Assembly (NCBI GenBank): GCA_022953095.1
Contig: JALJCR010000001.1
Coordinates: forward strand, 1,398,501 to 1,462,500
Length of the DNA: 64,000 nucleotides
DNA from: Qipengyuania sp. ABI-127-1
GTDB taxonomy: Bacteria; Pseudomonadota; Alphaproteobacteria; Sphingomonadales; Sphingomonadaceae
Direction of reading: 5' to 3'
Shown here in pieces: positions 1 through 64,000 of this stretch; the first letter of the stretch is position 1; the number at the start of each line of letters is the position of its first letter. Below the pieces are notes generated by a model, which was not told the origin of the DNA, did not search any database, and saw only the letters and a program-made list of their open reading frames with translations. The translations under genes were made by a program, and so were the position numbers.

Positions 1-2
1 TG

Positions 3-1445
3 ATCGTGGGCATCGCCCTGTTGGTGATGAGTTTCCTCGATCCCAAATCGGCACTCGGCTGGTTCAGCCTGTTGGCGGCCATCGGAGCTTTCGCCAGTGC
101 AACGCAGGATATCGCCATCAACGCATGGCGCATCGATGTGGCGGATGAGGAGGCGACGCTCGACATCCTTTCCACCATCACCCAGATGGGTTTTCGCCTC
201 GCAGCGCTGATCGGCGGCGCTCTGGGCCTTATCATCGCAGAGAGGATCGGCTGGCCGCAGACCTATGTGATCATGGGTGCGATCATGCTGGCCATCGGCA
301 TTGCCGGCCTGTTCGCGCCGGATGCGAACGTAGCCAAGCGATCCGCAGCATCGGTGGCTGCCAATGAGGAAGAGGTGGCCGAACTATACAATATGGGCGA
401 GATCACCGAGAAGGTACGTAATCGTGCGCTCTTGGCAGTCGGCCTGCTGTGGGCGTGGGCGATCGGCACGGTCGTCGTTTTCATGGTACGATCCATGACG
501 GCGGCCCCCGGCGCGCGCCCGGATGTGACCCAGTTCACCACCACTTACGGTCCGCTGATCGTCCTGGCGACGGTGGTCCTGCCGGCCTTTATCGCAGCCT
601 GGGTCGCCAAGCAGAAGCGCGATGGCACCAACGTAATTACCGCCGCCCCCGGGGTCGGGGCAGGGCATACGGTCAAGTTCACCGACCATCTCTACCGCGC
701 GCTCGTGCTGCCTTTGGTCGAGTTCGTCGGGCGCATGGGTTGGTCGCTTGTGCTGATTCTTGCGTTGGTGCTCACCTATCGCATCTGCGATTCGATTTGG
801 GGCGTCTTCGCCTATCCGTTCTATCTCGGGGAACTGAACTACACTGGCGACGAGGTGGCCTTTGCCTCCAAGTTCTTCGGCGTGTTCGCCATCATCCTCG
901 GCCTGGCCCTGGGGGGCTGGATCATCACAGCCATGGGCAGGATGTTCACGCTCACACTGGGGGCGGCACTGGCTGCCGCCACGAATCTGCTCTACGCGGA
1001 TCTCGCGATCGGTGGCGGGACGATGCAGGCGGCCAGTGACGCCATCGGCTTCACCGCCTTCGTGAACTTCATTGCCGGAGTGTTTCAGATGCCGGAATCC
1101 GAAGGCCTGGCACGGCTGACCTTCACCATCTTTTGGGAAAACCTTGCGATCGGGATCGCGGGGGCGGCCTATATCGCCTGGCTGTCGAGCATAGTGGCGA
1201 AACGCTATGCTGCGGTGCAATATGCCTTGCTTGCCAGCCTCACCCTGCTTGTCGGGACGCTTGGCCGAGGCGCTCTCGGGCAGATGATCGAGGATCGTGG
1301 ATATTACTTCGTCTTCATCTTCACCGCGCTGATTGGCATCGTTGCGGTGGTGTTGTGCATTCTGGAATGGATCCGCGAGAGCAGGTCCAAATTGGCGGCC
1401 GGGATTGTCGCGCCCGAGGCGGGGGAAGCTCTGCCTGCGGAGTGA
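3..1445 (+). CDS. ampG: AmpG-like MFS permease, 5' end outside window
   Basis: Major facilitator permease resembling AmpG, which imports anhydro-muropeptides across the inner membrane for cell-wall recycling. The frame is open to the left edge, so the N-terminus is missing; about 479 residues are visible. The visible part is almost entirely hydrophobic segments separated by short loops, and near its start carries SATQDIAINAWRID, which matches the AmpG signature region around SATQDI. A long soluble insert with charged residues lies near residues 105-140. It ends 65 bases before a PilZ gene on the same strand. The substrate is inferred from family resemblance; the presence of LD-carboxypeptidase and Mpl-like genes later in the window fits a recycling role, but a related sugar or siderophore permease cannot be excluded. 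Confidence 0.65.
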   Translation: MVGIALLVMSFLDPKSALGWFSLLAAIGAFASATQDIAINAWRIDVADEEATLDILSTITQMGFRLAALIGGALGLIIAERIGWPQTYVIMGAIMLAIGIAGLFAPDANVAKRSAASVAANEEEVAELYNMGEITEKVRNRALLAVGLLWAWAIGTVVVFMVRSMTAAPGARPDVTQFTTTYGPLIVLATVVLPAFIAAWVAKQKRDGTNVITAAPGVGAGHTVKFTDHLYRALVLPLVEFVGRMGWSLVLILALVLTYRICDSIWGVFAYPFYLGELNYTGDEVAFASKFFGVFAIILGLALGGWIITAMGRMFTLTLGAALAAATNLLYADLAIGGGTMQAASDAIGFTAFVNFIAGVFQMPESEGLARLTFTIFWENLAIGIAGAAYIAWLSSIVAKRYAAVQYALLASLTLLVGTLGRGALGQMIEDRGYYFVFIFTALIGIVAVVLCILEWIRESRSKLAAGIVAPEAGEALPAE

Positions 1446-1510
1446 TTTGCGTAGTCCAGCGAGCTGCGCGGCAAGTTCGCGGTAACCATTGATCTCTAGA
1501 ATCGATCCCC

Positions 1511-1888
1511 ATGACAGAGGGTGCGCAGAACGCTGAAATGGATGACCGCCAATACGCGCGATTGGTTCTCGGAGTGCCCGCCACCCTCGAGACGCTCGAT
1601 GCGCGCTTGCGGGTCGAGATCGTCGACATCTCGCAAGGCGGCGCGCACGTTCTCCTGCCGAACGATGACGCTTTCGCGAAGGACTGCCTGCTAGTCTGGC
1701 TGCGTTTCGAAGCCTTTGGCACCGTCATCTGGCGCAAGGGTGCCCATATCGGCATCGTCTTCGAAAAGCCGTTGTCGCACACGACGATTTTCGAAACGCG
1801 CAAGAATGCCGCGTCGATTCTCGAGCAGGAGGCTGCTAAGATCGAAAACGAGGCCAGAAGCTGGGCGCAGGGGGCCAGGCGCCTTTAG
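1511..1888 (+). CDS. PilZ-domain protein, single-domain
   Basis: Small cytoplasmic protein of 125 residues made of one PilZ domain, the family that binds cyclic di-GMP. Both ligand-binding motifs are intact: RxxxR at residues 13-17 (RQYAR) and DxSxxG at 39-44 (DISQGG). A helical, charged C-terminal tail follows the beta-barrel from about residue 95. There is no output domain, so it would act through a partner protein. Its stop codon overlaps the stop of the convergent folC gene by four bases (TTAG). The target is unknown; PilZ proteins of this size control motility, adhesion or exopolysaccharide in other bacteria. Confidence 0.85.
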   Translation: MTEGAQNAEMDDRQYARLVLGVPATLETLDARLRVEIVDISQGGAHVLLPNDDAFAKDCLLVWLRFEAFGTVIWRKGAHIGIVFEKPLSHTTIFETRKNAASILEQEAAKIENEARSWAQGARRL

Positions 1889-3186
1889 GACACCATCTCG
1901 TGGTTCAGCCGTAGCACTTCTCCCGCCAGGTACAGAGAGCCCGCGATGAGAACCGGATAATCATCCGCGGCGATGGCGCGTAACGCATCCTCGATACCAG
2001 CGGCGGCACGGGCCTCCGGGTCGAATGCGTCCACGGGATGGCTATCATGGCCGGGCACGGGGACCACTTGAAGCGTCCGAATCCGGCCTTCCAGGGGATC
2101 CAGCAACGCGCGTGGGTCCTTATTGGCCAGCATCCCCAGAACGAGATGGAACTGCTTGTCCAGCGAGCCCGCGATCGCTTCGCCCGCGCTGCGATTGTGG
2201 CCACCGTCCAGAAGGATAGGCCGTTCTGCGACCAGCGCAGTCAGCGGGCCTTGCGAGAGGGCGTGCAGGCGGCCCGGCCAGATCGTTTTCTGCATCCCTG
2301 AGCGCAGGGATTGCTCGGTGATCGGCAAGCTTTTCTGGTGGCGCAGCATAGCTGCGGCCAGGCCCGCATTGCGATATTGATGCGCGCCGGAAAGAGACAT
2401 TTGAGGCAGTTCGAAGCGACCCTCCCGGTCGCGATAATGCCCGCCTTGCCACGTATCGACAAACCAGTCCCGGCCCGCTTCGAACAGAGGGGCCGACACG
2501 TTTTCGGCCTGCTCGCGGATCGCGGCAAGCGCTTCGGCTGGATAGCCGCCCGCGATCACCAAGGGGACGCCGGCTTTCGCGATCCCGCCCTTCTCGAAGG
2601 CGATACGCGCCATGGGGGCGATGGGTACTCCCTCCTCGGGCGCAAGGAGGAACCGTTCGTGATCGATCCCAAGCGCTGCAATGCCGCAGGCGAGGAGGAC
2701 ATCGGGACCCAGCACGTTGGTCGCATCGAACCTCCCGCCGAGGCCGACTTCGACCACGCAGGCATCGGCGGGAGTGCGCGCGAATTCGGTGAATGCGGCG
2801 GCAATCGTAATCTCGAAGAAGCTCGGATTGAGATCCTCGCCGATATCGAGCACTTCGCACAGCAAATCCGCCAGCCGATCGTCCTCGATCAGTTCGCCTG
2901 CAAGCCGAATGCGTTCGTTATAGCGCACCAAATGCGGGCTGGTGGTAACATGGACCGCATATCCTTCCGCTTCCAGCATTGTGCGCAGGAAGGCGCAGGT
3001 CGATCCTTTGCCATTGGTCCCGGCGACATGGAACACGGGGGGCAACCGCCGATGTGGGTTGCCGAGCCGGTCGAGCAGCGTGCCGATGGTCTCCAGGCCA
3101 AGCCGCCCGTCGGGCACGGACAGCGCGCCCAGCCGGTCGAGCTGGGTTTGGACGGCAGGATGATCGGAGCGGGCGAAGTCCCGCAT
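1885..3186 (-). CDS. folC: Bifunctional dihydrofolate / folylpolyglutamate synthase
   Basis: FolC is an ATP-dependent Mur-ligase-fold enzyme that joins glutamate to dihydropteroate and then extends the tail of reduced folates. The 433-residue length is normal. The P-loop GTNGKGST lies at residues 56-63, the second conserved block around SPHLVRYNERI follows near residue 83, and the glutamate-ligase C-terminal domain contains LLDGGHN. It is the last gene of the minus-strand run that begins at purB, eight bases after accD; accD-folC adjacency is also seen in E. coli. It converges with the PilZ gene with a four-base stop overlap and no terminator is visible. Confidence 0.97.
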   Translation of the reverse strand: MRDFARSDHPAVQTQLDRLGALSVPDGRLGLETIGTLLDRLGNPHRRLPPVFHVAGTNGKGSTCAFLRTMLEAEGYAVHVTTSPHLVRYNERIRLAGELIEDDRLADLLCEVLDIGEDLNPSFFEITIAAAFTEFARTPADACVVEVGLGGRFDATNVLGPDVLLACGIAALGIDHERFLLAPEEGVPIAPMARIAFEKGGIAKAGVPLVIAGGYPAEALAAIREQAENVSAPLFEAGRDWFVDTWQGGHYRDREGRFELPQMSLSGAHQYRNAGLAAAMLRHQKSLPITEQSLRSGMQKTIWPGRLHALSQGPLTALVAERPILLDGGHNRSAGEAIAGSLDKQFHLVLGMLANKDPRALLDPLEGRIRTLQVVPVPGHDSHPVDAFDPEARAAAGIEDALRAIAADDYPVLIAGSLYLAGEVLRLNHEMVS

Positions 3187-3194
3187 GATGCGGC

Positions 3195-4043
3195 TCAGGC
3201 GGCCTTGGCGGGCGCCAGATAGTCGAGCAGCGTCGCCAGCATGTCCTTCAGGTCATGCCGGTGGACAACCATGTCGACCATGCCGTGTTTGTGCAAATAC
3301 TCGGCGCGCTGGAAGCCGTCGGGCAGTTGCTCCCGGATCGTGTCCTGGATCACGCGCTGACCGGCAAAGCCGATGAGCGCGCCGGGCTCGGCGATATGGA
3401 TGTCGCCAAGCATCGCGTAACTTGCCGTAACGCCGCCCGTGGTCGGATCGGTCAACACGACGATATAGGGCAAGCCCGCCTCTTTCAGACGTCGGGTCAT
3501 GACGGTCGCCTTGGGCATTTGCATCAGGCTGAGGATGCCTTCCTGCATCCGCGCCCCGCCTGCCGCGGTCACCACGATATAGGGGCAGTGGCGGGTCAGT
3601 GCGCGTTCGGCGCCCTGGCAGAAGGCGGTGCCCACGGCCATGCCCATCGAACCGCCCATGAAGCCGAAATCCTGCACGCCGACGACCGCATGCTTGCCCT
3701 CGATCGCGCCCGATCCGACGAGGAAGGCATCCTTGTGCGGGCTCTTGGCGCGGGCCTTCTTGAGGCGGTCGGTGTATTTCGACGTGTCGCGGAACTTGAG
3801 CGGGTCTTCCTTCACTTCCGGAATGGGGAGGACCTCGAACCCTTCGTCGAGCAGCTGGCGCAGGCGCTCGTCCGCACCGATGCGACCATGATGGTCGCAG
3901 CGCGGGCAGACGAAGGCGTTCTCCTCATATTCCTGCGCGAACACCATCTGCTGGCAACTGGGGCACTTGACCCACAGATCCTTGTCGGTGCTGCGCTTGG
4001 ACAGCGAGGTGATCGAATTGCGGACGCGGGAGAACCAGTTCAT
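3195..4043 (-). CDS. accD: Acetyl-CoA carboxylase carboxyltransferase subunit beta
   Basis: AccD with AccA transfers the carboxyl group from carboxybiotin to acetyl-CoA to form malonyl-CoA. The 282-residue protein has the N-terminal zinc ribbon typical of bacterial AccD, with Cys27, Cys30, Cys46 and Cys49 (CPSC and CPRC), followed by the crotonase-fold carboxyltransferase domain with the GGSMG and [11 protein letters not shown] blocks that form the oxyanion hole and CoA site. Its start overlaps the trpA stop by four bases (ATGA), so it is probably translationally coupled to trpA; folC follows eight bases downstream. Confidence 0.97.
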
Positions 4044-4831
4044 GCCGCGCCCTTTGCCGCCGAATGGACCGCCTTGGCAAGTCCTGCGGTGAGTTCGCGC
4101 AAGTGTGCGGGGGCGTCCGTGCCATGCTCGGCGACCAGCTCGACCAGCGCCGAACCGACCACCACGCCATCGGCGACGCGCGCGATTTCGCCTGCCTGTT
4201 CGGGCGTGCGTACGCCGAAACCGACCGCGACGGGAATGGCGGTCGCGCGTTTGATGCGGGTGACGTTCGCCTCGATCGATTCGATGGCCGCCTGCTGCAT
4301 GCCGGTGATGCCCGCGACCGCGACGTAGTAGAGGAAGCCCTGGCTGCCCTCGACCACGGCAGGCAGGCGCCTGTCGTCGGTCGTCGGCGTCGCAAGCCGG
4401 ATCGGCGCGATCCCGGCAGCGCGCAGAGCGGGGCCGAGCGCGTCGTCTTCTTCGGGCGGGATGTCAACGCAGATTACGCCGTCGACGCCGGCATCCTTCG
4501 CTGCGGAAGCGAACCAGTCCGGCCCGCGCCGGATCATCGGATTGGCATAGCCCATCAGCACCAGCGGCACTTGCGCGTGGCGCGCGCGAAACTCGGCCGC
4601 GATGCGCAGCACATCGGCGGTGGTCGTTCCGGCGCCGAGCGAGCGGATATTGGCCTGCTGGATCGCGGGGCCATCGGCCATCGGATCGGTAAATGGCATG
4701 CCCAGTTCGATCACATCCGCGCCGCCCTCGACCAGCGCGTCGAGATTGGCCGCCGTGTCGCCATCACCCGCGGTGAGGAAGCAGACGAGGGCGGGGTGGG
4801 GCTTGGTGAAGGCGTTGGAGAGGCGGGTCAT
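4040..4831 (-). CDS. trpA: Tryptophan synthase alpha subunit
   Basis: TrpA splits indole-3-glycerol phosphate into indole and glyceraldehyde-3-phosphate and passes indole to TrpB. At 263 residues it is of usual length. The catalytic pair is visible as Glu42 and Asp53 in the block [14 protein letters not shown], with the same 11-residue spacing as Glu49/Asp60 of the E. coli enzyme. The phosphate-binding GFGVRTPEQ and VVVGSALV motifs lie near the C-terminus. Unusually, trpB is not directly upstream: a DUF559 gene lies between, and its stop overlaps the trpA start by four bases (ATGA). Confidence 0.97.
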
Positions 4832-5220
4832 CGAATGGCCCCCTCACCTTTAGGGGAGGGGGTTGGGGGAGGGGGCGTCATCCGATCGATAAGCACGCCC
4901 AGTCGATGAAGGACACCCTCCATATTCGACATTACGTCCGAATTCGAAAACCTGACCACTGCATATCCCTGTTCTTCCAAATACCGCGTCCGCATAACGT
5001 CGTAGCTTTCGCTGCCAGCGTGCGTATCACCATCAAGCTCAATCACCAGCTTTGGCTCATTCGCAGCAAAATCGGCGATGAATTTCCCGATGACCTTCTG
5101 TCTGCGAAACTTGATCCCGCGAAACCGCGTCGCTCTCAGTTCATTCCACATGCGAGCCTCGGGCTCGGGCATGCTCTTGCGCATATTCTGCGCGTGTTTC
5201 AGCGAGTTGGCGTCTCTCAT
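4828..5220 (-). CDS. DUF559 (Vsr-like nuclease fold) protein inserted between trpB and trpA
   Basis: The 130-residue protein belongs to DUF559, a family with the fold of very-short-patch-repair and related endonucleases. Conserved pieces are visible: PEARMWNELR near residue 20, FRGIKFRRQKVIGKFIADF, and the acidic LVIELDGDTH block near residue 58, which carries the putative catalytic acidic residues. Its last about 15 residues ([15 protein letters not shown]) are encoded by a G/C-run palindromic repeat, not by family-conserved sequence. A second, inverted copy of that repeat lies just upstream of the start. The gene sits between trpB and trpA, which are adjacent in most bacteria, and looks like a small insertion cassette. 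Biological activity is unknown. Confidence 0.88.
   Translation of the reverse strand: MRDANSLKHAQNMRKSMPEPEARMWNELRATRFRGIKFRRQKVIGKFIADFAANEPKLVIELDGDTHAGSESYDVMRTRYLEEQGYAVVRFSNSDVMSNMEGVLHRLGVLIDRMTPPPPTPSPKGEGAIR
4839..4876. repeat. Palindromic G/C-run repeat, left flank of DUF559 cassette
   Basis: An imperfect palindrome (CCCCCTCACCTTTAGGGGAG...) followed by GTTGGGGGAGGGGG. It encodes the C-terminus of the DUF559 protein. By eye it matches the reverse complement of the copy at 5222-5257 at 31 of 36 positions, so the two copies are inverted around the gene. Read on the plus strand it translates as PLGEGVGGGG, close to the [10 protein letters not shown] segment inside TrmD. Confidence 0.85.
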
Positions 5221-5221
5221 T

Positions 5222-5257
5222 CCCCTCTCCCAACCCTCTCCCCTGAAGGGGAGAGGG
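5222..5257. repeat. Palindromic G/C-run repeat, right flank of DUF559 cassette
   Basis: Sequence CCCCTCTCCCAACCCTCTCC continuing into CCTGAAGGGGAGAGGG. It fills nearly the whole gap between the trpB stop codon (5258-5260 on the minus strand) and the DUF559 start. It is the inverted partner of the copy at 4839-4876. On RNA from the minus strand it can fold into a hairpin (CCCTCTCCCCTTCAGGGGAGAGGG). Confidence 0.85.
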
Positions 5258-6487
5258 CTAGATATTCACTCCCAGCCGCTCGGCAACTGTGAAGATGTCC
5301 TTGTCGCCGCGTCCGCAAAGATTGGCGAGGATGACGCTGTCCTTCGGCATATCCTTCGCGCGCTTGGCAACGGCCGCGATGGCGTGGCTGGGTTCTAGCG
5401 CGGGGATGATCCCCTCGGTACGGCAGAGGAGCTGGAAGGCCTCGAGCGCTTCCTCGTCGGTAATCGCAGTGTATTCGACGCGCTCCATATCCTTGAGCCA
5501 GGCGTGTTCGGGGCCGATGCCGGGATAATCGAGCCCTGCGCTGATCGAGTGGCCCTCGGTGATTTGCCCGTCCTCGTCCTGCAACAGATAGGTCCGATTG
5601 CCGTGGAGCACGCCGGGGAATCCGCCGAGCAGGCTTGCCGCGTGCTCATCGCCATCGAGGCCGTGTCCCGCTGCCTCGACGCCGAGCATCTTCACGTCCG
5701 GATCGTCGAGGAACGGATGGAACAGGCCCAGCGCGTTGGAACCGCCGCCAATCGCCGCGACCAGCAGGTCGGGCAGGCGGCCGATGCGGTCCTGCATCTG
5801 CTGCCGCGCTTCCTTGCCGATCACGCTCTGGAAATCGCGGACCAGCTCGGGATAGGGGTGGGGGCCTGCGGCGGTGCCGATGATGTAGAAGGTGTCGTGG
5901 ACATTCGCGACCCAGTCGCGCAGCCCCTCGTTCATCGCATCCTTGAGCGTTCCGCGCCCGCTGGTGACCGGCACGACTTCCGCGCCCAAGAGCTTCATGC
6001 GAAACACGTTGGGCGACTGCCGCCGCACGTCTTCCGCGCCCATATAGACCACGCAGGGCAGGCCGAAGCGTGCGCAGACCGTGGCGGTGGCGACACCATG
6101 CTGGCCCGCGCCCGTTTCCGCGATAATGCGTGTCTTGCCCATGCGGATGGCGAGCAGGATCTGCCCGATGCAATTGTTGATCTTGTGCGCGCCGGTATGA
6201 TTGAGCTCGTCGCGCTTGAACCAGACCTGTGCGCCGCCCAGCGCCTCGGTCAGCCGCTCCGCGAAATAGAGCGGGGAGGGGCGGCCGACATAGTGTTCGA
6301 GCAGGTCGTCGAATTCGCGCTGAAATTCGGGATCGGTCTGCGCCGCGCGATACTCGCGCTCCAGATCGAGTACGAGCGGCATGAGCGTTTCGGCCACGAA
6401 GCGCCCGCCATAATCGCCGAAATGCCCGCGTTCGTCTGGCTGGTTGCGAAAGGAATTGGGTGTGGAATCGGTCATTGCGATCCCCAT
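5258..6487 (-). CDS. trpB: Tryptophan synthase beta subunit
   Basis: TrpB is the PLP enzyme that condenses indole with serine. The reading frame gives 409 residues; a second ATG four codons in (at 6475) gives MTDSTPN and may be the real start. The PLP lysine is Lys102 in HTGAHKINN, the ETGAGQHG and GGGSNA phosphate-cradle motifs are present, and the C-terminal GRGDKD block is intact. It follows trpF by 74 bases on the same strand. Downstream lies the repeat-flanked DUF559 cassette rather than trpA. The tunnel partner TrpA is encoded about 430 bases further on. Confidence 0.97.
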
Positions 6488-6561
6488 GCCGCCCTGTCAT
6501 CGCGAAGTCGAGACAAGTTAGATTGCGTTCGTGGTACCCTGCCTTGCCCCCGACGAAAGGA

Positions 6562-7203
6562 CTATGCTGCGCGGACGGCTTTGCAGAAGGCCGAAATCTT
6601 CTCTGAGTCCTTCACCCCTGCCGCACTTTCTACTCCGCTCGAAGTGTCGACAAGCGGGGCTCCGGTACGAGAAATGGCTTCGGCGACATTCGCGGGGCTC
6701 AGGCCGCCCGCAAGTCCCCAACCGCCTTTGCCCTGATAGGGGGCGACGAGCGACCAGTCGAACCGCAGCCCCATCCCGCCTGGAAGCGCCGCATTGCTGG
6801 GCGTCTTCGCGTCGAATAGGATGAGGTCGGCGATTTCGCGATACCGATCCGCCGAAGCCACATCCTCTGCATTCGCCACCGGCAGTGCTTTCCACACGGG
6901 AAGGCGGAACCGTTCTTTCACCTGTGCCACGCGATCCGGCGTTTCACTGCCATGTAACTGAATGGCGTCGAGCCGCCCTGCCTGAACAGCCTCGGCCATG
7001 GTCCCGTCATCCGCATCGACAAACAGGCCAACCCGGCCGATCGCCGTGCCGGCCCGCCCCGCCAGCGCTGCCGCGGCACGGGCATCGATATGGCGGGGGG
7101 AAGGGGGAAAGAACACAAAGCCGACGAAGTCCGCCCGTGCGGCAATTGCGGCGTCGAGCGCGTCAGGACTGGAAATCCCGCAGATCTTGATCGCTACGGC
7201 CAT
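6562..7203 (-). CDS. trpF: Phosphoribosylanthranilate isomerase
   Basis: TrpF carries out the Amadori rearrangement of phosphoribosylanthranilate in tryptophan synthesis. The 213-residue TIM barrel starts with IKICGISSPDALDAA, whose Cys is the general base, and the general acid Asp lies in LILFDAKTP. The phosphate-binding GGLSPANV and DTSSGVES blocks are near the C-terminus. It lies 12 bases after pyrF and 74 bases before trpB, within the long minus-strand operon-like run. Confidence 0.97.
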   Translation of the reverse strand: MAVAIKICGISSPDALDAAIAARADFVGFVFFPPSPRHIDARAAAALAGRAGTAIGRVGLFVDADDGTMAEAVQAGRLDAIQLHGSETPDRVAQVKERFRLPVWKALPVANAEDVASADRYREIADLILFDAKTPSNAALPGGMGLRFDWSLVAPYQGKGGWGLAGGLSPANVAEAISRTGAPLVDTSSGVESAAGVKDSEKISAFCKAVRAA

Positions 7204-7215
7204 GCGGCGACCTTT

Positions 7216-7890
7216 CTAGAGCGTCGCCTCGATCGCGCGCGCTGCCTGTGCCGGGTCGTCGGCGCGGCTGATCGGGCGACCGACCACAAGCACGCTCGCC
7301 CCATGGTCACGCGCCTGGCGCGGCGTGACCACACGCTTCTGATCGCCCACCGCGCTGCCCGCCGGGCGCAGGCCGGGAACGACGAAGAAACCGTCCTTCC
7401 ATTGGTCGTGAACCGATTTGATCTCATGACCCGAGCAGACGATCCCGTCGAGACCGGCGTCTTTCGAGAGTTCGGCAAGGCGCATGACATGATCGTGTGC
7501 GCTGCCCTCTACTCCGGTCCGCTCGAGGTCCCGCTGGTCCATGCTGGTCAGCATCGTGACACCGACCACCTTGGTGTGCTCTGCTGCCGCAGCCTTGGCA
7601 TCTTCGAGCATTGCGCGGCCACCGCTGGCATGAACGGTAACGATGGACGGCTCAAGCACATGGATGGCCTGCATCGCCCCGGCGACCGTGTTGGGAATGT
7701 CGTAGAACTTGAGATCGAGAAAGATCGGCAGGCCCACCTGAGCGATCAGATGGACGCCGTGCGCCCCATGCGCGCAGAAGAACTCGAGCCCGAGCTTGAT
7801 ACCGCCAACATGGCCCTTGACCTTCTTGGCGAGAGCGACACCGTCCTCGAGCCGGGGGACATCGAGCGCAAGGTAAATCGGGTTGCTCAT
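7216..7890 (-). CDS. pyrF: Orotidine 5'-phosphate decarboxylase
   Basis: PyrF makes UMP from OMP, the last step of de novo pyrimidine synthesis. The 224-residue TIM barrel has the catalytic DxKxxD array in FLDLKFYDIPNT, the substrate lysine in GGIKLG near residue 30, and the C-terminal VVGRPIS phosphate-binding motif. Its ATG overlaps the stop of the upstream LapA-like gene by four bases. The lapA-pyrF neighbourhood resembles the E. coli lapA-lapB-pyrF arrangement, though lapB is not here. Confidence 0.97.
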   Translation of the reverse strand: MSNPIYLALDVPRLEDGVALAKKVKGHVGGIKLGLEFFCAHGAHGVHLIAQVGLPIFLDLKFYDIPNTVAGAMQAIHVLEPSIVTVHASGGRAMLEDAKAAAAEHTKVVGVTMLTSMDQRDLERTGVEGSAHDHVMRLAELSKDAGLDGIVCSGHEIKSVHDQWKDGFFVVPGLRPAGSAVGDQKRVVTPRQARDHGASVLVVGRPISRADDPAQAARAIEATL

Positions 7891-8255
7891 GCCGGTTTCG
7901 AAGGCTCGGGATCGACAGGATTGTTCGGCGCGGACGCGGAAGTCTGGCCCTGAGTGTCCGGTGCTGCGGGCTCAGGCGCGTCTTTCGCAACGGGTGCAGG
8001 CGTGGGCGTTGCCAGTCGGTTCGTCGCCGTTTCCAGCGCGCTGATACGCCGTGCCGCACGCCATTTGCTCGCCCGGTGCAGCAACCACATCGGAACCAGA
8101 CCCAGCAGGAAGGCCACGATCACCAAGGCAGGCAATTTGGTTTCGAGCACAAGATTGGACCAGATCTGCACCTCAACGGGCTTCCAGTTGAAGAAGCTGA
8201 AAGCCAGCAAGGCGAAGAGCAGCAAGGCCCAGACGATGGTGCGCACGATCTGCAT
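7887..8255 (-). CDS. LapA-domain (DUF1049) inner-membrane protein
   Basis: A 122-residue protein with two predicted membrane segments near residues 4-20 and 41-62, the latter followed by a cytoplasmic helix (HRASKWRAARRISALE) and a proline/alanine-rich, low-complexity tail. This is the LapA/YciS layout. In E. coli LapA works with LapB and FtsH in adjusting LpxC levels and thereby lipopolysaccharide synthesis; here no lapB is next to it, so that role is only inferred. It overlaps pyrF by four bases and follows purB by 56 bases. Confidence 0.85.
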   Translation of the reverse strand: MQIVRTIVWALLLFALLAFSFFNWKPVEVQIWSNLVLETKLPALVIVAFLLGLVPMWLLHRASKWRAARRISALETATNRLATPTPAPVAKDAPEPAAPDTQGQTSASAPNNPVDPEPSKPA

Positions 8256-8311
8256 ATGAGGCTTCCCCTTATGTCCGTTGAGCCAATGCTAGGCTGCGCG
8301 AGCGCGTGCGT

Positions 8312-9622
8312 CTAGCCGAAGACCCGCGCGAAGATCGTATCCACGTGTTTGAAGTGGTATTCGAGGTCGAATTTCTCCTCGAGCTGCTGTTCCGACAGCG
8401 CCGCCGTCACCTCTTCGTCCTGCTTAAGCAGGTCGAGCAGCATCAGCCGGCCATCCGATTCCCAGACCTTCATCGCATTGCGTTGCACCAGGCGGTAGGC
8501 GTCCTCGCGGCTGACACCGTTCTGAGTCAGCGCCAGCAATACGCGCTGCGAATGGATAAGGCCGCCCATGCGATCCATGTTCGCTTGCATACGATCGGGA
8601 TAGACGAGCAGCTTGTCGACCACGCCGGTAAGCCGGGCGAGGGCAAAGTCGAGCGTAATGCAGGCATCAGGCCCGATGAAGCGTTCGACCGAAGAATGCG
8701 AGATATCACGCTCGTGCCACAACGCCACGTTTTCGAGCGCGGGCAGGGCATAGGCGCGGATCATGCGGGCCTGGCCGGTGAGGTTTTCGGTCAGGATCGG
8801 GTTGCGTTTATGCGGCATCGCGCTCGACCCTTTCTGGCCCGGCGAGAAATATTCCTCCGCTTCGAGTACCTCGGTCCGCTGCAAGTGGCGCACTTCGACA
8901 GCGAGACGTTCGATCGAACCGGCAATCACGGCCAGGGTCGAGAAGAACATGGCATGGCGGTCGCGCGGGATGACCTGCGTCGAAACCGGTTCGACCGCTA
9001 GGCCCAGTCTGTCCGCGACGTGCTGCTCGACCAGCGGGTCGATATTGGCGAAAGTGCCGACCGCGCCGGAAATCGCGCAAGTGGCGATTTCCTCGCGCGC
9101 GGCGATCAGGCGCTTTTTGCACCGGTCGAATTCGGCATAGGCCTGCGCCAGCTTGAGGCCGAAAGTCACCGGCTCGGCATGAATGCCGTGGCTGCGGCCG
9201 ATGGTGGGGGTGTATTTGTGTTCTTCCGCGCGGCGCTGGATCGCGGTGAGCAGCGCATCGAGGTCCGCCAGCAGGATGTCCGCCGAACGCGCGAGCTGAA
9301 CCGCCAGCGTCGTATCGAGCACATCGCTGGAGGTCATTCCCTGATGCATGAAGCGGGCCTCGTCGCCGACGTTTTCCGCTACCCAGGTGAGGAAAGCGAT
9401 CACATCGTGCTTGGTCACCGCTTCGATCGCATCGATCGCTTCGACATCGATTGCAGGATCGGTTGCCCACCAATCCCACAGAGCCTTTGCGGCACTTTCC
9501 GGCACGACGCCCAGTTCGCCGAGCTTCTCCGTCGCGTGGGCCTCGATCTCGAACCAGATGCGATACTTCGCCTCCGGCTCCCACAGGGCGGACATTTCGG
9601 GACGGGCGTAACGGGGGACCAT
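8312..9622 (-). CDS. purB: Adenylosuccinate lyase
   Basis: PurB splits SAICAR and adenylosuccinate, giving fumarate and AICAR or AMP. At 436 residues it has the normal length for this superfamily. The fumarase/aspartase signature GSSAMPHKRNP holds the flexible-loop catalytic serine, and the catalytic His block TIGRSHGIHAEP is present near residue 140. It begins the minus-strand run purB-lapA-pyrF-trpF-trpB-DUF559-trpA-accD-folC. About 197 bases separate it from the divergent DUF3857 gene, leaving room for promoters on both strands. Confidence 0.97.
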   Translation of the reverse strand: MVPRYARPEMSALWEPEAKYRIWFEIEAHATEKLGELGVVPESAAKALWDWWATDPAIDVEAIDAIEAVTKHDVIAFLTWVAENVGDEARFMHQGMTSSDVLDTTLAVQLARSADILLADLDALLTAIQRRAEEHKYTPTIGRSHGIHAEPVTFGLKLAQAYAEFDRCKKRLIAAREEIATCAISGAVGTFANIDPLVEQHVADRLGLAVEPVSTQVIPRDRHAMFFSTLAVIAGSIERLAVEVRHLQRTEVLEAEEYFSPGQKGSSAMPHKRNPILTENLTGQARMIRAYALPALENVALWHERDISHSSVERFIGPDACITLDFALARLTGVVDKLLVYPDRMQANMDRMGGLIHSQRVLLALTQNGVSREDAYRLVQRNAMKVWESDGRLMLLDLLKQDEEVTAALSEQQLEEKFDLEYHFKHVDTIFARVFG

Positions 9623-9819
9623 GGGGAGCTCCGACTAAGAGAGGAACGAGCCAGCCCGCTAAGGATGTGCGGTGCGAAAAGCAAGGCAGGCACGGAACGA
9701 GGCGCACGAATGTTTTCGACCCGCGACCGAGCGAAGCGATTTGTTTTGTCGACAAGCCGTTGGCAAACAATACAGTTCGAAATAATGTCGAACTTCAGCA
9801 ATCAAACAGGGTCTTCTGC

Positions 9820-12600
9820 ATGCGTCACCAAATAGCTGCCGTTTCGTTTATTGCCTTATCGGCATCCTCCGCTTTTGCTGGTGAGACCGTTCTCTACGAG
9901 GCTACTCCTGCATGGGTGGAAGCCGCGACGATCGACGACACGTCGCGCGCTTCCGGTTCCCCGATCATCTTGATCGATGAGCAGTCGAGAATCGAAGATG
10001 GTCAGCTGTGGACGTATCGGGAAACCGCGATCGCGCTCGATTCACCCGAGGCGCTGACTCAACTGGGGACCCTCGCCGCATCCTGGATGCCCGACAAGGG
10101 AGATCTGCGTGTGCACCGCGCCGAACTGATGCGCGACGGGCAGCGCATCGACTTGTTGGCCGGAGATCAACGGTTCGAGGTCTTGCGGCGCGAAGCAAAG
10201 CTCGAATCGCGGATGCTCGACGGAATGCTGACTGCGACCATGCCGGTCGCCGGTGCACGAATCGGCGATGTATTGCGGCTCGCTTATTCGATTACGATGC
10301 AGGATCAGGCTATGGGTGATCATGTCCAATGGTTTGCGGCCCTGATCGCCAAACCGTTTCCGCTGGCGGATGGCCGGGTTCGTGTTTCCTGGCCGCAGGA
10401 CCTTCCGGTGAGTCGCGTGCGGCTCGGGGACGCGAAGGTGCCTGAACCTAAGCTCGTCGATGGGTTCTATATCTGGGAAGCCGACCTGCCGGTGGCCAAG
10501 CCCACCGAAATGCCGTCGGACGCGCCAGATCGGTACTTGGCCGGCAATCTCATGCAGTTGGGAACCTATGCAGATTGGCGGGACGTGTCGCGCCAGATGG
10601 CCTCGCATTACGACGTCGCCGGGACGGTGGGCAGCGGAGCGCTGGCAGACGAGATCGCGCGCATAGCCGGGGCGAGCGACGACCCGCTCGAGCGCGCGGC
10701 AATGGCTTTGCGCGTCGTGCAGGACGAAATCAGCTATCTTTCCAATGGTCTCGACGGTGGAAATTACCTTCCGCAAATGCCCCAGGAAACGTGGGAAAAG
10801 CGGTACGGCGATTGCAAGGCCAAATCGGTCTTGCTGCTGGCCATGTTGCGCGAACTCGAGGTGCCTTCCGAGGTTGTCCTGGTGCGGTCGAAAGGGGGCG
10901 ATATCTTGCCTGACCTTGCCCCTATTCCGGGCAACTTCGACCATATGATCGTGCGTGCGGAAATCGCCGGTCAGAGCTATTGGCTGGATGGTACGGGATC
11001 GGGCACGCGGGCCGATACGATTGATACGATCCCGCGATTTCACTACGCGCTGCCCTTGCGGAACGAAGGCGCATCTCTGATGGCGCTCGGATCGCGCCCG
11101 CAATCAACTCCCGATCGCATCGTGCGGATCAGCCTGGATCAGCGTGCCGGCGTCCTCTTGCCGGCATTGGTCGACGTCGAAGTCGAGTTCCGCGGCATGG
11201 CGGGCGCACCGTGGCGAGTGATCGCCGAACAGAACGATGAAACCGTGATTGAGGATGCCGTGTCATCGGGGCTGCATTCGGTTATCGGCGACATGGCACT
11301 GTACCAACCCTCGGTCCGGTACGATGCGGATACGGGTGTCGCAACGATCAGTGCCCGGGGTATTCGCACGACTTCGTGGCGCAGGGATCGTTCGATTTAC
11401 GAACTCGACATACCCTCGGAAGCGGCCCGCATGGTGAACTTCGATGCCGACCGTGCACGCGCGGCGTGGAAGGGCATACCTTTGCGGCTCAACGGACCGG
11501 TCTTTTATCGCAGCGAGTTCGAAATACTGCTTCCCGAAGGCGACGAAAATTTTCGGATCGACGGGGCTGGTAAGGCGACGCAAACCATCGGTGAGGTGGA
11601 ACTGGCGTCAGATGCGCAACTCGACGATGCGCGTTTCACGCTGATGCAAACCATGCGCAGTGTGGCCGACGAGCTACCGGCCACCGATATATCCGCCGCG
11701 CGCCGGGAATTGGTTAGATTCGATCGCGCGCTGCCGGTGCTGAAATCCACCGGGGACGTGCAGCAGGCGTGGGAATATAGTGGGCCGCAGCGCAAACGGC
11801 TGACGGCGCTGGAGGCGGCCTATGCACGGCTAATCGCCGAGGCGGAACCGGACGAGTCTCGACAGTTGCTCAACCGCGCGAAGTTCCGTTCGGGCGTTTT
11901 CGATTTCGCAGGGGCGCTCGAAGACATCAATGCGGCACTCCAAATCGAGGCGACCAGCGCTCTCTACGGAGATCGTTCCTTCCTCCATCGCCAAATGGGC
12001 GATCTCGAAGCCGCGCTTGCCGATTTGCAAATGTACGAGGAGCTCAGCGGGAAGGGCGAGACCTATGGCAGCCAAATCGAGCTGCTCGCGCTGTTGGGGC
12101 GGACGGACGAGGGCTTGCAGTTGGCCGAGGAGTATCGTGCGCTAACCGACGACCCGGTCTCTGCGGAAACCACTATGGCGACTGCGCTTGGATGGTCGGG
12201 CGAAGCCGAAGAAGGACTTCGTCTGCTCGAAGACCTGTTGGTTCGCCGTCCGGGCGATGGTCCGCTGCTGAATGCGATCTGCTGGCACGCGGCGACATTC
12301 GATATCGTGAACCCGGACAGAATGAAGACCTGTGTAGGGGCGGTCGAGAAAAGCGAGTACGCTCCCGGCGTGCTCGATAGCCGCGCTTTCGCCCATCTGC
12401 GTCTTGGCGATCTTGATGCGGCACTGGCCGATCTGAACTCGGCCCTGGTGGCCAGCCCCGGTTTAGCCGAGTCGCGTCTCTTGCGTGGTGTGGTCAGAGT
12501 GATGCAGGGTGATGATGCTGGCCAGGGCGATATCGACCTGGCACTGTCCATCAGGCCGTCCCTGGCTGAAACCTACGCGGCGTGGGGCCTGAAATTCTAG
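9820..12600 (+). CDS. Exported DUF3857 / transglutaminase-like / TPR protein
   Basis: The start chosen is ATG at 9820 because it opens a clean signal peptide (residues 1-20, ending SAFA before GETVLYE); the frame is open much further upstream but without coding character. The 926-residue product has an N-terminal DUF3857 beta domain (about 50-230), a transglutaminase-like domain (about 270-400) with the Cys in RYGDCKAKS, His in FDHMIV and Asp in WLDGTGSG, a second beta domain, and TPR-like helices from about residue 690 to the end. It is probably periplasmic or secreted. The substrate is not known; related proteins in sphingomonads and Bacteroidetes are uncharacterised. It stands alone, convergent with radC 13 bases away. 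Confidence 0.85.
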   Translation: MRHQIAAVSFIALSASSAFAGETVLYEATPAWVEAATIDDTSRASGSPIILIDEQSRIEDGQLWTYRETAIALDSPEALTQLGTLAASWMPDKGDLRVHRAELMRDGQRIDLLAGDQRFEVLRREAKLESRMLDGMLTATMPVAGARIGDVLRLAYSITMQDQAMGDHVQWFAALIAKPFPLADGRVRVSWPQDLPVSRVRLGDAKVPEPKLVDGFYIWEADLPVAKPTEMPSDAPDRYLAGNLMQLGTYADWRDVSRQMASHYDVAGTVGSGALADEIARIAGASDDPLERAAMALRVVQDEISYLSNGLDGGNYLPQMPQETWEKRYGDCKAKSVLLLAMLRELEVPSEVVLVRSKGGDILPDLAPIPGNFDHMIVRAEIAGQSYWLDGTGSGTRADTIDTIPRFHYALPLRNEGASLMALGSRPQSTPDRIVRISLDQRAGVLLPALVDVEVEFRGMAGAPWRVIAEQNDETVIEDAVSSGLHSVIGDMALYQPSVRYDADTGVATISARGIRTTSWRRDRSIYELDIPSEAARMVNFDADRARAAWKGIPLRLNGPVFYRSEFEILLPEGDENFRIDGAGKATQTIGEVELASDAQLDDARFTLMQTMRSVADELPATDISAARRELVRFDRALPVLKSTGDVQQAWEYSGPQRKRLTALEAAYARLIAEAEPDESRQLLNRAKFRSGVFDFAGALEDINAALQIEATSALYGDRSFLHRQMGDLEAALADLQMYEELSGKGETYGSQIELLALLGRTDEGLQLAEEYRALTDDPVSAETTMATALGWSGEAEEGLRLLEDLLVRRPGDGPLLNAICWHAATFDIVNPDRMKTCVGAVEKSEYAPGVLDSRAFAHLRLGDLDAALADLNSALVASPGLAESRLLRGVVRVMQGDDAGQGDIDLALSIRPSLAETYAAWGLKF

Positions 12601-12613
12601 GTCCCGCCGGGTT

Positions 12614-13366
12614 TTAGATCAGCCCTTTTGCGCGCAAGGATACGTTGCCTTGACGCCCGATGATGATGTGGTCGTGCACGGTCACGCCCAGCAGACGTCC
12701 CGCCTCTGCAATGCGCGACGTGATGGCGATGTCCGCCCGGCTGGGTTCGGGGCTGCCGCTGGGGTGATTGTGCACGAGAATCAGCGCGGTCGCGCCGATG
12801 TCGAACGCCTTGCGAATGATTTCGCGCGGGTGGATTGCGGCTTCATCGATCGATCCTTCACCCAGCAGATGATCGAGGATCAGGCGATTCTGTGTATTGA
12901 GATAGAGGACGCGGACCCGTTCATGATTGAGATGCGCCATGTCGATCGCGAGATAATCGAGCAGGGCCTGCCAACTGCCGAGCACCGGCTTGTCCTGTAC
13001 CGCGCCGCGGGCCATGCGTTTTGCCGCGAGGTTGACCGCATGTAGCGCGGCGGCGCTCGCTTCGCCCAAGCCTTTCACTTGCTGGAGCGCCCGGGGATTG
13101 GCCGCCAAAACGGCTGACAGCGAGCCGAAATGCGCGATCAACGATTTGGCGAGCGGTTTCGTGTCGCCTTGGCGAATGGCGGAAAACAGCAGGAATTCGA
13201 GCAATTCGTAGTCGGCGAGGGCCTCGGCTCCGCCAGACAGCAATCGCTGGCGGAGCCGCTCGCGATGGCCTTTGCCAGCATGCTCTGCCGATTTTTTTTG
13301 ATTCCCCGGCAACCATTCCCCCATGCACGGCGTTTCCGGCACTTGCATTGCCTTTGGAGAGCACAA
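12614..13366 (-). CDS. radC: RadC / JAB1-MPN-domain protein
   Basis: RadC-family protein with an N-terminal helix-hairpin-helix region (GLGEASAAALHAV) and a C-terminal JAMM metal-binding domain with HNHPSGSPEPSRAD and HDHIIIG. The frame gives 250 residues, but an ATG at 13324 (MGEWLPG) gives a length closer to the family norm. The historical link to DNA repair is doubtful and the true function is unsettled. It is divergent from ydbH with a gap of 18-60 bases depending on the start chosen. Confidence 0.9.
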   Translation of the reverse strand: MCSPKAMQVPETPCMGEWLPGNQKKSAEHAGKGHRERLRQRLLSGGAEALADYELLEFLLFSAIRQGDTKPLAKSLIAHFGSLSAVLAANPRALQQVKGLGEASAAALHAVNLAAKRMARGAVQDKPVLGSWQALLDYLAIDMAHLNHERVRVLYLNTQNRLILDHLLGEGSIDEAAIHPREIIRKAFDIGATALILVHNHPSGSPEPSRADIAITSRIAEAGRLLGVTVHDHIIIGRQGNVSLRAKGLI

Positions 13367-13384
13367 GGCGCAAGTGTGGGTTCG

Positions 13385-16300
13385 ATGGAGCGGGACGCAA
13401 ACGACAATTCAGTGGCGGTAGAAGAAGATCTCGCCCGCCGCGCACGCTGGCAGCAGAAGCGCTGGGCCATACCCAGCATTCTGCTCGCCTTGCTCGTGGC
13501 CGCCGGCATAGCGGCCTGGTTTTCTCGCGAGAGTATCGTCGACGATATCATCCGCGATCAATTCGACGCCAATGGCATTCCGGCCACCTACACGATCGAT
13601 CGGGTAGGCGGGCAGACGCAGATATTTTCAGATGTTGTCCTCGGCGATCCCGATGCGCCCGATTTCACGGCCAAACGTGTTATCGTCAGCCTGCGCCACC
13701 GGTTTGGCACTCCGGAAATCGGCGGTGTCACGCTGGTGGAGCCGCGAATTTACGGTACATTTCGTGACGGGGAGCTCAGCTTCGGAGCCCTCGACAGCCT
13801 GCTTTTCGGACCCAGCGAGGAAGCGGCCGGTCTGCCGAACCTGAATCTGACCATCCGCGACGGGCGCGGGCTGGTCGAAACCGATTACGGTCCGATCGGG
13901 CTCAGCCTCGCCGGATCGGGTCTGGTCAGTCATGGTTGGGAAGGGGCGCTGGCCGCGATCGCTCCCGAATTGGTCTTCGAGGGATGCGAAACGGGGCGCA
14001 TGAGCGCCTATGGCAAGCTCACCACCGTTTCGGGAGAGCCGCAATTCTCCGGCCCGCTCCGGCTCGCATCGCTCATCTGCGAGGAACGGTCTCTCGAGCT
14101 GGCGAATTATGCGATGGATCTCACCGTCGCGGCGGATACCCGGCTGTCCAATCCTTCGATCGAGGCACGGCTCGAGGGTGGCGAGACGCGGATGGCGGAA
14201 AATTCGGCATCGGCGATGCTCGGTACTGTGCGCGCACAGATGCGTGATCGGTTGACCACGGCGCGTTTTTCGCTCGCGGCGCGCGGCGTCGATACGCCGC
14301 AAGCATTGGCCGCCGTCCTGACTGCCGAAGGGCAGCTTCGCGCGAGCGACGGTTTCGAGCGCCTCCAGCTCGATGGCGAGTTGGAAGGCAATGGCCTGCG
14401 GCTGGGCCGCGACCTGATCGCCACGGTGGAATCGCTTGCAAATACGGGCGAGGGGACATTCATCGCTCCGCTCACCCGAAAATTGGCGAGAGCGCTGCAG
14501 GCGGAAACCCGCGGTAGCGCGCTGAATGCGGAGGTGCGGCTGCGTCTTGACCCGAACGGCTATTCGCTCCTGACGCCAAGGGCCGAACTGCGCGGCGGGA
14601 GCGGTGCTCGGCTCGTTTCCCTATCCCGGGTCGAGATTGCCGCCCAAGGCGATGAGATGCCCCGTATCGCGGGCAATATCGCCACCGGCGGCGCGAATAT
14701 GCCGCGCATTTCCGGACGGATGGAGCGGAGCGAATCGGGAGGCTCGATCTTTCGCCTGGCAATGGATCGGTATGAGGCGGGTGATGCAGCGCTCAGCGTG
14801 CCGCAGATTGTGATCGCACAGGGCACGGGCGGCGCGCTGGGGTTTTCCGGCAGGATGCTGGCGAGCGGCACGCTCCCGGGCGGTTCGGCCACGAACCTGC
14901 TGCTTCCAGTCGAAGGGCGATACGATAACGGGCGTTTGTCGATGTGGCGCAAATGCGTGGATCTGCGATTCGACCGGCTGGAGATGGCCAATCTTTCCTT
15001 CGAAAAGCGGGGCTTCACACTATGCCCAGCCCGTGGGCGCCCCATCTTGCAGAACGATCCAGCCGGAATGCGGATCGCGGCAGGAGCACCATCGCTCGAT
15101 CTGGAAGGCCATCTGGGAGACACGCCAATCCGGCTCGCTTCCGGCCCGGTCGGCTTCGCTTATCCCGGTGTCGTGACCGCGCGTTCGATAGACGTTGCGC
15201 TGGGGCCACCGGAGGCACCCAGCCGGTTCCGCGTGTCCGGCCTCGAAGGACGTCTCGGCAAGGACATCTCGGGGACCTTCACCGATGCCGATATCCTGCT
15301 GGCTGCGGTTCCGATGAATCTTGAACAGACCAGCGGGCAATGGCATTTTGAGGGCGGTGAACTGTCGATCGACGGGGCCGAGTTCACTCTCGTCGATCGC
15401 GAAAATCCGCCGCGCTTCGAACCGCTCGTCGCACGCGAGGCGAGCTTGACGCTGATCGATAATGTAATCGATGCGCGTGCCCGGATGCGCAATCCGGCGA
15501 GCGACCGGCTCGTCACCATCGTCGATATCCGCCACAATCTGGAGAGCAGCCGAGGGCATGCCACTATCGATGTCCCGGAATTGCAATTTGACGACCGTCT
15601 TCAGCCAGGCCAGCTTTCGCAGCTGACATTCGGCGTCATCGCCAATGCAGAAGGTGTTGTCACCGGACAGGGGCGTATCGACTGGGCATCTGACGGGACG
15701 ATTACCAGTTCAGGTTCCTTCTCCAGCGACGATCTCGATTTCGCTGCCGCTTTTGGTCCGGTCCAGGGGGCCAGCGGCACTGTGGAATTCACCGACTTGC
15801 TGAACCTCACGACCGCGCCGGGCCAGACAATTCGCGTCGCTTCGGTCAATCCCGGGATCGAAGTCTTTGACGGCGAGGTCGAGTTTGAATTGCGCAATGG
15901 CGAATTGCTGGCGGTCTCGGGTGGGAGCTGGCCCTTCATGGGTGGGCAGCTAATCCTGCGCGAGGTCGACCTCAATCTCGGCATAAGCGAAGAGCGGCGC
16001 TACATTTTCGAGATCGTCGGACTGGATGCCGCGACTTTCGTAGCCGAGATGGAGTTCGAAAATCTGTCCGCCAGCGGGCTGTTCGATGGGACAGTACCGA
16101 TCGTGTTCGATGCCGATGGCAATGGCCGGATCGACACCGGGGTTCTGATCTCCCGGCCGCCGGGCGGCAATGTATCCTATGTCGGCGAACTGAGTTACGA
16201 GGACCTCTCGCCGATCGCCAATTTCGCTTTCGATGCTCTGAAGAGCCTCGATTACTCGCAGATGCGCGTCATCATGGAAGGCCCGCTGACCGGCGAAATC

Positions 16301-16612
16301 GTGACTCGCGTGCGTTTCGACGGCGTCAAGCAGGGCGATCGCGCCAAGTCCAATTTCATTACCAAGCGATTGGCCGCACTGCCCCTGCAGTTCCGTATCA
16401 ATATCAAGGCGCAGTTCTATCAATTGCTGACCAGTCTCAAGTCGCTCTACGATCCCGCCTCGGTGCGCGATCCGCGCGAACTGGGGCTCCTGTCAGACGA
16501 TGGCACGCGATTGTTGCGCCGCTCGATCACCGGCGAAGAGGCCGAACCGGATATCGACCCGGGGGATATCGTCCCCGATGAACCCACCATTCAGGAGCAG
16601 GAAAGCGAGTGA
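13385..16612 (+). CDS. ydbH: YdbH-like intermembrane phospholipid transport protein
   Basis: A 1075-residue AsmA-like protein with one N-terminal membrane anchor (about residues 24-45, preceded by a basic stretch) and a very long beta-rich periplasmic part, ending in the YdbH-type C-terminal region and an acidic tail. In E. coli YdbH with the lipoprotein YnbE bridges the two membranes and helps carry phospholipids to the outer membrane, overlapping with TamB and YhdP. The identity rests on the layout and on the two genes that follow directly, a YnbE-like lipoprotein and a YdbL-like protein. ATG 13385 is chosen; GTG 13376 is possible. The start lies just beyond that of the divergent radC. Confidence 0.88.
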   Translation: MERDANDNSVAVEEDLARRARWQQKRWAIPSILLALLVAAGIAAWFSRESIVDDIIRDQFDANGIPATYTIDRVGGQTQIFSDVVLGDPDAPDFTAKRVIVSLRHRFGTPEIGGVTLVEPRIYGTFRDGELSFGALDSLLFGPSEEAAGLPNLNLTIRDGRGLVETDYGPIGLSLAGSGLVSHGWEGALAAIAPELVFEGCETGRMSAYGKLTTVSGEPQFSGPLRLASLICEERSLELANYAMDLTVAADTRLSNPSIEARLEGGETRMAENSASAMLGTVRAQMRDRLTTARFSLAARGVDTPQALAAVLTAEGQLRASDGFERLQLDGELEGNGLRLGRDLIATVESLANTGEGTFIAPLTRKLARALQAETRGSALNAEVRLRLDPNGYSLLTPRAELRGGSGARLVSLSRVEIAAQGDEMPRIAGNIATGGANMPRISGRMERSESGGSIFRLAMDRYEAGDAALSVPQIVIAQGTGGALGFSGRMLASGTLPGGSATNLLLPVEGRYDNGRLSMWRKCVDLRFDRLEMANLSFEKRGFTLCPARGRPILQNDPAGMRIAAGAPSLDLEGHLGDTPIRLASGPVGFAYPGVVTARSIDVALGPPEAPSRFRVSGLEGRLGKDISGTFTDADILLAAVPMNLEQTSGQWHFEGGELSIDGAEFTLVDRENPPRFEPLVAREASLTLIDNVIDARARMRNPASDRLVTIVDIRHNLESSRGHATIDVPELQFDDRLQPGQLSQLTFGVIANAEGVVTGQGRIDWASDGTITSSGSFSSDDLDFAAAFGPVQGASGTVEFTDLLNLTTAPGQTIRVASVNPGIEVFDGEVEFELRNGELLAVSGGSWPFMGGQLILREVDLNLGISEERRYIFEIVGLDAATFVAEMEFENLSASGLFDGTVPIVFDADGNGRIDTGVLISRPPGGNVSYVGELSYEDLSPIANFAFDALKSLDYSQMRVIMEGPLTGEIVTRVRFDGVKQGDRAKSNFITKRLAALPLQFRINIKAQFYQLLTSLKSLYDPASVRDPRELGLLSDDGTRLLRRSITGEEAEPDIDPGDIVPDEPTIQEQESE

Positions 16613-16617
16613 GGGCT

Positions 16618-16812
16618 ATGAATCATGCCAAATTGACCGGAAGGATGGCTGGCGCCACGCTTGCCGCGACCGCGCTCGGCGGATGCATCACTGTAAATGC
16701 GCCCGAAGAGCCGATCGTGATCGAGTTGAATGTCAACATCCGGCAGGAAGTGATTTACCGGCTTGCCGAGGATGCGGGCAATACGATTGAGGATAATGCG
16801 GATATTTTCTGA
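16618..16812 (+). CDS. ynbE: YnbE-like small outer-membrane lipoprotein
   Basis: A 64-residue lipoprotein with a lipobox ALGGC near residue 23 and a short mature part that keeps the YnbE pattern, with IVIELNVNIRQEV followed by a short helix. In E. coli YnbE stacks as multimers that join YdbH to the outer membrane. ATG 16618 follows the ydbH stop by five bases; a GTG at 16609 overlapping that stop would add three residues. The next gene ydbL begins at or near its stop. Confidence 0.88.
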   Translation: MNHAKLTGRMAGATLAATALGGCITVNAPEEPIVIELNVNIRQEVIYRLAEDAGNTIEDNADIF

Positions 16813-16823
16813 TGGGTGAAACA

Positions 16824-17213
16824 ATGAACAGACTCACGAAATCGATGCTGGCGGCTGCGGCTGTGGCCACGGCACTCGGCGGATTTGTCGCACCTGCATA
16901 TGCCCAGCGCGACCCGGCCTATGCTGCCGCGCGTGCCGCTGGCCAGGTGGGCGAGAAGATGGATGGCTATCTCGGTGTCGTCGGTTCCGAAACTCCGGAG
17001 CTCAAGCGGATCGTGAACGACATCAACATCAAGCGTCGCGCGGTCTATTCCGAACGCGCGCAGGCCAACAACGCCACGCTCGAGGAATATGCGCTCACGG
17101 CGGGTTGCCAGGCGATCCTCGCGACCAAGCCAGGTGAAAAGTACCAGGCGCCCGACGGCAGTTGGCAGACGCGCGGTGCAGGCGCGCCGATGCGCGATCC
17201 GCGCTGCCCATAA
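16824..17213 (+). CDS. ydbL: YdbL-like periplasmic DUF1318 protein
   Basis: A 129-residue exported protein with a signal peptide ending AYA before QRDPAY. The mature part has the DUF1318 pattern, including VNDINIKRRAVY, where short helices end in a basic patch, and a Cys in the ALTAGCQAI segment paired with a C-terminal Cys. In E. coli YdbL acts as a helper that tunes YdbH-YnbE assembly. ATG 16824 is preferred over ATG 16812 because it follows a GGGTGA and starts the signal peptide directly. A clear terminator follows 25 bases downstream, closing the three-gene unit. Confidence 0.88.
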   Translation: MNRLTKSMLAAAAVATALGGFVAPAYAQRDPAYAAARAAGQVGEKMDGYLGVVGSETPELKRIVNDINIKRRAVYSERAQANNATLEEYALTAGCQAILATKPGEKYQAPDGSWQTRGAGAPMRDPRCP

Positions 17214-17237
17214 GCTCCGGGCGCACCGAAAGTCAGA

Positions 17238-17277
17238 AGCCTCTCGGCCCTTCCATGGGGTCGGGAGGCTTTTTTGC
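17238..17277 (+). terminator. Rho-independent terminator after ydbL
   Basis: Inverted repeat AGCCTCtCGgCCC / GGGgtCGgGAGGCT around TTCCAT, followed by a run of six T. It closes the ydbH-ynbE-ydbL unit ahead of atpI. The next 125 bases contain a compact CCCCCTTCTAAGGGGG palindrome near 17325-17340 before the atpI ribosome-binding site. Confidence 0.88.
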
Positions 17278-17402
17278 GTCATAGAGGCTGTTTCGGAACC
17301 TTCCTCTTGTTGACTCGCCACGACCCCCCTTCTAAGGGGGCGGCGCCCTCGGCGGGCAAGTCCGTGCCCGTGCCGCGCAACCCCCCTGAAAAGGAGCAAG
17401 GC

Positions 17403-17723
17403 ATGAGCGACGACGAACCCGCACGGGAACCAATCGAGGAGGATGCGCGGATCGATGCGCTGGAGAAGCGGCTTGCAGCCGCCCGTCAGCGTGAAGATGA
17501 GCGTAACCGTCCCAAGGCTTCCGGGGCCGATGCGAATTATCGCAGCGGCAACCGTGTGCTGGCGGACCTCCTTGGCGGGCTTCTTGGTGGTGCGGTAATC
17601 GGCTATGCCATCGGGCATTTCACCGATACCAATCCCTGGGGTCTGTTGGTCGGCCTGTTCCTCGGAATTGTGGTCGCCTTCAGGAACATTATCCGTGCGG
17701 CAAACCAGCGCCCCGACGAGTGA
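17403..17723 (+). CDS. atpI: F0F1 ATP synthase assembly subunit AtpI
   Basis: A 106-residue protein with a charged, helical N-terminal half and two membrane segments (LLGGLLGGAVIGYAIGHF and WGLLVGLFLGIVVAF) of the AtpI/AtpR family, which helps assemble the c-ring in alphaproteobacteria. ATG 17403 follows a strong AAGGAG site, so the longer upstream frame is rejected. It leads the F0 cluster, with atpB 54 bases downstream. Confidence 0.92.
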   Translation: MSDDEPAREPIEEDARIDALEKRLAAARQREDERNRPKASGADANYRSGNRVLADLLGGLLGGAVIGYAIGHFTDTNPWGLLVGLFLGIVVAFRNIIRAANQRPDE

Positions 17724-17777
17724 TCCCGAGAAGGGATTTTCGGGGCGTTAGTTACAGGATCTAGGGACGAGACAGAC

Positions 17778-18566
17778 GTGGCAGCCGAGCAGGCCAAAGT
17801 CGATCCGATGTACCAGTTCACCATCGAACCGCTCGCCGGTTCGAGCGGTTGGGAACTGGCTGGGTACAATATCGCCTTCACCAACAGCGCATTGTGGATG
17901 CTGATCACCACCGTGGTGCTCTTCCTCTTCGTGCTGGGCGGCATGAAGCGCGAGCTGGTGCCCGGGCGCTGGCAGATGATGGTGGAGTCCTTCACCGGCT
18001 TCATCGACAACATGCTGGAAGCCAATATCGGCAAGGCGGGGCGCAAATACGTGCCCTATGTCTTCAGCCTGTTCATGTTCATCCTGTTCGCCAACCTCCT
18101 GGGCCTGCTGCCGCTGGGCATTTTCGGGTTGCACCCGTTTACCTTCACCAGCCATTTCACCGTTACCGGCGTGCTTGCGATCATCAGCTTTTCGATCGTG
18201 CTGCTGGTCGGCTTCTGGAAGCACGGCCTCCATTTCTTCAGCCTGTTCGTGCCGCATGGTACGCCTTTGCCGATGGTCCCGGTGATCGCGCCGATCGAAT
18301 TCATCTCGTTCATGGTGCGCCCGTTCAGCCTCGGCCTGCGTCTGTTCGTTGCCATGATGGCCGGTCACGTCCTGCTCGAAGTGCTGTCGAGCTTCGTGAT
18401 CGACGGCACCAATGCCGGCGCCACTTTCGGCCTTATGGTCGGCCTGCCGAGCTTCATCCTGATGATCGGTATCTGCGCTCTCGAGCTGCTGGTGGCGGGC
18501 ATTCAAGCCTACGTCTTCGCTCTTCTGACGTCGTTGTATATCAACGACGCCGAGAACCTTCACTAA
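17778..18566 (+). CDS. atpB: ATP synthase F0 subunit a
   Basis: Subunit a forms the proton half-channels of the F0 motor. The 262-residue protein has five to six membrane segments, and the essential channel arginine is visible in RPFSLGLRLFVAMMAGH. The start at 17778 is a GTG. Located between atpI and atpE in the usual alphaproteobacterial F0 order. Confidence 0.97.
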   Translation: MAAEQAKVDPMYQFTIEPLAGSSGWELAGYNIAFTNSALWMLITTVVLFLFVLGGMKRELVPGRWQMMVESFTGFIDNMLEANIGKAGRKYVPYVFSLFMFILFANLLGLLPLGIFGLHPFTFTSHFTVTGVLAIISFSIVLLVGFWKHGLHFFSLFVPHGTPLPMVPVIAPIEFISFMVRPFSLGLRLFVAMMAGHVLLEVLSSFVIDGTNAGATFGLMVGLPSFILMIGICALELLVAGIQAYVFALLTSLYINDAENLH

Positions 18567-18602
18567 GTCCTCAATTTACACGTTTTTCCAAAGGAGTTTG
18601 TC

Positions 18603-18830
18603 ATGGAAATGGAAGCCGCAAAGCTCATCGGCGCTGGTCTTGCTGCAATCGGTGCCGGTATGGCCGCGATCGGCGTGGGTAACGTCTTCGGTTCGTTCCT
18701 CGAAAGCGCCCTGCGCAACCCGGGTGCGGCAGACGGCCAGCAGGGCCGCCTGTTCATCGGCTTCGCCGCTGCCGAGCTTCTCGGTCTGCTGGCGTTCGTC
18801 GTTGCGATGATCCTGATCTTCGTCGCCTAA
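18603..18830 (+). CDS. atpE: ATP synthase F0 subunit c
   Basis: A 75-residue hairpin of two membrane helices. The proton-carrying carboxylate is Glu58 in GFAAAELLGLLAF, and the polar loop carries the usual RNPGA sequence. A near-perfect ribosome-binding site (AAAGGAG) precedes the ATG by seven bases, fitting the need for many c subunits per complex. The glycine/alanine pattern AIGAGMAAIGVG suggests a proton rather than sodium ring. Confidence 0.97.
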   Translation: MEMEAAKLIGAGLAAIGAGMAAIGVGNVFGSFLESALRNPGAADGQQGRLFIGFAAAELLGLLAFVVAMILIFVA

Positions 18831-18911
18831 GCACGACTACCGATTTTGCGCCGGTCGGGATCGTCCCGACCGGCGTCAAGAATTTATCGTACCCGCCTTT
18901 CGAGAGCTGCA

Positions 18912-19406
18912 ATGCCCCAGATAGCACAGCTTGCCGAAACATGGTCCAGTCAGGTCTTCTGGCTGTTGGTCTTTTTCGGCATCACCTTCTTCGTCATCGG
19001 CAAGGGCATGGTGCCCAAGGTGATGGAAACCGTCGCCCAGCGTGACGGCCAGATCGCCGCCGACCTCGCCGCCGCGAAGGCCGCGCGCGACGCCGCCGAC
19101 GAGCAGGAAGAGGCCTGGCGGGTGCGCGAGAACGAAAACCGCGCCGCCGCGCAGGCGATCGTCGCCAAGGCCAAGGACGAGGCTGCGGCCAGGTCCGAAA
19201 CCAAGCTGAAAGCGGCGCAGACGCGGCTCGACAAAAAGCTGTCCGAGGCGGAAACCCGCATTGCCGAGGCGCGCGCTGCGGCGCTGACCGAGGTGGAAAC
19301 GGTCGCGGTCGAAGCGGCGCAGGACATCGTCAAGACGGTTGCAGGCCTGAAGGTGACCAAGCCGACCGCTTCGAAGGCGGTGAAGGAGGCGATGGCCAAT
19401 GGCTAA
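18912..19406 (+). CDS. atpF': ATP synthase F0 subunit b'
   Basis: A 164-residue protein with one N-terminal membrane helix (FWLLVFFGITFFVIG) and a long alanine/glutamate coiled coil that forms the peripheral stalk together with subunit b. It is called b' because alphaproteobacteria encode two different b-type subunits, and this is the shorter, first one, preceding atpF. ATG 18912 is chosen since the upstream extension is basic and lacks coding character. Its end overlaps the atpF start by eight bases. Confidence 0.94.
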   Translation: MPQIAQLAETWSSQVFWLLVFFGITFFVIGKGMVPKVMETVAQRDGQIAADLAAAKAARDAADEQEEAWRVRENENRAAAQAIVAKAKDEAAARSETKLKAAQTRLDKKLSEAETRIAEARAAALTEVETVAVEAAQDIVKTVAGLKVTKPTASKAVKEAMANG

Positions 19407-19977
19407 TCCCACATCCCAGCTTCCCGAAGTGATCGCCACCGAAGCCGCGCAGGCCACTGTCGAGATCGACGCCGGGGCAGGCAAGCATGTCGAACCCGAA
19501 CTGTGGGGCCTGGCACCCTTCCAGATCGTCTCCATCTCGATGTTGGTTCTGCTGCTGATCGCTTTCTTCGGTGCCAAGGTTCACAAGACCATTGGCGGTG
19601 GACTCGACGGCAAGATCGCCGCGATCAAGGAACAGCTCGACGAAGCCAAGCAATTGCGCGCCGAAGCCGAAGCGCTGCGGCAGGAATATGCCGACAAGAT
19701 CGCCGGTGCCGAGAAGGACGCGGAAGCCATGCTTGCCAATGCGCAGCACGAAGCCGACGCCCTGCTCGAAAAGGCGGAGGCCGACAGCAAGGCGATGGTC
19801 GAGCGCCGCAAGCGCATGGCCGAAGACAAGATCGCCGCTGCCGAGCGCGAAGCGATCGAAGACGTGCGCAACCGCGCCGTCAACGCCGCTACCACGGCGA
19901 GCCGCAAGCTGATTGCTGCAAAGCATGACGCAGAAGCCGATCAGGCCCTGGCCGACAAGGTGATCGCCGGGATCTGA
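19399..19977 (+). CDS. atpF: ATP synthase F0 subunit b
   Basis: A 192-residue stalk subunit with a hydrophilic N-terminal extension of about 35 residues, a membrane helix (FQIVSISMLVLLLIAFFG) and a long coiled coil. It overlaps atpF' by eight bases. The F1 genes (atpHAGDC) do not follow, consistent with the split ATP synthase operons of alphaproteobacteria. A hairpin follows 28 bases downstream. Confidence 0.94.
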   Translation: MANPTSQLPEVIATEAAQATVEIDAGAGKHVEPELWGLAPFQIVSISMLVLLLIAFFGAKVHKTIGGGLDGKIAAIKEQLDEAKQLRAEAEALRQEYADKIAGAEKDAEAMLANAQHEADALLEKAEADSKAMVERRKRMAEDKIAAAEREAIEDVRNRAVNAATTASRKLIAAKHDAEADQALADKVIAGI

Positions 19978-20004
19978 CTGGCGATTATCAGAAGAACAAT
20001 CGAG

Positions 20005-20031
20005 AGGGCGGTCCTGCGGGGCCGCCCTTGT
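20005..20031. terminator. Likely terminator between convergent atpF and quinone oxidoreductase
   Basis: Hairpin AGGGCGG / CCGCCCT around a ten-base loop, followed by TTGT on the plus strand. The T-run is short, so this is a weaker terminator, but it sits exactly where the F0 operon should end and meets a convergent gene five bases later. Confidence 0.55.
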
Positions 20032-20035
20032 CGAT

Positions 20036-21001
20036 TCAGGGCTCGAGCACGAGTTTTCCGATGATCTCGCCGCGCCGCATGGCGTCGAATGCCTCCCGCC
20101 AGCGATCGAGGGGGAGGGTGCGGTCGACATGCGGCACGATCTTTCCTTGCACAGCAAGCCGGTCGACTTCCGCGGCGACGTGCGTCCCGCGTTTGGGAAA
20201 GCGCCGCGCATATTCGCCCGCGCGCACGCCGACGACCGAGAAGCCCTTGATCAGCGGGATGTTGACCGCAATCTCGGGAATGCGGCCCGATACGAAGCCG
20301 ATCACCAGCAGCTTGCCGCCAAAGGTGACGCAGCGCGTGCTCTCGTCGAATACGTCACCGCCGATGGGATCGTAGACGAGGTCGCACAGCTTCCCGTCGG
20401 TCAGGTCCGAGATGTCTTCGCGAAACCGGCCGGTGTTGAGGATCACCGCATCGGGCTGCGCGATTCTGCGTATAGGTTCGATCTTGTCCTCGCGATGCGT
20501 TGCCGCGATGACCTTTGCCCCAAGCGCACGCGCTAGATCGCAGGCGGCCAGGCCCACGCCCCCGCTCGCGCCGTGGACTAAGACGCTCCGCCCGGCCTCC
20601 AGCCCGCCGATCTCGACCAGCGCGACATAGGCGGTGTGATAGGCCGCGCCCATCGCCGCTGCGGTGCTGAAATCGAGGCCATCGGGGATTTTGCGCAATG
20701 TGGACGCTGAAAGCGCGACATATTCGGCAAAGGCACCGGTCTTCGCCCCGCCACGTACTCTGTCGCCCGGCATGAAGCCGCTATCCGCAGGCGCCTCGAC
20801 CACTTCGCCTGCCATTTCGAGGCCGGAAACGAAGGGCGGATCGGGTTTGAACTGGTATTTGCCCTGCGTCATCAGCAGGTCGGGGTAGTTGAGCGAAGCC
20901 GCTCGCACACGCACCAACACTTCACCGTCGGGTCGCTCGATTTCGGCCAGCTCGACGCCCGACAGGTCGGGCGACAGCGCGCGAACCAGAAGGGCCTTCA
21001 T
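20036..21001 (-). CDS. Zinc-independent quinone oxidoreductase / medium-chain reductase
   Basis: A 321-residue medium-chain dehydrogenase/reductase of the quinone oxidoreductase (QOR, CurA-like) type. The N-terminal GroES-like domain lacks the catalytic zinc ligands, and the NADPH-binding motif is VHGASGGVGLAA near residue 145. It probably reduces quinones or activated enones. Start ATG 21001 is chosen because it matches the family N-terminus (MKALLV); the frame runs further upstream over gloB. It lies four bases downstream of gloB and is likely co-transcribed with it, suggesting a shared role with reactive carbonyls. Confidence 0.9.
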   Translation of the reverse strand: MKALLVRALSPDLSGVELAEIERPDGEVLVRVRAASLNYPDLLMTQGKYQFKPDPPFVSGLEMAGEVVEAPADSGFMPGDRVRGGAKTGAFAEYVALSASTLRKIPDGLDFSTAAAMGAAYHTAYVALVEIGGLEAGRSVLVHGASGGVGLAACDLARALGAKVIAATHREDKIEPIRRIAQPDAVILNTGRFREDISDLTDGKLCDLVYDPIGGDVFDESTRCVTFGGKLLVIGFVSGRIPEIAVNIPLIKGFSVVGVRAGEYARRFPKRGTHVAAEVDRLAVQGKIVPHVDRTLPLDRWREAFDAMRRGEIIGKLVLEP

Positions 21002-21005
21002 CGGG

Positions 21006-21770
21006 TCAGAAATGGTCCTTGGCAGTGCGCAGCGCAGCGAATGTCTCCGCAGGACTGGTGCCACCCCACCGATCGCGCAGATCGGCATCGTCGGCGCGCA
21101 GGAAGGGGTTGGTTGCCAGTTCGCGCGAGAGCACCGTCGGTACGGTCGGTTCGCCCTTGGCGCGCTTCTCGTCGATGCGTGCGGCATAGAGCCGCAATTC
21201 GGCATTGTCAGGGTCGGCATGAAGCGCGAATTTGGCGTTCGCCTGCGTGTATTCGTGTGCGCAATAGAGCAGCGTGTTATCGGGCAGATTCCGAATGCGA
21301 TCGAGGCTGTTCCAGAACTGTTCCGGCACGCCTTCGAACATCCGGCCGCAGCCGAGCGCGAAGACGCTGTCGCCCACGAAAGCCATGTCGGCCTCGGCGA
21401 TATGATACGCGATATGGCCATTGGTGTGGCCGGAAACGTCGATCACGCGCGCCTGCCACTTGCCCAGCGCCGTGCTGTCGCCATTGCCGACCACGCGGTC
21501 GATAGGACTGAGCTTCTCGACTTCCCTGGGCGCCACCACCGTTGCGCCGGTCGCCTCTACGATGGCCTTGTTCCCGCCCGCGTGATCGGGATGCCAATGC
21601 GTGTTCCAGATCTGCGTGATTTCCCAGCCCTTGGCCTCGGCTTGCCTGAGGTATTCCGAGCCGTCGGGCGTATCGATGGCCGCAGTCTCGCCGCTATCGG
21701 GATCGTGGAGGAGGAATCCGTAATTGTCGGACAGGCAGGGGAATTGGTGGACTTCGAGCATGGCGGGCAA
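21006..21770 (-). CDS. gloB: Hydroxyacylglutathione hydrolase (glyoxalase II)
   Basis: A 254-residue metallo-beta-lactamase-fold enzyme that hydrolyses S-lactoylglutathione in methylglyoxal detoxification. The metal motif THWHPDHAGG lies near residue 57, further His ligands are in SGHTNGHIAYH and CAHEYT, and the C-terminal glutathione-binding helix region RAKGEPTVPT is present. A second ATG three codons in (MLEVHQF) may be the true start. It precedes the quinone oxidoreductase by four bases. Confidence 0.94.
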   Translation of the reverse strand: MPAMLEVHQFPCLSDNYGFLLHDPDSGETAAIDTPDGSEYLRQAEAKGWEITQIWNTHWHPDHAGGNKAIVEATGATVVAPREVEKLSPIDRVVGNGDSTALGKWQARVIDVSGHTNGHIAYHIAEADMAFVGDSVFALGCGRMFEGVPEQFWNSLDRIRNLPDNTLLYCAHEYTQANAKFALHADPDNAELRLYAARIDEKRAKGEPTVPTVLSRELATNPFLRADDADLRDRWGGTSPAETFAALRTAKDHF

Positions 21771-21789
21771 GGTAAGCGCTGCCGCGCCA

Positions 21790-21826
21790 AAGGGAAAGGC
21801 CCGCCTGCCGGAGTGGCAAGCGGGCC
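21790..21826 (-). terminator. Terminator for rpsA on the minus strand
   Basis: Hairpin GGCCCGC...GCGGGCC (21798-21826) with an inner TGCC/GGCA extension, followed on the minus strand by TTTCCCTTT. It lies past the rpsA stop and the paired palindrome at 21838-21918, and just before gloB. Confidence 0.65.
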
Positions 21827-21837
21827 TCTCTCTGTCT

Positions 21838-21918
21838 CGTCATCCCAGCGTAAGCTGGGATCGCTGTCGACACTCTCGGACTATGTCGCCCGAGATCCCC
21901 GCTTTAGCGAGGATGACG
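21838..21918. repeat. Paired REP-like palindrome, copy 1
   Basis: First arm CGTCATCCCAGCG TAAGCTGGGATCG, second arm diverged (GAGATCCCCGCTTTAGCG then AGGATGACG), arranged head-to-head with about 30 bases between. Same family as the copies at 35853-35931 and 37548-37626. It lies in the gap between gloB and the rpsA stop. Confidence 0.85.
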
Positions 21919-21958
21919 TTTCGCTAGGCACCCGCGTGGCGGGCACCAAGCTGCATCG

Positions 21959-23662
21959 TCAGTCTTCCTTCTTCTTCAGCGCTTCGCCGAGGATGTCGCC
22001 GAGCGAGGCACCCGAATCCGACGAACCGAACTGGGCAACCGCTTCCTTCTCTTCGGCGATCTGACGCGCCTTGATCGAGAAGTTCGGCTTCTTCGAGCGA
22101 TCGAAGCCGGTGACCATCGCATCGACCTTGCCGCCGACCTGGAAGCGGTCGGGGCGCTGTTCGTCGCGGTCGCGGCCGAGGTCGCTACGCTTGATGAAGC
22201 CGGTTGCACCGTCTTCGCCAACCTGCACTTCGAGGCCGCCATCGCGGACTTCGAGGACAGTGACGGTGACGGTTTCGCCCTTGCGGAGCGTGCCCGAAGC
22301 GCCTGCTTCGGTCGGTGCGCCCTTTTCGAGCTGCTTCATGCCGAGGCTGATACGCTCCTTGTCGGTGTCGACGTCGAGCACGACGGCTTCGACCTGCTCG
22401 CCCTTGCGGTGCAGCGCCAGCGCGTCTTCACCCGAGATGCCCCAGGCGATGTCCGACATGTGGACCATGCCGTCCACGTCGCCATCGAGGCCGATGAAGA
22501 GACCGAATTCGGTGGCGTTCTTGACTTCGCCTTCGACCTTCGAGCCAACCGGGTGCTTCTCGGCGAACTCTTCCCACGGGTTGCGCTGGGCCTGCTTGAG
22601 GCCGAGGCTGATGCGACGCTTCTCGCTGTCGACTTCGAGGACCATGACTTCGACTTCCTGCGAGGTCGAGACGATCTTGCCGGGGTGGACGTTCTTCTTG
22701 GTCCAGCTCATTTCCGAAACGTGGACAAGGCCTTCGATGCCCGGTTCGATTTCGACAAATGCGCCGTATTCGGTGATGTTGGTCACGGTGCCCGTCAGCT
22801 TCATGCCGACCGGGTACTTGGCCGAAACGCCGTCCCACGGATCCGATTCCAGCTGCTTCATGCCGAGGCTGATGCGCTGGGTTTCTTCGTTGATGCGGAT
22901 GATCTGGACGGTCACGGTCGCGCCGATTTCGATCATTTCGCTGGGGTGGTTGACGCGCTTGTAGCTCATGTCGGTGACGTGGAGCAGGCCGTCGATACCG
23001 CCGAGGTCGACGAATGCGCCGTAATCGGTGATGTTCTTGACTACGCCGTCGATCACCTGACCTTCGGCCAGCTTGTCGATCAGCTCGCTGCGCTGTTCGG
23101 CGCGGGTTTCTTCGAGAACCGCACGGCGCGAGACGACGATGTTACCGCGGCGGCGGTCCATCTTGAGGATCTGGAAGGGCTGAGCCATGTCCATCAGCGG
23201 AGTTACGTCGCGCACGGGGCGGATGTCGACCTGCGAACCGGGCAGGAAGGCCACGGCGCCGTCGAGGTCGACGGTGAAGCCGCCCTTGACGCGGCCGAAA
23301 ATGCGGCCTTCGACGCGCTTGCCTTCGCCGAATTCGTTTTCGAGCTTGTCCCAGGCGGCTTCGCGGCGGGCGCGGTCACGGCTGAGCATCGCTTCGCCTT
23401 CGGCGTTTTCGACGCGGTCGACATAGACTTCGACTTCGTCGCCGACGCCGGGCGCGGTTTCGTTTTCGGAGCGCTGGAATTCCTTGAGGTCGACGCGGCC
23501 TTCGCTTTTCAGGCCGACGTCGATGTGTGCCATACCGTTTTCGATGGCGGTGACGGTGCCCTTGACGACGCGGCCTTCGAAGCCGCCGTCATCTGCGCCG
23601 CCGAGTTGCTCGTCGAGCATCGCGGCGAAATCGTCGCGAGTGGGGTTGGCTGCAGTTGCCAT
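21959..23662 (-). CDS. rpsA: 30S ribosomal protein S1
   Basis: S1 binds mRNA leaders and delivers them to the 30S subunit. The 567-residue protein contains six S1 (OB-fold) repeats; repeats three to five carry the conserved ITEYGAFV or ATEFGLFI and GLVHVSEMSW or GMVHMSDIAW signatures, while the first two are more diverged. The C-terminal tail is short and acidic/basic (ALKKKED). ATG 23662 is preceded by a long leader with hairpins. Upstream on the same strand lie the MarR-GNAT gene and then cmk; in many proteobacteria cmk directly precedes rpsA. Confidence 0.97.
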   Translation of the reverse strand: MATAANPTRDDFAAMLDEQLGGADDGGFEGRVVKGTVTAIENGMAHIDVGLKSEGRVDLKEFQRSENETAPGVGDEVEVYVDRVENAEGEAMLSRDRARREAAWDKLENEFGEGKRVEGRIFGRVKGGFTVDLDGAVAFLPGSQVDIRPVRDVTPLMDMAQPFQILKMDRRRGNIVVSRRAVLEETRAEQRSELIDKLAEGQVIDGVVKNITDYGAFVDLGGIDGLLHVTDMSYKRVNHPSEMIEIGATVTVQIIRINEETQRISLGMKQLESDPWDGVSAKYPVGMKLTGTVTNITEYGAFVEIEPGIEGLVHVSEMSWTKKNVHPGKIVSTSQEVEVMVLEVDSEKRRISLGLKQAQRNPWEEFAEKHPVGSKVEGEVKNATEFGLFIGLDGDVDGMVHMSDIAWGISGEDALALHRKGEQVEAVVLDVDTDKERISLGMKQLEKGAPTEAGASGTLRKGETVTVTVLEVRDGGLEVQVGEDGATGFIKRSDLGRDRDEQRPDRFQVGGKVDAMVTGFDRSKKPNFSIKARQIAEEKEAVAQFGSSDSGASLGDILGEALKKKED

Positions 23663-24045
23663 AATTGAGTAGTCCTAACGTTCGTTTTGCTACCGGCCAC
23701 CGGTTTTACCGGGGTCTTTACCCGTCTGCCTGCGCACCATTGCACGGGCCGTACGGGGCAAGAGGGCCGACGTCTTCGCGAGGCCGGATGCCGCCGCGAA
23801 GGTTCTTCAATCGGGGGATTGGGAGAACGGCGCGCGCCTAGTCGAAACAGCGCAAAAAGGCAAGCGGTTTGCACGGACACCGGGCAAAGCCATGGCTTGT
23901 ATGCTGCACGGTAAAGGGGGATTGGGGCATTGCGAGTTCGGGCGCGGAAAACGACGGGGTTCGATAGTTTTCGCGGTTGGGCAACAGTATCTACCAGATC
24001 ATGCCCGTGCCGAAGCGCCGCAGGAACGAGTTTCCAGTTCCGGCG
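23663..24045. other. Intergenic region: rpsA leader and promoter, no gene seen
   Basis: 383 bases without a convincing gene. On the minus strand the last 45 bases before rpsA can form CCGGT-AAA-ACCGG and overlapping GGTGGCCGG hairpins (about 23690-23718). A promoter candidate lies at 23835-23863. The stretch 23880-24045, next to the MarR-GNAT stop, has no recognisable signal. Confidence 0.5.
23835..23863 (-). promoter_or_regulatory. Candidate rpsA promoter
   Basis: On the minus strand TTGCCT (23858-23863), a 17-base spacer, then TAGGCG (23835-23840). The spacing is ideal and a similar arrangement (TTGCAT, 16 bases, TATGTG) occurs upstream of rpsF. It would give a leader of roughly 165 bases, long enough for the feedback control known for S1 in other bacteria. 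Called by eye only. Confidence 0.4.
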
Positions 24046-25008
24046 CTAAGCCCCTTTGTAGAGCATGGCCACATCGCATCGTTCATACCGTGCGGCGTAG
24101 GCGTCCATAATTCCGCGGTCGTGTTCGAAGCCGAGCTTTTCGTAGAGGTGTATCGCCGGTGCGCACTTGCTGTTGGTGAGCAGATACAGCTTCTGCGCGC
24201 CGAGTTTGCGCGCGCGATCGATCATTCCGGCGAGCAGGAATTCCCCCGCCTTCAGCCCGCGCGCGCTTTCGCGCACGCCCATCTTGGTCAGTTCGAAGGT
24301 GCCCGGGCCGGTCTTGAGCAAGGCACAGGTGCCGACGATGCCGAGCCCGGCCGCCTCGACGAACAGGATGTCGCCCCCGGGATCGATGATCCGCTCCTGC
24401 GGATGTTCGAGGATTTCGCGGTCGGCCTTTTCCATCGCGAACATGCTCTCGATCCATTCGCGGTTGATGTCGTGGAACTCGCGGGCGAGGGCGGGCGTGT
24501 AATCGCGCAGGGAAAGCGTTTGCGGGGCGGTTCGTGCTGCGCGTTCCGCGATCGAGGCTTCGGCCAGCGCGTCTTCAATGATCGCCAGCTGGCGGAGAAA
24601 ATCGCCCTCGACGCGGGCAAGAATTTCCTCGGCTGCCGCGCCGACCCGCGGCCATACCTCGGTCGCGATGCGCAGCGCCATGCTCTGCCCCCGTTCGGTG
24701 AGCGCGATCATGCGGCTGCGCTGATCGGCGCAGGCCTCGTCCGTGGCAAGGCCCAGCTTCTTCAGGTGCCCGACCGTCCGCGTCATGCCCGGCTGGCTGG
24801 TCCCGCTCGCTTCGGCGAGCTGGCCGACGGTCTTGGGGCCGGTTCTCAGCGCTGCCATCGCCGTCATGTGGCCGGGTTGCAGCGGGATACTCGCATCCGT
24901 CAGGACGCTGGCCGCGCCCGCCTGCATGCGTTCACCGAGCCGCTTTAACCTGCTGCCCAGAAAGGCCGGCCCCATCTGGGCGACGACATCGATCATACGA
25001 ATCTCCAT
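24046..25008 (-). CDS. MarR-family HTH / GNAT acetyltransferase fusion
   Basis: A 320-residue fusion. The N-terminal part (to about residue 145) is a MarR winged helix, with MTAMAALRTGPKTVGQLAEA and SGTSQPGMTRTVGHLKKLGL forming the recognition region. The C-terminal part is a GNAT N-acetyltransferase with acetyl-CoA loop features around ARGLKAGEFLLAGMIDRARKLG and LTNSKCAPAIHLYEKLGF. Such fusions are widespread but mostly uncharacterised; the HTH may sense the substrate of the attached enzyme. It lies between cmk and rpsA on the same strand. Confidence 0.9.
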   Translation of the reverse strand: MEIRMIDVVAQMGPAFLGSRLKRLGERMQAGAASVLTDASIPLQPGHMTAMAALRTGPKTVGQLAEASGTSQPGMTRTVGHLKKLGLATDEACADQRSRMIALTERGQSMALRIATEVWPRVGAAAEEILARVEGDFLRQLAIIEDALAEASIAERAARTAPQTLSLRDYTPALAREFHDINREWIESMFAMEKADREILEHPQERIIDPGGDILFVEAAGLGIVGTCALLKTGPGTFELTKMGVRESARGLKAGEFLLAGMIDRARKLGAQKLYLLTNSKCAPAIHLYEKLGFEHDRGIMDAYAARYERCDVAMLYKGA

Positions 25009-25081
25009 AGCGAGGTATATAACATGATATGGAGATGAGGGGTTGCTGGCAACGGGATGATGTGGTTGCCGGACACCGACT

Positions 25082-25702
25082 TCAGGAGATGGCTTGTTTC
25101 ACTGCCTCGATCGCTGCGGCAATCGCTTCTTCCTTTCCGAGCGCGCTGGTATCGATCACCATAGCATCCTCGGCCGGGACCAACGGCGCTACCGCGCGAT
25201 TGCGGTCGCGTTCGTCGCGGCGGCGGAGATCGTCGCGGATCTCCAACAGAGTGACCCCGGCCCCGCGCTCGCGCATTTCGAGGAAACGGCGCTGCGCGCG
25301 CGCCTCCACACTGGCGGTGACGAAAAGTTTTGCGTCGGCTTCGGGCGCGATGACGGTGCCGATATCGCGTCCGTCCAGCACAGCTCCGCCTTCCTGGGTC
25401 GCAAAAGCGCGTTGCCGCTCGAACAGCGCCTGGCGCAGGGCTGGGTGCACCGAAACGCGGCTGGCGAGCCCGCCGGTTTCTTCGTCGCGCAGTTGCGGAT
25501 CGTCCAGCAGGCTGTCGGGAAAACTGGCCGCCGCCAGCGCATCTCCGCCATCGTCGGGATCGCCCCCGTTGAGAAACACCTGTCGTCCGACCGCGCGATA
25601 GAGCAATCCGGTATCGAGATGGGGCAGGCCGAAATGCCGGGCAAGCGCCTTGGCAAGGGTGCCTTTCCCACTGGCGGTTGGTCCGTCGACGGCGATAATC
25701 AT
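25082..25702 (-). CDS. cmk: Cytidylate kinase
   Basis: CMP/dCMP kinase of 206 residues. The P-loop GPTASGKGT is at residues 7-15, and the family-typical GRDIGTVI and the LID region RRRDERDRNR are intact. ATG 25702 (MIIAVDGP) is chosen because it matches the family N-terminus; the longer frame overlaps the neighbouring gene. It overlaps the small membrane protein gene upstream by four bases. aroA, cmk and rpsA are neighbours in E. coli as well. Confidence 0.96.
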   Translation of the reverse strand: MIIAVDGPTASGKGTLAKALARHFGLPHLDTGLLYRAVGRQVFLNGGDPDDGGDALAAASFPDSLLDDPQLRDEETGGLASRVSVHPALRQALFERQRAFATQEGGAVLDGRDIGTVIAPEADAKLFVTASVEARAQRRFLEMRERGAGVTLLEIRDDLRRRDERDRNRAVAPLVPAEDAMVIDTSALGKEEAIAAAIEAVKQAIS

Positions 25703-25956
25703 GCTTTCGTTCTCCGCGCGCGAAGCGCCTTTGCCAGGCCCCAGATGGCGATTGCCGCCCAGAACCCTTCGAGCACCAGGCTCGGCCAGTTGGTGTGGAC
25801 CAGCAACGATACGGTGAGCAGCGCGGCGCCGGTGAGGTTCGTGCCATGAAGCACGAAGGGGTTCGGTTCGTCGTTCCACGTCAGATAGGCATAGGCGCCG
25901 ATGATGCAGCCCATGCCGACAAAACCGACGAGGGTGTAAGTGTCGAGATCGATCAC
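25699..25956 (-). CDS. CBU_0592-like small membrane protein
   Basis: An 85-residue protein with three hydrophobic segments: VGFVGMGCIIGAYAYL, GAALLTVSLLVH and a third around LEGFWAAIAIWGLA. The conserved pattern of a small glycine-rich first helix, an Asn in the second helix (HGTNLTGA) and a Trp in the third agrees with the CBU_0592 family of unknown function. It overlaps both aroA and cmk by four bases, so translation of all three is probably coupled. Confidence 0.8.
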   Translation of the reverse strand: MIDLDTYTLVGFVGMGCIIGAYAYLTWNDEPNPFVLHGTNLTGAALLTVSLLVHTNWPSLVLEGFWAAIAIWGLAKALRARRTKA

Positions 25957-27260
25957 GAGGATGCCGTAGCCAGGAGGGTAGTGAAATTGGGAAAGCTGGT
26001 TGCGATGGGTTCGGTTCTGTCTATTTCGACCCCTTCACGGCTGACGAGACCGGCGATCGCCATGCTCATCGCGATACGATGATCGAGATGCGTGGCGATT
26101 GTGCCACCGCCGGGCAGAGGCTCGCCATGCGAACCCTCGATGATGAGCCCGTCATCCGTTTCTTCCAGTGTTACGCCAACCTCGCGCAGTGCCGTGGCCA
26201 TGGCGGCCAAGCGGTCGCTTTCCTTGACGCGCAGTTCTTCCAGGCCGCTGGTCGTGGTGGTGCCTTCGGCCATTGCGGCCGCGACGAAGAGGACGGGAAA
26301 TTCATCAATCATGCTCGGCGCGATGGCGGGATCGACCTCGATCCCCCTGAGGCGCGAGTGTCTCACATGCAGATCGGCGACCGGCTCGCCGCCGACGTCG
26401 CGTTCGTCCAGCTTTTCGATATCGGCACCCATCAGCTCGAGCGCGCGGAAAATGCCATCGCGGGTCGGATTGAGGCCGACATTCTCGATCACGAGGTCGC
26501 TGCCCGGTACTACGCTGGCCGCCACGGCGAAGAAGGCGGCGGAGGACGGGTCGCCCGGTACGGCGATGTCGCAGGGGCGCAGCTCGGCGGGACCGTGAAT
26601 GCGGATGACCCGCTCGCCTTCGGCCTCCTCGACTGTCAGTTCGGCGCCGAAACCGCGCAGCATGCGCTCGGTATGATCGCGCGTCGGCACCGGCTCGATC
26701 ACCGTAGTCGTGCCCGGTGTATTTAGGCCGGCAAGCAGTACCGCGCTTTTCACCTGCGCGCTGGCCACAGGCAGGCGGTAGGTGATCGGCACGGCGGGCT
26801 GCACGCCTTCCATCGCCAGCGGCAACGTGCCGCCGGGGGAGGGGGCAAAGCTTGCGCCCATGGTCGAAAGCGGGTCGATAACCCGGTTCATCGGGCGTTT
26901 CGACAGGCTGGCATCGCCAGTGAAGGTTGCAGTGATCCCGTGGCTTGCGATCACGCCCATGAGGAGCCGTGTCGAAGTACCTGAATTGCCCATGTCGAGC
27001 GCCCGGTCGGGCTGCAATAGGCCGCCGACACCTACGCCGTGCACCACCCACTCATCGCCGTCGCGTTCGATGTGGACGCCCATTGCACGCAGGGCGTCTG
27101 CGGTGGCGAGCACGTCTTCACCCTCGAGCAGGCCCGAAATGCGGGTGCGGCCCACGGCCAGCGCGCCGAACATCAACGAACGGTGGCTGATCGATTTGTC
27201 GCCCGGAACGCGAATGCGTCCGGTCAGCGGGGGAGAGGGCATGAAGCGGTGGGTGGTCAA
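25953..27260 (-). CDS. aroA: 3-phosphoshikimate 1-carboxyvinyltransferase (EPSP synthase)
   Basis: AroA transfers the enolpyruvyl group of PEP to shikimate-3-phosphate. The 435-residue protein starts close to PGDKSISHRSLM, with the PEP/shikimate lysine, followed by the GNSGTSTRLLMG motif that holds the conserved glycine near residue 95, and the C-terminal EELRVKESDRL and HLDHRIAMS blocks. The motif variants are those of the class II enzymes common in alphaproteobacteria. It starts a minus-strand run with the small membrane protein gene, cmk, the MarR-GNAT gene and rpsA. Confidence 0.97.
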   Translation of the reverse strand: MTTHRFMPSPPLTGRIRVPGDKSISHRSLMFGALAVGRTRISGLLEGEDVLATADALRAMGVHIERDGDEWVVHGVGVGGLLQPDRALDMGNSGTSTRLLMGVIASHGITATFTGDASLSKRPMNRVIDPLSTMGASFAPSPGGTLPLAMEGVQPAVPITYRLPVASAQVKSAVLLAGLNTPGTTTVIEPVPTRDHTERMLRGFGAELTVEEAEGERVIRIHGPAELRPCDIAVPGDPSSAAFFAVAASVVPGSDLVIENVGLNPTRDGIFRALELMGADIEKLDERDVGGEPVADLHVRHSRLRGIEVDPAIAPSMIDEFPVLFVAAAMAEGTTTTSGLEELRVKESDRLAAMATALREVGVTLEETDDGLIIEGSHGEPLPGGGTIATHLDHRIAMSMAIAGLVSREGVEIDRTEPIATSFPNFTTLLATASS

Positions 27261-27432
27261 TCGAGAGTCCCGTAATTGGCGATGGATACGGCTGCGGCGC
27301 TTTGACAGTGCACATGCGTTCTGGCAAGGCGCGCGCGCTGTTGATTCCTGCCCAGCGGGAACCCATCAAGACAATTGCGTATTCACGACCCTGCGGCGCT
27401 TCGCCGGGGGCGACAGACTTTAAGGATTACAC

Positions 27433-27777
27433 ATGGTCAAACCGGAATGGGGTACCAAGCGGACCTGCCCGAACTGCGGCACCCGCTTCTACGATCTGAA
27501 CAAGGAAGATCCCGTCACCTGCATCGAATGCGGTGAAGAGTGGACGCCGGAACCGGTGCTCAAGTCGAAGCAGCCGATCCTCGCCGAGGAAGAGAAGAAG
27601 GACAAGAAGGGCGAAGCCGATAGCGATCTGGGCGGCGACGACGACGATGACGATCTGGATATCGACATCGACGAGGACGATGATTCGCCCGACAATGAAG
27701 TCGATCTGGGCGGTGACGACGATCTCGGGGTCGAGACGAAATCGAAGGGCGACGACGACGATTCCGACGATAGCTAA
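27433..27777 (+). CDS. TIGR02300 / FYDLN-type zinc-ribbon acidic protein
   Basis: A 114-residue protein. The N-terminus is a zinc ribbon with CPNC and CIEC (Cys 13, 16, 30 and 33) around the hallmark FYDLN. From about residue 60 onward it is a low-complexity acidic tail of aspartate runs. The family is found almost only in alphaproteobacteria and has no known function. It is divergent from aroA over a 172-base gap, and the tRNA-Ala gene follows 90 bases after its stop, with a TTGCAT and a TATATT (15 bases apart) in between that may form a weak promoter. Confidence 0.9.
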   Translation: MVKPEWGTKRTCPNCGTRFYDLNKEDPVTCIECGEEWTPEPVLKSKQPILAEEEKKDKKGEADSDLGGDDDDDDLDIDIDEDDDSPDNEVDLGGDDDLGVETKSKGDDDDSDDS

Positions 27778-27867
27778 TTTTGCTGTTGCATTGCGGGAGG
27801 GCTGCTTATATTGGGCGCCTCCCGCAAGGGTGACGCGCCTCCCAGGACGCGTCGTTTGAAATGGCTC

Positions 27868-27943
<76 letters not shown>

Positions 27944-28266
27944 TTTCCGGACTTACCGTCTGACGGCCCAGACCGGGCTGCAAATGACGGCTCGGTACGC
28001 TTCCGGTGCTCACGGACCTTCAGTCCGCTGCGCTCCGGTTCTCCCGATCCATCATTTTCGCCTCCGGCCTGAACCGACATCCGGCAAGTTCGCAGGCCGA
28101 GTTTGATGGTAGCAGGCCGTGGCGACGGCTGCGGCTTGCTTCCATCACACCCGGGCACATGTTTGGGTTTCATCGGGGAAATCCCCACGCTGGCCGACGA
28201 GTTCTCGTCCGCCGGCGTTTTTCGCGTTTAATCCAGTGGTTCGCCATTGGAGAGGAGTAAGCAGGC
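27944..28266. other. Intergenic region between tRNA-Ala and ffh, no gene seen
   Basis: 323 bases. An imperfect hairpin lies at about 28002-28039 (CCGGTGCTCACGGAC then CTTCA, then GTCCGCTGCGCTCCGG). The SRP RNA consensus loop (GGAAGCAG type) was looked for, since ffh follows, and is not seen. A GGAGAGGAG ribosome-binding site precedes ffh. Short frames through this stretch do not resemble known proteins. Confidence 0.5.
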
Positions 28267-29754
28267 ATGTTCGATACTCTGTCCGACCGGCTCGGCAATG
28301 TCTTCGACCGCCTGAAAGGGCGCGGCGCACTGTCGGAGAACGACGTGCGCGAGGCGATGCGCGAGATTCGTATCGCGCTGCTCGAGGCCGATGTCGCGCT
28401 GCCCGTCGTGCGCCGTTTCATCGATGCGGTCACCGAGAAGGCAATCGGTTCGGAAGTCCTGAAATCGGTCACGCCGGGGCAGCAGGTCGTCAAGATCGTT
28501 GATGAAGAGCTGACCGCCATGCTCGGCGGCGGTGAGGATGCCGATCCCACATCGCGCGAGCTGAACTTTGCCGCGAAGCCCCCGGTTGTCATCATGATGG
28601 TCGGCCTGCAAGGCTCGGGTAAGACGACCACCACCGCCAAGCTCGGCAAGCTGATCCGCGAAAAGCACGGCAAGAAGGCCATGATGGCCTCGCTCGACGT
28701 CAATCGGCCGGCCGCGCAGGAACAGCTCAAGGTCCTCGGCGAGCAGGTCGAGGTCGCGACCCTGCCGATCATCGAAGGCCAGCAGCCGGTCGACATCGCC
28801 CGTCGCGCGATGGAAAGCGCCAGGCTCCAGTCGGCCGACGTGCTGCTGCTCGACACCGCGGGCCGCCTGCATGTCGACGAAGCGCTGATGGCCGAAATGA
28901 AGGCGATCGCCAGCGTCTCCGCGCCGATCGAGGTGCTGCTGGTGGTCGACAGCCTGACCGGTCAGGACGCGGTCAATGTCGCGCAGAGCTTTACCGGCGA
29001 AGTGCCGCTGACCGGCGTGGTGCTGACCCGGATGGACGGCGATGCGCGCGGCGGTGCGGCGCTTTCCATGCGCTATGTCACCGGCAAGCCGATCAAGTTT
29101 GCCGGCACGGGCGAAAAACTCGACGCGATCGAGGCGTTCGATCCCAAGCGCGTTGCCGGTCGAATCCTCGGCATGGGCGATGTCGTGTCGCTGGTCGAGA
29201 AGGCCGCCGAAACCATCAAGCAGGACGAGGCCGAGGCGCTCGCCAAGAAGATGGCGAAGGGCCAGTTCGACCTCGAGGATCTGCGCATGCAACTGAAGCA
29301 GATGCAGAACATGGGCGGCCTCGGCATGCTGGCAGGGATGCTGCCGGGCATGAAAAAGGCCAAGGCGGCGATGGCGTCGTCGAACATGGACGACAAGGTG
29401 CTCGTCCACATGGATGCGATTATCGGATCGATGACGCCGAAGGAGCGCAAGAACCCCGCGCTGCTCAATGCCAAGCGCAAGAAACGCGTGGCAGCAGGTT
29501 CGGGGACGCAGGTGCAAGAGGTCAACAAGGTGCTGAAGATGCACCAGGAAATGTCCCGCGCCATGAAGCAGATCAAGAAGATGGGCGGCCTAAAGGGGCT
29601 CGGCGCGCTGTTCGGCGGCGGCGGGATGCCTGGAATGGGCGGCGTTGGCGGCATGGGCGGCATGCCCGGCCTCGGAGCGCCCGGGGCGAAGGGGCCGGGC
29701 GTCGATCCCAGCACGCTCCCGCCTGACCTGCAAGAAATGCTTAAGAAGAAATAA
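28267..29754 (+). CDS. ffh: Signal recognition particle protein Ffh
   Basis: The SRP GTPase that binds 4.5S RNA and nascent membrane proteins. The 495-residue protein has the N domain, the GTPase G domain with GLQGSGKTTTTAKLG (G1), DTAGRLHVDE (G3) and TRMDGDARGGAALS (G4), and the methionine-rich M domain from about residue 300. The C-terminus adds a Gly/Met-rich tail (GGMPGMGGVGGMGGM), common in alphaproteobacteria. It heads the ffh-rpsP-rimM cluster, with rpsP 34 bases downstream. Confidence 0.97.
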   Translation: MFDTLSDRLGNVFDRLKGRGALSENDVREAMREIRIALLEADVALPVVRRFIDAVTEKAIGSEVLKSVTPGQQVVKIVDEELTAMLGGGEDADPTSRELNFAAKPPVVIMMVGLQGSGKTTTTAKLGKLIREKHGKKAMMASLDVNRPAAQEQLKVLGEQVEVATLPIIEGQQPVDIARRAMESARLQSADVLLLDTAGRLHVDEALMAEMKAIASVSAPIEVLLVVDSLTGQDAVNVAQSFTGEVPLTGVVLTRMDGDARGGAALSMRYVTGKPIKFAGTGEKLDAIEAFDPKRVAGRILGMGDVVSLVEKAAETIKQDEAEALAKKMAKGQFDLEDLRMQLKQMQNMGGLGMLAGMLPGMKKAKAAMASSNMDDKVLVHMDAIIGSMTPKERKNPALLNAKRKKRVAAGSGTQVQEVNKVLKMHQEMSRAMKQIKKMGGLKGLGALFGGGGMPGMGGVGGMGGMPGLGAPGAKGPGVDPSTLPPDLQEMLKKK

Positions 29755-29788
29755 GTTTCAAAAGTTTACGTTCGAAAGGTAATATCAA

Positions 29789-30262
29789 ATGGCAGTTGCA
29801 ATCCGTCTTTCGCGTGGTGGTGCCAAGAAGCGCCCCTACTACCGTATCGTCGTGTCGGACTCGCGCAGCCCGCGCGACGGCAAATATCTGGAGCAGATCG
29901 GCACCTACAACCCGATGCTGCCGAAGGATTCGGGCGAGCGTGTGAAGCTCAACGAAGACCGCGCGCGTCACTGGCTGTCGGTCGGCGCGAAACCTTCGGA
30001 CCGTGTCCACCGTTTCTTTGATGCCGCAGGTATCCTCGAGCGCGCGCCGCGGAACAACCCGAAGAAGGGCGAGCCGGGTGAAGCGGCCAAGGAACGCGCC
30101 GAAGAAAAGGCCGCCAAGATCGCTGAAGCGGAAGAAGCCGCCAAGGCTGCCGAGGAAGAAGCCAAGGCCGCTGCCGCGGCTCCGGCTGAAGAAGCTCCGG
30201 CCGAAGAAGCCGCTGCTGAAGAAGCGTCGGCTGAAGAAGCCACCGAAGACAAGGGCGAGTAA
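29789..30262 (+). CDS. rpsP: 30S ribosomal protein S16 with acidic C-terminal extension
   Basis: The first about 80 residues are a normal S16 ([33 protein letters not shown]). The protein continues to 157 residues, nearly twice the E. coli length, with a low-complexity tail of alanine, glutamate and lysine from about residue 85 to the end. Alphaproteobacterial S16 proteins often have extended tails, but this one is long. It lies between ffh and rimM, with rimM eight bases after its stop. Confidence 0.97.
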
Positions 30263-30270
30263 TCGCGCCC

Positions 30271-30756
30271 ATGTCGGACAAGCCCCTCATGCTGGCCGCC
30301 GTCACCGGTGCGCATGGCGTGACGGGCGAAGTCCGCCTGAAGCTATTCGGCGAAGGGATCGATGCCCTGAGGCCGCACAAGAGCTTCAACGAGGGCGCGC
30401 TGACCCTCGTGAAAATCCGCAGCGACAATAAGGGCGGTGCCATCGCGCGCTTTGCGGAGGCCACGGATCGGACTTCGGCCGAGCAGCTGCGCGGCACCGC
30501 TCTTTCCGTTCCGCGCGAGGCATTGCGGGACCTTGCCGAAGACGAATTCTATTTCTCCGACCTGATCGGCCTTTCCGTTGTCACCGACAAGGGCGATACG
30601 GTGGGCCGCGTCTGCGCGGTCGAGAATTTCGGCGCCACGGATATTGTCGAGATCGAGAGACCCGACGGCACAACATTCATGGTCCCATTGACGAAGCAGG
30701 CCGTGCCCACTTGGGATAGCGAAACGCTGACCGTGAGCGCCGACTTCGTCGATTAG
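30271..30756 (+). CDS. rimM: Ribosome maturation factor RimM
   Basis: RimM binds S19 and assists maturation of the 30S head. The 161-residue protein has the N-terminal RimM beta-barrel ([18 protein letters not shown]) and the C-terminal PRC-barrel ([16 protein letters not shown], ending [10 protein letters not shown]). In most bacteria trmD follows directly; here the gene ends against a convergent flavoprotein gene with a four-base stop overlap (TTAG), and trmD comes 1.5 kb later. Confidence 0.95.
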
Positions 30757-31667
30757 CGCCGTAGGGGCGCCTTCTCCGATAGATGATTACGGATCGTTGT
30801 CGCCGCGACCCCGGCCTGCCCCATCGCATGGCTGATCTGGTCCAGCCCGAGGACCACATCGCCCGCAGCGAAGAGCCCCGGCACGCTGGTTTCAAGGTGG
30901 TCGTCGACGAGGACACAGTCACCTTCGCTCACTTTCGCGCCGCATTTCACGGCCAGCCCCGAACGCACGACCGATCCGAGTGCGGGATAGATGCTGTCGA
31001 ACGCCATCCGGCCATCGGCTGTATCGCAGGCGAGCCTGCCGTTCTCGATCGCGAAACCGCCGCACGGTCCCGCGACGCGGGCGATTCCCGCCGCGTCCAA
31101 TATCGCTGAACACTGCTCCGACACGTCGTGATCGCCGCCGGGCGAGATCAATGTGAGATCCTTCGTATAGGTTCGGAGGAACTGAGCCTCTGCAGTGCCA
31201 TGGTCGCCGGTGCCGATCACAGCGACACGACGGTCGGTGACTTCGTAGCCATCGCAAACCGGGCAATAGCGGATCAGGCCGCGCGCCATGGCTTCGTCAT
31301 GGAGTTGCTCGTCGATCCCCTCGGGCCGATTGTTGACCACGCCCGTGGCAAGCAGAACGGTACGCGCGCGATACTCCTCTTTGTCGCAGTGGACGGTGAA
31401 ATATTCGCCATCGCGCTCGAGGTCGGTCACCCGCTTCGGCTCGCGCAGCGCCCCGTATTTCGCCGCCTGCTCGCGCATCCGTTCGAGCAGTTCGTTGCCG
31501 TTAATGCCGTCGGGAAAACCGGCGTGGTTGTGACTCGTCGGGATCCAGTTTGCGCGGCTTGTGCCGCAATCGAACAAGCGGATATCGAGGTGATACCGCG
31601 CGAGATAGATCGCCGCTGTTAGCCCTGCCGGGCCTGCGCCCACAATGATGCAGTCGTCGATCTCCAT
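30753..31667 (-). CDS. Thioredoxin-reductase-like NAD(P)/FAD oxidoreductase with CPVC motif
   Basis: A 304-residue two-domain flavoprotein. The FAD motif GAGPAG is at residues 10-15 and the pyridine nucleotide motif GTGDHG is near 155. A redox-active pair CPVC is in [10 protein letters not shown], the position of CATC in true thioredoxin reductase, and the C-terminal FAD motif is LFAAGDVV. Such CPVC/CPxC relatives are widespread and their partners differ, so calling it TrxB would be too strong. ATG 31667 (MEIDDC) is chosen to match the family N-terminus. It interrupts the rimM-trmD cluster on the opposite strand. Confidence 0.88.
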
Positions 31668-31872
31668 GGCAGGGATACGCGCGGGATCGGAAAGGGTGCC
31701 GAGTAAGACAGCCAGTGGCATGACGCGGGTGGGCGAGAAAAAACGCTGTTCGCAGAGCTCGATCTGACAGAGATAGAATGGGCTTGGCATCGCTCGCGGA
31801 AGACAGCCAAGTCTCGTGGTCTGAGATATGCAAACTGCGCATCGGCATGCGCGCCAAGCCTGGGGGATCGAA

Positions 31873-32172
31873 ATGATCGATAATGCAGTTTTCCTGATCG
31901 GCGCATATGGCGCGATGGCGGCAGGGTTCAGCGCCACGGTAGCCAAGGTCTCCCCAACGATCGGTCCGCGCCTTCGCCACCTGTTTTCGGGTGCGGCTCC
32001 GCTGGCGGCAGTGCTCGCCGCGCGCCTTGATGGGGCCAGCAGCGTCACGTTGGACGGCATGGACCTGTTTTCAGCGGGCGGACTGGTAATCATCGGTGTG
32101 GTCACGTCGAGCGTGGTCGGTAAATTCGTGCCGACGATTGATGCTTCCGATCGCCGTCTGACCTCTCGCTGA
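31873..32172 (+). CDS. Small hypothetical membrane protein
   Basis: A possible 99-residue protein with two to three weakly hydrophobic stretches ([49 protein letters not shown]). I do not recognise a family. ATG 31873 overlaps the stop of a 32-codon upstream frame by four bases, and the flavoprotein gene is divergent about 200 bases away. Codon use is plausible but not decisive. It precedes trmD by 59 bases. Confidence 0.5.
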
Positions 32173-32231
32173 TCGCCTTCTTCGTCGGGCCGGGATGGAA
32201 TTGACCGCAGTCTGACGCTAGGTGGCGGCGC

Positions 32232-33056
32232 ATGAGTTTCGCCGCCACCATTCTCACGCTCTATCCCGAGATGTTCCCCGGCCCGCTGGGCATAAGCCTT
32301 GCCGGGCGCGCGCTGGAGAGAGGGGATTGGTCGTGCGAAACAGTCCAGATCCGCGATTTTGCGAAGGACAAGCATCGTACGGTCGACGATACGCCCGCAG
32401 GGGGCGGGGCGGGCATGGTGCTCAAGGCCGACGTGTTGGGCCGGGCGCTTGAAAGCGTTGTTGGAAAGCCCCTTCCCTTGGGCGAAGGGGTTGCTGATGG
32501 GGGTGCTGCCCCATCGGCGTCGAACACCCACCCCTCAATCGCCTCCTCCAAGGAAGGGAAAGTTCAAAGGCCAATCCTCGCCATGACGCCGCGCGGGAAG
32601 CCGATAACGCAGGCACGCATTCGCGAAATCGCACAAGGTCCGGGTGTTGCCATCCTGTGCGGTCGGTTCGAAGGCTTCGATGAACGGATTTTCGAGGCTT
32701 ATCCGCAGATCGAACAGGTCAGCCTGGCCGATATCGTCCTGTCGGGCGGAGAGCCCGCTGCCTTGGCCATTCTCGACGCTTGCATTCGCCTGCTTCCCGG
32801 AGTAATGGGCGCGCCCGATAGCGGAGTCGAAGAGAGCTTCGAAAACGGCCTCATCGAATATCCGCAATATACCCGACCTCAGGAATGGGAAGGGCGCACG
32901 ATCCCTGAAGTGCTGCGATCGGGGGATCATGCGAAAATCGCTGCTTGGCGCAAGGCAAGGAGCGAGGAAGACACACGGTTACGCAGGCCGGACCTTTGGG
33001 AACGTTATAGTGACGTTCGGGACCGATCTGCCTCTGACGCGCGGCGAGAAGATTAA
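32232..33056 (+). CDS. trmD: tRNA (guanine-N1)-methyltransferase with internal repeat-encoded insert
   Basis: TrmD methylates G37 of tRNAs with a trefoil-knot SPOUT fold. The 274-residue protein has the normal blocks [48 protein letters not shown], the knot around [11 protein letters not shown] and [15 protein letters not shown], and the C-terminal [12 protein letters not shown]. Residues of about 78-111 do not match the family: they are encoded by the palindromic insert at 32464-32570. The insert falls in the loop before the strand RPILAM, between the first helix pair and the knot, so the enzyme may stay active. The last gene before it in the usual cluster, rimM, is 1.5 kb away. rplS follows 12 bases downstream. 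Confidence 0.93.
32464..32570. repeat. In-frame palindromic repeat insertion within trmD
   Basis: About 107 bases that start with CCCCTTCCCTTGGG CGAAGGGGTTG and end with CCTCCAAGGAAGGGAAAG, so the ends are inverted repeats. Read in the trmD frame it begins [12 protein letters not shown], close to the plus-strand reading of the repeat beside DUF559 (PLGEGVGGGG); read on the minus strand it gives [12 protein letters not shown], close to the DUF559 C-terminus (PPPPTPSPKGEG). The borders are estimates from where TrmD family similarity stops. Confidence 0.75.
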
Positions 33057-33068
33057 GGATATGGTTCG

Positions 33069-33437
33069 ATGAACCTCATTCAACAGCTCGAAGCGGAAGC
33101 TATCGAGAACCTCGGGAAGGACATTCCCGAATTCCGCGCCGGTGACACCGTGCGCGTTGGCGTCAAGGTTATCGAAGGTAGCCGTGAACGCGTCCAGAAT
33201 TTCGAAGGCGTTGTCATTGCCCGCTCGAACCGCGGCATGGGCAGCAACTTCACCGTCCGCAAGATGAGCTTCGGGGAAGGCGTGGAACGTGTGTTCCCGC
33301 TCTACTCGCCGATCATCGACAGCATCACCGTGGTCCGCCGCGGCATCGTGCGTCGCGCCAAGCTCTACTATCTGCGTGGCCGCACCGGTAAGCGGGCGCG
33401 TATCGCCGAACGTCGCGACAACGCGCCGAAGGCATAA
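33069..33437 (+). CDS. rplS: 50S ribosomal protein L19
   Basis: A 122-residue L19 with the usual [16 protein letters not shown] and [16 protein letters not shown] blocks and the basic [15 protein letters not shown] end. It sits in the conserved place after trmD and is followed by a strong terminator. Confidence 0.97.
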
Positions 33438-33469
33438 GCGGCAAAGGCGGTTTATCAACCGAACAAGGG

Positions 33470-33508
33470 AAGGGGCGTGGCGGGATGACCGCCGCGCCCC
33501 TTTTCTTA
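33470..33508 (+). terminator. Rho-independent terminator after rplS
   Basis: Perfect-looking stem GGGGCGtGGCGG / CCGCCgCGCCCC with a five-base loop GATGA, followed by TTTTCTT. It closes the trmD-rplS unit. Confidence 0.92.
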
Positions 33509-33559
33509 TGGCCTGCGATTGGGCATGCGGGTGGCAATGATGAAAGGGACCACACGCCC

Positions 33560-35851
33560 ATGCGCCTTCTGCTTGCCGCCGCTCTTCTGCCTCTCTCCGC
33601 GCCCGCCCTTGCTGGCGACGATACGATGAGCGAAGGGCCGGATCTCAGCTTCGAGCGCGTCTTCGCCTCGCCCGGTCTCGACGGGCCGAGCCCGCGCAAG
33701 CCCAAGCTTTCTCCCGATGGCCGCTATCTCACCGTGCTGCGCAATCGCGAGGACGACCGCGAGCGTTACGATCTATGGGCCTATGATCGCAGCGGCGGCA
33801 CATGGGCGATGCTGGTCGATAGCGAGAAGATCGGTTCGGGCCGGGAACTGTCCGAAGACGAAAAGATGCAGCGCGAACGCGCGCGCGTCGGCAATTTGCG
33901 CGGGATCATCGATTACGAATGGACGAGCAACGGCGAGGCACTGCTCGTGCCGCTGGATGGCGACCTCTATCTTGCCGCGCTGACGGGCGAGGTGGTGCGC
34001 GTCACCGATACCGAGGAAAGCGAACTCAACCCCGCGCTCAGCCCGCATGGAAACTACATCTCCTTCGTGCGCGACCGTCAGTTGTGGGTCGGCCCGGTGA
34101 CCGGCGAACATGCCCCGATCACCGCGAGGGAAGGCGAGACGATCCGCTGGGGCGAAGCCGAGTTTGTCGCGCAGGAGGAGATGAGCCGACACGAGGGATA
34201 CTGGTGGAGCCCGGATGAAAGCCGCATCGTCGTCCAGCGGACCGATGAAAGCATGGTGGGCGTGGTCACGCGCGCGGCCATCGGCGCGACCGGCACGAAG
34301 GTCTTCGACCAGCGATACCCGGTGGCCGGCAGCGCGAATGCCAAGGTCCAGCTCTATGTGATGGACCCCGACGGCAAGAACCGCGTCGAGGTCGATCTGC
34401 GTAGCAACCAGTCTGCGACCTATTACGACCCGCAAAACCCTGACGATTTCTATCTCGCCCGCGTCGATTGGGCGCCCGATGGCAGCGCGTTCTATGTCCA
34501 GCGGCAGAATCGCGAACAGACATGGATGGACCTGCTCAAGGTCGATCCGACCACCGGCGCGAGCGAGATCGTGGTTCAGGAAGAGGCGTCGCAGCAGCAT
34601 GGCGGCGATGGCTACTGGATCAACCTGTCGGACAATTACCGCTTTCTGGACGATGGCGACCTGATCTGGTGGTCGGAGCGTGACGGCTTTGCCCATCTCT
34701 ACCGGTATATGGGTGAAGAGGATTGGCGCGCGTACAAGCAGCTTACCAAGGGCCAGTATGTCGTCACCAAGCTCGTCGGGGTGGACCAGCAGGCCAGCCG
34801 CCTGTTCTTCCTCGCCACCAGCGAGCAGGACCCGCTCGAACAGCATGTCTATGCCTATGATTTCGCGGCGCAGACTCCAACCATGCCGCACCGCCTGACG
34901 GAGCCGGGCTTTACCCATTCGGCGACAATGGACAAGAAGGGCCAGACGCTGCTCGTCACCCGCTCGAACGATGATACGCCGCCGCAAATGTATCTCGCGG
35001 ATCAGGAGGGCAAGCGGCTCGCCTGGGTGGAGGAGAACGCGCTCGACGCCGATCATCCTTATGCGCCCTATCTGGCCAGCCATCGGCCCACGCAATACGG
35101 CACGATCCCGGCAGAGGACGGCACGCCGCTTCATTGGGAAATGGTCACGCCGGAGATGGAGCCGGGCAAGCGGTATCCGGTCTATTTCTACCATTATGGC
35201 GGGCCGGGGCCGCAAATCGTCAATCGCGGCTGGAATGGCGCGCTGCGCCAGGCGATCGTCGACAAAGGCTATATCTGGTTCGCGCTCGACAATCGCGGCA
35301 GCGCCAATCGCGGCGTTGCCTTCGAACAGCCGATCTTCCGCGCCATGGGCGGTGTCGAGGTGCGCGACCAGAAAGCGGGGGCAGAATATCTGAAGACGCT
35401 GCCCTTCGTCGATCCGGACAAGATCGCGATCGATGGCTGGTCCTATGGCGGGTACATGACGCTGAAGCAGCTCCAGGCCGATCCGGGGCTGTATGCCGCA
35501 GGTATTTCGGGTGCGCCGGTAACGAAGTGGGAACTTTACGACACGCATTATACCGAGCGCTATATGGGCACACCGCAGGCCGATGGCGCAGCATACGAAG
35601 CCGCCAGCGCGATCCCGGATGCGGCCAGGATCACCGATCCGCTGCTGATCATCCACGGCATGGCCGACGACAATGTGGTGTTCGAGAACGCGACCGAGGT
35701 CATTTCTGCGATGCAGGAAGCCAACGTGCCGTTCGAAATGATGCTCTATCCCGGCTACACGCACCGCGTTTCGGGCGAGCGGATTTCGCCGCATCGCTAC
35801 AACACGGTCTTTCGTTTTCTGGAGGCATACGGGGTCACGCCGCCGGATTGA
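33560..35851 (+). CDS. S9 family prolyl peptidase, dipeptidyl-peptidase IV type, exported
   Basis: A 763-residue serine peptidase that removes dipeptides ending in proline or alanine. It has a signal peptide (residues 1-18, ending PALA), a beta-propeller N-terminal domain with the Glu-Glu motif in EFVAQEEMSRHEGYWW, and an alpha/beta hydrolase C-terminal domain. Catalytic residues by position are Ser628 (GWSYGGYMT), Asp703 or 704 (GMADDNVV) and His735 (GYTHRVSG). ATG 33560 is chosen because it opens the signal peptide. It probably works in the periplasm on peptides; a paired palindrome follows. Confidence 0.94.
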   Translation: MRLLLAAALLPLSAPALAGDDTMSEGPDLSFERVFASPGLDGPSPRKPKLSPDGRYLTVLRNREDDRERYDLWAYDRSGGTWAMLVDSEKIGSGRELSEDEKMQRERARVGNLRGIIDYEWTSNGEALLVPLDGDLYLAALTGEVVRVTDTEESELNPALSPHGNYISFVRDRQLWVGPVTGEHAPITAREGETIRWGEAEFVAQEEMSRHEGYWWSPDESRIVVQRTDESMVGVVTRAAIGATGTKVFDQRYPVAGSANAKVQLYVMDPDGKNRVEVDLRSNQSATYYDPQNPDDFYLARVDWAPDGSAFYVQRQNREQTWMDLLKVDPTTGASEIVVQEEASQQHGGDGYWINLSDNYRFLDDGDLIWWSERDGFAHLYRYMGEEDWRAYKQLTKGQYVVTKLVGVDQQASRLFFLATSEQDPLEQHVYAYDFAAQTPTMPHRLTEPGFTHSATMDKKGQTLLVTRSNDDTPPQMYLADQEGKRLAWVEENALDADHPYAPYLASHRPTQYGTIPAEDGTPLHWEMVTPEMEPGKRYPVYFYHYGGPGPQIVNRGWNGALRQAIVDKGYIWFALDNRGSANRGVAFEQPIFRAMGGVEVRDQKAGAEYLKTLPFVDPDKIAIDGWSYGGYMTLKQLQADPGLYAAGISGAPVTKWELYDTHYTERYMGTPQADGAAYEAASAIPDAARITDPLLIIHGMADDNVVFENATEVISAMQEANVPFEMMLYPGYTHRVSGERISPHRYNTVFRFLEAYGVTPPD

Positions 35852-35852
35852 A

Positions 35853-35931
35853 CGTCATCCCAGCGCAAGCTGGGATCGCTGTCGGCCAAGCACTTGTTTT
35901 GCACCCGATCCCAGCTTTCGCTGGGATGACG
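35853..35931. repeat. Paired REP-like palindrome, copy 2
   Basis: Two near-perfect arms in inverted order: CGTCATCCCAGCG-CAAGCTGGGATCG and CGATCCCAGCTTTCG-CTGGGATGACG, about 30 bases apart. Each arm alone forms a hairpin and the two can pair with each other. Sits between the S9 peptidase stop and asd, where it may also act as a terminator-like structure. Confidence 0.92.
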
Positions 35932-35979
35932 GGGCTGGAATGACTATGTGCGCCCTTGAACGCATTTGGAGATGGTAAA

Positions 35980-37005
35980 TTGGGTTATCGTGTTGCCGTG
36001 GTCGGCGCGACGGGGAACGTCGGGCGCGAAATGATGATGGTGCTGGCCGAGCGCGAGTTTCCGATCGACGAGATCGCAGCGGTCGCGTCGAGCCGCTCGC
36101 ACGGATCGGAAGTCGAATTCGGTGACACCGGCAAGATGCTCAAATGCCAGAATATCGAGCATTTCGACTGGTCCGGCTGGGATATCGCATTGTTTGCCGC
36201 TGGCAGCGGACCGGCCAAGGAATATGCCCCCAAGGCGGCCGCCGCCGGCTGCGTGGTGATCGACAACAGCTCGCTCTTCCGCATGGACCCCGACGTGCCG
36301 CTGATCGTACCCGAGGTGAACCCGGATGCGATCCACGGCTATTCCAAGAAGAACATCATCGCCAACCCCAACTGCTCGACCGCGCAGCTGGTGGTGGCGC
36401 TAAAGCCGTTGCACGATGCCGCGACGATCAAGCGCGTCGTCGTGTCGACCTACCAGTCGGTTTCCGGCGCGGGCAAGGCGGGCATGGACGAGTTGTTCGA
36501 GCAGAGCCGCAACATCTTTGTCGGCGATCCGGTCGATCCGGTGAAGTTCACCAAGCAGATCGCCTTCAACGTCATCCCGCATATCGACGTCTTCCTCGAC
36601 GATGGTTCGACCAAGGAAGAATGGAAGATGGTGGTCGAAACCAAGAAGATCGTCGATCCCAAGATCAAGCTCACCGCGACTTGTGTGCGCGTGCCGGTTT
36701 TCGTCGGCCACTCCGAGGCTGTCAGCATCGAGTTCGAGAACGAGATCTCGGCCGAACAGGCGCAGGATATCCTGCGCGAGGCGCCCGGCTGTATGTTGGT
36801 CGATAAGCGTGAGGATGGCGGGTACATCTCGCCCGTCGAAGCGGCAGGCGACAGCGCGACCTATATCAGCCGCGTGCGCGAAGACCCGACGGTCGAGAAC
36901 GGCATCAACCTGTGGTGCGTATCGGACAATCTGCGTAAAGGCGCCGCGCTCAACGCGGTTCAGATCGCGGAACTTCTGGGCCGCGAATGTCTTAAAAAGG
37001 GATGA
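35980..37005 (+). CDS. asd: Aspartate-semialdehyde dehydrogenase
   Basis: Asd reduces aspartyl phosphate to aspartate semialdehyde for lysine/DAP, threonine and methionine. The product has VVGATGNVGREM as NADP motif, the catalytic cysteine in NPNCSTAQLVVAL, the substrate block GAGKAGMDEL and a C-terminal His in VFVGHSEAV. The start is a TTG at 35980 (LGYRVAVVG), with GGAGA seven bases upstream; an upstream TTG at 35956 gives an extension without conservation. DAP supply links it to peptidoglycan. A lipoprotein gene overlaps its end by four bases. Confidence 0.95.
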   Translation: MGYRVAVVGATGNVGREMMMVLAEREFPIDEIAAVASSRSHGSEVEFGDTGKMLKCQNIEHFDWSGWDIALFAAGSGPAKEYAPKAAAAGCVVIDNSSLFRMDPDVPLIVPEVNPDAIHGYSKKNIIANPNCSTAQLVVALKPLHDAATIKRVVVSTYQSVSGAGKAGMDELFEQSRNIFVGDPVDPVKFTKQIAFNVIPHIDVFLDDGSTKEEWKMVVETKKIVDPKIKLTATCVRVPVFVGHSEAVSIEFENEISAEQAQDILREAPGCMLVDKREDGGYISPVEAAGDSATYISRVREDPTVENGINLWCVSDNLRKGAALNAVQIAELLGRECLKKG

Positions 37006-37547
37006 TGCGGAAAAGCCTTCTCCTCGCGCTTCCGTTGGTGCTTGCCGCGTGCGGCGAAGCGCAAACCGAACCCGAGCCGACCGCAGTATCGGCCGAAGCG
37101 GTGGAGGGCGCAAAGGTATTGGTCGATGCCAATGGCCTTGGACCGGCGGGCGCGGTGCCGTTCCGCTTCGGCGCGGCGCGCGCGGATGTCGATGCCGCCA
37201 TCGGTGATGCCCTCGGTATCGCTGTTGCAAAGTCGCGCAACGAGGAATGCGGCGCGGGGCCGATGGATTTCAGCCAGTTCGGCCCGTTGCAGATCGCCTA
37301 TATGGATGGCGAGCTGCGCGGCTGGTTTCTGCGCGAAGGTGAGGACGTCGCGACTTCCGACGGCGTGCAACCCGGTACGACCACGTTCGCAGGGCTCCAG
37401 CTCGAAAAGCAGGTGCGCGAACTCGACACCACGCTGGAGGGCGAATTCGAGTATACGACTGCCGATTACGGGACGATCACCGGGTTTGCGGAAGATGGCG
37501 AGAGAGTAACCGCGCTGCAGGCCGGAATAAGCTGCTTCTTCCGCTGA
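37002..37547 (+). CDS. Putative lipoprotein of unknown function
   Basis: A 181-residue exported lipoprotein with lipobox LAAC at residues 14-17, a Glu/Pro linker (AQTEPEPTAV), then a compact domain with regular beta character, VPFRFGAARADVDAAIGD, and two Cys residues in the mature domain (NEECGAG and the C-terminal ISCFFR), which may form a disulphide. I do not recognise a family. Its ATG overlaps the asd stop (ATGA), suggesting co-translation, though a functional link to asd is not apparent. Confidence 0.82.
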   Translation: MMRKSLLLALPLVLAACGEAQTEPEPTAVSAEAVEGAKVLVDANGLGPAGAVPFRFGAARADVDAAIGDALGIAVAKSRNEECGAGPMDFSQFGPLQIAYMDGELRGWFLREGEDVATSDGVQPGTTTFAGLQLEKQVRELDTTLEGEFEYTTADYGTITGFAEDGERVTALQAGISCFFR

Positions 37548-37626
37548 TCGTCATCCCAGCGCAAGCTGGGATCGTTCCCCGCTTGGCGCAACGCCGATAG
37601 CGGTCCCAGCTTTCGCTGGGACGACG
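37548..37626. repeat. Paired REP-like palindrome, copy 3
   Basis: Arms TCGTCATCCCAGCG-CAAGCTGGGATCG and GGTCCCAGCTTTCG-CTGGGACGACGG in inverted order, about 29 bases apart. The arms carry compensated changes (GGGATG/CATCCC against GGGACG/CGTCCC) that keep the hairpin. Lies between the lipoprotein gene and the DsbA-like isomerase gene. Confidence 0.92.
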
Positions 37627-37645
37627 GAGATGTATAAGTCTCCGC

Positions 37646-38305
37646 ATGACCCTGTCCGCAGACCTCTATTTCAGCTTCCGCTCACCTTACAGCTTCCTTT
37701 CGGTCGGGCGCTACCGCGCGCTGGCCGAAGAGTACGATGTCGATATCGCGCTGAGGCCGGTCTATCCGCTCGCGATCCGCCAGCCCGATTTTTTCGAGCG
37801 CAATCATCCCAATTGGATGGCCTATACGATCCGCGACATGATGCGGGTGGCACAATACCACTCGATCGCCTTCGGCCCGCCGCGCCCCGACCCGATCGTT
37901 CAGGATCCGAACACCCGCGCGATCGCTGCCGAACAGCCCTATATCCGCCGGGTCACTCGGATGGGTCAGGCCGCTGCACGGCGTGGCAAGGCCCTCGTCT
38001 TCGCGCATGAGGCGGGCAAGCTCATCTGGGGCGGTCAGGAGAACTGGCACGAGGCCGACCATCTTGCGGGCGCCCTGACCGCTGCCGGGCTCGATGCTGC
38101 GGAAGTCGTTGCCGAGGTCGAGGCGCAGGGGGAGGAACTCGACGCCGAGATCGCAGCCAACCAGGATGCGCTCGAAGCCGCCGGGCACTGGGGCGTGCCG
38201 ACACTTGTCTTCGACGGCGAGCCCTTCTTCGGCCAGGACCGCATCGAGATGGCGCAATGGCGGATGGAGCAGAAGGGGCTGGCCCCAAGGGATCGTGCCC
38301 GATGA
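37646..38305 (+). CDS. 2-hydroxychromene-2-carboxylate isomerase family (DsbA-like) protein
   Basis: A 219-residue protein of the thioredoxin-fold kappa/HCCA-isomerase family, which uses glutathione. The N-terminal strand ends in YFSFRSPYSFLS with the conserved serine in place of a catalytic cysteine, and the C-terminal part has the characteristic GVPTLVFDGEPFFGQDRIEM block. The naphthalene-pathway reaction is only one of several roles in this family, so the substrate is left open. The next gene (GFA) overlaps its stop by four bases. Confidence 0.9.
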   Translation: MTLSADLYFSFRSPYSFLSVGRYRALAEEYDVDIALRPVYPLAIRQPDFFERNHPNWMAYTIRDMMRVAQYHSIAFGPPRPDPIVQDPNTRAIAAEQPYIRRVTRMGQAAARRGKALVFAHEAGKLIWGGQENWHEADHLAGALTAAGLDAAEVVAEVEAQGEELDAEIAANQDALEAAGHWGVPTLVFDGEPFFGQDRIEMAQWRMEQKGLAPRDRAR

Positions 38306-38751
38306 AAGGCAAGCTGACCGGCGGCTGCCTGTGCGGCGCCGTGCGCTATACATTGCACGAGGGCTTTCGCCTCAACCCCTATGCATGCCATTGCACCGAC
38401 TGCCAGAGCCGCACGGGTTCGGCGTTCAGCGAGCATATGCTCTTTGCGCTCGCCGAGCTCGAAATCTCGGGCGAACTCGACACCGGTGAATACGATCAGC
38501 CCAGCGGAGCCCATTCGCGCATCCTCGGCTGTGCCATCTGCAAGGCGCGGATCTATGCGGTGAACGACGCTCGCGAGGGCTTCGCCAGCCTGCGCTGCGG
38601 CACACTAGACGACAGCGCGTCGCTGGTCCCCGCAGCGCATCTGTGGGTGAAGAGCAAACAGCCGTGGATCGGCCTCCCCGCGGATGCGAAGGCCATGGAC
38701 GGACAGCCGCACACCACCGAGGAGTGGATCGCATTCGTGGGGATGACATGA
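38302..38751 (+). CDS. GFA family zinc protein
   Basis: A 149-residue glutathione-dependent formaldehyde-activating (GFA/Gfa-like) domain protein. Zinc ligands are visible as CLCGAV, CHCTDCQ and GCAICK. ATG 38302 is chosen because it overlaps the previous stop in ATGA form and opens with the family-typical LTGGCLCGAVRY. Despite the name, many family members are simple zinc proteins of unknown activity. It is followed with a four-base overlap by an alpha/beta hydrolase. Confidence 0.9.
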   Translation: MKGKLTGGCLCGAVRYTLHEGFRLNPYACHCTDCQSRTGSAFSEHMLFALAELEISGELDTGEYDQPSGAHSRILGCAICKARIYAVNDAREGFASLRCGTLDDSASLVPAAHLWVKSKQPWIGLPADAKAMDGQPHTTEEWIAFVGMT

Positions 38752-39515
38752 GCGAACCGGTGACCGAGCATTTCGAGAGCTTCGATGGGACGAAACTCGC
38801 CGTCCATCGGCACGGCGAAGGGCGACCGCTCGTTTTGCTCCATGGCCTGTTCTCCAGCGCGGCGATGAACTGGATCAAATGGGGGCACCACGAGGCGATT
38901 GCGGCGCAGGGCTATGAAGTGTTGATGCTCGATTTTCGCGTGCATGGCGAGAGCGAGGCTCCGCACGAGCCTGAGAGATATCCCACCAATGTGCTTGTAC
39001 GCGATGTGGCGGCGCTGATGGATCACTACGGGCTCGACAATTACGATCTCGGCGGGTTCTCGCTCGGCGCCCGCACCTCGCTTCACGCGACGGCCCATGG
39101 CGTGCTCGAACCGAAGCACCTCGTCATCGGCGGTATGGGTGCCGCAGGGCTTGGCGAATGGCATCGCCGTGCGGCCAAGTTCCGGCGCGTGATCGACGAG
39201 TTCGATGCGATCCCGCGCGGCGATCCGGACTTCTTCTCGATGCAGTTCCTCAAGTCGCAGGGCGTCGACCGCGTGGCTGCTCGGCTGCTGCTCGACACCA
39301 TGCCCGATCTCGACCTCGCATTGCTCGATGCGATCACCATGCCCACTCTGGTGGTCTGCGGCGATGAGGACCGCGACAATGGCTCGGCCGAGGAACTGGC
39401 AGGCTTGCTCCCCAACGCCGATTACGTCGAGGTCCCCGGTACGCATATGAGCAGCGTGACCAAGCCCGATCTGGGGCAGGCGATCGCCCGCTGGCTGGGG
39501 GGCGGACATGAGTGA
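38748..39515 (+). CDS. Alpha/beta hydrolase
   Basis: A 255-residue alpha/beta hydrolase. The oxyanion motif is VLLHGLFSSAAMNW, the nucleophile elbow GGFSLGAR holds the catalytic Ser, VVCGDEDRDN gives the Asp, and a His is in PGTHMSSV near the end. ATG 38748 overlaps the GFA stop and opens MSEPVTEHFES, the N-terminus expected for this family. Substrate unknown. The next gene overlaps its end by eight bases. Confidence 0.92.
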   Translation: MSEPVTEHFESFDGTKLAVHRHGEGRPLVLLHGLFSSAAMNWIKWGHHEAIAAQGYEVLMLDFRVHGESEAPHEPERYPTNVLVRDVAALMDHYGLDNYDLGGFSLGARTSLHATAHGVLEPKHLVIGGMGAAGLGEWHRRAAKFRRVIDEFDAIPRGDPDFFSMQFLKSQGVDRVAARLLLDTMPDLDLALLDAITMPTLVVCGDEDRDNGSAEELAGLLPNADYVEVPGTHMSSVTKPDLGQAIARWLGGGHE

Positions 39516-40026
39516 ACCGAAACCGAATTTGCGCTGGTGGCTGTGGGGTCTGGTGGCCTTCGCGATCGTCATCGTGCTGAGCATGGCGGTCATGCATCCG
39601 GAAAGCGTGACGTTGGGTATTGCCGAACACCAGGCGGCGGGCAGCGCGGCGCGGGTGGACGAGATACAGGGACAATGGCGCGAAGGTGGTGTTCGCACTC
39701 TCGCCATTATTGCGATGCTCGGCGACCTCGTTTTCATCGGCATCTATGGCTGGGGAAGCTGGCTGGCCGGGCGCAGCTTCATGGCGATGCGGGGTGCGGC
39801 AAGGATGCTAGGCATGCTGATCGCCATTTCGGCAATCACCTTTCTCGTCACCGACTATACCGAAACCATTCTTCAGGTGGTCCAGCTTCTCAGCGAACAG
39901 GGTTCGGACTGGATGGCTGCGGTCGCGGCCACGGTCCGGCCGGTGAAGATCGTCGCCTGGATCGCGACCTTCGGCGGTGTGCTGATGGCACTCGCCATTC
40001 GTCGATTTGGTGCGCCGCCTGCTTGA
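39508..40026 (+). CDS. Hypothetical inner-membrane protein
   Basis: A 172-residue protein with four predicted membrane segments (about residues 9-28, 65-84, 95-112 and 140-160). I do not recognise a family. It is the last of four overlapping genes that start with the HCCA-isomerase-like gene, so it is probably co-transcribed with them. Ends 71 bases before the M2 peptidase. Confidence 0.75.
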   Translation: MSEPKPNLRWWLWGLVAFAIVIVLSMAVMHPESVTLGIAEHQAAGSAARVDEIQGQWREGGVRTLAIIAMLGDLVFIGIYGWGSWLAGRSFMAMRGAARMLGMLIAISAITFLVTDYTETILQVVQLLSEQGSDWMAAVAATVRPVKIVAWIATFGGVLMALAIRRFGAPPA

Positions 40027-40097
40027 TTAACCGCCCCGGCAGGTGCAATCTGGTAGCAGGTGAAACCACACACTAAAATATCATCGAGAGGTCCTGA

Positions 40098-41942
40098 ATG
40101 AATTTCGCATCCGCCGCCCTGTCCGCGCTCGCCATTTCGCTCGCCAGCCCCGCGCTCGCGAATCAACACGAAGCCCAGTCCGAGATGGCCAGTGCGTATC
40201 CCCTTACTCCGCAGGGCGCGGCCGATTGGGTGGCGATGGTCGAAAAGGACATGTTCGATTTCTCGGTCGAATATGGCCGGGTGTTGTGGATCAATTCGAC
40301 CTATATCATCCACGATAGCGACCAGCTTGCCGCCAAATATGGTGCGCAGGCGACCGAGAAGTCGGTCAAATATGCGAATGAGGCGGCAAAATATGCCCAG
40401 GTTGCGGGCCTGGATCCCGAAGTCGCGCGCAAGCTCGATATCCTGCGCAATGGTATCGTCATGCCCGCACCGGTCCGCGATGGCGCTGCTACCGAGCTCA
40501 ATGAAATCGCCACCAAGCTTGGCTCGGCCTATGGCAAGGGCAAGGGCACGCTCAATGGCGAGGCAATCAACGGCAGCGATATCGAGGCCGAGATGGGCAA
40601 TCTCGACCGCACCCCGGCCGAAAAGGCCGAGATGTGGACTAGCTGGCACGACAATGTCGGCGCGCCGATGCGCGATGACTATCAGCGCATGATCGCCATT
40701 GCCGGTGAAGGTGCGACCGAACTCGGGTATGATGATCTCGGCGCGATGTGGCGCTCGAATTACGATATGTCGCCCGACCAGTTCGCTGCCGAGACCGAGC
40801 GCATGTGGCAGGAAGTAAAGCCGCTTTACATGGCGCTGCACACCTATGTCCGCAGCAAGCTCAACGCCAAATACGGCGACGAGGTGCAACCCGCCACCGG
40901 ACCGATCCGCGCCGACCTGCTCGGCAATATGTGGGCGCAGGAATGGGGCAATATCTATCCGCTCGTCGCTCCGGAGGGCGCAGGCGATATCGGCTACGAC
41001 CTCACCGAACTGATCGAGCAGAAGGATCTCGACGAGGTCGAGATGGTCCGCGTGGGCGAACAGTTCTTCTCCTCGCTGGGCTTCGAGCCGTTGCCCGAGA
41101 CCTTCTGGCAGCGCAGCCAGTTCACCAAGCCGCAGGACCGCGAAGTGGTCTGCCACGCCAGCGCCTGGGACGTCGACAATGTCGACGATCTACGCATCAA
41201 GATGTGCATCAAGCGCAATGCGGACGACTTCAAGGTCATCCACCACGAGCTTGGCCACAACTACTACCAGCGCGCTTACAACCAGCAGGACTATTTGCAT
41301 CTGAACGGCGCGAATGACGGTTTTCACGAGGCCATCGGCGACATGATCGCGCTTTCGATCACGCCCGAATATCTCGTGCAGATCGACATGCTCGACCGCG
41401 CCGACGTGCCGAGCGCCGACAAGGATATCGGCCTGCTGCTGCGCGAGGCGATGGACAAGATCGCCTTCCTGCCCTTCGGACTGCTGGTCGATCGCTATCG
41501 CTGGGAGCTGTTCAACGGTTCGATCCCGGCCAATGAGCTTAACAAGGGCTGGAACGACCTGCGCCTGCAATACCAGGGGATCGTTCCGCCGGTGGAGCGC
41601 GACGAGACCAAGTTCGATGCGGGCGCGAAGTACCACATCCCGGGCAATGTGCCTTACACGCGCTACTTCCTTGCCCGGATCCTGCAGTTCCAGTTCTTCA
41701 AGGCCGCTTGCGACCAGGCTGGCTGGGAAGGCCCGCTGCATCGCTGTTCGTTCTATGGCAATGAAGAAGTCGGCAAGAACCTCAATGCGATGCTCGAAAT
41801 GGGCGCCAGCAAGCCGTGGCCCGATGCGCTCGAAGCCTTCACCGGCGAACGCCAGATGAGCGGCAAGGCGATGGCGGAGTACTTTGCCCCGCTGAAGGCA
41901 TGGCTCGACGAGCAGAACGCCGGTAAAACCGAAGGGTGGTAA
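40098..41942 (+). CDS. M2 family (ACE-like) zinc dicarboxypeptidase, exported
   Basis: A 614-residue peptidyl-dipeptidase related to angiotensin-converting enzyme. A signal peptide ends near ALA at residue 21. The zinc site is HELGH, with His383, Glu384 and His387, and the third ligand Glu411 in FHEAIGDM, as in human ACE. The substrate-contacting ACHASAWD-like and C-terminal motifs PNVPYTRYF match the family pattern (here GNVPYTRYF). Bacterial M2 enzymes are found in many sphingomonads. Its end overlaps the propeller gene by seven bases, so the two are coupled. Confidence 0.95.
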   Translation: MNFASAALSALAISLASPALANQHEAQSEMASAYPLTPQGAADWVAMVEKDMFDFSVEYGRVLWINSTYIIHDSDQLAAKYGAQATEKSVKYANEAAKYAQVAGLDPEVARKLDILRNGIVMPAPVRDGAATELNEIATKLGSAYGKGKGTLNGEAINGSDIEAEMGNLDRTPAEKAEMWTSWHDNVGAPMRDDYQRMIAIAGEGATELGYDDLGAMWRSNYDMSPDQFAAETERMWQEVKPLYMALHTYVRSKLNAKYGDEVQPATGPIRADLLGNMWAQEWGNIYPLVAPEGAGDIGYDLTELIEQKDLDEVEMVRVGEQFFSSLGFEPLPETFWQRSQFTKPQDREVVCHASAWDVDNVDDLRIKMCIKRNADDFKVIHHELGHNYYQRAYNQQDYLHLNGANDGFHEAIGDMIALSITPEYLVQIDMLDRADVPSADKDIGLLLREAMDKIAFLPFGLLVDRYRWELFNGSIPANELNKGWNDLRLQYQGIVPPVERDETKFDAGAKYHIPGNVPYTRYFLARILQFQFFKAACDQAGWEGPLHRCSFYGNEEVGKNLNAMLEMGASKPWPDALEAFTGERQMSGKAMAEYFAPLKAWLDEQNAGKTEGW

Positions 41943-42952
41943 GCCGCTTCACCCTGGCCTTCGCTTTCCCGCTGGCGGTCGCCTGTGCGCCCGTTGGCGG
42001 GGAGGGGGAGTCAGCCGCGCCGCCCGTGGCCAGCGATGTCGAAGGCGCGCTGTTCGTGGCCGGCAAGTTCGGCAATATGCTGTCGAAGGTCGACCTCGCC
42101 TCCGGTGAGCAAGTCGTCAGCGTCGATAGCTGTGCCAATCCGCACGAATTGGCCACTTCACCCGACGATCTGCATATCGCGCTCGCCTGCTATGGCGGGC
42201 AGACGGTGGACATCTTCCGGACAGCAGATCTGACCAAGGTTGCCAGTATCGACCTCGGTGCGAATGCGCGTCCGCACGGGATCGTCTGGCATGCCAATGG
42301 CGATCTCTACGCGACGGCCGAGGGCCGCCAGTCGGTTTTCTGGATCCGCGATCCGCTGGAACAGGCAGAGGTCTTCGAAAGCGGCACGGGCAAGGAAGGC
42401 AGCCATATGCTGGCGGTCGCGCCCAGCGGAAACCACGCTTGGACGACCGATCTCGGCAGCAAGACTGTGACGCGGGTCGATCTCAAGACCCGCCGCGCAC
42501 CGGCATCGGTCGAAGTTGGCGAGGAGCCGGAAGGTATCTGGCTGTCCGATGACGGCAAAACGCTATGGGTTTCGGCGCGCGGATCGAATGCCGCCTTCAA
42601 GCTCGACCCCCAGACGCTGGAGGTGCGGCAGCGGATCGAGACCGGGAATTTCCCGCTACGGATCACGCTGCGCCCGCAGGGTGACTACGCGGTCACCTCG
42701 GATCTTGCCGATGGTGGGCTGACGGTAATCGACACGCAAAGTGGCGATGTGGTGCGCAGCATCGCGGTTTCCTCGCCCGCGCAGGCCGAGGCACGGACGC
42801 AGGTGACGATCCTGTTCTCACCCGATGGCGAGCGTATCTATGTCGCCGAAACCCGCAACAACACGATTGCCGAGGTCGATTTTGCTACAGGAAAGGTGCT
42901 GCGCCGCCTGCCTGGCACGGGTGGCGGCGACGGGATCGCGATCATCGAATGA
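41936..42952 (+). CDS. YncE-like beta-propeller protein, exported
   Basis: A 338-residue protein with an N-terminal signal or lipobox-like stretch (FALAFPLAVACAP, with Cys18 in AVAC) and then repeated WD/NHL-type units of about 40 residues, each with a pattern like LSPDGERIYVAETRNNTI. The family (YncE, cytochrome cd1-like propellers) lacks a clear enzymatic role. A lipoprotein is likely. It overlaps the M2 peptidase upstream and the rimB-like gene downstream. Confidence 0.86.
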   Translation: MVSRFTLAFAFPLAVACAPVGGEGESAAPPVASDVEGALFVAGKFGNMLSKVDLASGEQVVSVDSCANPHELATSPDDLHIALACYGGQTVDIFRTADLTKVASIDLGANARPHGIVWHANGDLYATAEGRQSVFWIRDPLEQAEVFESGTGKEGSHMLAVAPSGNHAWTTDLGSKTVTRVDLKTRRAPASVEVGEEPEGIWLSDDGKTLWVSARGSNAAFKLDPQTLEVRQRIETGNFPLRITLRPQGDYAVTSDLADGGLTVIDTQSGDVVRSIAVSSPAQAEARTQVTILFSPDGERIYVAETRNNTIAEVDFATGKVLRRLPGTGGGDGIAIIE

Positions 42953-43413
42953 GTAAGAAATACAAGGAGCTGCCGGTCGTCGGCTGGCGCGAACTGGTGC
43001 ATCTGCCGGAACTCGGCCTTCATGCGGTTCCGGCCAAGATAGATACCGGTGCGCGGACCTCTTCGCTCCATGGCGAAGTGATCGAGGAATTCGAGCGCGA
43101 TGGCGAAAAATTCGTGCGCTTCGCGGTTGATTTCGACCAGCAGCACGTACGCCAGGTGTGCGAGGCGGTGCATGTCGACGTGCGGGGAATCACCAGTTCG
43201 AATGGCAAGACCCAATATCGCTACGTAATCAAAACTCCGCTCATGATCGGCGGGGTCGAATTTCGTGCCGAAATCAGCCTGGCCGATCGCAGCGACATGA
43301 AATTCCCCATGCTGATCGGCCGTTCGTCGCTGCGCCGCCGATTTGTCGTGGACAGCGGCTATTCGTGGTTGCAGACGCCCGAACTTGATCCCGTGAAAGG
43401 GCACAAGCCCTGA
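42949..43413 (+). CDS. rimB: RimB-like retropepsin-fold protease (DUF612 / RimK-associated)
   Basis: A 154-residue protein of the family once labelled ATP-dependent zinc protease. The active-site DTG is visible in [15 protein letters not shown] near residue 28, as in retropepsins. In Pseudomonas fluorescens RimB works with RimK and RimA: RimB trims the glutamate tail that RimK adds to ribosomal protein S6. Here it precedes rimK by ten bases and overlaps the propeller gene by four, but no rimA-like gene is present. Confidence 0.88.
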
Positions 43414-43423
43414 GGAGCGCATA

Positions 43424-44329
43424 ATGAAGATCGCCATGCTGGCGCGCAATCCGAACCTCTATTCGCACCAGCGATTGAAAGAGGCGGCGGAAAAGCGCGG
43501 CCACGAGCTCGATATCCTCAATACCACGCGTTGCACCGTCCACATCGCTAGCCATCGTCCCGAGGTCTACTATAATGGTGAGGCATGTGTCGGCTACGAT
43601 GCGGTCATTCCGCGTATCGGGGCGAGTATCACGAATTACGGCCTCGCGATCCTGCGTCAGTTCGAGATGCGCGGCTGCTGGCCGCTCAACGAAAGCGTTG
43701 CCATCGGGCGCAGCCGCGACAAGCTGCGCAGCATGCAAATTCTCGCCAAGTACGGCCTCGGTCTGCCGCTGACAGCCTATGCCAACGATCCCAAGCAGGC
43801 GGAGCAGATCATCAAGGCGGTGAACGGCCCGCCAGTGGTGATCAAACTGCTCGAAGGCACGCAGGGCATCGGAGTGGTCCTCGCCGAGACGATGAGCAGT
43901 GCCAAGTCCGTGATCGAGGCATTTCGCGGCGCCAACGTCAACATTCTGGTGCAGGAATTCATCAAGGAAGCCGGCGGCACCGATATTCGCGCGCTGGTGG
44001 TCGGCGGCAAGGTAGTCGCCGCGATGAAACGCACCGGCGCGGCAGATGATTTCCGCAGCAACCTCCACCGCGGCGGTAGTGCCGAACTGATCAAGATTAC
44101 CCCCGAAGAACGCAGCACCGCCGTCCGTGCGGCCAAGCGAATGGGCCTGAACGTGTGCGGTGTAGACATGCTGCGTAGCAATCACGGCCCGGTGATTATG
44201 GAAGTGAACTCTTCGCCCGGTCTCGAAGGGATCGAGAAAGCGACCGGCAAGGATATTGCGGGGCAGATCATCGATTACATCGAAAAGAACGCCAGGGACG
44301 GCAAGACGAAGACCAAGGGGACGGGCTAG
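43424..44329 (+). CDS. rimK: ATP-grasp glutamate ligase RimK
   Basis: RimK adds glutamate residues to the C-terminus of ribosomal protein S6 in E. coli and Pseudomonas. The 301-residue ATP-grasp enzyme has the N-terminal domain [18 protein letters not shown], the nucleotide loop [15 protein letters not shown], and the metal ligands in [25 protein letters not shown]. It is the last gene of a four-gene unit with M2 peptidase, propeller and RimB-like. It converges with a broken GNAT gene, sharing the stop overlap CTAG. Confidence 0.93.
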
Positions 44330-44859
44330 CTTTCCAGATCGCGCACCATAATGCGATAGGATAGCCGAAGTTCGCCGATCGCGAATTTGTCTTGGCCGAT
44401 ATCACGCCATCCAACGTGCTTATAAAAGCTACGGGCTCGTGAGTTACCCTCGTGTACGCTTAGCCAGAGCCTGTCGCATAATTTTCGGCGCGCCTCGTCC
44501 TCGATAATTTTGACCAACGCTTTGCCGACGCCGTAGCCGATCTGCGCAGTATCGACGTAGATTTTCTGCAACTATCCTATACGCCAACCTTCGCATAATG
44601 GATGGCCCGAACGCAGTTTGAGCTTGGCATACCCGATTGGTTTCTCGTCGATCGAAGCAAGCCAATATTTGTTGTTCGGTTTCTTCAGGCTGTTTGCGAT
44701 CTTTTTCTGAGCGAAAGTCTGCTTTAGATAGTTTTGTAGCGTTTCTTCATGGCACCGGAACAAGTGACCGAATGCCTGCTCGAACGTAATTCGGCCGAGG
44801 CTAGCTATCGCAGAAGCATCACGTCCGATTGCGGGGCGAATAATGAGTAGGTTTGCCAT
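44326..44859 (-). pseudogene. GNAT acetyltransferase gene split by an in-frame TAG
   Basis: One continuous reading frame of about 177 codons is broken by TAG at 44572-44574 (minus strand). The first part reads MANLLIIRPAIGRDASAIAS to CEGWRIG; the second continues in the same frame as LQKIYVDTAQIGYGVGKALV and ends in FYKHVGWRDIGQDKFAIGELR. Together these make a complete GNAT acetyltransferase, with the acetyl-CoA loop (QIGYGVGKAL) in the second half. In homologs a Glu precedes LQ..YV, so a GAG to TAG change is the likely cause. GC content is visibly lower than in the neighbours. Confidence 0.85.
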
Positions 44860-44922
44860 TATCCGGTTTTGAAAGAATGCCAGATCGCCTGCATCCTGCG
44901 GCTTGCGTTCAAACCATCGAAA

Positions 44923-46362
44923 TTACCGGAACGGCGGCTCGTTGAAGGCGCGCAGTTTCCGGCTGTGCAGGCGCGGCCCCTCGTCGCGGAGCAAGCGGCA
45001 GGCGGTCACGCCGATCTGGAGGTGCGCTGCGATGGCTTCTTCGTAAAAGGCGTTAGCCTGGCCGGGCAGCTTGATTTCGCCGTGCAGCGGCTTGTCCGAT
45101 ACGCACAAGAGCGTGCCGTAGGGCACGCGGAATCGATAGCCCTGCCCCGCGATCGTGGCGCTTTCCATGTCGACCCCAACCGCCCGGCTGAGGCTCATGC
45201 GATGGGCAGAGTTCGTGTAGCGCAGTTCCCAGTTGCGGTCGTCGGTCGTGACGACTGTCCCCGTGCGCATGCGCTTCTTGAGGTCGGCGCCGTGTTCGCC
45301 CGAGACCTCTTCCGCCGCGCCGGCGAGGGCCTGCTGGACCTCGGCGATAGCGGGCAGGGGAATTTCGGGTGGCAGGACGGGATCGAGCACATGGTCGTCA
45401 CGCAGGTAGGCATGGGCGAGCACATAGTCGCCGATCTTCTGACTGGGACGCAGGCCGCCGCAGTGACCGATCATCAGCCAGGCTTCTGGTCGCAGCACGG
45501 CAAGGTGGTCGCAGATGGTCTTCGCATTGGATGGGCCGACCCCGATATTGACCAGCGTAATGCCTTCCTTGTTCGGCCCGACGAGATGGTAGGCTGGCAT
45601 CTGGTGCCGCCGCCATGCGGTGTCGGAGAGTTGCGCGCGGGCATTGTCGGTCTTCTCGTTCAGCATCAATCCGCCTGCACCAGCCAGTGCGGTGTAGCCA
45701 TTCGAGCCGAGCTGGGACCCGGCCCAATCCACGAATTCATCGACATAGCGGTGGTAGTTGGTGAACAGAATGAAGCGCTGGAAGTGTTCGGTACTGGTTC
45801 CGGTGTAATGCGCCAGCCGCGCCAGGCTGAAATCGGTGCGCAGCCCGTCGAACAAAGAGAGCGGGATCGGATCCTCCGCATTTTCGAGCACGATGCCGTC
45901 GGCCAGCTCGTCTCCGATGTCCGCCAGTTCGGTGGACGGAAAGTGCCGCGCGATCAGGTTGGGATCGACTCCAACCAATTCGGCACCGGCGTCGCCATCG
46001 AGCACGTAGGGAAAAGGAATTTCCTGCTGAGACGAGCCCACTTCGACTTCGACTTCGTAATTCTCGGAAATCAGCTCGAGCTGTTCGCGCAGATAGTCGC
46101 GAAACAGGGCCGGGCGCGTCACGGTGGTCGTATAGAGGCCAGGTGCATTCAAGCGGCCAAAGGCGCGATTGCGATCCTCGGGCTGATCGCCACCACGGAA
46201 ACGCAGGCGCAGTTCGGGATAGGCGTAGCTTCCATCCTTGCGGCGCTCTGGTGCGGGAAGCGCGCGTTCGCGCCCGAAGGCGATAACGTCATCGCGCAAC
46301 CTTTCGACTGCCGCGTCATAAATTGTCTCGATCCGGTCGAGTGTCTGTTCGATGGTTTCCAT
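44923..46362 (-). CDS. amn: AMP nucleosidase
   Basis: Amn splits AMP into adenine and ribose-5-phosphate and helps set the adenylate level. The protein is close to the E. coli enzyme in length (about 479 residues with the start at 46362) and in its ends, finishing in KLRAFNEPPFR. Highly conserved stretches include ITLVNIGVGPSNAKTICDHL, LMIGHCGGLR and FRVPYGTLLCVSDKPLHG. ATG 46362 (METIEQTL) is preferred over an upstream GTG at 46404 because it matches the family N-terminus. Confidence 0.95.
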   Translation of the reverse strand: METIEQTLDRIETIYDAAVERLRDDVIAFGRERALPAPERRKDGSYAYPELRLRFRGGDQPEDRNRAFGRLNAPGLYTTTVTRPALFRDYLREQLELISENYEVEVEVGSSQQEIPFPYVLDGDAGAELVGVDPNLIARHFPSTELADIGDELADGIVLENAEDPIPLSLFDGLRTDFSLARLAHYTGTSTEHFQRFILFTNYHRYVDEFVDWAGSQLGSNGYTALAGAGGLMLNEKTDNARAQLSDTAWRRHQMPAYHLVGPNKEGITLVNIGVGPSNAKTICDHLAVLRPEAWLMIGHCGGLRPSQKIGDYVLAHAYLRDDHVLDPVLPPEIPLPAIAEVQQALAGAAEEVSGEHGADLKKRMRTGTVVTTDDRNWELRYTNSAHRMSLSRAVGVDMESATIAGQGYRFRVPYGTLLCVSDKPLHGEIKLPGQANAFYEEAIAAHLQIGVTACRLLRDEGPRLHSRKLRAFNEPPFR

Positions 46363-46436
46363 GGGCGGTTTTCTTGCCTCTTGTTGTTTTCCGATTGATG
46401 TCACGCCTACAGATAGGGATTGCGGGCGCTTCTTAC

Positions 46437-46475
46437 AAAAAGGGCGCGGAAGCCGAAGCCGCCGCGCCCTTTTTG
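46437..46475. terminator. Bidirectional terminator after rplI
   Basis: Stem AAAAAGGGCGCGG / CCGCGCCCTTTTT around AAGCCGAAGCCG, with runs of A and T on the two sides so that it can act in both directions. It ends the rpsF-rpsR-rplI unit on the minus strand before amn. Confidence 0.9.
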
Positions 46476-46499
46476 TATTGCTGGATGCGAAGATCGGCC

Positions 46500-47132
46500 T
46501 CAGGCGCTCTCTTCGTTCGCGTCCGTAGCGGTGTCGGTACCCTCTTCGAGCATGTCCTCGGGGATTTCGCCGGGCTCGAGAGTCGAATCGATACGGGCTG
46601 CATCGGCCTGTTCTTCGATCTCGCGCTGTTCGTCTTCGAACATCTGCGCCATCACGTCGATGCCCTGGCTTTGCAGTTCGGCTTCGTCGTCCGAGCGGGC
46701 GACATTGGCCTTGATCGACACCGAGACTTCCGGATGGAGGTCGATGCGGACTTCGTGCATGCCGATCGCCTTGATCGGGTCACCCATGATGACCTGCTTC
46801 TTGTCGATGTCGTGACCCTTGTCGGCAAGGGCGGCGGCGATGTCACGCACGTTAACCGAGCCATAGAGCTGGCCGGTGTTCGATGCCGCACGGATCAGGA
46901 CGATCTCTTCGCCGTTGACCTTTTCACCGGCCTTTTCGGCTTCGGTGCGGCGTTCCGCGTTTTCCTTTTCCAGGCGGTCTCGGTTCGCTTCGAAGACCTT
47001 CTTGTTGGCTTCGTTGGCGCGCAGGGCCTTTTTCTGCGGGAGCAGGAAGTTGCGGGCATAGCCGTCTTTAACGGTGACGACGTCACCGATCGAGCCGAGC
47101 TTTTCGATCCTCTGAAGGAGAATGATATCCAT
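46500..47132 (-). CDS. rplI: 50S ribosomal protein L9 with acidic C-terminal extension
   Basis: L9 with a normal N domain ([33 protein letters not shown]), connecting helix and C domain to about residue 150. The E. coli protein has 149 residues; this one has 210, with a tail rich in glutamate and aspartate ([17 protein letters not shown]). Ends the rpsF-rpsR-rplI cluster, 11 bases after rpsR. Confidence 0.96.
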
Positions 47133-47143
47133 GGATTTTCCCC

Positions 47144-47368
47144 TTACTTCACGATGTACGGCAGCAGGCCGATGTGGCGCGCGCGCTTGATGGCCTTGGC
47201 CAGCTCACGCTGCTTCTTCGCGCTGACGGCGGTGATGCGGCTGGGGACGATCTTGCCACGCTCGGACATGAAGCCCTGAAGGAGGCGAACGTCCTTGTAG
47301 TCGATCGCGGGGGCGTTCTTGGCCGAAAACGGGCAAGACTTGCGGCGGCGGAAAAACGGACGGGCCAT
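47144..47368 (-). CDS. rpsR: 30S ribosomal protein S18
   Basis: A 74-residue S18 with FRRRKSCPF at the N-terminus and [22 protein letters not shown] as its core. Its start overlaps the rpsF stop by one base, and rplI follows at 11 bases. Pairs with S6 in the 30S platform. Confidence 0.97.
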
Positions 47369-47733
47369 CAGTTACGCTCCTCGCGGTCGCGGCGCTTCTT
47401 CGCATCGCGTTCGTTCTTGCGCATCATTACGCTGGGGCCTTCTTCGTGCTCTTCGACACGGATGGTCATGTAGCGGATGACGTCTTCGTTGATGCGGGTC
47501 TGGCGCTCGAGCTCGGCAACAACGGAGCCGGGGCCCTCGATGTTGAGCATCACGAAATGCGCCTTGCGGTTGCGGTCGATCTTGTAGGCGAGGTTCTTGA
47601 GGCCCCAGGTCTCCGTCTTGGTGACCTTGCCTTCGTTCTTCTCGATGATCTCGGTGGCATTGGCGGCGAGCTGGTCGACCTGAGCCTGGCTCAGATCCTG
47701 TCGCGCCAAGAAAACATGCTCGTAGAGAGCCAT
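47368..47733 (-). CDS. rpsF: 30S ribosomal protein S6
   Basis: A 121-residue S6 with the start [20 protein letters not shown] and the S18-contacting [20 protein letters not shown]. The C-terminus is basic and ends RRDREERN rather than the Glu-Glu of the E. coli substrate of RimK. It heads the S6-S18-L9 cluster, and a promoter candidate lies about 105 bases upstream. rimK is encoded 3 kb away. Confidence 0.97.
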
Positions 47734-47836
47734 GCTCTTGTCCTTTCAACTGGTGGCCGATCGCTGGCTGATCCGCGGGATTGCGGGGCCCCTCCGGCTT
47801 TCTTCGAATCCCCTGGGTCGACCCGAGGGATGCGCG

Positions 47837-47864
47837 CACATAGCGGGATCTGGGCGGAATGCAA
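47837..47864 (-). promoter_or_regulatory. Candidate promoter of rpsF-rpsR-rplI
   Basis: On the minus strand TTGCAT (47859-47864), a 16-base spacer, then TATGTG (47837-47842). It has the same style as the candidate before rpsA and would give a leader of about 95 bases. Called by eye. Confidence 0.4.
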
Positions 47865-47939
47865 GCCAAGTTGGGGGCTTGGCAGGATGGAACGGGGCGG
47901 GCAGGGGCGCATTGGGTGTGAAATGAAGGAGTGCCTCTA

Positions 47940-48890
47940 TTGCCCGGTGGACTAGTAGCCCTGCTCGACGACGTCTCGATCATTGCCCGTGCGGCGGCGG
48001 CATCGGTGGACGACATTTCCGTAGCCGCCAGCAAGGCCGGTTCGAAAACGGCGGGTGTGGTGATCGATGATGCCGCGGTCACGCCCAGCTATGTCACCGG
48101 CCTGTCCCCGGCGCGCGAACTGCCGATTATCTGGAACATCACCAAGGGCAGCCTCAAGAACAAGCTTCTCATCCTGCTTCCGGGTGCTTTGCTGCTCAGT
48201 TGGCTGCTCCCTAGCGCGATCATTTTCATCCTGATGCTCGGTGGGGGCTATCTTTCTTACGAGGGCGCCGAAAAGGTGATGGAAAAGCTGGGTGGCCAGA
48301 AGCACGGCAAAACGGTGGACGACGCGATCGACGATCCCGTAGCCTTCGAGAAACAGCGCATAGCAGGCGCGATCCGCACCGATCTCATCCTGTCCGCCGA
48401 AATCATGGCGATCACCCTTAACGAGGTCGCCTCGGAAGACTTCATCGTTCGAGCCGGCGTGCTGGCGGTCGTCGGTATTGGCGTGACTTTCGCGGTCTAT
48501 GGGGCGGTCGCCCTCATTGTGAAGCTGGACGATATTGGCCTGCATCTGCGCGAGAAGGCTTCTGCTACCGCGCAGGCATTCGGAAATTTTCTCGTCAATT
48601 CGGTGCCTTACCTCCTGACCTTCCTGTCGTTCATCGGCACGATCGCCATGTTGTGGGTCGGCGGCGGAATTATCCTGCACGGTACGCACGAACTGGGCTT
48701 CGACCTTCTCTACGACATCGCCCATGGCGCCGAATATGCGGTGAAGGCTGCCACAGGCGCCATGTCGGGCTTTCTTGGATGGCTGGCCTATGCTGCCTTC
48801 TCGGCGCTGGTCGGCCTTGGCCTAGGCTTCGTGATCGCGATCCTGCTGCACAAGGTTCTCAAGGTCGGCAACACGCATGGCGAACACTGA
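47940..48890 (+). CDS. DUF808 (YedI-like) membrane protein
   Basis: A 316-residue inner-membrane protein of the DUF808 family. The N-terminus MPGGLVALLDDVSIIARAAA matches the family opening. The start is the TTG at 47940: AAGGAG lies nine bases upstream, while the upstream GTG at 47931 would sit directly against that site. About five to six membrane segments follow between residues 70 and 310. No function is known. A GST gene overlaps its end by 14 bases. Confidence 0.9.
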   Translation: MPGGLVALLDDVSIIARAAAASVDDISVAASKAGSKTAGVVIDDAAVTPSYVTGLSPARELPIIWNITKGSLKNKLLILLPGALLLSWLLPSAIIFILMLGGGYLSYEGAEKVMEKLGGQKHGKTVDDAIDDPVAFEKQRIAGAIRTDLILSAEIMAITLNEVASEDFIVRAGVLAVVGIGVTFAVYGAVALIVKLDDIGLHLREKASATAQAFGNFLVNSVPYLLTFLSFIGTIAMLWVGGGIILHGTHELGFDLLYDIAHGAEYAVKAATGAMSGFLGWLAYAAFSALVGLGLGFVIAILLHKVLKVGNTHGEH

Positions 48891-49521
48891 CCGACCGATC
48901 CTCTACACTTGCGCCGGTTCGCGCGGATTGCGTGCGACCTGGGCGGCGGAGGAGGCTGGCACGGACATAGACCTCAGGCTGCTGCCGTTTCCGCCGCGCT
49001 ATCAGGCGCCAGATTACCTAGAGCTAAATCCGCTCGGTACGGTCCCGATGCTCGTCCTGGGCGAGGTCTCGATGACCGAAAGCTGCGCGATCGCCCATTA
49101 TCTCGCGACACTGGGGCGCAACCTGTCGCTGGTGGTCGACCCGGCAGAGGCGGACTTCCCGGCCTACCTCGATTTCACCTATCATGCCGATGCGACGATC
49201 ACCTTCCCGCAGACGGTGTTCATGCGGTTCGCTTTGTTCGAGAAGGAAAAGGGCTGGAGCGAGGCGGGCGAGGCCTATGCCAAATGGTTCTGGAAACGTC
49301 TGGTCAAGCTCGAACGGCGGCTCGTAGATCGCGACTACCTGTGTGGAGGCCGCTTCACCGTTGCAGATATATGCTGCGGCTACGCGCTGATCCTGGCGGG
49401 CAAGGTCGGGCTCGACGAGGGCGTGCCGCAGTCGCTCAAGGATTATCGCGATCGGCTGGTTTCGCGCGAGGGTTACAGGCGCGCGGTCGACCGCGAGGCT
49501 GCAGGTCCCGCCGCGATTTAG
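48877..49521 (+). CDS. Glutathione S-transferase family protein
   Basis: A 214-residue cytosolic GST. The N-terminal thioredoxin-like domain has TCAGSRGLRATWAAEEAG and the cis-proline block LGTVPMLV followed by MTESCAIAHYL (the glutathione-binding Glu-Ser pair). The C-terminal helical domain has FTVADICCGYAL. The substrate is not inferable. It overlaps the DUF808 gene upstream and meets the Mur ligase gene tail to tail with a four-base overlap. Confidence 0.93.
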   Translation: MANTDRPILYTCAGSRGLRATWAAEEAGTDIDLRLLPFPPRYQAPDYLELNPLGTVPMLVLGEVSMTESCAIAHYLATLGRNLSLVVDPAEADFPAYLDFTYHADATITFPQTVFMRFALFEKEKGWSEAGEAYAKWFWKRLVKLERRLVDRDYLCGGRFTVADICCGYALILAGKVGLDEGVPQSLKDYRDRLVSREGYRRAVDREAAGPAAI

Positions 49522-50945
49522 GCGAGCCTGCCGAACAGATCCCGAGCGAAGGTACTTAGCGTGTCATCGCGCGCGCCCATGATGACGATGCGATCGCCGG
49601 GGCGCGCTATGGTGGCTAGGCGGTCGCCCACCGACTTGCGGCTCGGGATGTATTCCGCATGCCCGCCAGTATCCTCGATCAGCCGGACGATCCGCTCGCT
49701 GCCTTCGCTGCGATCTACGGTGCCACCGTAATAGACTGGATCGCACAGGATGACGCGGTCGCCGTCGGAAAGCTCGTCGGCAAAGGTACGGGCTAGCTCG
49801 TCGCCCATCTGGCGCAGCGGCCCGTAGCCATGCGGCTGGAAGAAGGCGAGCACGCGGCCGGGGTGGGCCTTCAGCGTGCGCAGGGTCGCCGCGCACTTTT
49901 CCGGATTATGCCCGAAATCGTCGATCACCGTGATGGCTGAGACACTGGTGCCGACCACGTCGAAACGCCGCGCCAGACCTTCGAACCCGGCCAGCGCCTC
50001 GACTGCCTTTTCTACCGGGATACCGGCCGCAGCCGCACCCGCAATGGCGGCCAGCGCGTTCGACAAATTGTGTCGTCCTGGCAGGTTGAGCGTGAGAGCG
50101 TGTTCGCTGCCGTCGTGCCGATCGATCACGAGCGCCGCCTGCCGCATCGGTCCTTCCGCGATCGATCCCGGCACGATACCGATCTGCGCCTTCTCCTGCT
50201 CGATGCCGAAGGTGATGACTTCCTTCGCATGCGGGAGCAGCGCGAGCGCCTCGGGATCGTCCGCATTGATCACGCCGATCCGGCTGCGGGCAAGGTAGTC
50301 GCCGAACAGGTGACGCAGTTCCTCCATGCTCTTGTGGTCGAGGCTGACGTTGAGAAGGATACCGACGGCGGGGCGATAGAGCGCGATCGACCCATCACTT
50401 TCGTCGACTTCGCTGACGTAAAGGCTCTGCCCGCCGACCACGGCGCTCGCATAGGGGCGCTCGGGCGAGACGAAGTTCTTCATCACCGCGCCGTTCATGA
50501 TCGTCGGTTCGCGGCCGCAAGCGTGCAAAATCCAGCCCAGCATGCCGGTAACGGTGGACTTGCCACTGGTGCCCGCGACGGCAAGCCCCGCGCCGCTGGT
50601 GTTGAACAGGATCGAGTTCAGTTCGGCGCGGCTGAGCCGTAAGCAATCGCGCTCCTTCGCACGCTGCACTTCGGGCACGGTGTCCTCGACCGCGGCGCTC
50701 GCGACTAGGATCTGCTCGCCCGAAACGATGCCGCTGCCGTCTTGGGGGTGGAGCGTGAAGCCCTGCCGTTCCAGCGCCCCGAATTTCTCAGGCGTGCGGC
50801 CCTGATCGCGGCTGCGGTCCGACCCTTCGACCGTGCAGCCACGGCCTTTCAATATCTGCGCCAGCGGCAGCATTCCCGATCCGCCGATGCCGCAAAAGAA
50901 AAACGGGCGGGCGAACAATTCATCTGGAGTGGGCATATCGCTCAT
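49518..50945 (-). CDS. mpl: Mur ligase family protein, likely murein peptide ligase (Mpl)
   Basis: A 475-residue Mur ligase with the N-terminal Rossmann domain (FFFCGIGGSGMLPLAQIL), the central ATP domain with the unusual P-loop AGTSGKSTVTGM, the SEVDESDGS acidic block, and a C-terminal domain beginning near IDDFGHNP. MurC and Mpl are the close relatives. Divergent adjacency to an LD-carboxypeptidase gene, whose product yields the free tripeptide used by Mpl, and lack of other mur genes nearby favour Mpl over MurC. ATG 50945 is chosen (MSDMPTPDELF), as the longer frame reads through the neighbour. Confidence 0.8.
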   Translation of the reverse strand: MSDMPTPDELFARPFFFCGIGGSGMLPLAQILKGRGCTVEGSDRSRDQGRTPEKFGALERQGFTLHPQDGSGIVSGEQILVASAAVEDTVPEVQRAKERDCLRLSRAELNSILFNTSGAGLAVAGTSGKSTVTGMLGWILHACGREPTIMNGAVMKNFVSPERPYASAVVGGQSLYVSEVDESDGSIALYRPAVGILLNVSLDHKSMEELRHLFGDYLARSRIGVINADDPEALALLPHAKEVITFGIEQEKAQIGIVPGSIAEGPMRQAALVIDRHDGSEHALTLNLPGRHNLSNALAAIAGAAAAGIPVEKAVEALAGFEGLARRFDVVGTSVSAITVIDDFGHNPEKCAATLRTLKAHPGRVLAFFQPHGYGPLRQMGDELARTFADELSDGDRVILCDPVYYGGTVDRSEGSERIVRLIEDTGGHAEYIPSRKSVGDRLATIARPGDRIVIMGARDDTLSTFARDLFGRLA

Positions 50946-50999
50946 GGCGGTGCAGCTATTGAGTTGTGTCGCGCGATACAAGCGCGCTAGCAGGCGCAG

Positions 51000-51824
51000 A
51001 TGGTCAAAATTGCGATCTGTGCCCCCGGAAAACCGCTGAAGCGCGAACGGTCCGATGCGCTGAAAGCTCTTGTGGCGCGACGCGGCGATGTCTCGCTTCA
51101 CTTCCATGAGCAGTGTTTCCTGGAAGAAGGGCATTTCGCCGGTAGCGACGAGGTACGCCTGGCGGCGCTGCTGGAGTGTGCCAATGATCCCGGTTTCGAT
51201 GCGGTATGGTTTGCCATGGGCGGCTATGGTTCGAACCGGATCGCCGCGCAGGCGGTGGCGCAGATGAACGGAGCCGCGCGGGCCAAATCCTATCTCGGCT
51301 ATTCGGACACAGGGTTCCTGCTCGGCGCGCTCTATCGGCACGGGATCGGGCGTGTGGCGCATGGGCCGCTGGCGGGCGACATCCGGCGCGAGGGTGGAGC
51401 GGAAGCGATCGCGCGCGCGCTCGACTGGTTGAAGGGCAAGGATAACGGACTCGAACCCGGTCTCGATGGGCGTCCCGCCGCGGCTTTCAACCTGACTACG
51501 CTCGCCATGCTGGTCGGCACCGACTTGGCTCCGGATCTTTCCGGCCACGTGGTCATGGTCGAAGAAGTAGCCGAGCACCTTTATGCTATCGACCGCCTGT
51601 TCTTTCACCTCACTCAACACCTCCGGAGTATAGCCGGATTGAGGCTCGGGCGGATCAGCGAAGTGCCGGAAAACGACCGGCCCTTCGGCAAAGACGAAGT
51701 CGCCATCGTGCGGGATTGGTGCGCGCGTAGCGGCATTCCCTATCTGGGGCGGGCCGATATCGGGCACGATGCTGCCAACAAGATTGTCCCCTTCGGGCTT
51801 GAGGCGCGCGCGGCACGCGCCTAG
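51000..51824 (+). CDS. ldcA: LD-carboxypeptidase (S66 family)
   Basis: A 274-residue cytoplasmic serine peptidase that removes the terminal D-Ala from murein tetrapeptides in recycling. Nucleophile Ser102 is in YLGYSDTG, the Glu is in VVMVEEV and the His is in RADIGHDAANK, the S66 triad order. It begins 54 bases from the divergent mpl-like gene, so one control region may serve both. fabD follows after 24 bases. Confidence 0.88.
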   Translation: MVKIAICAPGKPLKRERSDALKALVARRGDVSLHFHEQCFLEEGHFAGSDEVRLAALLECANDPGFDAVWFAMGGYGSNRIAAQAVAQMNGAARAKSYLGYSDTGFLLGALYRHGIGRVAHGPLAGDIRREGGAEAIARALDWLKGKDNGLEPGLDGRPAAAFNLTTLAMLVGTDLAPDLSGHVVMVEEVAEHLYAIDRLFFHLTQHLRSIAGLRLGRISEVPENDRPFGKDEVAIVRDWCARSGIPYLGRADIGHDAANKIVPFGLEARAARA

Positions 51825-51848
51825 GCGCGGCTCCGCAAGGAGAGAATA

Positions 51849-52787
51849 ATGACTGCATTCATCTTCCCCGGACAAGGCAGCCAGAAGGTCGGCATGGGCG
51901 CCGATCTCGCCGAAGCCAGCGCATATGCTCGCGAAGTTTTCGAAGAGGTCGACGAGGCGCTCAAACAGAATCTCTCGGCGCTGATGAAGGACGGGCCGGA
52001 AAGCGAACTGACAATGACGGCCAATGCGCAGCCTGCGATCATGGCCAATTCTGTCGCCACGGCGCGCGTGCTTGAAAAGGAATTCGGTGTCGCCCTGGCC
52101 GACCAGGCCGATTGCGTTGCGGGCCATTCGCTCGGGGAATACAGCGCGCTGTGCGCCGCCGGCGCTTTTTCGCTGACCGATACTGCCAAGCTGCTGCGCC
52201 TGCGCGGTATCGCCATGCAGGATGCGGTGCCGATCGGCGTTGGGGCGATGGCTGCCCTGCTGGGCGCCGATATCGACAAGGCGACCGCGCTCGCCGAAGC
52301 GGCGGCGCAAGATCAGGTATGTGAAATCGCCAACGATAACGATCCGACGCAGGTGGTCATTTCCGGCCATGCCGAAGCGATCGACCGCGCCATCGAAATG
52401 GCGAAGGACCATGGGATCAAGCGTGGCATAAAGCTTCCCGTCTCGGCGCCTTTCCATTGTTCGCTCATGGGGCCTGCTGCGCTGCGCATGAAGAATGCGT
52501 TGGGCGAAACGCCGCCTCAGGCGTTTGTTGTATCGCTGTTCGCCAATGTCACCGCCGAGCGCGTGACCGATCCGGCTGAAGAACAGCGCCTGTTGGTCGA
52601 ACAGGTAACCGGACGTGTGCGCTGGCGTGAAAGCGTGCTCGCCATGCGCGAGGCGGGCATTGAACGCTTCGTCGAACTGGGCGGCAAGGTGCTTGGCCCG
52701 ATGGTCGGGCGTATCGACAAAGAGGCGACCACCGTCAGCCTCGTCACCATGGAAGATCTCGAGAATTTCGCGAAGGAGAACGTGTGA
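51849..52787 (+). CDS. fabD: Malonyl-CoA:ACP transacylase
   Basis: FabD loads malonyl onto acyl carrier protein. The 312-residue protein has FPGQGSQKVGMG, the active Ser94 in GHSLGEYSA, and the His near the C-terminal part in PVSAPFHCSLM, plus the NVTAE block. An AAGGAGA site precedes the ATG. It is coupled to fabG, whose ATG overlaps the fabD stop. Confidence 0.97.
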   Translation: MTAFIFPGQGSQKVGMGADLAEASAYAREVFEEVDEALKQNLSALMKDGPESELTMTANAQPAIMANSVATARVLEKEFGVALADQADCVAGHSLGEYSALCAAGAFSLTDTAKLLRLRGIAMQDAVPIGVGAMAALLGADIDKATALAEAAAQDQVCEIANDNDPTQVVISGHAEAIDRAIEMAKDHGIKRGIKLPVSAPFHCSLMGPAALRMKNALGETPPQAFVVSLFANVTAERVTDPAEEQRLLVEQVTGRVRWRESVLAMREAGIERFVELGGKVLGPMVGRIDKEATTVSLVTMEDLENFAKENV

Positions 52788-53539
52788 TGTTCAGCCTTGA
52801 AGGGAAGACCGCCCTCGTCACCGGTGCCAGCGGCGGGATCGGTTCCTCCATCGCCTATGCGCTCGCCAGGCAGGGCGCGCGGCTCGCGCTATCGGGCTCG
52901 AACGCTGCCAAACTGCGCGCCTTTCGCGAGCAGCTCAACGACGAGTTCGGCCACGATCACGTCGAAATTACCTGCGACCTGTCGAATACGAAGCAGGTTG
53001 AGGAACTGATCCCGGCGACAGTCGACACGCTCGGGCGCATGGATATCCTCGTCAACAATGCGGGTATCACGCGCGACAACCTTGCCATGCGGATGAAGGA
53101 CGAGGAGTGGGACGACGTCATCCGCATCAACCTCGAGGCGAGCTTTCGCCTGATGCGTGCCAGCGCGCGGCCGATGATGAAGGCCAAGGGCGGGCGGATC
53201 ATCTCGATCACCAGCATTGTCGGCCATACGGGCAATCCCGGCCAGATGAACTACACTGCCGCCAAGGGCGGCCTCACCGCGATGTCGAAAAGTCTCGCGC
53301 AGGAGCTTGCCAGCCGCAACATCACCGTCAACTGCGTCGCCCCCGGTTTCATCCGCACCGCGATGACCGATGCGCTGACCGACGACCAGAAGGCCGCAAT
53401 CAATGGACGCATTCCGATGGGCCGTATGGGCGAGGGCGAGGAAATCGGTGCAGCGGTGACCTACCTCGCCAGCGACGAAGCGGCCTATGTCACGGGCCAG
53501 ACGCTACATGTGAATGGCGGCATGGCGATGATCGGGTAG
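52787..53539 (+). CDS. fabG: 3-oxoacyl-ACP reductase FabG
   Basis: The NADPH-dependent ketoreductase of fatty acid synthesis, 250 residues. Cofactor motif TGASGGIG at residues 12-19, NNAG near 90, Ser in SITSIVG, and Tyr-Lys in NYTAAKGG. The C-terminus HVNGGMAMIG is typical. ATG 52787 shares a base with the fabD stop and follows an AAGGAG site; GTG 52784 is the less likely alternative. Confidence 0.97.
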   Translation: MFSLEGKTALVTGASGGIGSSIAYALARQGARLALSGSNAAKLRAFREQLNDEFGHDHVEITCDLSNTKQVEELIPATVDTLGRMDILVNNAGITRDNLAMRMKDEEWDDVIRINLEASFRLMRASARPMMKAKGGRIISITSIVGHTGNPGQMNYTAAKGGLTAMSKSLAQELASRNITVNCVAPGFIRTAMTDALTDDQKAAINGRIPMGRMGEGEEIGAAVTYLASDEAAYVTGQTLHVNGGMAMIG

Positions 53540-53856
53540 GGGAAGAGGGCTCTTTGTCTCGTGCGTGAAGCGCCTCCGCGCTTCCCTCGGCAGTTCCGTC
53601 CCGCTCCCCCCTCCCGACGGCCACGCGAATATCCTCAGTGCGTGGTCGAGAGGGAGAGCGGGACCGAACTGCAAGGTCGGGACGGATGTTCTCATCCCAC
53701 CCGACAAAAACCTCCATACTTTTCCCCAAGGAATCCGCCCAGCGCGGCGTGCGGTCTTGCCCCCGATGCAACCCCCGCTAGGGTGACTGTCCGTATTCCG
53801 GCGCTGGTGGGGCGATTCCGGCCCTCTCGGTGCCCAAAAGGGACGAAAGTAGGACC
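53540..53856. other. Intergenic region fabG-dnaN, no gene seen
   Basis: 317 bases without a supported gene. Its main content is the 83-base imperfect hairpin at 53590-53672. The rest includes a CGTGAAGCGCC...GGCGC-type mini repeat near 53562-53580, and the dnaN leader ends in a weak AGTAGGA. Short frames here look like shadows. Confidence 0.5.
53590..53672. repeat. Long imperfect hairpin between fabG and dnaN
   Basis: The outer stem GCAGTTCcGTCCCGCTC pairs with GAGCGGGACcGAACTGC with one mismatch. An internal loop follows, then CCACGC / GCGTGG around GAATATCCTCA GT. The stem has about 17 outer pairs and six inner ones. It has no T run, so it is not a simple terminator. It is not a match for either repeat family noted elsewhere. 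Confidence 0.78.
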
Positions 53857-54981
53857 ATGAAGGCCACCATCGAACGCGCGACGCTGCTGCGTTGTCTCAG
53901 CCACGTGCAGTCGGTCGTAGAACGCCGCAACACGATTCCCATCCTTTCCAACGTGCTGATCGAGGCCGAGGGCGACAATTCGCTCAAGGTCATGGCGACG
54001 GACCTCGATTTGCAGGTGGTCGAGCATATGGATGCCAGTGTCGACAGCGCGGGTTCGATTACGGTTTCGGCACACTTGCTGTTCGACATCGCGCGCAAGC
54101 TGCCCGAAGGGTCGCAGGTGAGCCTGGAGGCGGCCGAAAACCGGATGGCGGTAAAGGCGGGGCGAAGCCGTTTCTCACTGCCCACGCTGCCCCGCGACGA
54201 CTTCCCCGTGATCGTGGAAGGCGATCTGCCAACCAGTTTCGAACTGCCCGCCAGGACGCTGGCCGAATTGATCGATCGCACACGCTTCGCGATTTCGACG
54301 GAGGAGACGCGATACTATCTCAATGGTATCTTCTTGCATGTTTCGGACGAGGCCGAGCCGGTATTGAAGGCCGCAGCAACCGATGGTCACCGGCTTGCGC
54401 GCTTCACCCTGCCGCGTCCAGAGGGCGCCGAAGGCATGCCCGACGTGATCGTCCCGCGCAAAGCCGTGGCCGAATTGCGCAAGCTGCTCGAAGAAGCGAT
54501 GGACGGAAACGTTCAGATCGACCTGTCGGCCAGCAAGATCCGTTTCACTCTCGGCGGCGAAGGTGGCGTGGTGCTCACCAGCAAGCTTATCGACGGTACG
54601 TTCCCCGACTATTCGCGAGTGATCCCAACGGGTAACGACAAGCTTTTGAGGCTCGATCCGAAGAGCTTCCATGAGGGTGTCGACCGTGTGGCGACCATCG
54701 CCACCGAAAAGACCCGTGCGGTCAAGATGGGGCTCGACAAGGACAAGGTAACGCTCACGGTCACTTCGCCCGATAATGGCACCGCGACCGAAGAGGTCCC
54801 CGCCGAATATGGGGCAGACGGGTTCGAGATCGGCTTCAACGCGGCCTATCTGAAGGACATCCTCGGGCAGATCGATAGTGACAATGTCGAGATACACCTG
54901 GCCGATGCTGGCGCTCCGACGCTGATCCGCAAGGATGAGAATTCGCCCGCGCTTTACGTCCTGATGCCGATGCGGGTGTAA
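53857..54981 (+). CDS. dnaN: DNA polymerase III beta sliding clamp
   Basis: The ring-shaped processivity clamp, 374 residues in three similar domains. Start MKATIERATLLRCLSHVQSVVERR and the C-terminal ALYVLMPMRV are typical of the family. ATG 53857 is used; the frame extends upstream only without conservation. There is no dnaA or recF nearby, so this clamp gene is not in the origin-type cluster. DUF2855 follows 56 bases downstream. Confidence 0.97.
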   Translation: MKATIERATLLRCLSHVQSVVERRNTIPILSNVLIEAEGDNSLKVMATDLDLQVVEHMDASVDSAGSITVSAHLLFDIARKLPEGSQVSLEAAENRMAVKAGRSRFSLPTLPRDDFPVIVEGDLPTSFELPARTLAELIDRTRFAISTEETRYYLNGIFLHVSDEAEPVLKAAATDGHRLARFTLPRPEGAEGMPDVIVPRKAVAELRKLLEEAMDGNVQIDLSASKIRFTLGGEGGVVLTSKLIDGTFPDYSRVIPTGNDKLLRLDPKSFHEGVDRVATIATEKTRAVKMGLDKDKVTLTVTSPDNGTATEEVPAEYGADGFEIGFNAAYLKDILGQIDSDNVEIHLADAGAPTLIRKDENSPALYVLMPMRV

Positions 54982-55037
54982 GCGCTCGCATTGATCGACC
55001 GCTGACGCTAGCGTCCTCTTTCGAAGAGGAGATGCGA

Positions 55038-56108
55038 ATGCAGCAGGTACATGTCCGTAAGGATAGCATCGGCGAAGCCGAACTCGTCGAGTGCGAGCAG
55101 GGCGCGCTGGCGGGAAATGCCGTCCGGCTCGACGTAGAGAGCTTTTCGGTCACGGCGAACAACGTGACCTATGCGGCGGTCGGCGACGGTTTCGGGTACT
55201 GGAATTTCTTCCCGGCGCCCGACGGCAAAGGTATCGTGCCCATGTGGGGGCATGCCCGCGTGATCGAGAGCAATCATCCCGATATAGCCGTGGGCGAGCG
55301 GATCTATGGCTATCTGCCAATGGCTAGCCATCTCGATGTGGTGCCGGGCAAGGTGACGGCCGGCGGGTTCACCGATATGACTGAACATCGCCAGCCGATG
55401 AGCCCGATCTACAACCAGTATTCGCGCCTGGCGGCCGATCCCGAGCACGATCCCGCGCGCGAAGGCGAGCGTATGATCTTCGGCCCTCTGTTCAAGACCG
55501 GTTTCCTGATCGAATATTTCCTGCGTTCCGAGCATTGGTTCGGTGCGACCCAGCTCATCCTCACCAGCGCTTCGTCCAAGACCGCCATGGCGCTGGCGAG
55601 CGTCGTCAGGCATCGTTCGCCGGATGTGAAACGTATCGGGCTGACCTCGGCAGGCAATGTCCGTTTCGTCGAAGAAAGCGGGCTTTATGACCAGGTGCTC
55701 TCCTATGACACGGTGGACGGCATTGTCGCCGAGCCTAGCGTATCGGTCGATTTCGCCGGCAATGCTTCGCTCCTCCGCGCCATTCACCAGCATCTCGTCT
55801 CGGTCCTGAAATATTCTTGCCTTGTCGGTGTTACGCATATCGAGGAGCGAGGCGAGGGGCTCGATGGGATTCCCGACCCGACCCCGACACTGTTCTTCGC
55901 GCCCGACCATGCAGTGGCGCTGTTCAAGACTGTCGGCCCCGAAGAAGCGTGGCGGCAGATCGCCCAAAGCTGGCGCGCTTTCCTCGCCGATGTGGGGGAC
56001 AGAGTGAAGATCGAGCGCCAGGCGGGTCTCGCGGCAGCGCAGGATGCCTTCGTCCAAATGGTCGGTGGCGAAGTCGATCCCGCCAGGGGCATTGTGATTG
56101 AGCCCTAA
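55038..56108 (+). CDS. DUF2855 protein
   Basis: A 356-residue protein of the DUF2855 family, distantly like the medium-chain reductases, with VTYAAVGDGFGYWNFFPA, GYLPMASHLDV and a central stretch LILTSASSKTAMALA resembling a nucleotide-binding region. No biochemical activity is established. ATG 55038 is chosen because GAGGAG lies six bases upstream; ATG 55032 abuts that site. It is followed by nearly 500 bases without a gene and then the low-GC TonB receptor. Confidence 0.88.
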   Translation: MQQVHVRKDSIGEAELVECEQGALAGNAVRLDVESFSVTANNVTYAAVGDGFGYWNFFPAPDGKGIVPMWGHARVIESNHPDIAVGERIYGYLPMASHLDVVPGKVTAGGFTDMTEHRQPMSPIYNQYSRLAADPEHDPAREGERMIFGPLFKTGFLIEYFLRSEHWFGATQLILTSASSKTAMALASVVRHRSPDVKRIGLTSAGNVRFVEESGLYDQVLSYDTVDGIVAEPSVSVDFAGNASLLRAIHQHLVSVLKYSCLVGVTHIEERGEGLDGIPDPTPTLFFAPDHAVALFKTVGPEEAWRQIAQSWRAFLADVGDRVKIERQAGLAAAQDAFVQMVGGEVDPARGIVIEP

Positions 56109-56600
56109 ACGGCGACCGCGCTGTTTGGTCAACGAAATGTCGTGTATTGCAGGTGAGGCAGGGGTATCAAACGGAATGCAGCACGGTGGCCGAATGGCGG
56201 TTCCCTTGCCATCTAGCCTCTTGGAAAGCGGCTCATCCACCAGGCGCAGCCATGCGACATCCTATCCGGCCGGTGGCGGCAATCCGTCCGTTTAACTCCT
56301 GCGTACCCTTAAGGTGTCGAAGCCTTTCGAGACAGGATCGACGAGTAGGTAAGCCTGTTCAGCTCCGTCGCTGATAGTACCTCGTTCGGCGATGCGCGTG
56401 CGGACTCGCGAACGGGTTGGAACTCCACCTCCTCGTTCTCTGACTGCCGGAAGACACGATGGATTCGAACAAAACCGAGGGGTGAGCATCCCCCCTGCGT
56501 AGAGCGTGATGTCGGTAAGGAGCTTGTTGGCTCCGGGCGAGAGGCCACCGGCCAACGATCGCGCCGCAATCGGCGGCGCTATACGCACAGGGAGTGAGAA
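56109..56600. other. Gene-free region upstream of the TonB receptor
   Basis: 492 bases with no supported gene. Frames up to about 98 codons exist on both strands but none resembles a family and all are near random length for this composition. A GGGAGTGAGAA ribosome-binding site leads into the receptor gene. Composition is lower in GC than the flanking genes, so it may be part of the acquired segment. Confidence 0.45.
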
Positions 56601-58709
56601 ATGAGATTTAGCGCGAAACCTTATCGCGGCGGTCTACTGGCAAGTTCTGCCAGCTTCGCAATGCTGGTTGGAACTCCAGCTTTGGGCCAGGAGAGCACGT
56701 CCGCAGAAGGCCTTAACGTGATCGTCGTGACCGCCGAAAAAAGGGAGAAGGATCTTCAGAAAGTTCCAATAGCAATCACTGCGATGAGTGGTGAAACGCT
56801 CACCGCTAACGGTATTTCGAACGTTGAAGACCTGCAATTCTTCGTGCCGGGGCTGACCGTTACAAACGATTCGATGGCCATAATAAACATCCGCGGCATC
56901 GGCACGTCGGCATTTGGGGTTGCTACAGACCCGAGTACAACGGTCCACTATGATGGCGTGTACATTTCGCGCCCGACGACAAGTTATCAAGATATGTTCG
57001 ATGTCGAGCGGGTCGAAGTTTTGCGCGGACCGCAGGGTGTGTTGTTCGGTCGCAACTCCGCCGGGGGGACGCTAAACATCATTTCCAAAATGCCCACTGA
57101 TGAGCTTACTGGAACTGTCGGTGTAACCCTCGGAAATCTAGGAAAACGAAAGTTCAGTGGCACCGTATCGGGGGCTGTTTCCGACGGCGCCAAGGCCCGG
57201 CTGACTTTGGTGAAAAACGATAGGAACGGGATTTATCGCGATCCAAATTCCGATCGTCGCTATCAAGACGAGAACAATTTCGCGGGACGATTTACCCTGG
57301 CGGTTGACGCAACCGATAGGCTCGAAATAGTGCTACGCGCTGACGTAAGCCGTGATCGCGAGACGGGCTATCCCGCCATTCGGGAGACCTACCCGGCATC
57401 ACTCGTTGCCGCAGGCGCAACCGTTCCGGCTCAACGCAATGAAATAGCTCTGGACGCAGTTCCCCGCTATGATATCGACGCATGGGGTGTGTCCTCCACT
57501 ATCCGATTTGATGCCGGTTCTGTAGAATTAAAGTCCATTACTGCATTCCGATCGAGCGATGTTGACCAGGTACTCGACGTAGATGCGACGGATATCTTTC
57601 TGCGGAATATCGAGTTCGCTGAGTCATCAAAGTCTTTCACTCAAGAATTTCAGATCTTGAGCACCAGGCCTTCCCGTCTGACCTGGATATTGGGTGCCTT
57701 CTACCTCAGGGAAGACGGCGAGGACGAGATACAGATATTGGAGCCCAACCGCGCGCTGGCGATACCGGAATCGAATACAACCGATGCTTTCGCACTGTTT
57801 GGTCAAGCGAGCTATGAATTTACGGATAACCTGCGTCTTACGACGGGTTTGCGATACAGCTATGAGAAGAAGGACTTTGGATATCGCATCCTCTCAAACG
57901 ATGAAGAGGTGGATAGCGGCTCTCCTACGGCATCTTGGTCGGCATGGACGCCAAAATTTGGTCTGGAGCTGGATTTGAGCGAGGACATCCTGGCCTATGC
58001 CTCCGCAACTCGCGGATTCAAGTCGGGAGGTTTTCAATTAGGTGATGCGAAACCATTTCTTCCTGAATATCTTTGGAGCTACGAAGTTGGTCTGAAAACG
58101 ACTCTGTTCGATCGGAAACTTCAAGCCAATTTCTCGTCATTCTATTACGATTATTCGAACTTGCAGGTTGTCCAGTACATTAATGGCGTTGCGAGTACGA
58201 CCAATGCAGGCAGAGCGACGATCAAGGGTGTAGAAGCGGAATTTCAAGCGAAGCCCACCAGAAACCTTTCGCTCACTTCTACGATTTCCTGGCTCGATGC
58301 CCGCTATGATGTCTACTTCGACGATCAAGTGAGTCTGGAGGGCAACCGTTTACCGAATGCTCCGAAATGGAATGCGACATTCGGTGCTGAATATCGAGCG
58401 CCGCTCGGTTCTGCAGGGTTCCTCACCCTACGTGGAGACGTCGCGCGGCGAGGCACGGCCTATTTCAAGCCGAGCAATGATCCACGCTATGCGAGTTCCC
58501 CAACTACGCTGGTGAATGGGCGGATATCCTGGGAGCCGTCAGGAGGGCAGTGGGAAGTTGCGCTCTACGGACGGAATTTAACAGACGAACGCTATGCCAC
58601 TTACAAGACATTTGGCACCGACGCGACGGGAGTATCCAACCCCGACCTGCCACTGACGGTGTATGGAGAGCCACGCCAATATGGCGTCGAGCTGAGGCAC
58701 TTCTTTTGA
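56601..58709 (+). CDS. TonB-dependent outer-membrane receptor
   Basis: A 702-residue outer-membrane barrel with signal peptide to about residue 29 (ALGQ), then the TonB box-like VIVVTAEKREK, a plug domain (FFVPGLTVTNDSM, IRGIGTSAFG, VLRGPQGVLFGRNSAGG) and a 22-strand-type barrel ending in the aromatic QYGVELRHFF. The plug motif GRNSAGGTLN is that of the sphingomonad-rich receptor group. The ligand is not inferable. Unlike its neighbours the gene is visibly lower in GC, has no operon partners, and ends near a strong terminator. Confidence 0.95.
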   Translation: MRFSAKPYRGGLLASSASFAMLVGTPALGQESTSAEGLNVIVVTAEKREKDLQKVPIAITAMSGETLTANGISNVEDLQFFVPGLTVTNDSMAIINIRGIGTSAFGVATDPSTTVHYDGVYISRPTTSYQDMFDVERVEVLRGPQGVLFGRNSAGGTLNIISKMPTDELTGTVGVTLGNLGKRKFSGTVSGAVSDGAKARLTLVKNDRNGIYRDPNSDRRYQDENNFAGRFTLAVDATDRLEIVLRADVSRDRETGYPAIRETYPASLVAAGATVPAQRNEIALDAVPRYDIDAWGVSSTIRFDAGSVELKSITAFRSSDVDQVLDVDATDIFLRNIEFAESSKSFTQEFQILSTRPSRLTWILGAFYLREDGEDEIQILEPNRALAIPESNTTDAFALFGQASYEFTDNLRLTTGLRYSYEKKDFGYRILSNDEEVDSGSPTASWSAWTPKFGLELDLSEDILAYASATRGFKSGGFQLGDAKPFLPEYLWSYEVGLKTTLFDRKLQANFSSFYYDYSNLQVVQYINGVASTTNAGRATIKGVEAEFQAKPTRNLSLTSTISWLDARYDVYFDDQVSLEGNRLPNAPKWNATFGAEYRAPLGSAGFLTLRGDVARRGTAYFKPSNDPRYASSPTTLVNGRISWEPSGGQWEVALYGRNLTDERYATYKTFGTDATGVSNPDLPLTVYGEPRQYGVELRHFF

Positions 58710-58795
58710 TCTCTAAGAATAAGTCGGACGATCTCGATCACAGAGCCGCGTCGTGATCGGGGTAAGACAATAACCGTCTTGTTGAAGTGCTCGAG

Positions 58796-58827
58796 AGGCG
58801 AGTGGGTAGGATACCCCCTCGCCTTTC
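58796..58827 (+). terminator. Terminator after the TonB receptor
   Basis: Nearly perfect hairpin GGCGAG-T-GGGTA / TACCC-C-CTCGCC with loop GGA, followed by TTT. It lies 87 bases after the receptor stop and closes the low-GC segment. Confidence 0.75.
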
Positions 58828-58970
58828 CCACAGCTTGTGTGATCAATTGGAGTGCGGCGAAAAGGCGCTAGTTGGCCGGGCCACCCCGATGATGTTGCGC
58901 ATCAAATAGCGCGCGAAGATGTAGATGAGGATCCTATCTAATAGGGCTCGCGTGCCTATTGGAAAACCGC

Positions 58971-59813
58971 TCAGGCGGCCCGGGCAAGCTCCGCTTCGGT
59001 GGCCGGGGCATCGAGGAAGGTCCGCAATCTGGCGACGCTTTCATCCGCGTGGGTCAGCAGGAACAAGTGCCCGCCACCCTCGATCACTTCGAGCTGGGCG
59101 TTTCGGATGGCCGAAGCGAGAATCCGTCCGTTGATGAGGGGAACGATCTGATCGTCGTCACCCATCATGACGAGCACCTCCTTGCTCATGAAGGGAAGGG
59201 CAGGAAGGCTGGTCCAGCCGATCATGGCGAGCAATTGATAGAAATAGCCGCGCGGGGATGGCGGTTTGAGGCGCCCGATATGGCTATCTTTCTGATGCGC
59301 CTGCCCGTCGGGATCGACTCCGCCGTAAAGCGTCTGGAAGTGTTCGTTCATGAATTTGGGATCGATATAACGGCGCGGGTTCGCCATCTTGGTGAGCGCT
59401 GCCGGGTTCCCCGGCACCATCAGCATGCCTGGTGTCGTTGCCACCAACACCAGCCGCCGGGTTCGCTTTGGATACTGCAGGGCAAAATGCTGCGCCATTG
59501 CACCGCCCCAGGACACGCCCATCACATCGACTTCCCCGAGTCCCAACTGATCGAGGATCAGATTTGCGGTCCAGCTCATGGTGAAGGGGTTGTAGGGCAA
59601 GGTCGGATCGGGACTTTCGCCCGTTCCCGGCATATCGAACATCACGAAAGGGCGTTCGGCGAGCATTTCGGCAAGCGGGGCAACCGCTTCGATATTCGCG
59701 CCGATGCCGTTGAAGAACAGGATCGGTGGGTGCTCGGATGCTTCGCCCAGCCGCCAGTGCGCGACCCTTAGCGTCCGCCCGCCCGCCTCCATCATCTCGA
59801 TGGTTGCAGTCAT
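58971..59813 (-). CDS. phaZ: Intracellular poly(3-hydroxyalkanoate) depolymerase
   Basis: An alpha/beta hydrolase of about 280 residues that matches the PhaZ family of medium-chain PHA producers. Visible features are LFFNGIGANIEAVAPLAEML, the nucleophile elbow GVSWGGAMAQHFA, GDDDQIVPLINGRILA with the Asp, and a His in GGGHLFLLT. The start ATG 59813 (MTATIEMM) is preferred over one at 59837. It lies directly after phaC on the same strand, so granule synthesis and breakdown genes are paired. Confidence 0.9.
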   Translation of the reverse strand: MTATIEMMEAGGRTLRVAHWRLGEASEHPPILFFNGIGANIEAVAPLAEMLAERPFVMFDMPGTGESPDPTLPYNPFTMSWTANLILDQLGLGEVDVMGVSWGGAMAQHFALQYPKRTRRLVLVATTPGMLMVPGNPAALTKMANPRRYIDPKFMNEHFQTLYGGVDPDGQAHQKDSHIGRLKPPSPRGYFYQLLAMIGWTSLPALPFMSKEVLVMMGDDDQIVPLINGRILASAIRNAQLEVIEGGGHLFLLTHADESVARLRTFLDAPATEAELARAA

Positions 59814-59858
59814 GGGTTCGTCTTTCGATGCCGTCACACGGGTTCCTTCGTAAGAGGG

Positions 59859-61547
59859 TTAGCAAGGTTCCATAACGTAGAGACCGGGAGCCGGGTCCAG
59901 CGGGGTATAGTTTTTGTTCCCCAGCTTTGCGGGGGCTTTCTTCTTTTCGCCGGCTCGCGCCTGGAGCCATTCCATCCAGTATGGCCACCAGCTCCCGCCT
60001 ACTTCCTCAGCACCGTTCAGCCATTCGTCGGCCGTTTTCGGCAGCGTGGTCTGGCCGTCCTTGTGGACATAATACTTTGCTTTCGGATTGCCCGGCGGGT
60101 TGAGGATCGCCTGCATATGGCCCGAATGCGATAGGACATAGGTCACATCTTTCGATCCGAACAACCGGGTCGACCGATAGGTGGCCTTCCACGGCGTAAT
60201 ATGGTCGGTCACCCCGCCGAGGACGAACAGGTCGCTGGTCACTTTGGAGAGATCGATCTTGTGATCGACCATCTCGACCTCGCCCTTCTTGGTGAAGGCA
60301 AGCGTTTCGAAGATTGTCAGAAAATCGCCCATCAAACTGGCTGAAAGGTTGGTCGCATCCGCGTTCCAGAACAGCACGTCGAAAGCCGGTGGGTCCTGGC
60401 CGAGCAGGTAATTGTTGATGACGTAGTTCCAGATGAGATCGTTCGGTCGCAGCCAGGCGAAACCCCGCGCGAGGTCGTCGCCCTTGATGACGCCCTTTTT
60501 CGCCGCACGGCGCTTGGCCAGGGCCAGACCGTTCTCGCTGATCAGCGAGCCCGCCTCAATATCGTTCTGCTTTGGATGAAGCACGCAGACCATCAGCGTC
60601 AGCGCGCCGAGCAGATCGTCCTCGTCCGAAGCCATCTTGCTCGCCAGCATCGAAGCTGTCTGACCGCCCGAACAACCGGCCGAGACATTGACCTTCTTGC
60701 TGCCGGTGATCTTGCTCACCGCCTCCATCGCCTCGCGGCAGGAACGGACATAATCGGCCATGTCCCACACGCCCTGCTCTTTGCTTGGATTCTTCCAGCT
60801 GATGACGAAGGTCTGGATGCCGTTATCGAGCTGATATTTCACCACCGACTTTTCGGGCGAGAGATCGTTGATGTACATCTTGTTGATCTGCGGCGGGATG
60901 GTCAGTTGCGGGATCTCGTAGACCTCGTCGGTAGTCGGAGCATACTGGATCAGCTCCATCATCTCGGTGCGCAGGACCACCGAGCCTTTCGAGGTCGCAA
61001 TATTCTCGCCCAGTTTGAAGGGCTTCTTGTCGACCTGGCTGACCATGCCCTTATTGTTGACCATATCGTCATAGGCGTTCTTCAGCCCCTTGATCAGGCT
61101 TAAACCGCCACTGGTGATCGCCATCTTCTGCGCGCTGGGATTGCCGACCAACGTATTTGTGGGGGCCAGCCCGTCAATGACAATGTTCGAGATGAAGCGC
61201 GCTCGGTCCTTCTCGAGCTCGTCTAGCTCGAGGTCCTCCAGCCAGTGCGAGGCTCCCTTCTGGACGGCCAGATAGTACTGCATGCCCGCACGCATGAAGG
61301 GGTTGTATTGCCAAGCCGGGTCTTGGAACCGCTTATCCTTGGGGTGAGGCGCCAGATCGCTCTGGCCGGTCATGATCTTGATCATGTCCTCGCCCATCGC
61401 CTGACTGTGCTTCATGACGCGTTGCGGGTCGGAAGCCGTTTCGCGCAACATGACCGCGATCGCGCCGAAGATATCCTCTCGCGTCAACCCCACCAGGGGG
61501 CCGAGGGCGCTGGTATGTTGTGCAGCTTCGTCTTCGAGTCTGGCCAT
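59859..61547 (-). CDS. phaC: Poly(R)-hydroxyalkanoic acid synthase
   Basis: The PHA polymerase, 562 residues. The lipase-like box is SAGCSGGQTA, with the catalytic Cys, Asp in GGVTDHITPW and His in SHSGHMQAIL. The N-terminal half has the usual PHA synthase domain with FPPQINKMYI-type block (here IPPQINKMYIND). The box differs from the usual GxCxGG only in spacing of small residues. phaZ follows 45 bases downstream; no phasin or phaR is seen in the window. Confidence 0.9.
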   Translation of the reverse strand: MARLEDEAAQHTSALGPLVGLTREDIFGAIAVMLRETASDPQRVMKHSQAMGEDMIKIMTGQSDLAPHPKDKRFQDPAWQYNPFMRAGMQYYLAVQKGASHWLEDLELDELEKDRARFISNIVIDGLAPTNTLVGNPSAQKMAITSGGLSLIKGLKNAYDDMVNNKGMVSQVDKKPFKLGENIATSKGSVVLRTEMMELIQYAPTTDEVYEIPQLTIPPQINKMYINDLSPEKSVVKYQLDNGIQTFVISWKNPSKEQGVWDMADYVRSCREAMEAVSKITGSKKVNVSAGCSGGQTASMLASKMASDEDDLLGALTLMVCVLHPKQNDIEAGSLISENGLALAKRRAAKKGVIKGDDLARGFAWLRPNDLIWNYVINNYLLGQDPPAFDVLFWNADATNLSASLMGDFLTIFETLAFTKKGEVEMVDHKIDLSKVTSDLFVLGGVTDHITPWKATYRSTRLFGSKDVTYVLSHSGHMQAILNPPGNPKAKYYVHKDGQTTLPKTADEWLNGAEEVGGSWWPYWMEWLQARAGEKKKAPAKLGNKNYTPLDPAPGLYVMEPC

Positions 61548-61641
61548 ATTAAACGATCTCCCCGGTATTCACGTTGCTTCTTTTCTGGTGCGAGCCTTAG
61601 AACGGTTCGCGCGGCGCGGCCGTTCCAGATGTTGGCGGGGC

Positions 61642-62952
61642 TTATGCGCCACGAGCGGCAATCATGCTGTCGATATCGACGAACTTCTCTCTCGGTGCCC
61701 CTTTGCGCGCGGCAGCGATCTCGGCCTCTTCGATCTTCTGCCAGTCCCGGAAGGTGACGATTTCCAGACCTCGCGTTTGCGCCAGTTCGTCAAAGCCTTC
61801 GCGGCCGCGCTTGCGCGATCCCCCACCGATGTCCTGGTCGATGATATCGATGACCGCATAGCCATCGGGGCGATTGGTACCGATCGTGCCGCTCGGGCCG
61901 CGCTTGGCCCAGCCCACGCAATACAGGCCTGGCAGAATGCGCCCTTCGTCATTGGCGAAGCAACCCGCGCGCTCGTCGAAAGGGACCCCCTTGAGCGGAG
62001 AAGTCCGGTAGCCGATGCAAGTAACGACCAGATCGGCCGGAACACGATAGGTTTCGCCCGTTCCGACCGGGCGTCCGGCTTCGACCTTCGTCCGTTCGAC
62101 TTCGACGCCGACTACCTTTCCGCCTTCGCTCACGATCGCTTTCGGATTGGCGAAGAAATCGAACTCTATGGCGATGGGTTTCTCACCATGGATGTTCTCG
62201 GGGATGGCGGCGAAATCGCGCAGGAGCGTGACCGACTTGCGCATACCGGGTTCCAGAAACGCATCATCTTCTATTGGGGGTAGGTCGGCACCATCGACAT
62301 GCGGGCTTGCTCGGTCGAGATGCAGGAGTTCGCCCAGTTCCTTCGGCGTCATCATGATCTGGTGCGGTCCGCGGCGGCCGAGTATGGAAATCGTCTCGAT
62401 ATTGCTCTCGCACAGGGCTTCGAGCGCGTGCGCAACAATGTCGGAACCGGCGAATTCGTGTTGCGATTTGGACAGGATGCGCGCTACATCGAGTGCGACA
62501 TTCCCCATGCCCACGACCACTGCATGCTTGCCCGAAAGATCGGGGTCGAGCCGCGCGAATTCGGGATGACCATTGTACCACCCGACGAAGGCCGCGCTGC
62601 CAATGACGTTGCGGCTTCCCGCTCCATCGATGTCGAGCTGCCGATCTCTGGGCGCGCCGGTGGCAAGCACGACCGCATCGTAGAGCGAGGTTAGCTCTTC
62701 CACAGTGATGTCTTCGCCCACCGTGACATTGCCCGCAAAGCGGACCGTATCGCCAATCGCGGTCTTCTCGTAGCGTCGTGAAACCGCCTTGATCGATTGG
62801 TGATCGGGAGCCACGCCAGTGCGGATCAGGCCGAAAGGCACCGGCAGCTTGTCGTAGACATCGATAAGGGCATCCTCGCCCCATTTCTTAACCGCCGCTT
62901 CCGCCGTGTAATAGCCCGCCGGACCAGAGCCTACGATCGCGATGTGCCGCAT
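61642..62952 (-). CDS. NADPH:ferredoxin reductase, adrenodoxin-reductase type (FprA-like)
   Basis: A 436-residue FAD/NADP flavoprotein. FAD motif GSGPAGYYTAE at residues 8-18, DVYDKLPVPFGLIRTGVAPDH typical of the adrenodoxin reductase and FprA group, VVVGMGNVALDVARIL for NADP, and GWAKRGPSGTIGTNR near the end. It feeds electrons to ferredoxins, for example for cytochromes P450 or Rieske oxygenases; no partner gene is adjacent. ATG 62952 (MRHIAIVG) is chosen. It lies 94 bases upstream of phaC and is divergent from the GGDEF gene. Confidence 0.92.
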   Translation of the reverse strand: MRHIAIVGSGPAGYYTAEAAVKKWGEDALIDVYDKLPVPFGLIRTGVAPDHQSIKAVSRRYEKTAIGDTVRFAGNVTVGEDITVEELTSLYDAVVLATGAPRDRQLDIDGAGSRNVIGSAAFVGWYNGHPEFARLDPDLSGKHAVVVGMGNVALDVARILSKSQHEFAGSDIVAHALEALCESNIETISILGRRGPHQIMMTPKELGELLHLDRASPHVDGADLPPIEDDAFLEPGMRKSVTLLRDFAAIPENIHGEKPIAIEFDFFANPKAIVSEGGKVVGVEVERTKVEAGRPVGTGETYRVPADLVVTCIGYRTSPLKGVPFDERAGCFANDEGRILPGLYCVGWAKRGPSGTIGTNRPDGYAVIDIIDQDIGGGSRKRGREGFDELAQTRGLEIVTFRDWQKIEEAEIAAARKGAPREKFVDIDSMIAARGA

Positions 62953-63136
62953 GTCTCTCTCCCACAAGACAGACGATCCATGCACATCTGCCGCCCCCCT
63001 GGCAAGCGACCGTGCCGCGCGGAAGACACTTTGTGATCATGGTTATCCCTTTGGCAAGGAATTGTCCTTACCCCGGTAAACCGTTGAAGGGCGTAGGGCA
63101 TGAGAGTCAGGTAAGGCCATTGGGAGCTCGATAGGA

Positions 63137-64000
63137 ATGGCTGGGTTCTTCTCGCGATCCGCGCGGGCAATTGCGGAAGATGACGGGACCTCGGGGAATG
63201 AACCGCTGCGTCCCATCGACGCTTCCGACGCAGCCCGCCGGGTCGAGCTGCTCGATAGTTTCGAGGCCGCCGGGCTGGGCTGGTTCTGGGCCACCGACGC
63301 CAAGGGACGGCTGATCTATCTTTCAGAAAACGCCGCACACGCGCTGGGCTGGACGCATGGGGAAGCGATCGGCAAGCCGCTTGGCGAACTGTTTATTCCT
63401 GAACCGTTAGATGCGTCCGAAACGGCAGGGCGTTCGCTCGCCTTCTTACTCAGTGCCCGCCATTCCATCAGTCAGCTCAATGTGCGTCTGGCGGTGGAAG
63501 GCCAGGATGTCTGGTGGGAAATCGCGGGTAAGCCGCAGTTCGACGAAAAGCAGCGCTTTACCGGATATCGTGGCAGCGCAAAGGATGTCACGACGATCCG
63601 CGAAAGCCAGCAGGATGCCGAGCGGTTGGCACAGTACGATTCGCTGACAGGCCTGGCCAACCGCCACCGCATGACCGAGCGATTGACTTCGATTCTCAAG
63701 GCCTATCGCAATTCCAAGCGCACCTGCGCGCTGATGATGCTCGACCTGGACCGATTCCAGCAGATCAACGATACGCTGGGTCACCCGACCGGCGACGAAC
63801 TGCTCAAGCAGGTTGCCGGACGCCTCGGCCGCATCGTTGGCGATAAAGGCGAAATCGGGCGTCTGGGGGGCGATGAATTCCAGATCGTGCTCCCCGATAT
63901 CGATGATCGCGGTGCGCTGGGTGAGCTGGGGCAACGCCTGATCCAGATGATTTCGCAGCCCTATTCGATCAATGGCGCCCGCGCGATCATCGGCACGTCG
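63137..64000 (+). CDS. PAS-GGDEF protein, 3' end outside window
   Basis: The frame is open to the right edge; 288 residues are visible from ATG 63137. A PAS domain covers about residues 42-160 (FEAAGLGWFWATDAKGRLIYLS, GYRGSAKDVT), then a GGDEF diguanylate cyclase domain starts near residue 170 (YDSLTGLANRHRM). The active-site motif is intact as GRLGGDEFQIVL near residue 240. An EAL domain may follow outside the window. With the PilZ protein at the left edge it suggests c-di-GMP signalling in this organism, but the two genes are 61 kb apart. Confidence 0.92.
   Translation, partial: MAGFFSRSARAIAEDDGTSGNEPLRPIDASDAARRVELLDSFEAAGLGWFWATDAKGRLIYLSENAAHALGWTHGEAIGKPLGELFIPEPLDASETAGRSLAFLLSARHSISQLNVRLAVEGQDVWWEIAGKPQFDEKQRFTGYRGSAKDVTTIRESQQDAERLAQYDSLTGLANRHRMTERLTSILKAYRNSKRTCALMMLDLDRFQQINDTLGHPTGDELLKQVAGRLGRIVGDKGEIGRLGGDEFQIVLPDIDDRGALGELGQRLIQMISQPYSINGARAIIGTS

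What the first reader, a model, noticed from the sequence alone, without database searches (positions are those of the whole stretch)
4828..5257. DUF559 nuclease-like gene as a repeat-bounded cassette between trpB and trpA
The sequence shows a 393-base DUF559 gene between trpB and trpA, two genes that are adjacent in most bacteria. Inverted copies of one palindromic G/C-run repeat (4839-4876 and 5222-5257, 31 of 36 positions alike after reverse complementing) bound it, one copy encoding the protein's own C-terminus. The left copy overlaps the trpA start region and the right copy abuts the trpB stop. The layout resembles a minimal mobile unit in which a nuclease-fold protein and its own repeats move together, like RAYT transposases with REP sequences. 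That DUF559 is such an enzyme is inference.
Basis: partly seen in the sequence, partly recalled or inferred. Interest (0 to 1): 0.82.

Follow-up and report, generated by a model that had tools for sequence, protein, structure and literature searches.

The report
Nuclease gene travelling with its repeats
A tiny nuclease gene of unknown function sits between two tryptophan-synthesis genes inside a matched pair of repeats able to form three-stranded DNA; many related nuclease genes in other bacteria are bounded in a similar way, which suggests that the nuclease and the repeats are parts of one small mobile element.

Summary
A 130-aa DUF559 gene (window 4828-5220, minus strand) lies between trpB and trpA, bounded by inverted copies of one repeat, which at up to 3 mismatches is found nowhere else in the 3.15-Mb genome. 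It is general: 48 of 54 strong DUF559 genes in 60 same-genus genomes have inverted repeats at their ends, against 0 of 47 shifted controls; so do 54 of 79 from a collection scan, against 2 of 223. Repeat sequence tracks DUF559 sequence over 36 sites. Intrastrand-triplex motifs, published in 2015 without a mobile element (PMC4666352), lie beside 50 of 51, 63 of 78, 29 of 29 and 29 of 30 genes in four sets; my searches found no paper tying them to DUF559. Movement is supported by patchy occupancy of trpB-trpA, gene-free miniature pairs, and two full plus two mini copies within 7 kb of one genome. The fold resembles a homing endonuclease and Vsr. Target duplications are irregular, and cutting of the repeat is inferred, not shown. 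Best reading: a REP/RAYT-like mobile cassette built on an unrelated nuclease.

The parts
5222..5258 (-). cassette end at the trpB side: pyrimidine block 5257-5248, loop 5247-5244, purine block 5243-5234, linker 5233-5232, mirror purine block 5231-5222; its first base is the G of the trpB stop codon and its last block is Shine-Dalgarno-like, just before the DUF559 ATG
   Evidence: block assignment read from the sequence
4828..5220 (-). DUF559 (PD-(D/E)XK, Vsr-like) nuclease gene, 130 aa; stop overlaps the trpA start (ATGA)
   Evidence: ORF; PF04480 E 9e-36; E61, D63, G64, H67 invariant in 70 aligned sequences; model and fold match
4838..4874 (+). cassette end at the trpA side, inverted copy of the same repeat (32 of 37 alike); encodes most of the DUF559 C-terminus
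5258..6487 (-). trpB, upstream neighbour; its stop lies at the cassette border
   Evidence: a TrpB match in 59 of 60 same-genus genomes
4040..4831 (-). trpA, downstream neighbour
   Evidence: junctions without the cassette

Best explanation
The window holds one copy of a small mobile element: a single DUF559 nuclease gene between two inward-facing intrastrand-triplex repeats, 421 bp by the alignment used. Most likely the nuclease recognises the folded (hairpin or triplex) form of its own repeat class, nicks or breaks DNA there, and repair or replication copies the cassette into new places, often junctions between neighbouring genes where, as here, the repeat can contribute to a stop codon and a ribosome-binding stretch. 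Pairs of repeats without the gene (88-312 bp) would be non-autonomous derivatives, as REPINs are to RAYTs. Shown here: the layout, its generality, gene-repeat co-variation, an intact active-site motif in repeat-bounded copies and its loss in the repeat-free suf paralogues, and multi-copy full and mini forms in one genome. Inferred: recognition of the repeat, cutting, and the copy mechanism.
For: Association: inverted repeats at 48 of 54 strong same-genus DUF559 genes vs 0 of 47 shifted controls; 54 of 79 vs 2 of 223 in a collection scan. Triplex motif within 260 bp: 50 of 51 genus (both ends inward 43), 63 of 78 collection (47), 29 of 29 family (25) and 29 of 30 phylum loci (10); shifted controls 0-4 per set. 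Paralogues at sufB-sufC (19 of 19 placed there): 0 of 19 carry the motif and 0 of 19 keep the E.DG..H active-site motif, against 53 of 54 strong genes and 78 of 79 collection genes. Tracking: Spearman rho 0.42 on different-site pairs (0 of 500 permutations as high), 0.30 with one cassette per site (36 sites, 0 of 2000); within six genomes the own right repeat is the best match for 20 of 23 cassettes. Mobility: patchy occupancy of trpB-trpA; two full and two mini copies in 7 kb of one genome, with matches ending at the element borders; gene-free inverted pairs; Deinococcus cassettes, 88% protein identity, at different junctions of one gene cluster; cassette 97-99% identical between G000 and G005 against 85-94% in the 750 bases before it and 73-91% in trpA. 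Genome level: repeat copies away from DUF559 in 20 of 29 genomes with a strong gene vs 5 of 31 without. No RAYT (PF01797) in the own genome, 5 of 60 in the genus.
Against: Target duplications are not regular: 7 of 97 cassettes score 10 or more against 2.0% of unrelated flank pairs. Within the genus most cassettes of one clade sit at one orthologous site, as vertical descent with loss would also give; at trpB-trpA DUF559 and TrpA identities correlate (rho 0.48), though at least one of 1000 permutations was higher (0.55). The G000-G005 island is not unique: stretches 750-1350 bases upstream of it reach 93-98%. Six of 54 strong genus genes lack the inverted pair by score (their upstream repeat is present), and 25 of 79 collection loci lack it, most Chloroflexi ones among them. 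In Deinococcus much of the motif reads outward, not inward. The genome-level test is not corrected for phylogeny. E. coli ycjD has the repeats only downstream, and a strain lacking it shows other genes there, not a clean empty site. A Streptomyces and a phage DUF559 locus had no repeats, two of four cyanobacterial loci no strong inverted pair. No biochemistry was possible.
Confidence: 0.62

Rival explanations
1. A free-standing homing endonuclease: the nuclease cuts the uninserted junction (for example trpB-trpA) and the cassette is copied in from a filled allele. The repeats are its borders but not its substrate.
For: Clades keep largely to one site within the genus. The nearest characterised enzyme by fold is the homing endonuclease I-Bth0305I (profile E 4e-5). 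The identity of the G000-G005 cassette exceeds that of its nearest flanks.
Against: Repeats track the enzyme across 36 sites; gene-free repeat pairs occur elsewhere; one genome holds four copies at different places in 7 kb.
Confidence: 0.22
2. DUF559 is a host repair enzyme that processes triplex or hairpin DNA. The repeats spread by replication slippage or recombination, and copies near the gene are regulatory or merely tolerated there.
For: The DUF559 protein VsrA of Caulobacter acts in a DNA-damage context (PMC12907096, passages). Triplex motifs were linked to instability without naming an enzyme (PMC4666352).
Against: Does not explain inverted pairs at both ends with class-specific sequence, the multi-copy full elements, or the patchy sites. 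The suf-locus paralogues tested have neither the motif nor the active-site motif.
Confidence: 0.12
3. The repeats are only terminators or ribosome-binding modules kept around an ordinary accessory gene.
For: The trpB-side repeat lies just before the DUF559 start codon and the trpA-side one just before trpA.
Against: PMC4666352 (section 20, part 1) cites an earlier study that found no promoter or terminator activity for the E. coli motif. Class-specific matching and gene-free copies are unexplained.
Confidence: 0.03
4. Chance or base composition.
For: G/C-rich genomes, low-complexity repeats.
Against: Shifted controls in the same loci are nearly empty; 0 of 100 shuffles of the window.
Confidence: 0.01

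Closest known systems
RAYT (TnpA-REP) transposases with REP/REPIN repeats
   Same: One small enzyme gene flanked by inverted palindromic repeats of its own class; gene-free inverted repeat pairs elsewhere; several classes in one genome
   Different: Enzyme is PD-(D/E)XK/Vsr-like, not an HUH Y1 transposase; no enrichment of a GTAG tag; the repeats have a mirror third block
[quoted passage not shown] Holder et al. 2015, PMC4666352)
   Same: Pyrimidine-loop-purine-linker-mirror-purine arrangement; inverted pairs occur; the repeat near E. coli ycjD looks like the motif described there (its sequence table was not read)
   Different: The paper reports no association with mobile elements and no functional trend of flanking genes; here they bound DUF559 genes
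Vsr and EDxHD homing endonucleases (I-Bth0305I)
   Same: Fold (3r3p Foldseek E 9e-5, Vsr 1vsr E 0.014) and profile similarity to I-Bth0305I (E 4e-5)
   Different: No intron and no shown homing; bounded by its own repeat class; Vsr is a mismatch-repair nuclease (recalled)
DUF559 / YcjD-like PD-(D/E)XK proteins (NGO0050, 3hrl; Caulobacter VsrA)
   Same: Same Pfam family or superfamily
   Different: Described as orphan or repair nucleases; the passages read do not mention mobility or bounding repeats
MITEs and insertion sequences with terminal inverted repeats
   Same: Full and mini forms sharing ends
   Different: No classical transposase, no regular target duplication

Membership tests
RAYT/REPIN | HUH Y1 transposase (PF01797) | tested here: not met
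   Protein is PF04480; no PF01797 match in the own genome, 5 of 60 in the genus
RAYT/REPIN | gene bounded by inverted REP-like palindromes | tested here: met
RAYT/REPIN | GTAG tag next to the hairpin | tested here: not met
   GTAG/CTAC in 8 left and 7 right repeat zones of 101 cassettes, against 15 and 8 in equal zones outside; definition from PMC3733652 (abstract and passages)
RAYT/REPIN | gene-free inverted repeat pairs (REPINs) | tested here: met
Intrastrand triplex motif (TM) | Y-loop-R-linker-R' with R' the mirror of R | tested here: met
   mirror match beats direct match 70 to 5, 106 ties, of 181 asymmetric blocks
Intrastrand triplex motif (TM) | forms a triplex in vitro | not testable with these tools
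   shown for TM_ECO in PMC4666352 (abstract, section 20), not for these copies
DUF559 / PD-(D/E)XK nuclease | family profile and catalytic residues | tested here: met
   invariant E61, D63, G64, H67; fold
Homing endonuclease (EDxHD) | fold and sequence relationship to I-Bth0305I | tested here: met
Homing endonuclease (EDxHD) | spread into one cleavable allelic site | tested here: inconclusive
   site fidelity in the genus but 36 site groups overall
Insertion sequence/MITE | regular target-site duplication | tested here: not met
   7 of 97 against 2.0% background; none regular in the four copies
Known anti-phage defence protein | PADLOC profile match | tested here: not met
   0 families

The most novel reading that the evidence does not exclude
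DUF559 nucleases are the missing mobilising enzymes of the intrastrand-triplex repeats of bacteria, including E. coli (ycjD with its TM_ECO-like repeats) and probably Deinococcus and cyanobacteria: a repeat-enzyme mobile element in which a Vsr-fold nuclease reads a DNA triplex or hairpin, instead of a transposase reading a terminal sequence.
Probability: 0.4. Interest if true: 0.93.

Novelty: new variant of a known kind. Interest (0 to 1): 0.84.

Why it matters
It joins two orphans: a widespread nuclease family of unknown role (DUF559; ycjD in E. coli) and a widespread repeat class linked to genome instability, for which Holder et al. found no mobile element and no functional trend among flanking genes. 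If right, the spread of many short bacterial repeats becomes testable in a laboratory E. coli strain, and mobile DNA gains a repeat-enzyme pair whose enzyme is not a transposase.

Tried and rejected
RAYTs as the source of the repeats: rejected for the own genome (no match) and unlikely in the genus (5 of 60). Known defence system: no PADLOC match. Structured RNA: no Rfam match up to E 0.1. Regular target duplications: only a weak excess; striking exceptions are L171 (34 bp of the trpA start repeated on the other side) and L025 (19 bp). Clean empty site in E. coli: not found; the one strain without ycjD that I opened at this place has other genes there. Simple vertical descent at trpB-trpA: neither excluded nor shown. 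PHROGs gave four weak matches (E 7e-5 to 4e-4), one named HNH endonuclease, not followed.

One search used the copies fetched (for example 6 of 10 in G144 and 5 of 7 in G204). One search covers 12 loci chosen from 44 database records with a match, besides four opened earlier. In one search the two strands of one place count once, and the place G000:C1:1403339 was added. The 12 of 149 figure for trpB-trpA in the family is my reading of two truncated lists and a lower bound. In one search one suf-site paralogue (L004) scored 30 from other palindromes lying further out. In the fold search only three entries reach E 0.001.

Recalled and not from a call: the name RSA for E. coli repeats (Rudd 1999) and Vsr as mismatch-repair enzyme; neither is used as evidence. 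Hoyne et al. is known to me only as cited inside PMC4666352.

Full report
What is there. On the minus strand trpB (5258-6487), a 130-aa DUF559 gene (4828-5220) and trpA (4040-4831) follow each other. The protein is PF04480 at E 9e-36. An inverted pair of repeats bounds it, 5222-5258 and 4838-4874, 32 of 37 positions alike. The first base of the trpB-side repeat is the G of the trpB stop codon and its last block lies just before the DUF559 start. The trpA-side repeat codes for most of the DUF559 C-terminus, and the DUF559 stop overlaps the trpA start. In the 3.15-Mb genome the repeat pattern (up to 3 mismatches) occurs only here. The genus is probably Qipengyuania, since a contig of a named Qipengyuania record has the same length as one of a genus mate and carries the same locus; this is inference.

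Generality in the genus. A PF04480 search of 60 same-genus genomes gave three classes: strong (79 bits or more, 54 genes in 29 genomes), a class of about 46-63 bits in most genomes, and weak ones. The 19 middle-class loci that I fetched all lie between sufB and sufC. The best inverted repeat between the flanks reaches a score of 16 or more for 48 of 54 strong genes, 0 of 47 available shifted controls and 1 of 19 suf-site genes; that one (L004) has other palindromes lying further out. The six strong genes below 16 all belong to one site group and still have the upstream repeat. The window genome has three strong genes, each with its own repeat class.

Beyond the genus. Of 12 further loci chosen from plasmid and phage records, the inverted score is 20 or more in four of four Deinococcus, two of four cyanobacterial, the Azospirillum and the Sinorhizobium locus, and not in the Streptomyces and phage loci.

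The repeat is a known structural class. The printed repeats typically read pyrimidine block, loop, complementary purine block, linker (plain or itself a hairpin), then the mirror image of the purine block. A finder for that arrangement is positive within 260 bp of DUF559 for 50 of 51 strong same-genus genes, 63 of 78 collection loci, 29 of 29 family loci and 29 of 30 phylum loci (the last two sets are best-scoring matches, not random samples). Motifs at both ends facing inward: 43, 47, 25 and 10. Shifted controls gave 0-4 per set and the suf-site genes 0 of 19. Where the purine block is asymmetric, the third block fits its mirror image better than its direct copy in 70 cases, worse in 5, equally in 106. 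This matches the intrastrand triplex motif of Holder et al. 2015 (PMC4666352; outline, passages, sections 15 and 18 and part 1 of section 20 seen). They report 23 copies in E. coli MG1655, five inverted pairs, raised instability, no association with mobile elements and no trend among neighbouring genes; the word endonuclease does not occur in the main text held. They also report that a stable triplex in vivo was not supported by their footprints.

E. coli. ycjD, a DUF559 gene between sapF and fabI, has a match covering at least 80% of a 321-base query in 3364 of 5426 E. coli genomes. An inverted pair of this repeat type lies downstream only. The region of strain H240 is 99.8% identical to MG1655 over 801 bases, and its repeat has 26 matching places in the H240 chromosome, its own included. 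Of 20 of these opened, 5 have a weaker copy in the opposite direction within 150 bases.

Gene and repeat vary together. 101 bounded cassettes fall into 36 site groups by flanking genes. DUF559 similarity and repeat similarity correlate across different sites (rho 0.42, 0 of 500 permutations as high; one per site rho 0.30, 0 of 2000). Over all cassettes the own right repeat is the best match among other-site ones for 57 of 101; within six genomes it is so for 20 of 23.

Active site. In 70 aligned DUF559 proteins E61, D63, G64 and H67 are invariant. The motif E.DG..H is present in 53 of 54 strong genus genes and 78 of 79 collection genes, and in 0 of 19 suf-site paralogues. On a Sphingomonas plasmid (L300) the sufB-sufC site holds a DUF559 gene with the repeat pair, and three strong genus loci also lie at suf genes, so the repeat-free suf genes may be decayed, settled descendants (inference). 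The predicted structure (pLDDT 88) matches NGO0050 (3hrl, E 3e-8), then the catalytic domain of the homing endonuclease I-Bth0305I (E 9e-5), and more weakly Vsr (E 0.014); a profile search agrees for the first two (3hrl E 3e-36, I-Bth0305I E 4e-5).

Movement. Of 57 trpB-trpA junctions read in the genus, five have the tight 4-bp overlap, one a 5-bp gap, and 8 the cassette; most others hold unrelated inserts. In the family it is at least 12 of 149. Two genus junctions keep a lone hairpin at or near the trpB stop (G033, G040), and a family genome (G176) has a lone hairpin where its genus mate G099 has the cassette. Between G000 and G005 the cassette is 97-99% identical, the 750 bases before it 85-94% and trpA 73-91%; further upstream 93-98% is reached again, so this region is a mosaic. 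Gene-free inverted pairs occur at other places. In Deinococcus the cassette sits between an oxidoreductase gene and hpaE in one species and between hpaB and that oxidoreductase gene in another, where the oxidoreductase-hpaE junction is a 4-bp overlap. Against: no regular target duplication, and site fidelity within the genus.

Genome level. Of 142 places of two repeat classes in the genus, 36 flank a strong DUF559 gene and 106 lie elsewhere, 50 of them in close pairs. Copies elsewhere occur in 20 of 29 genomes with a strong gene and 5 of 31 without (Fisher p 6e-5, not corrected for phylogeny). RAYT genes are absent from the own genome and found in 5 of 60.

Prior knowledge. Papers holding DUF559: 14, none on bounding repeats judging from titles and abstract starts. 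Passages of PMC12907096 give a Caulobacter DUF559 protein, VsrA, responsible for an SOS response when a methyltransferase is absent. YcjD was treated as a PD-(D/E)XK member in PMC1189080 (passages). [quoted passage not shown] Searches for a link showed none in their listings; most subscription papers and all bioRxiv-only work are outside that library. RAYT and REPIN papers were seen in the search listing only.

Conclusion. That the nuclease drives the spread by acting on its repeat is the most likely mechanism, but it is inferred.

Noticed in passing
trpB-trpA junction, loci L096-L147: The junction is highly variable in the genus: besides DUF559 cassettes many genomes hold unrelated inserts there (gaps of 135 to 991 bases), and many share a similar stretch just before trpA (GGACAGTGTAACA...).
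   Followed up: partly
   Followed up: yes
L004 in the window genome: The suf-site DUF559 paralogue is flanked further out by different palindromes with a CGTC start, resembling the CGTC REPs of PMC3733652.
   Followed up: no
L171, L025, L283: The start of trpA occurs a second time on the far side of the cassette or of a further insert (34 bp, 19 bp, and at least aa 1-53), as if breaks at this junction were repaired with duplication.
   Followed up: partly
L300, Sphingomonas parapaucimobilis plasmid: A DUF559 gene with the repeat pair sits between sufB and sufC, the site where genomes of the window's genus carry a repeat-free copy without the active-site motif.
   Followed up: partly
L173: Record titled Bacillus sp. 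2B10 carries a Sphingomonad-like trpB-DUF559-trpA locus; probably mislabelled.
   Followed up: no
plasmid collection, NZ_CP141089.1, NZ_OL790696.1, NZ_CP119142.1: Chromosome-sized E. coli and Neisseria records are listed as plasmids.
   Followed up: no
L005 in the window genome: A third, weak DUF559 class (about 21-40 bits) recurs in the genus; in the window genome it follows a cysS-like reading frame (by eye). Not studied.
   Followed up: no
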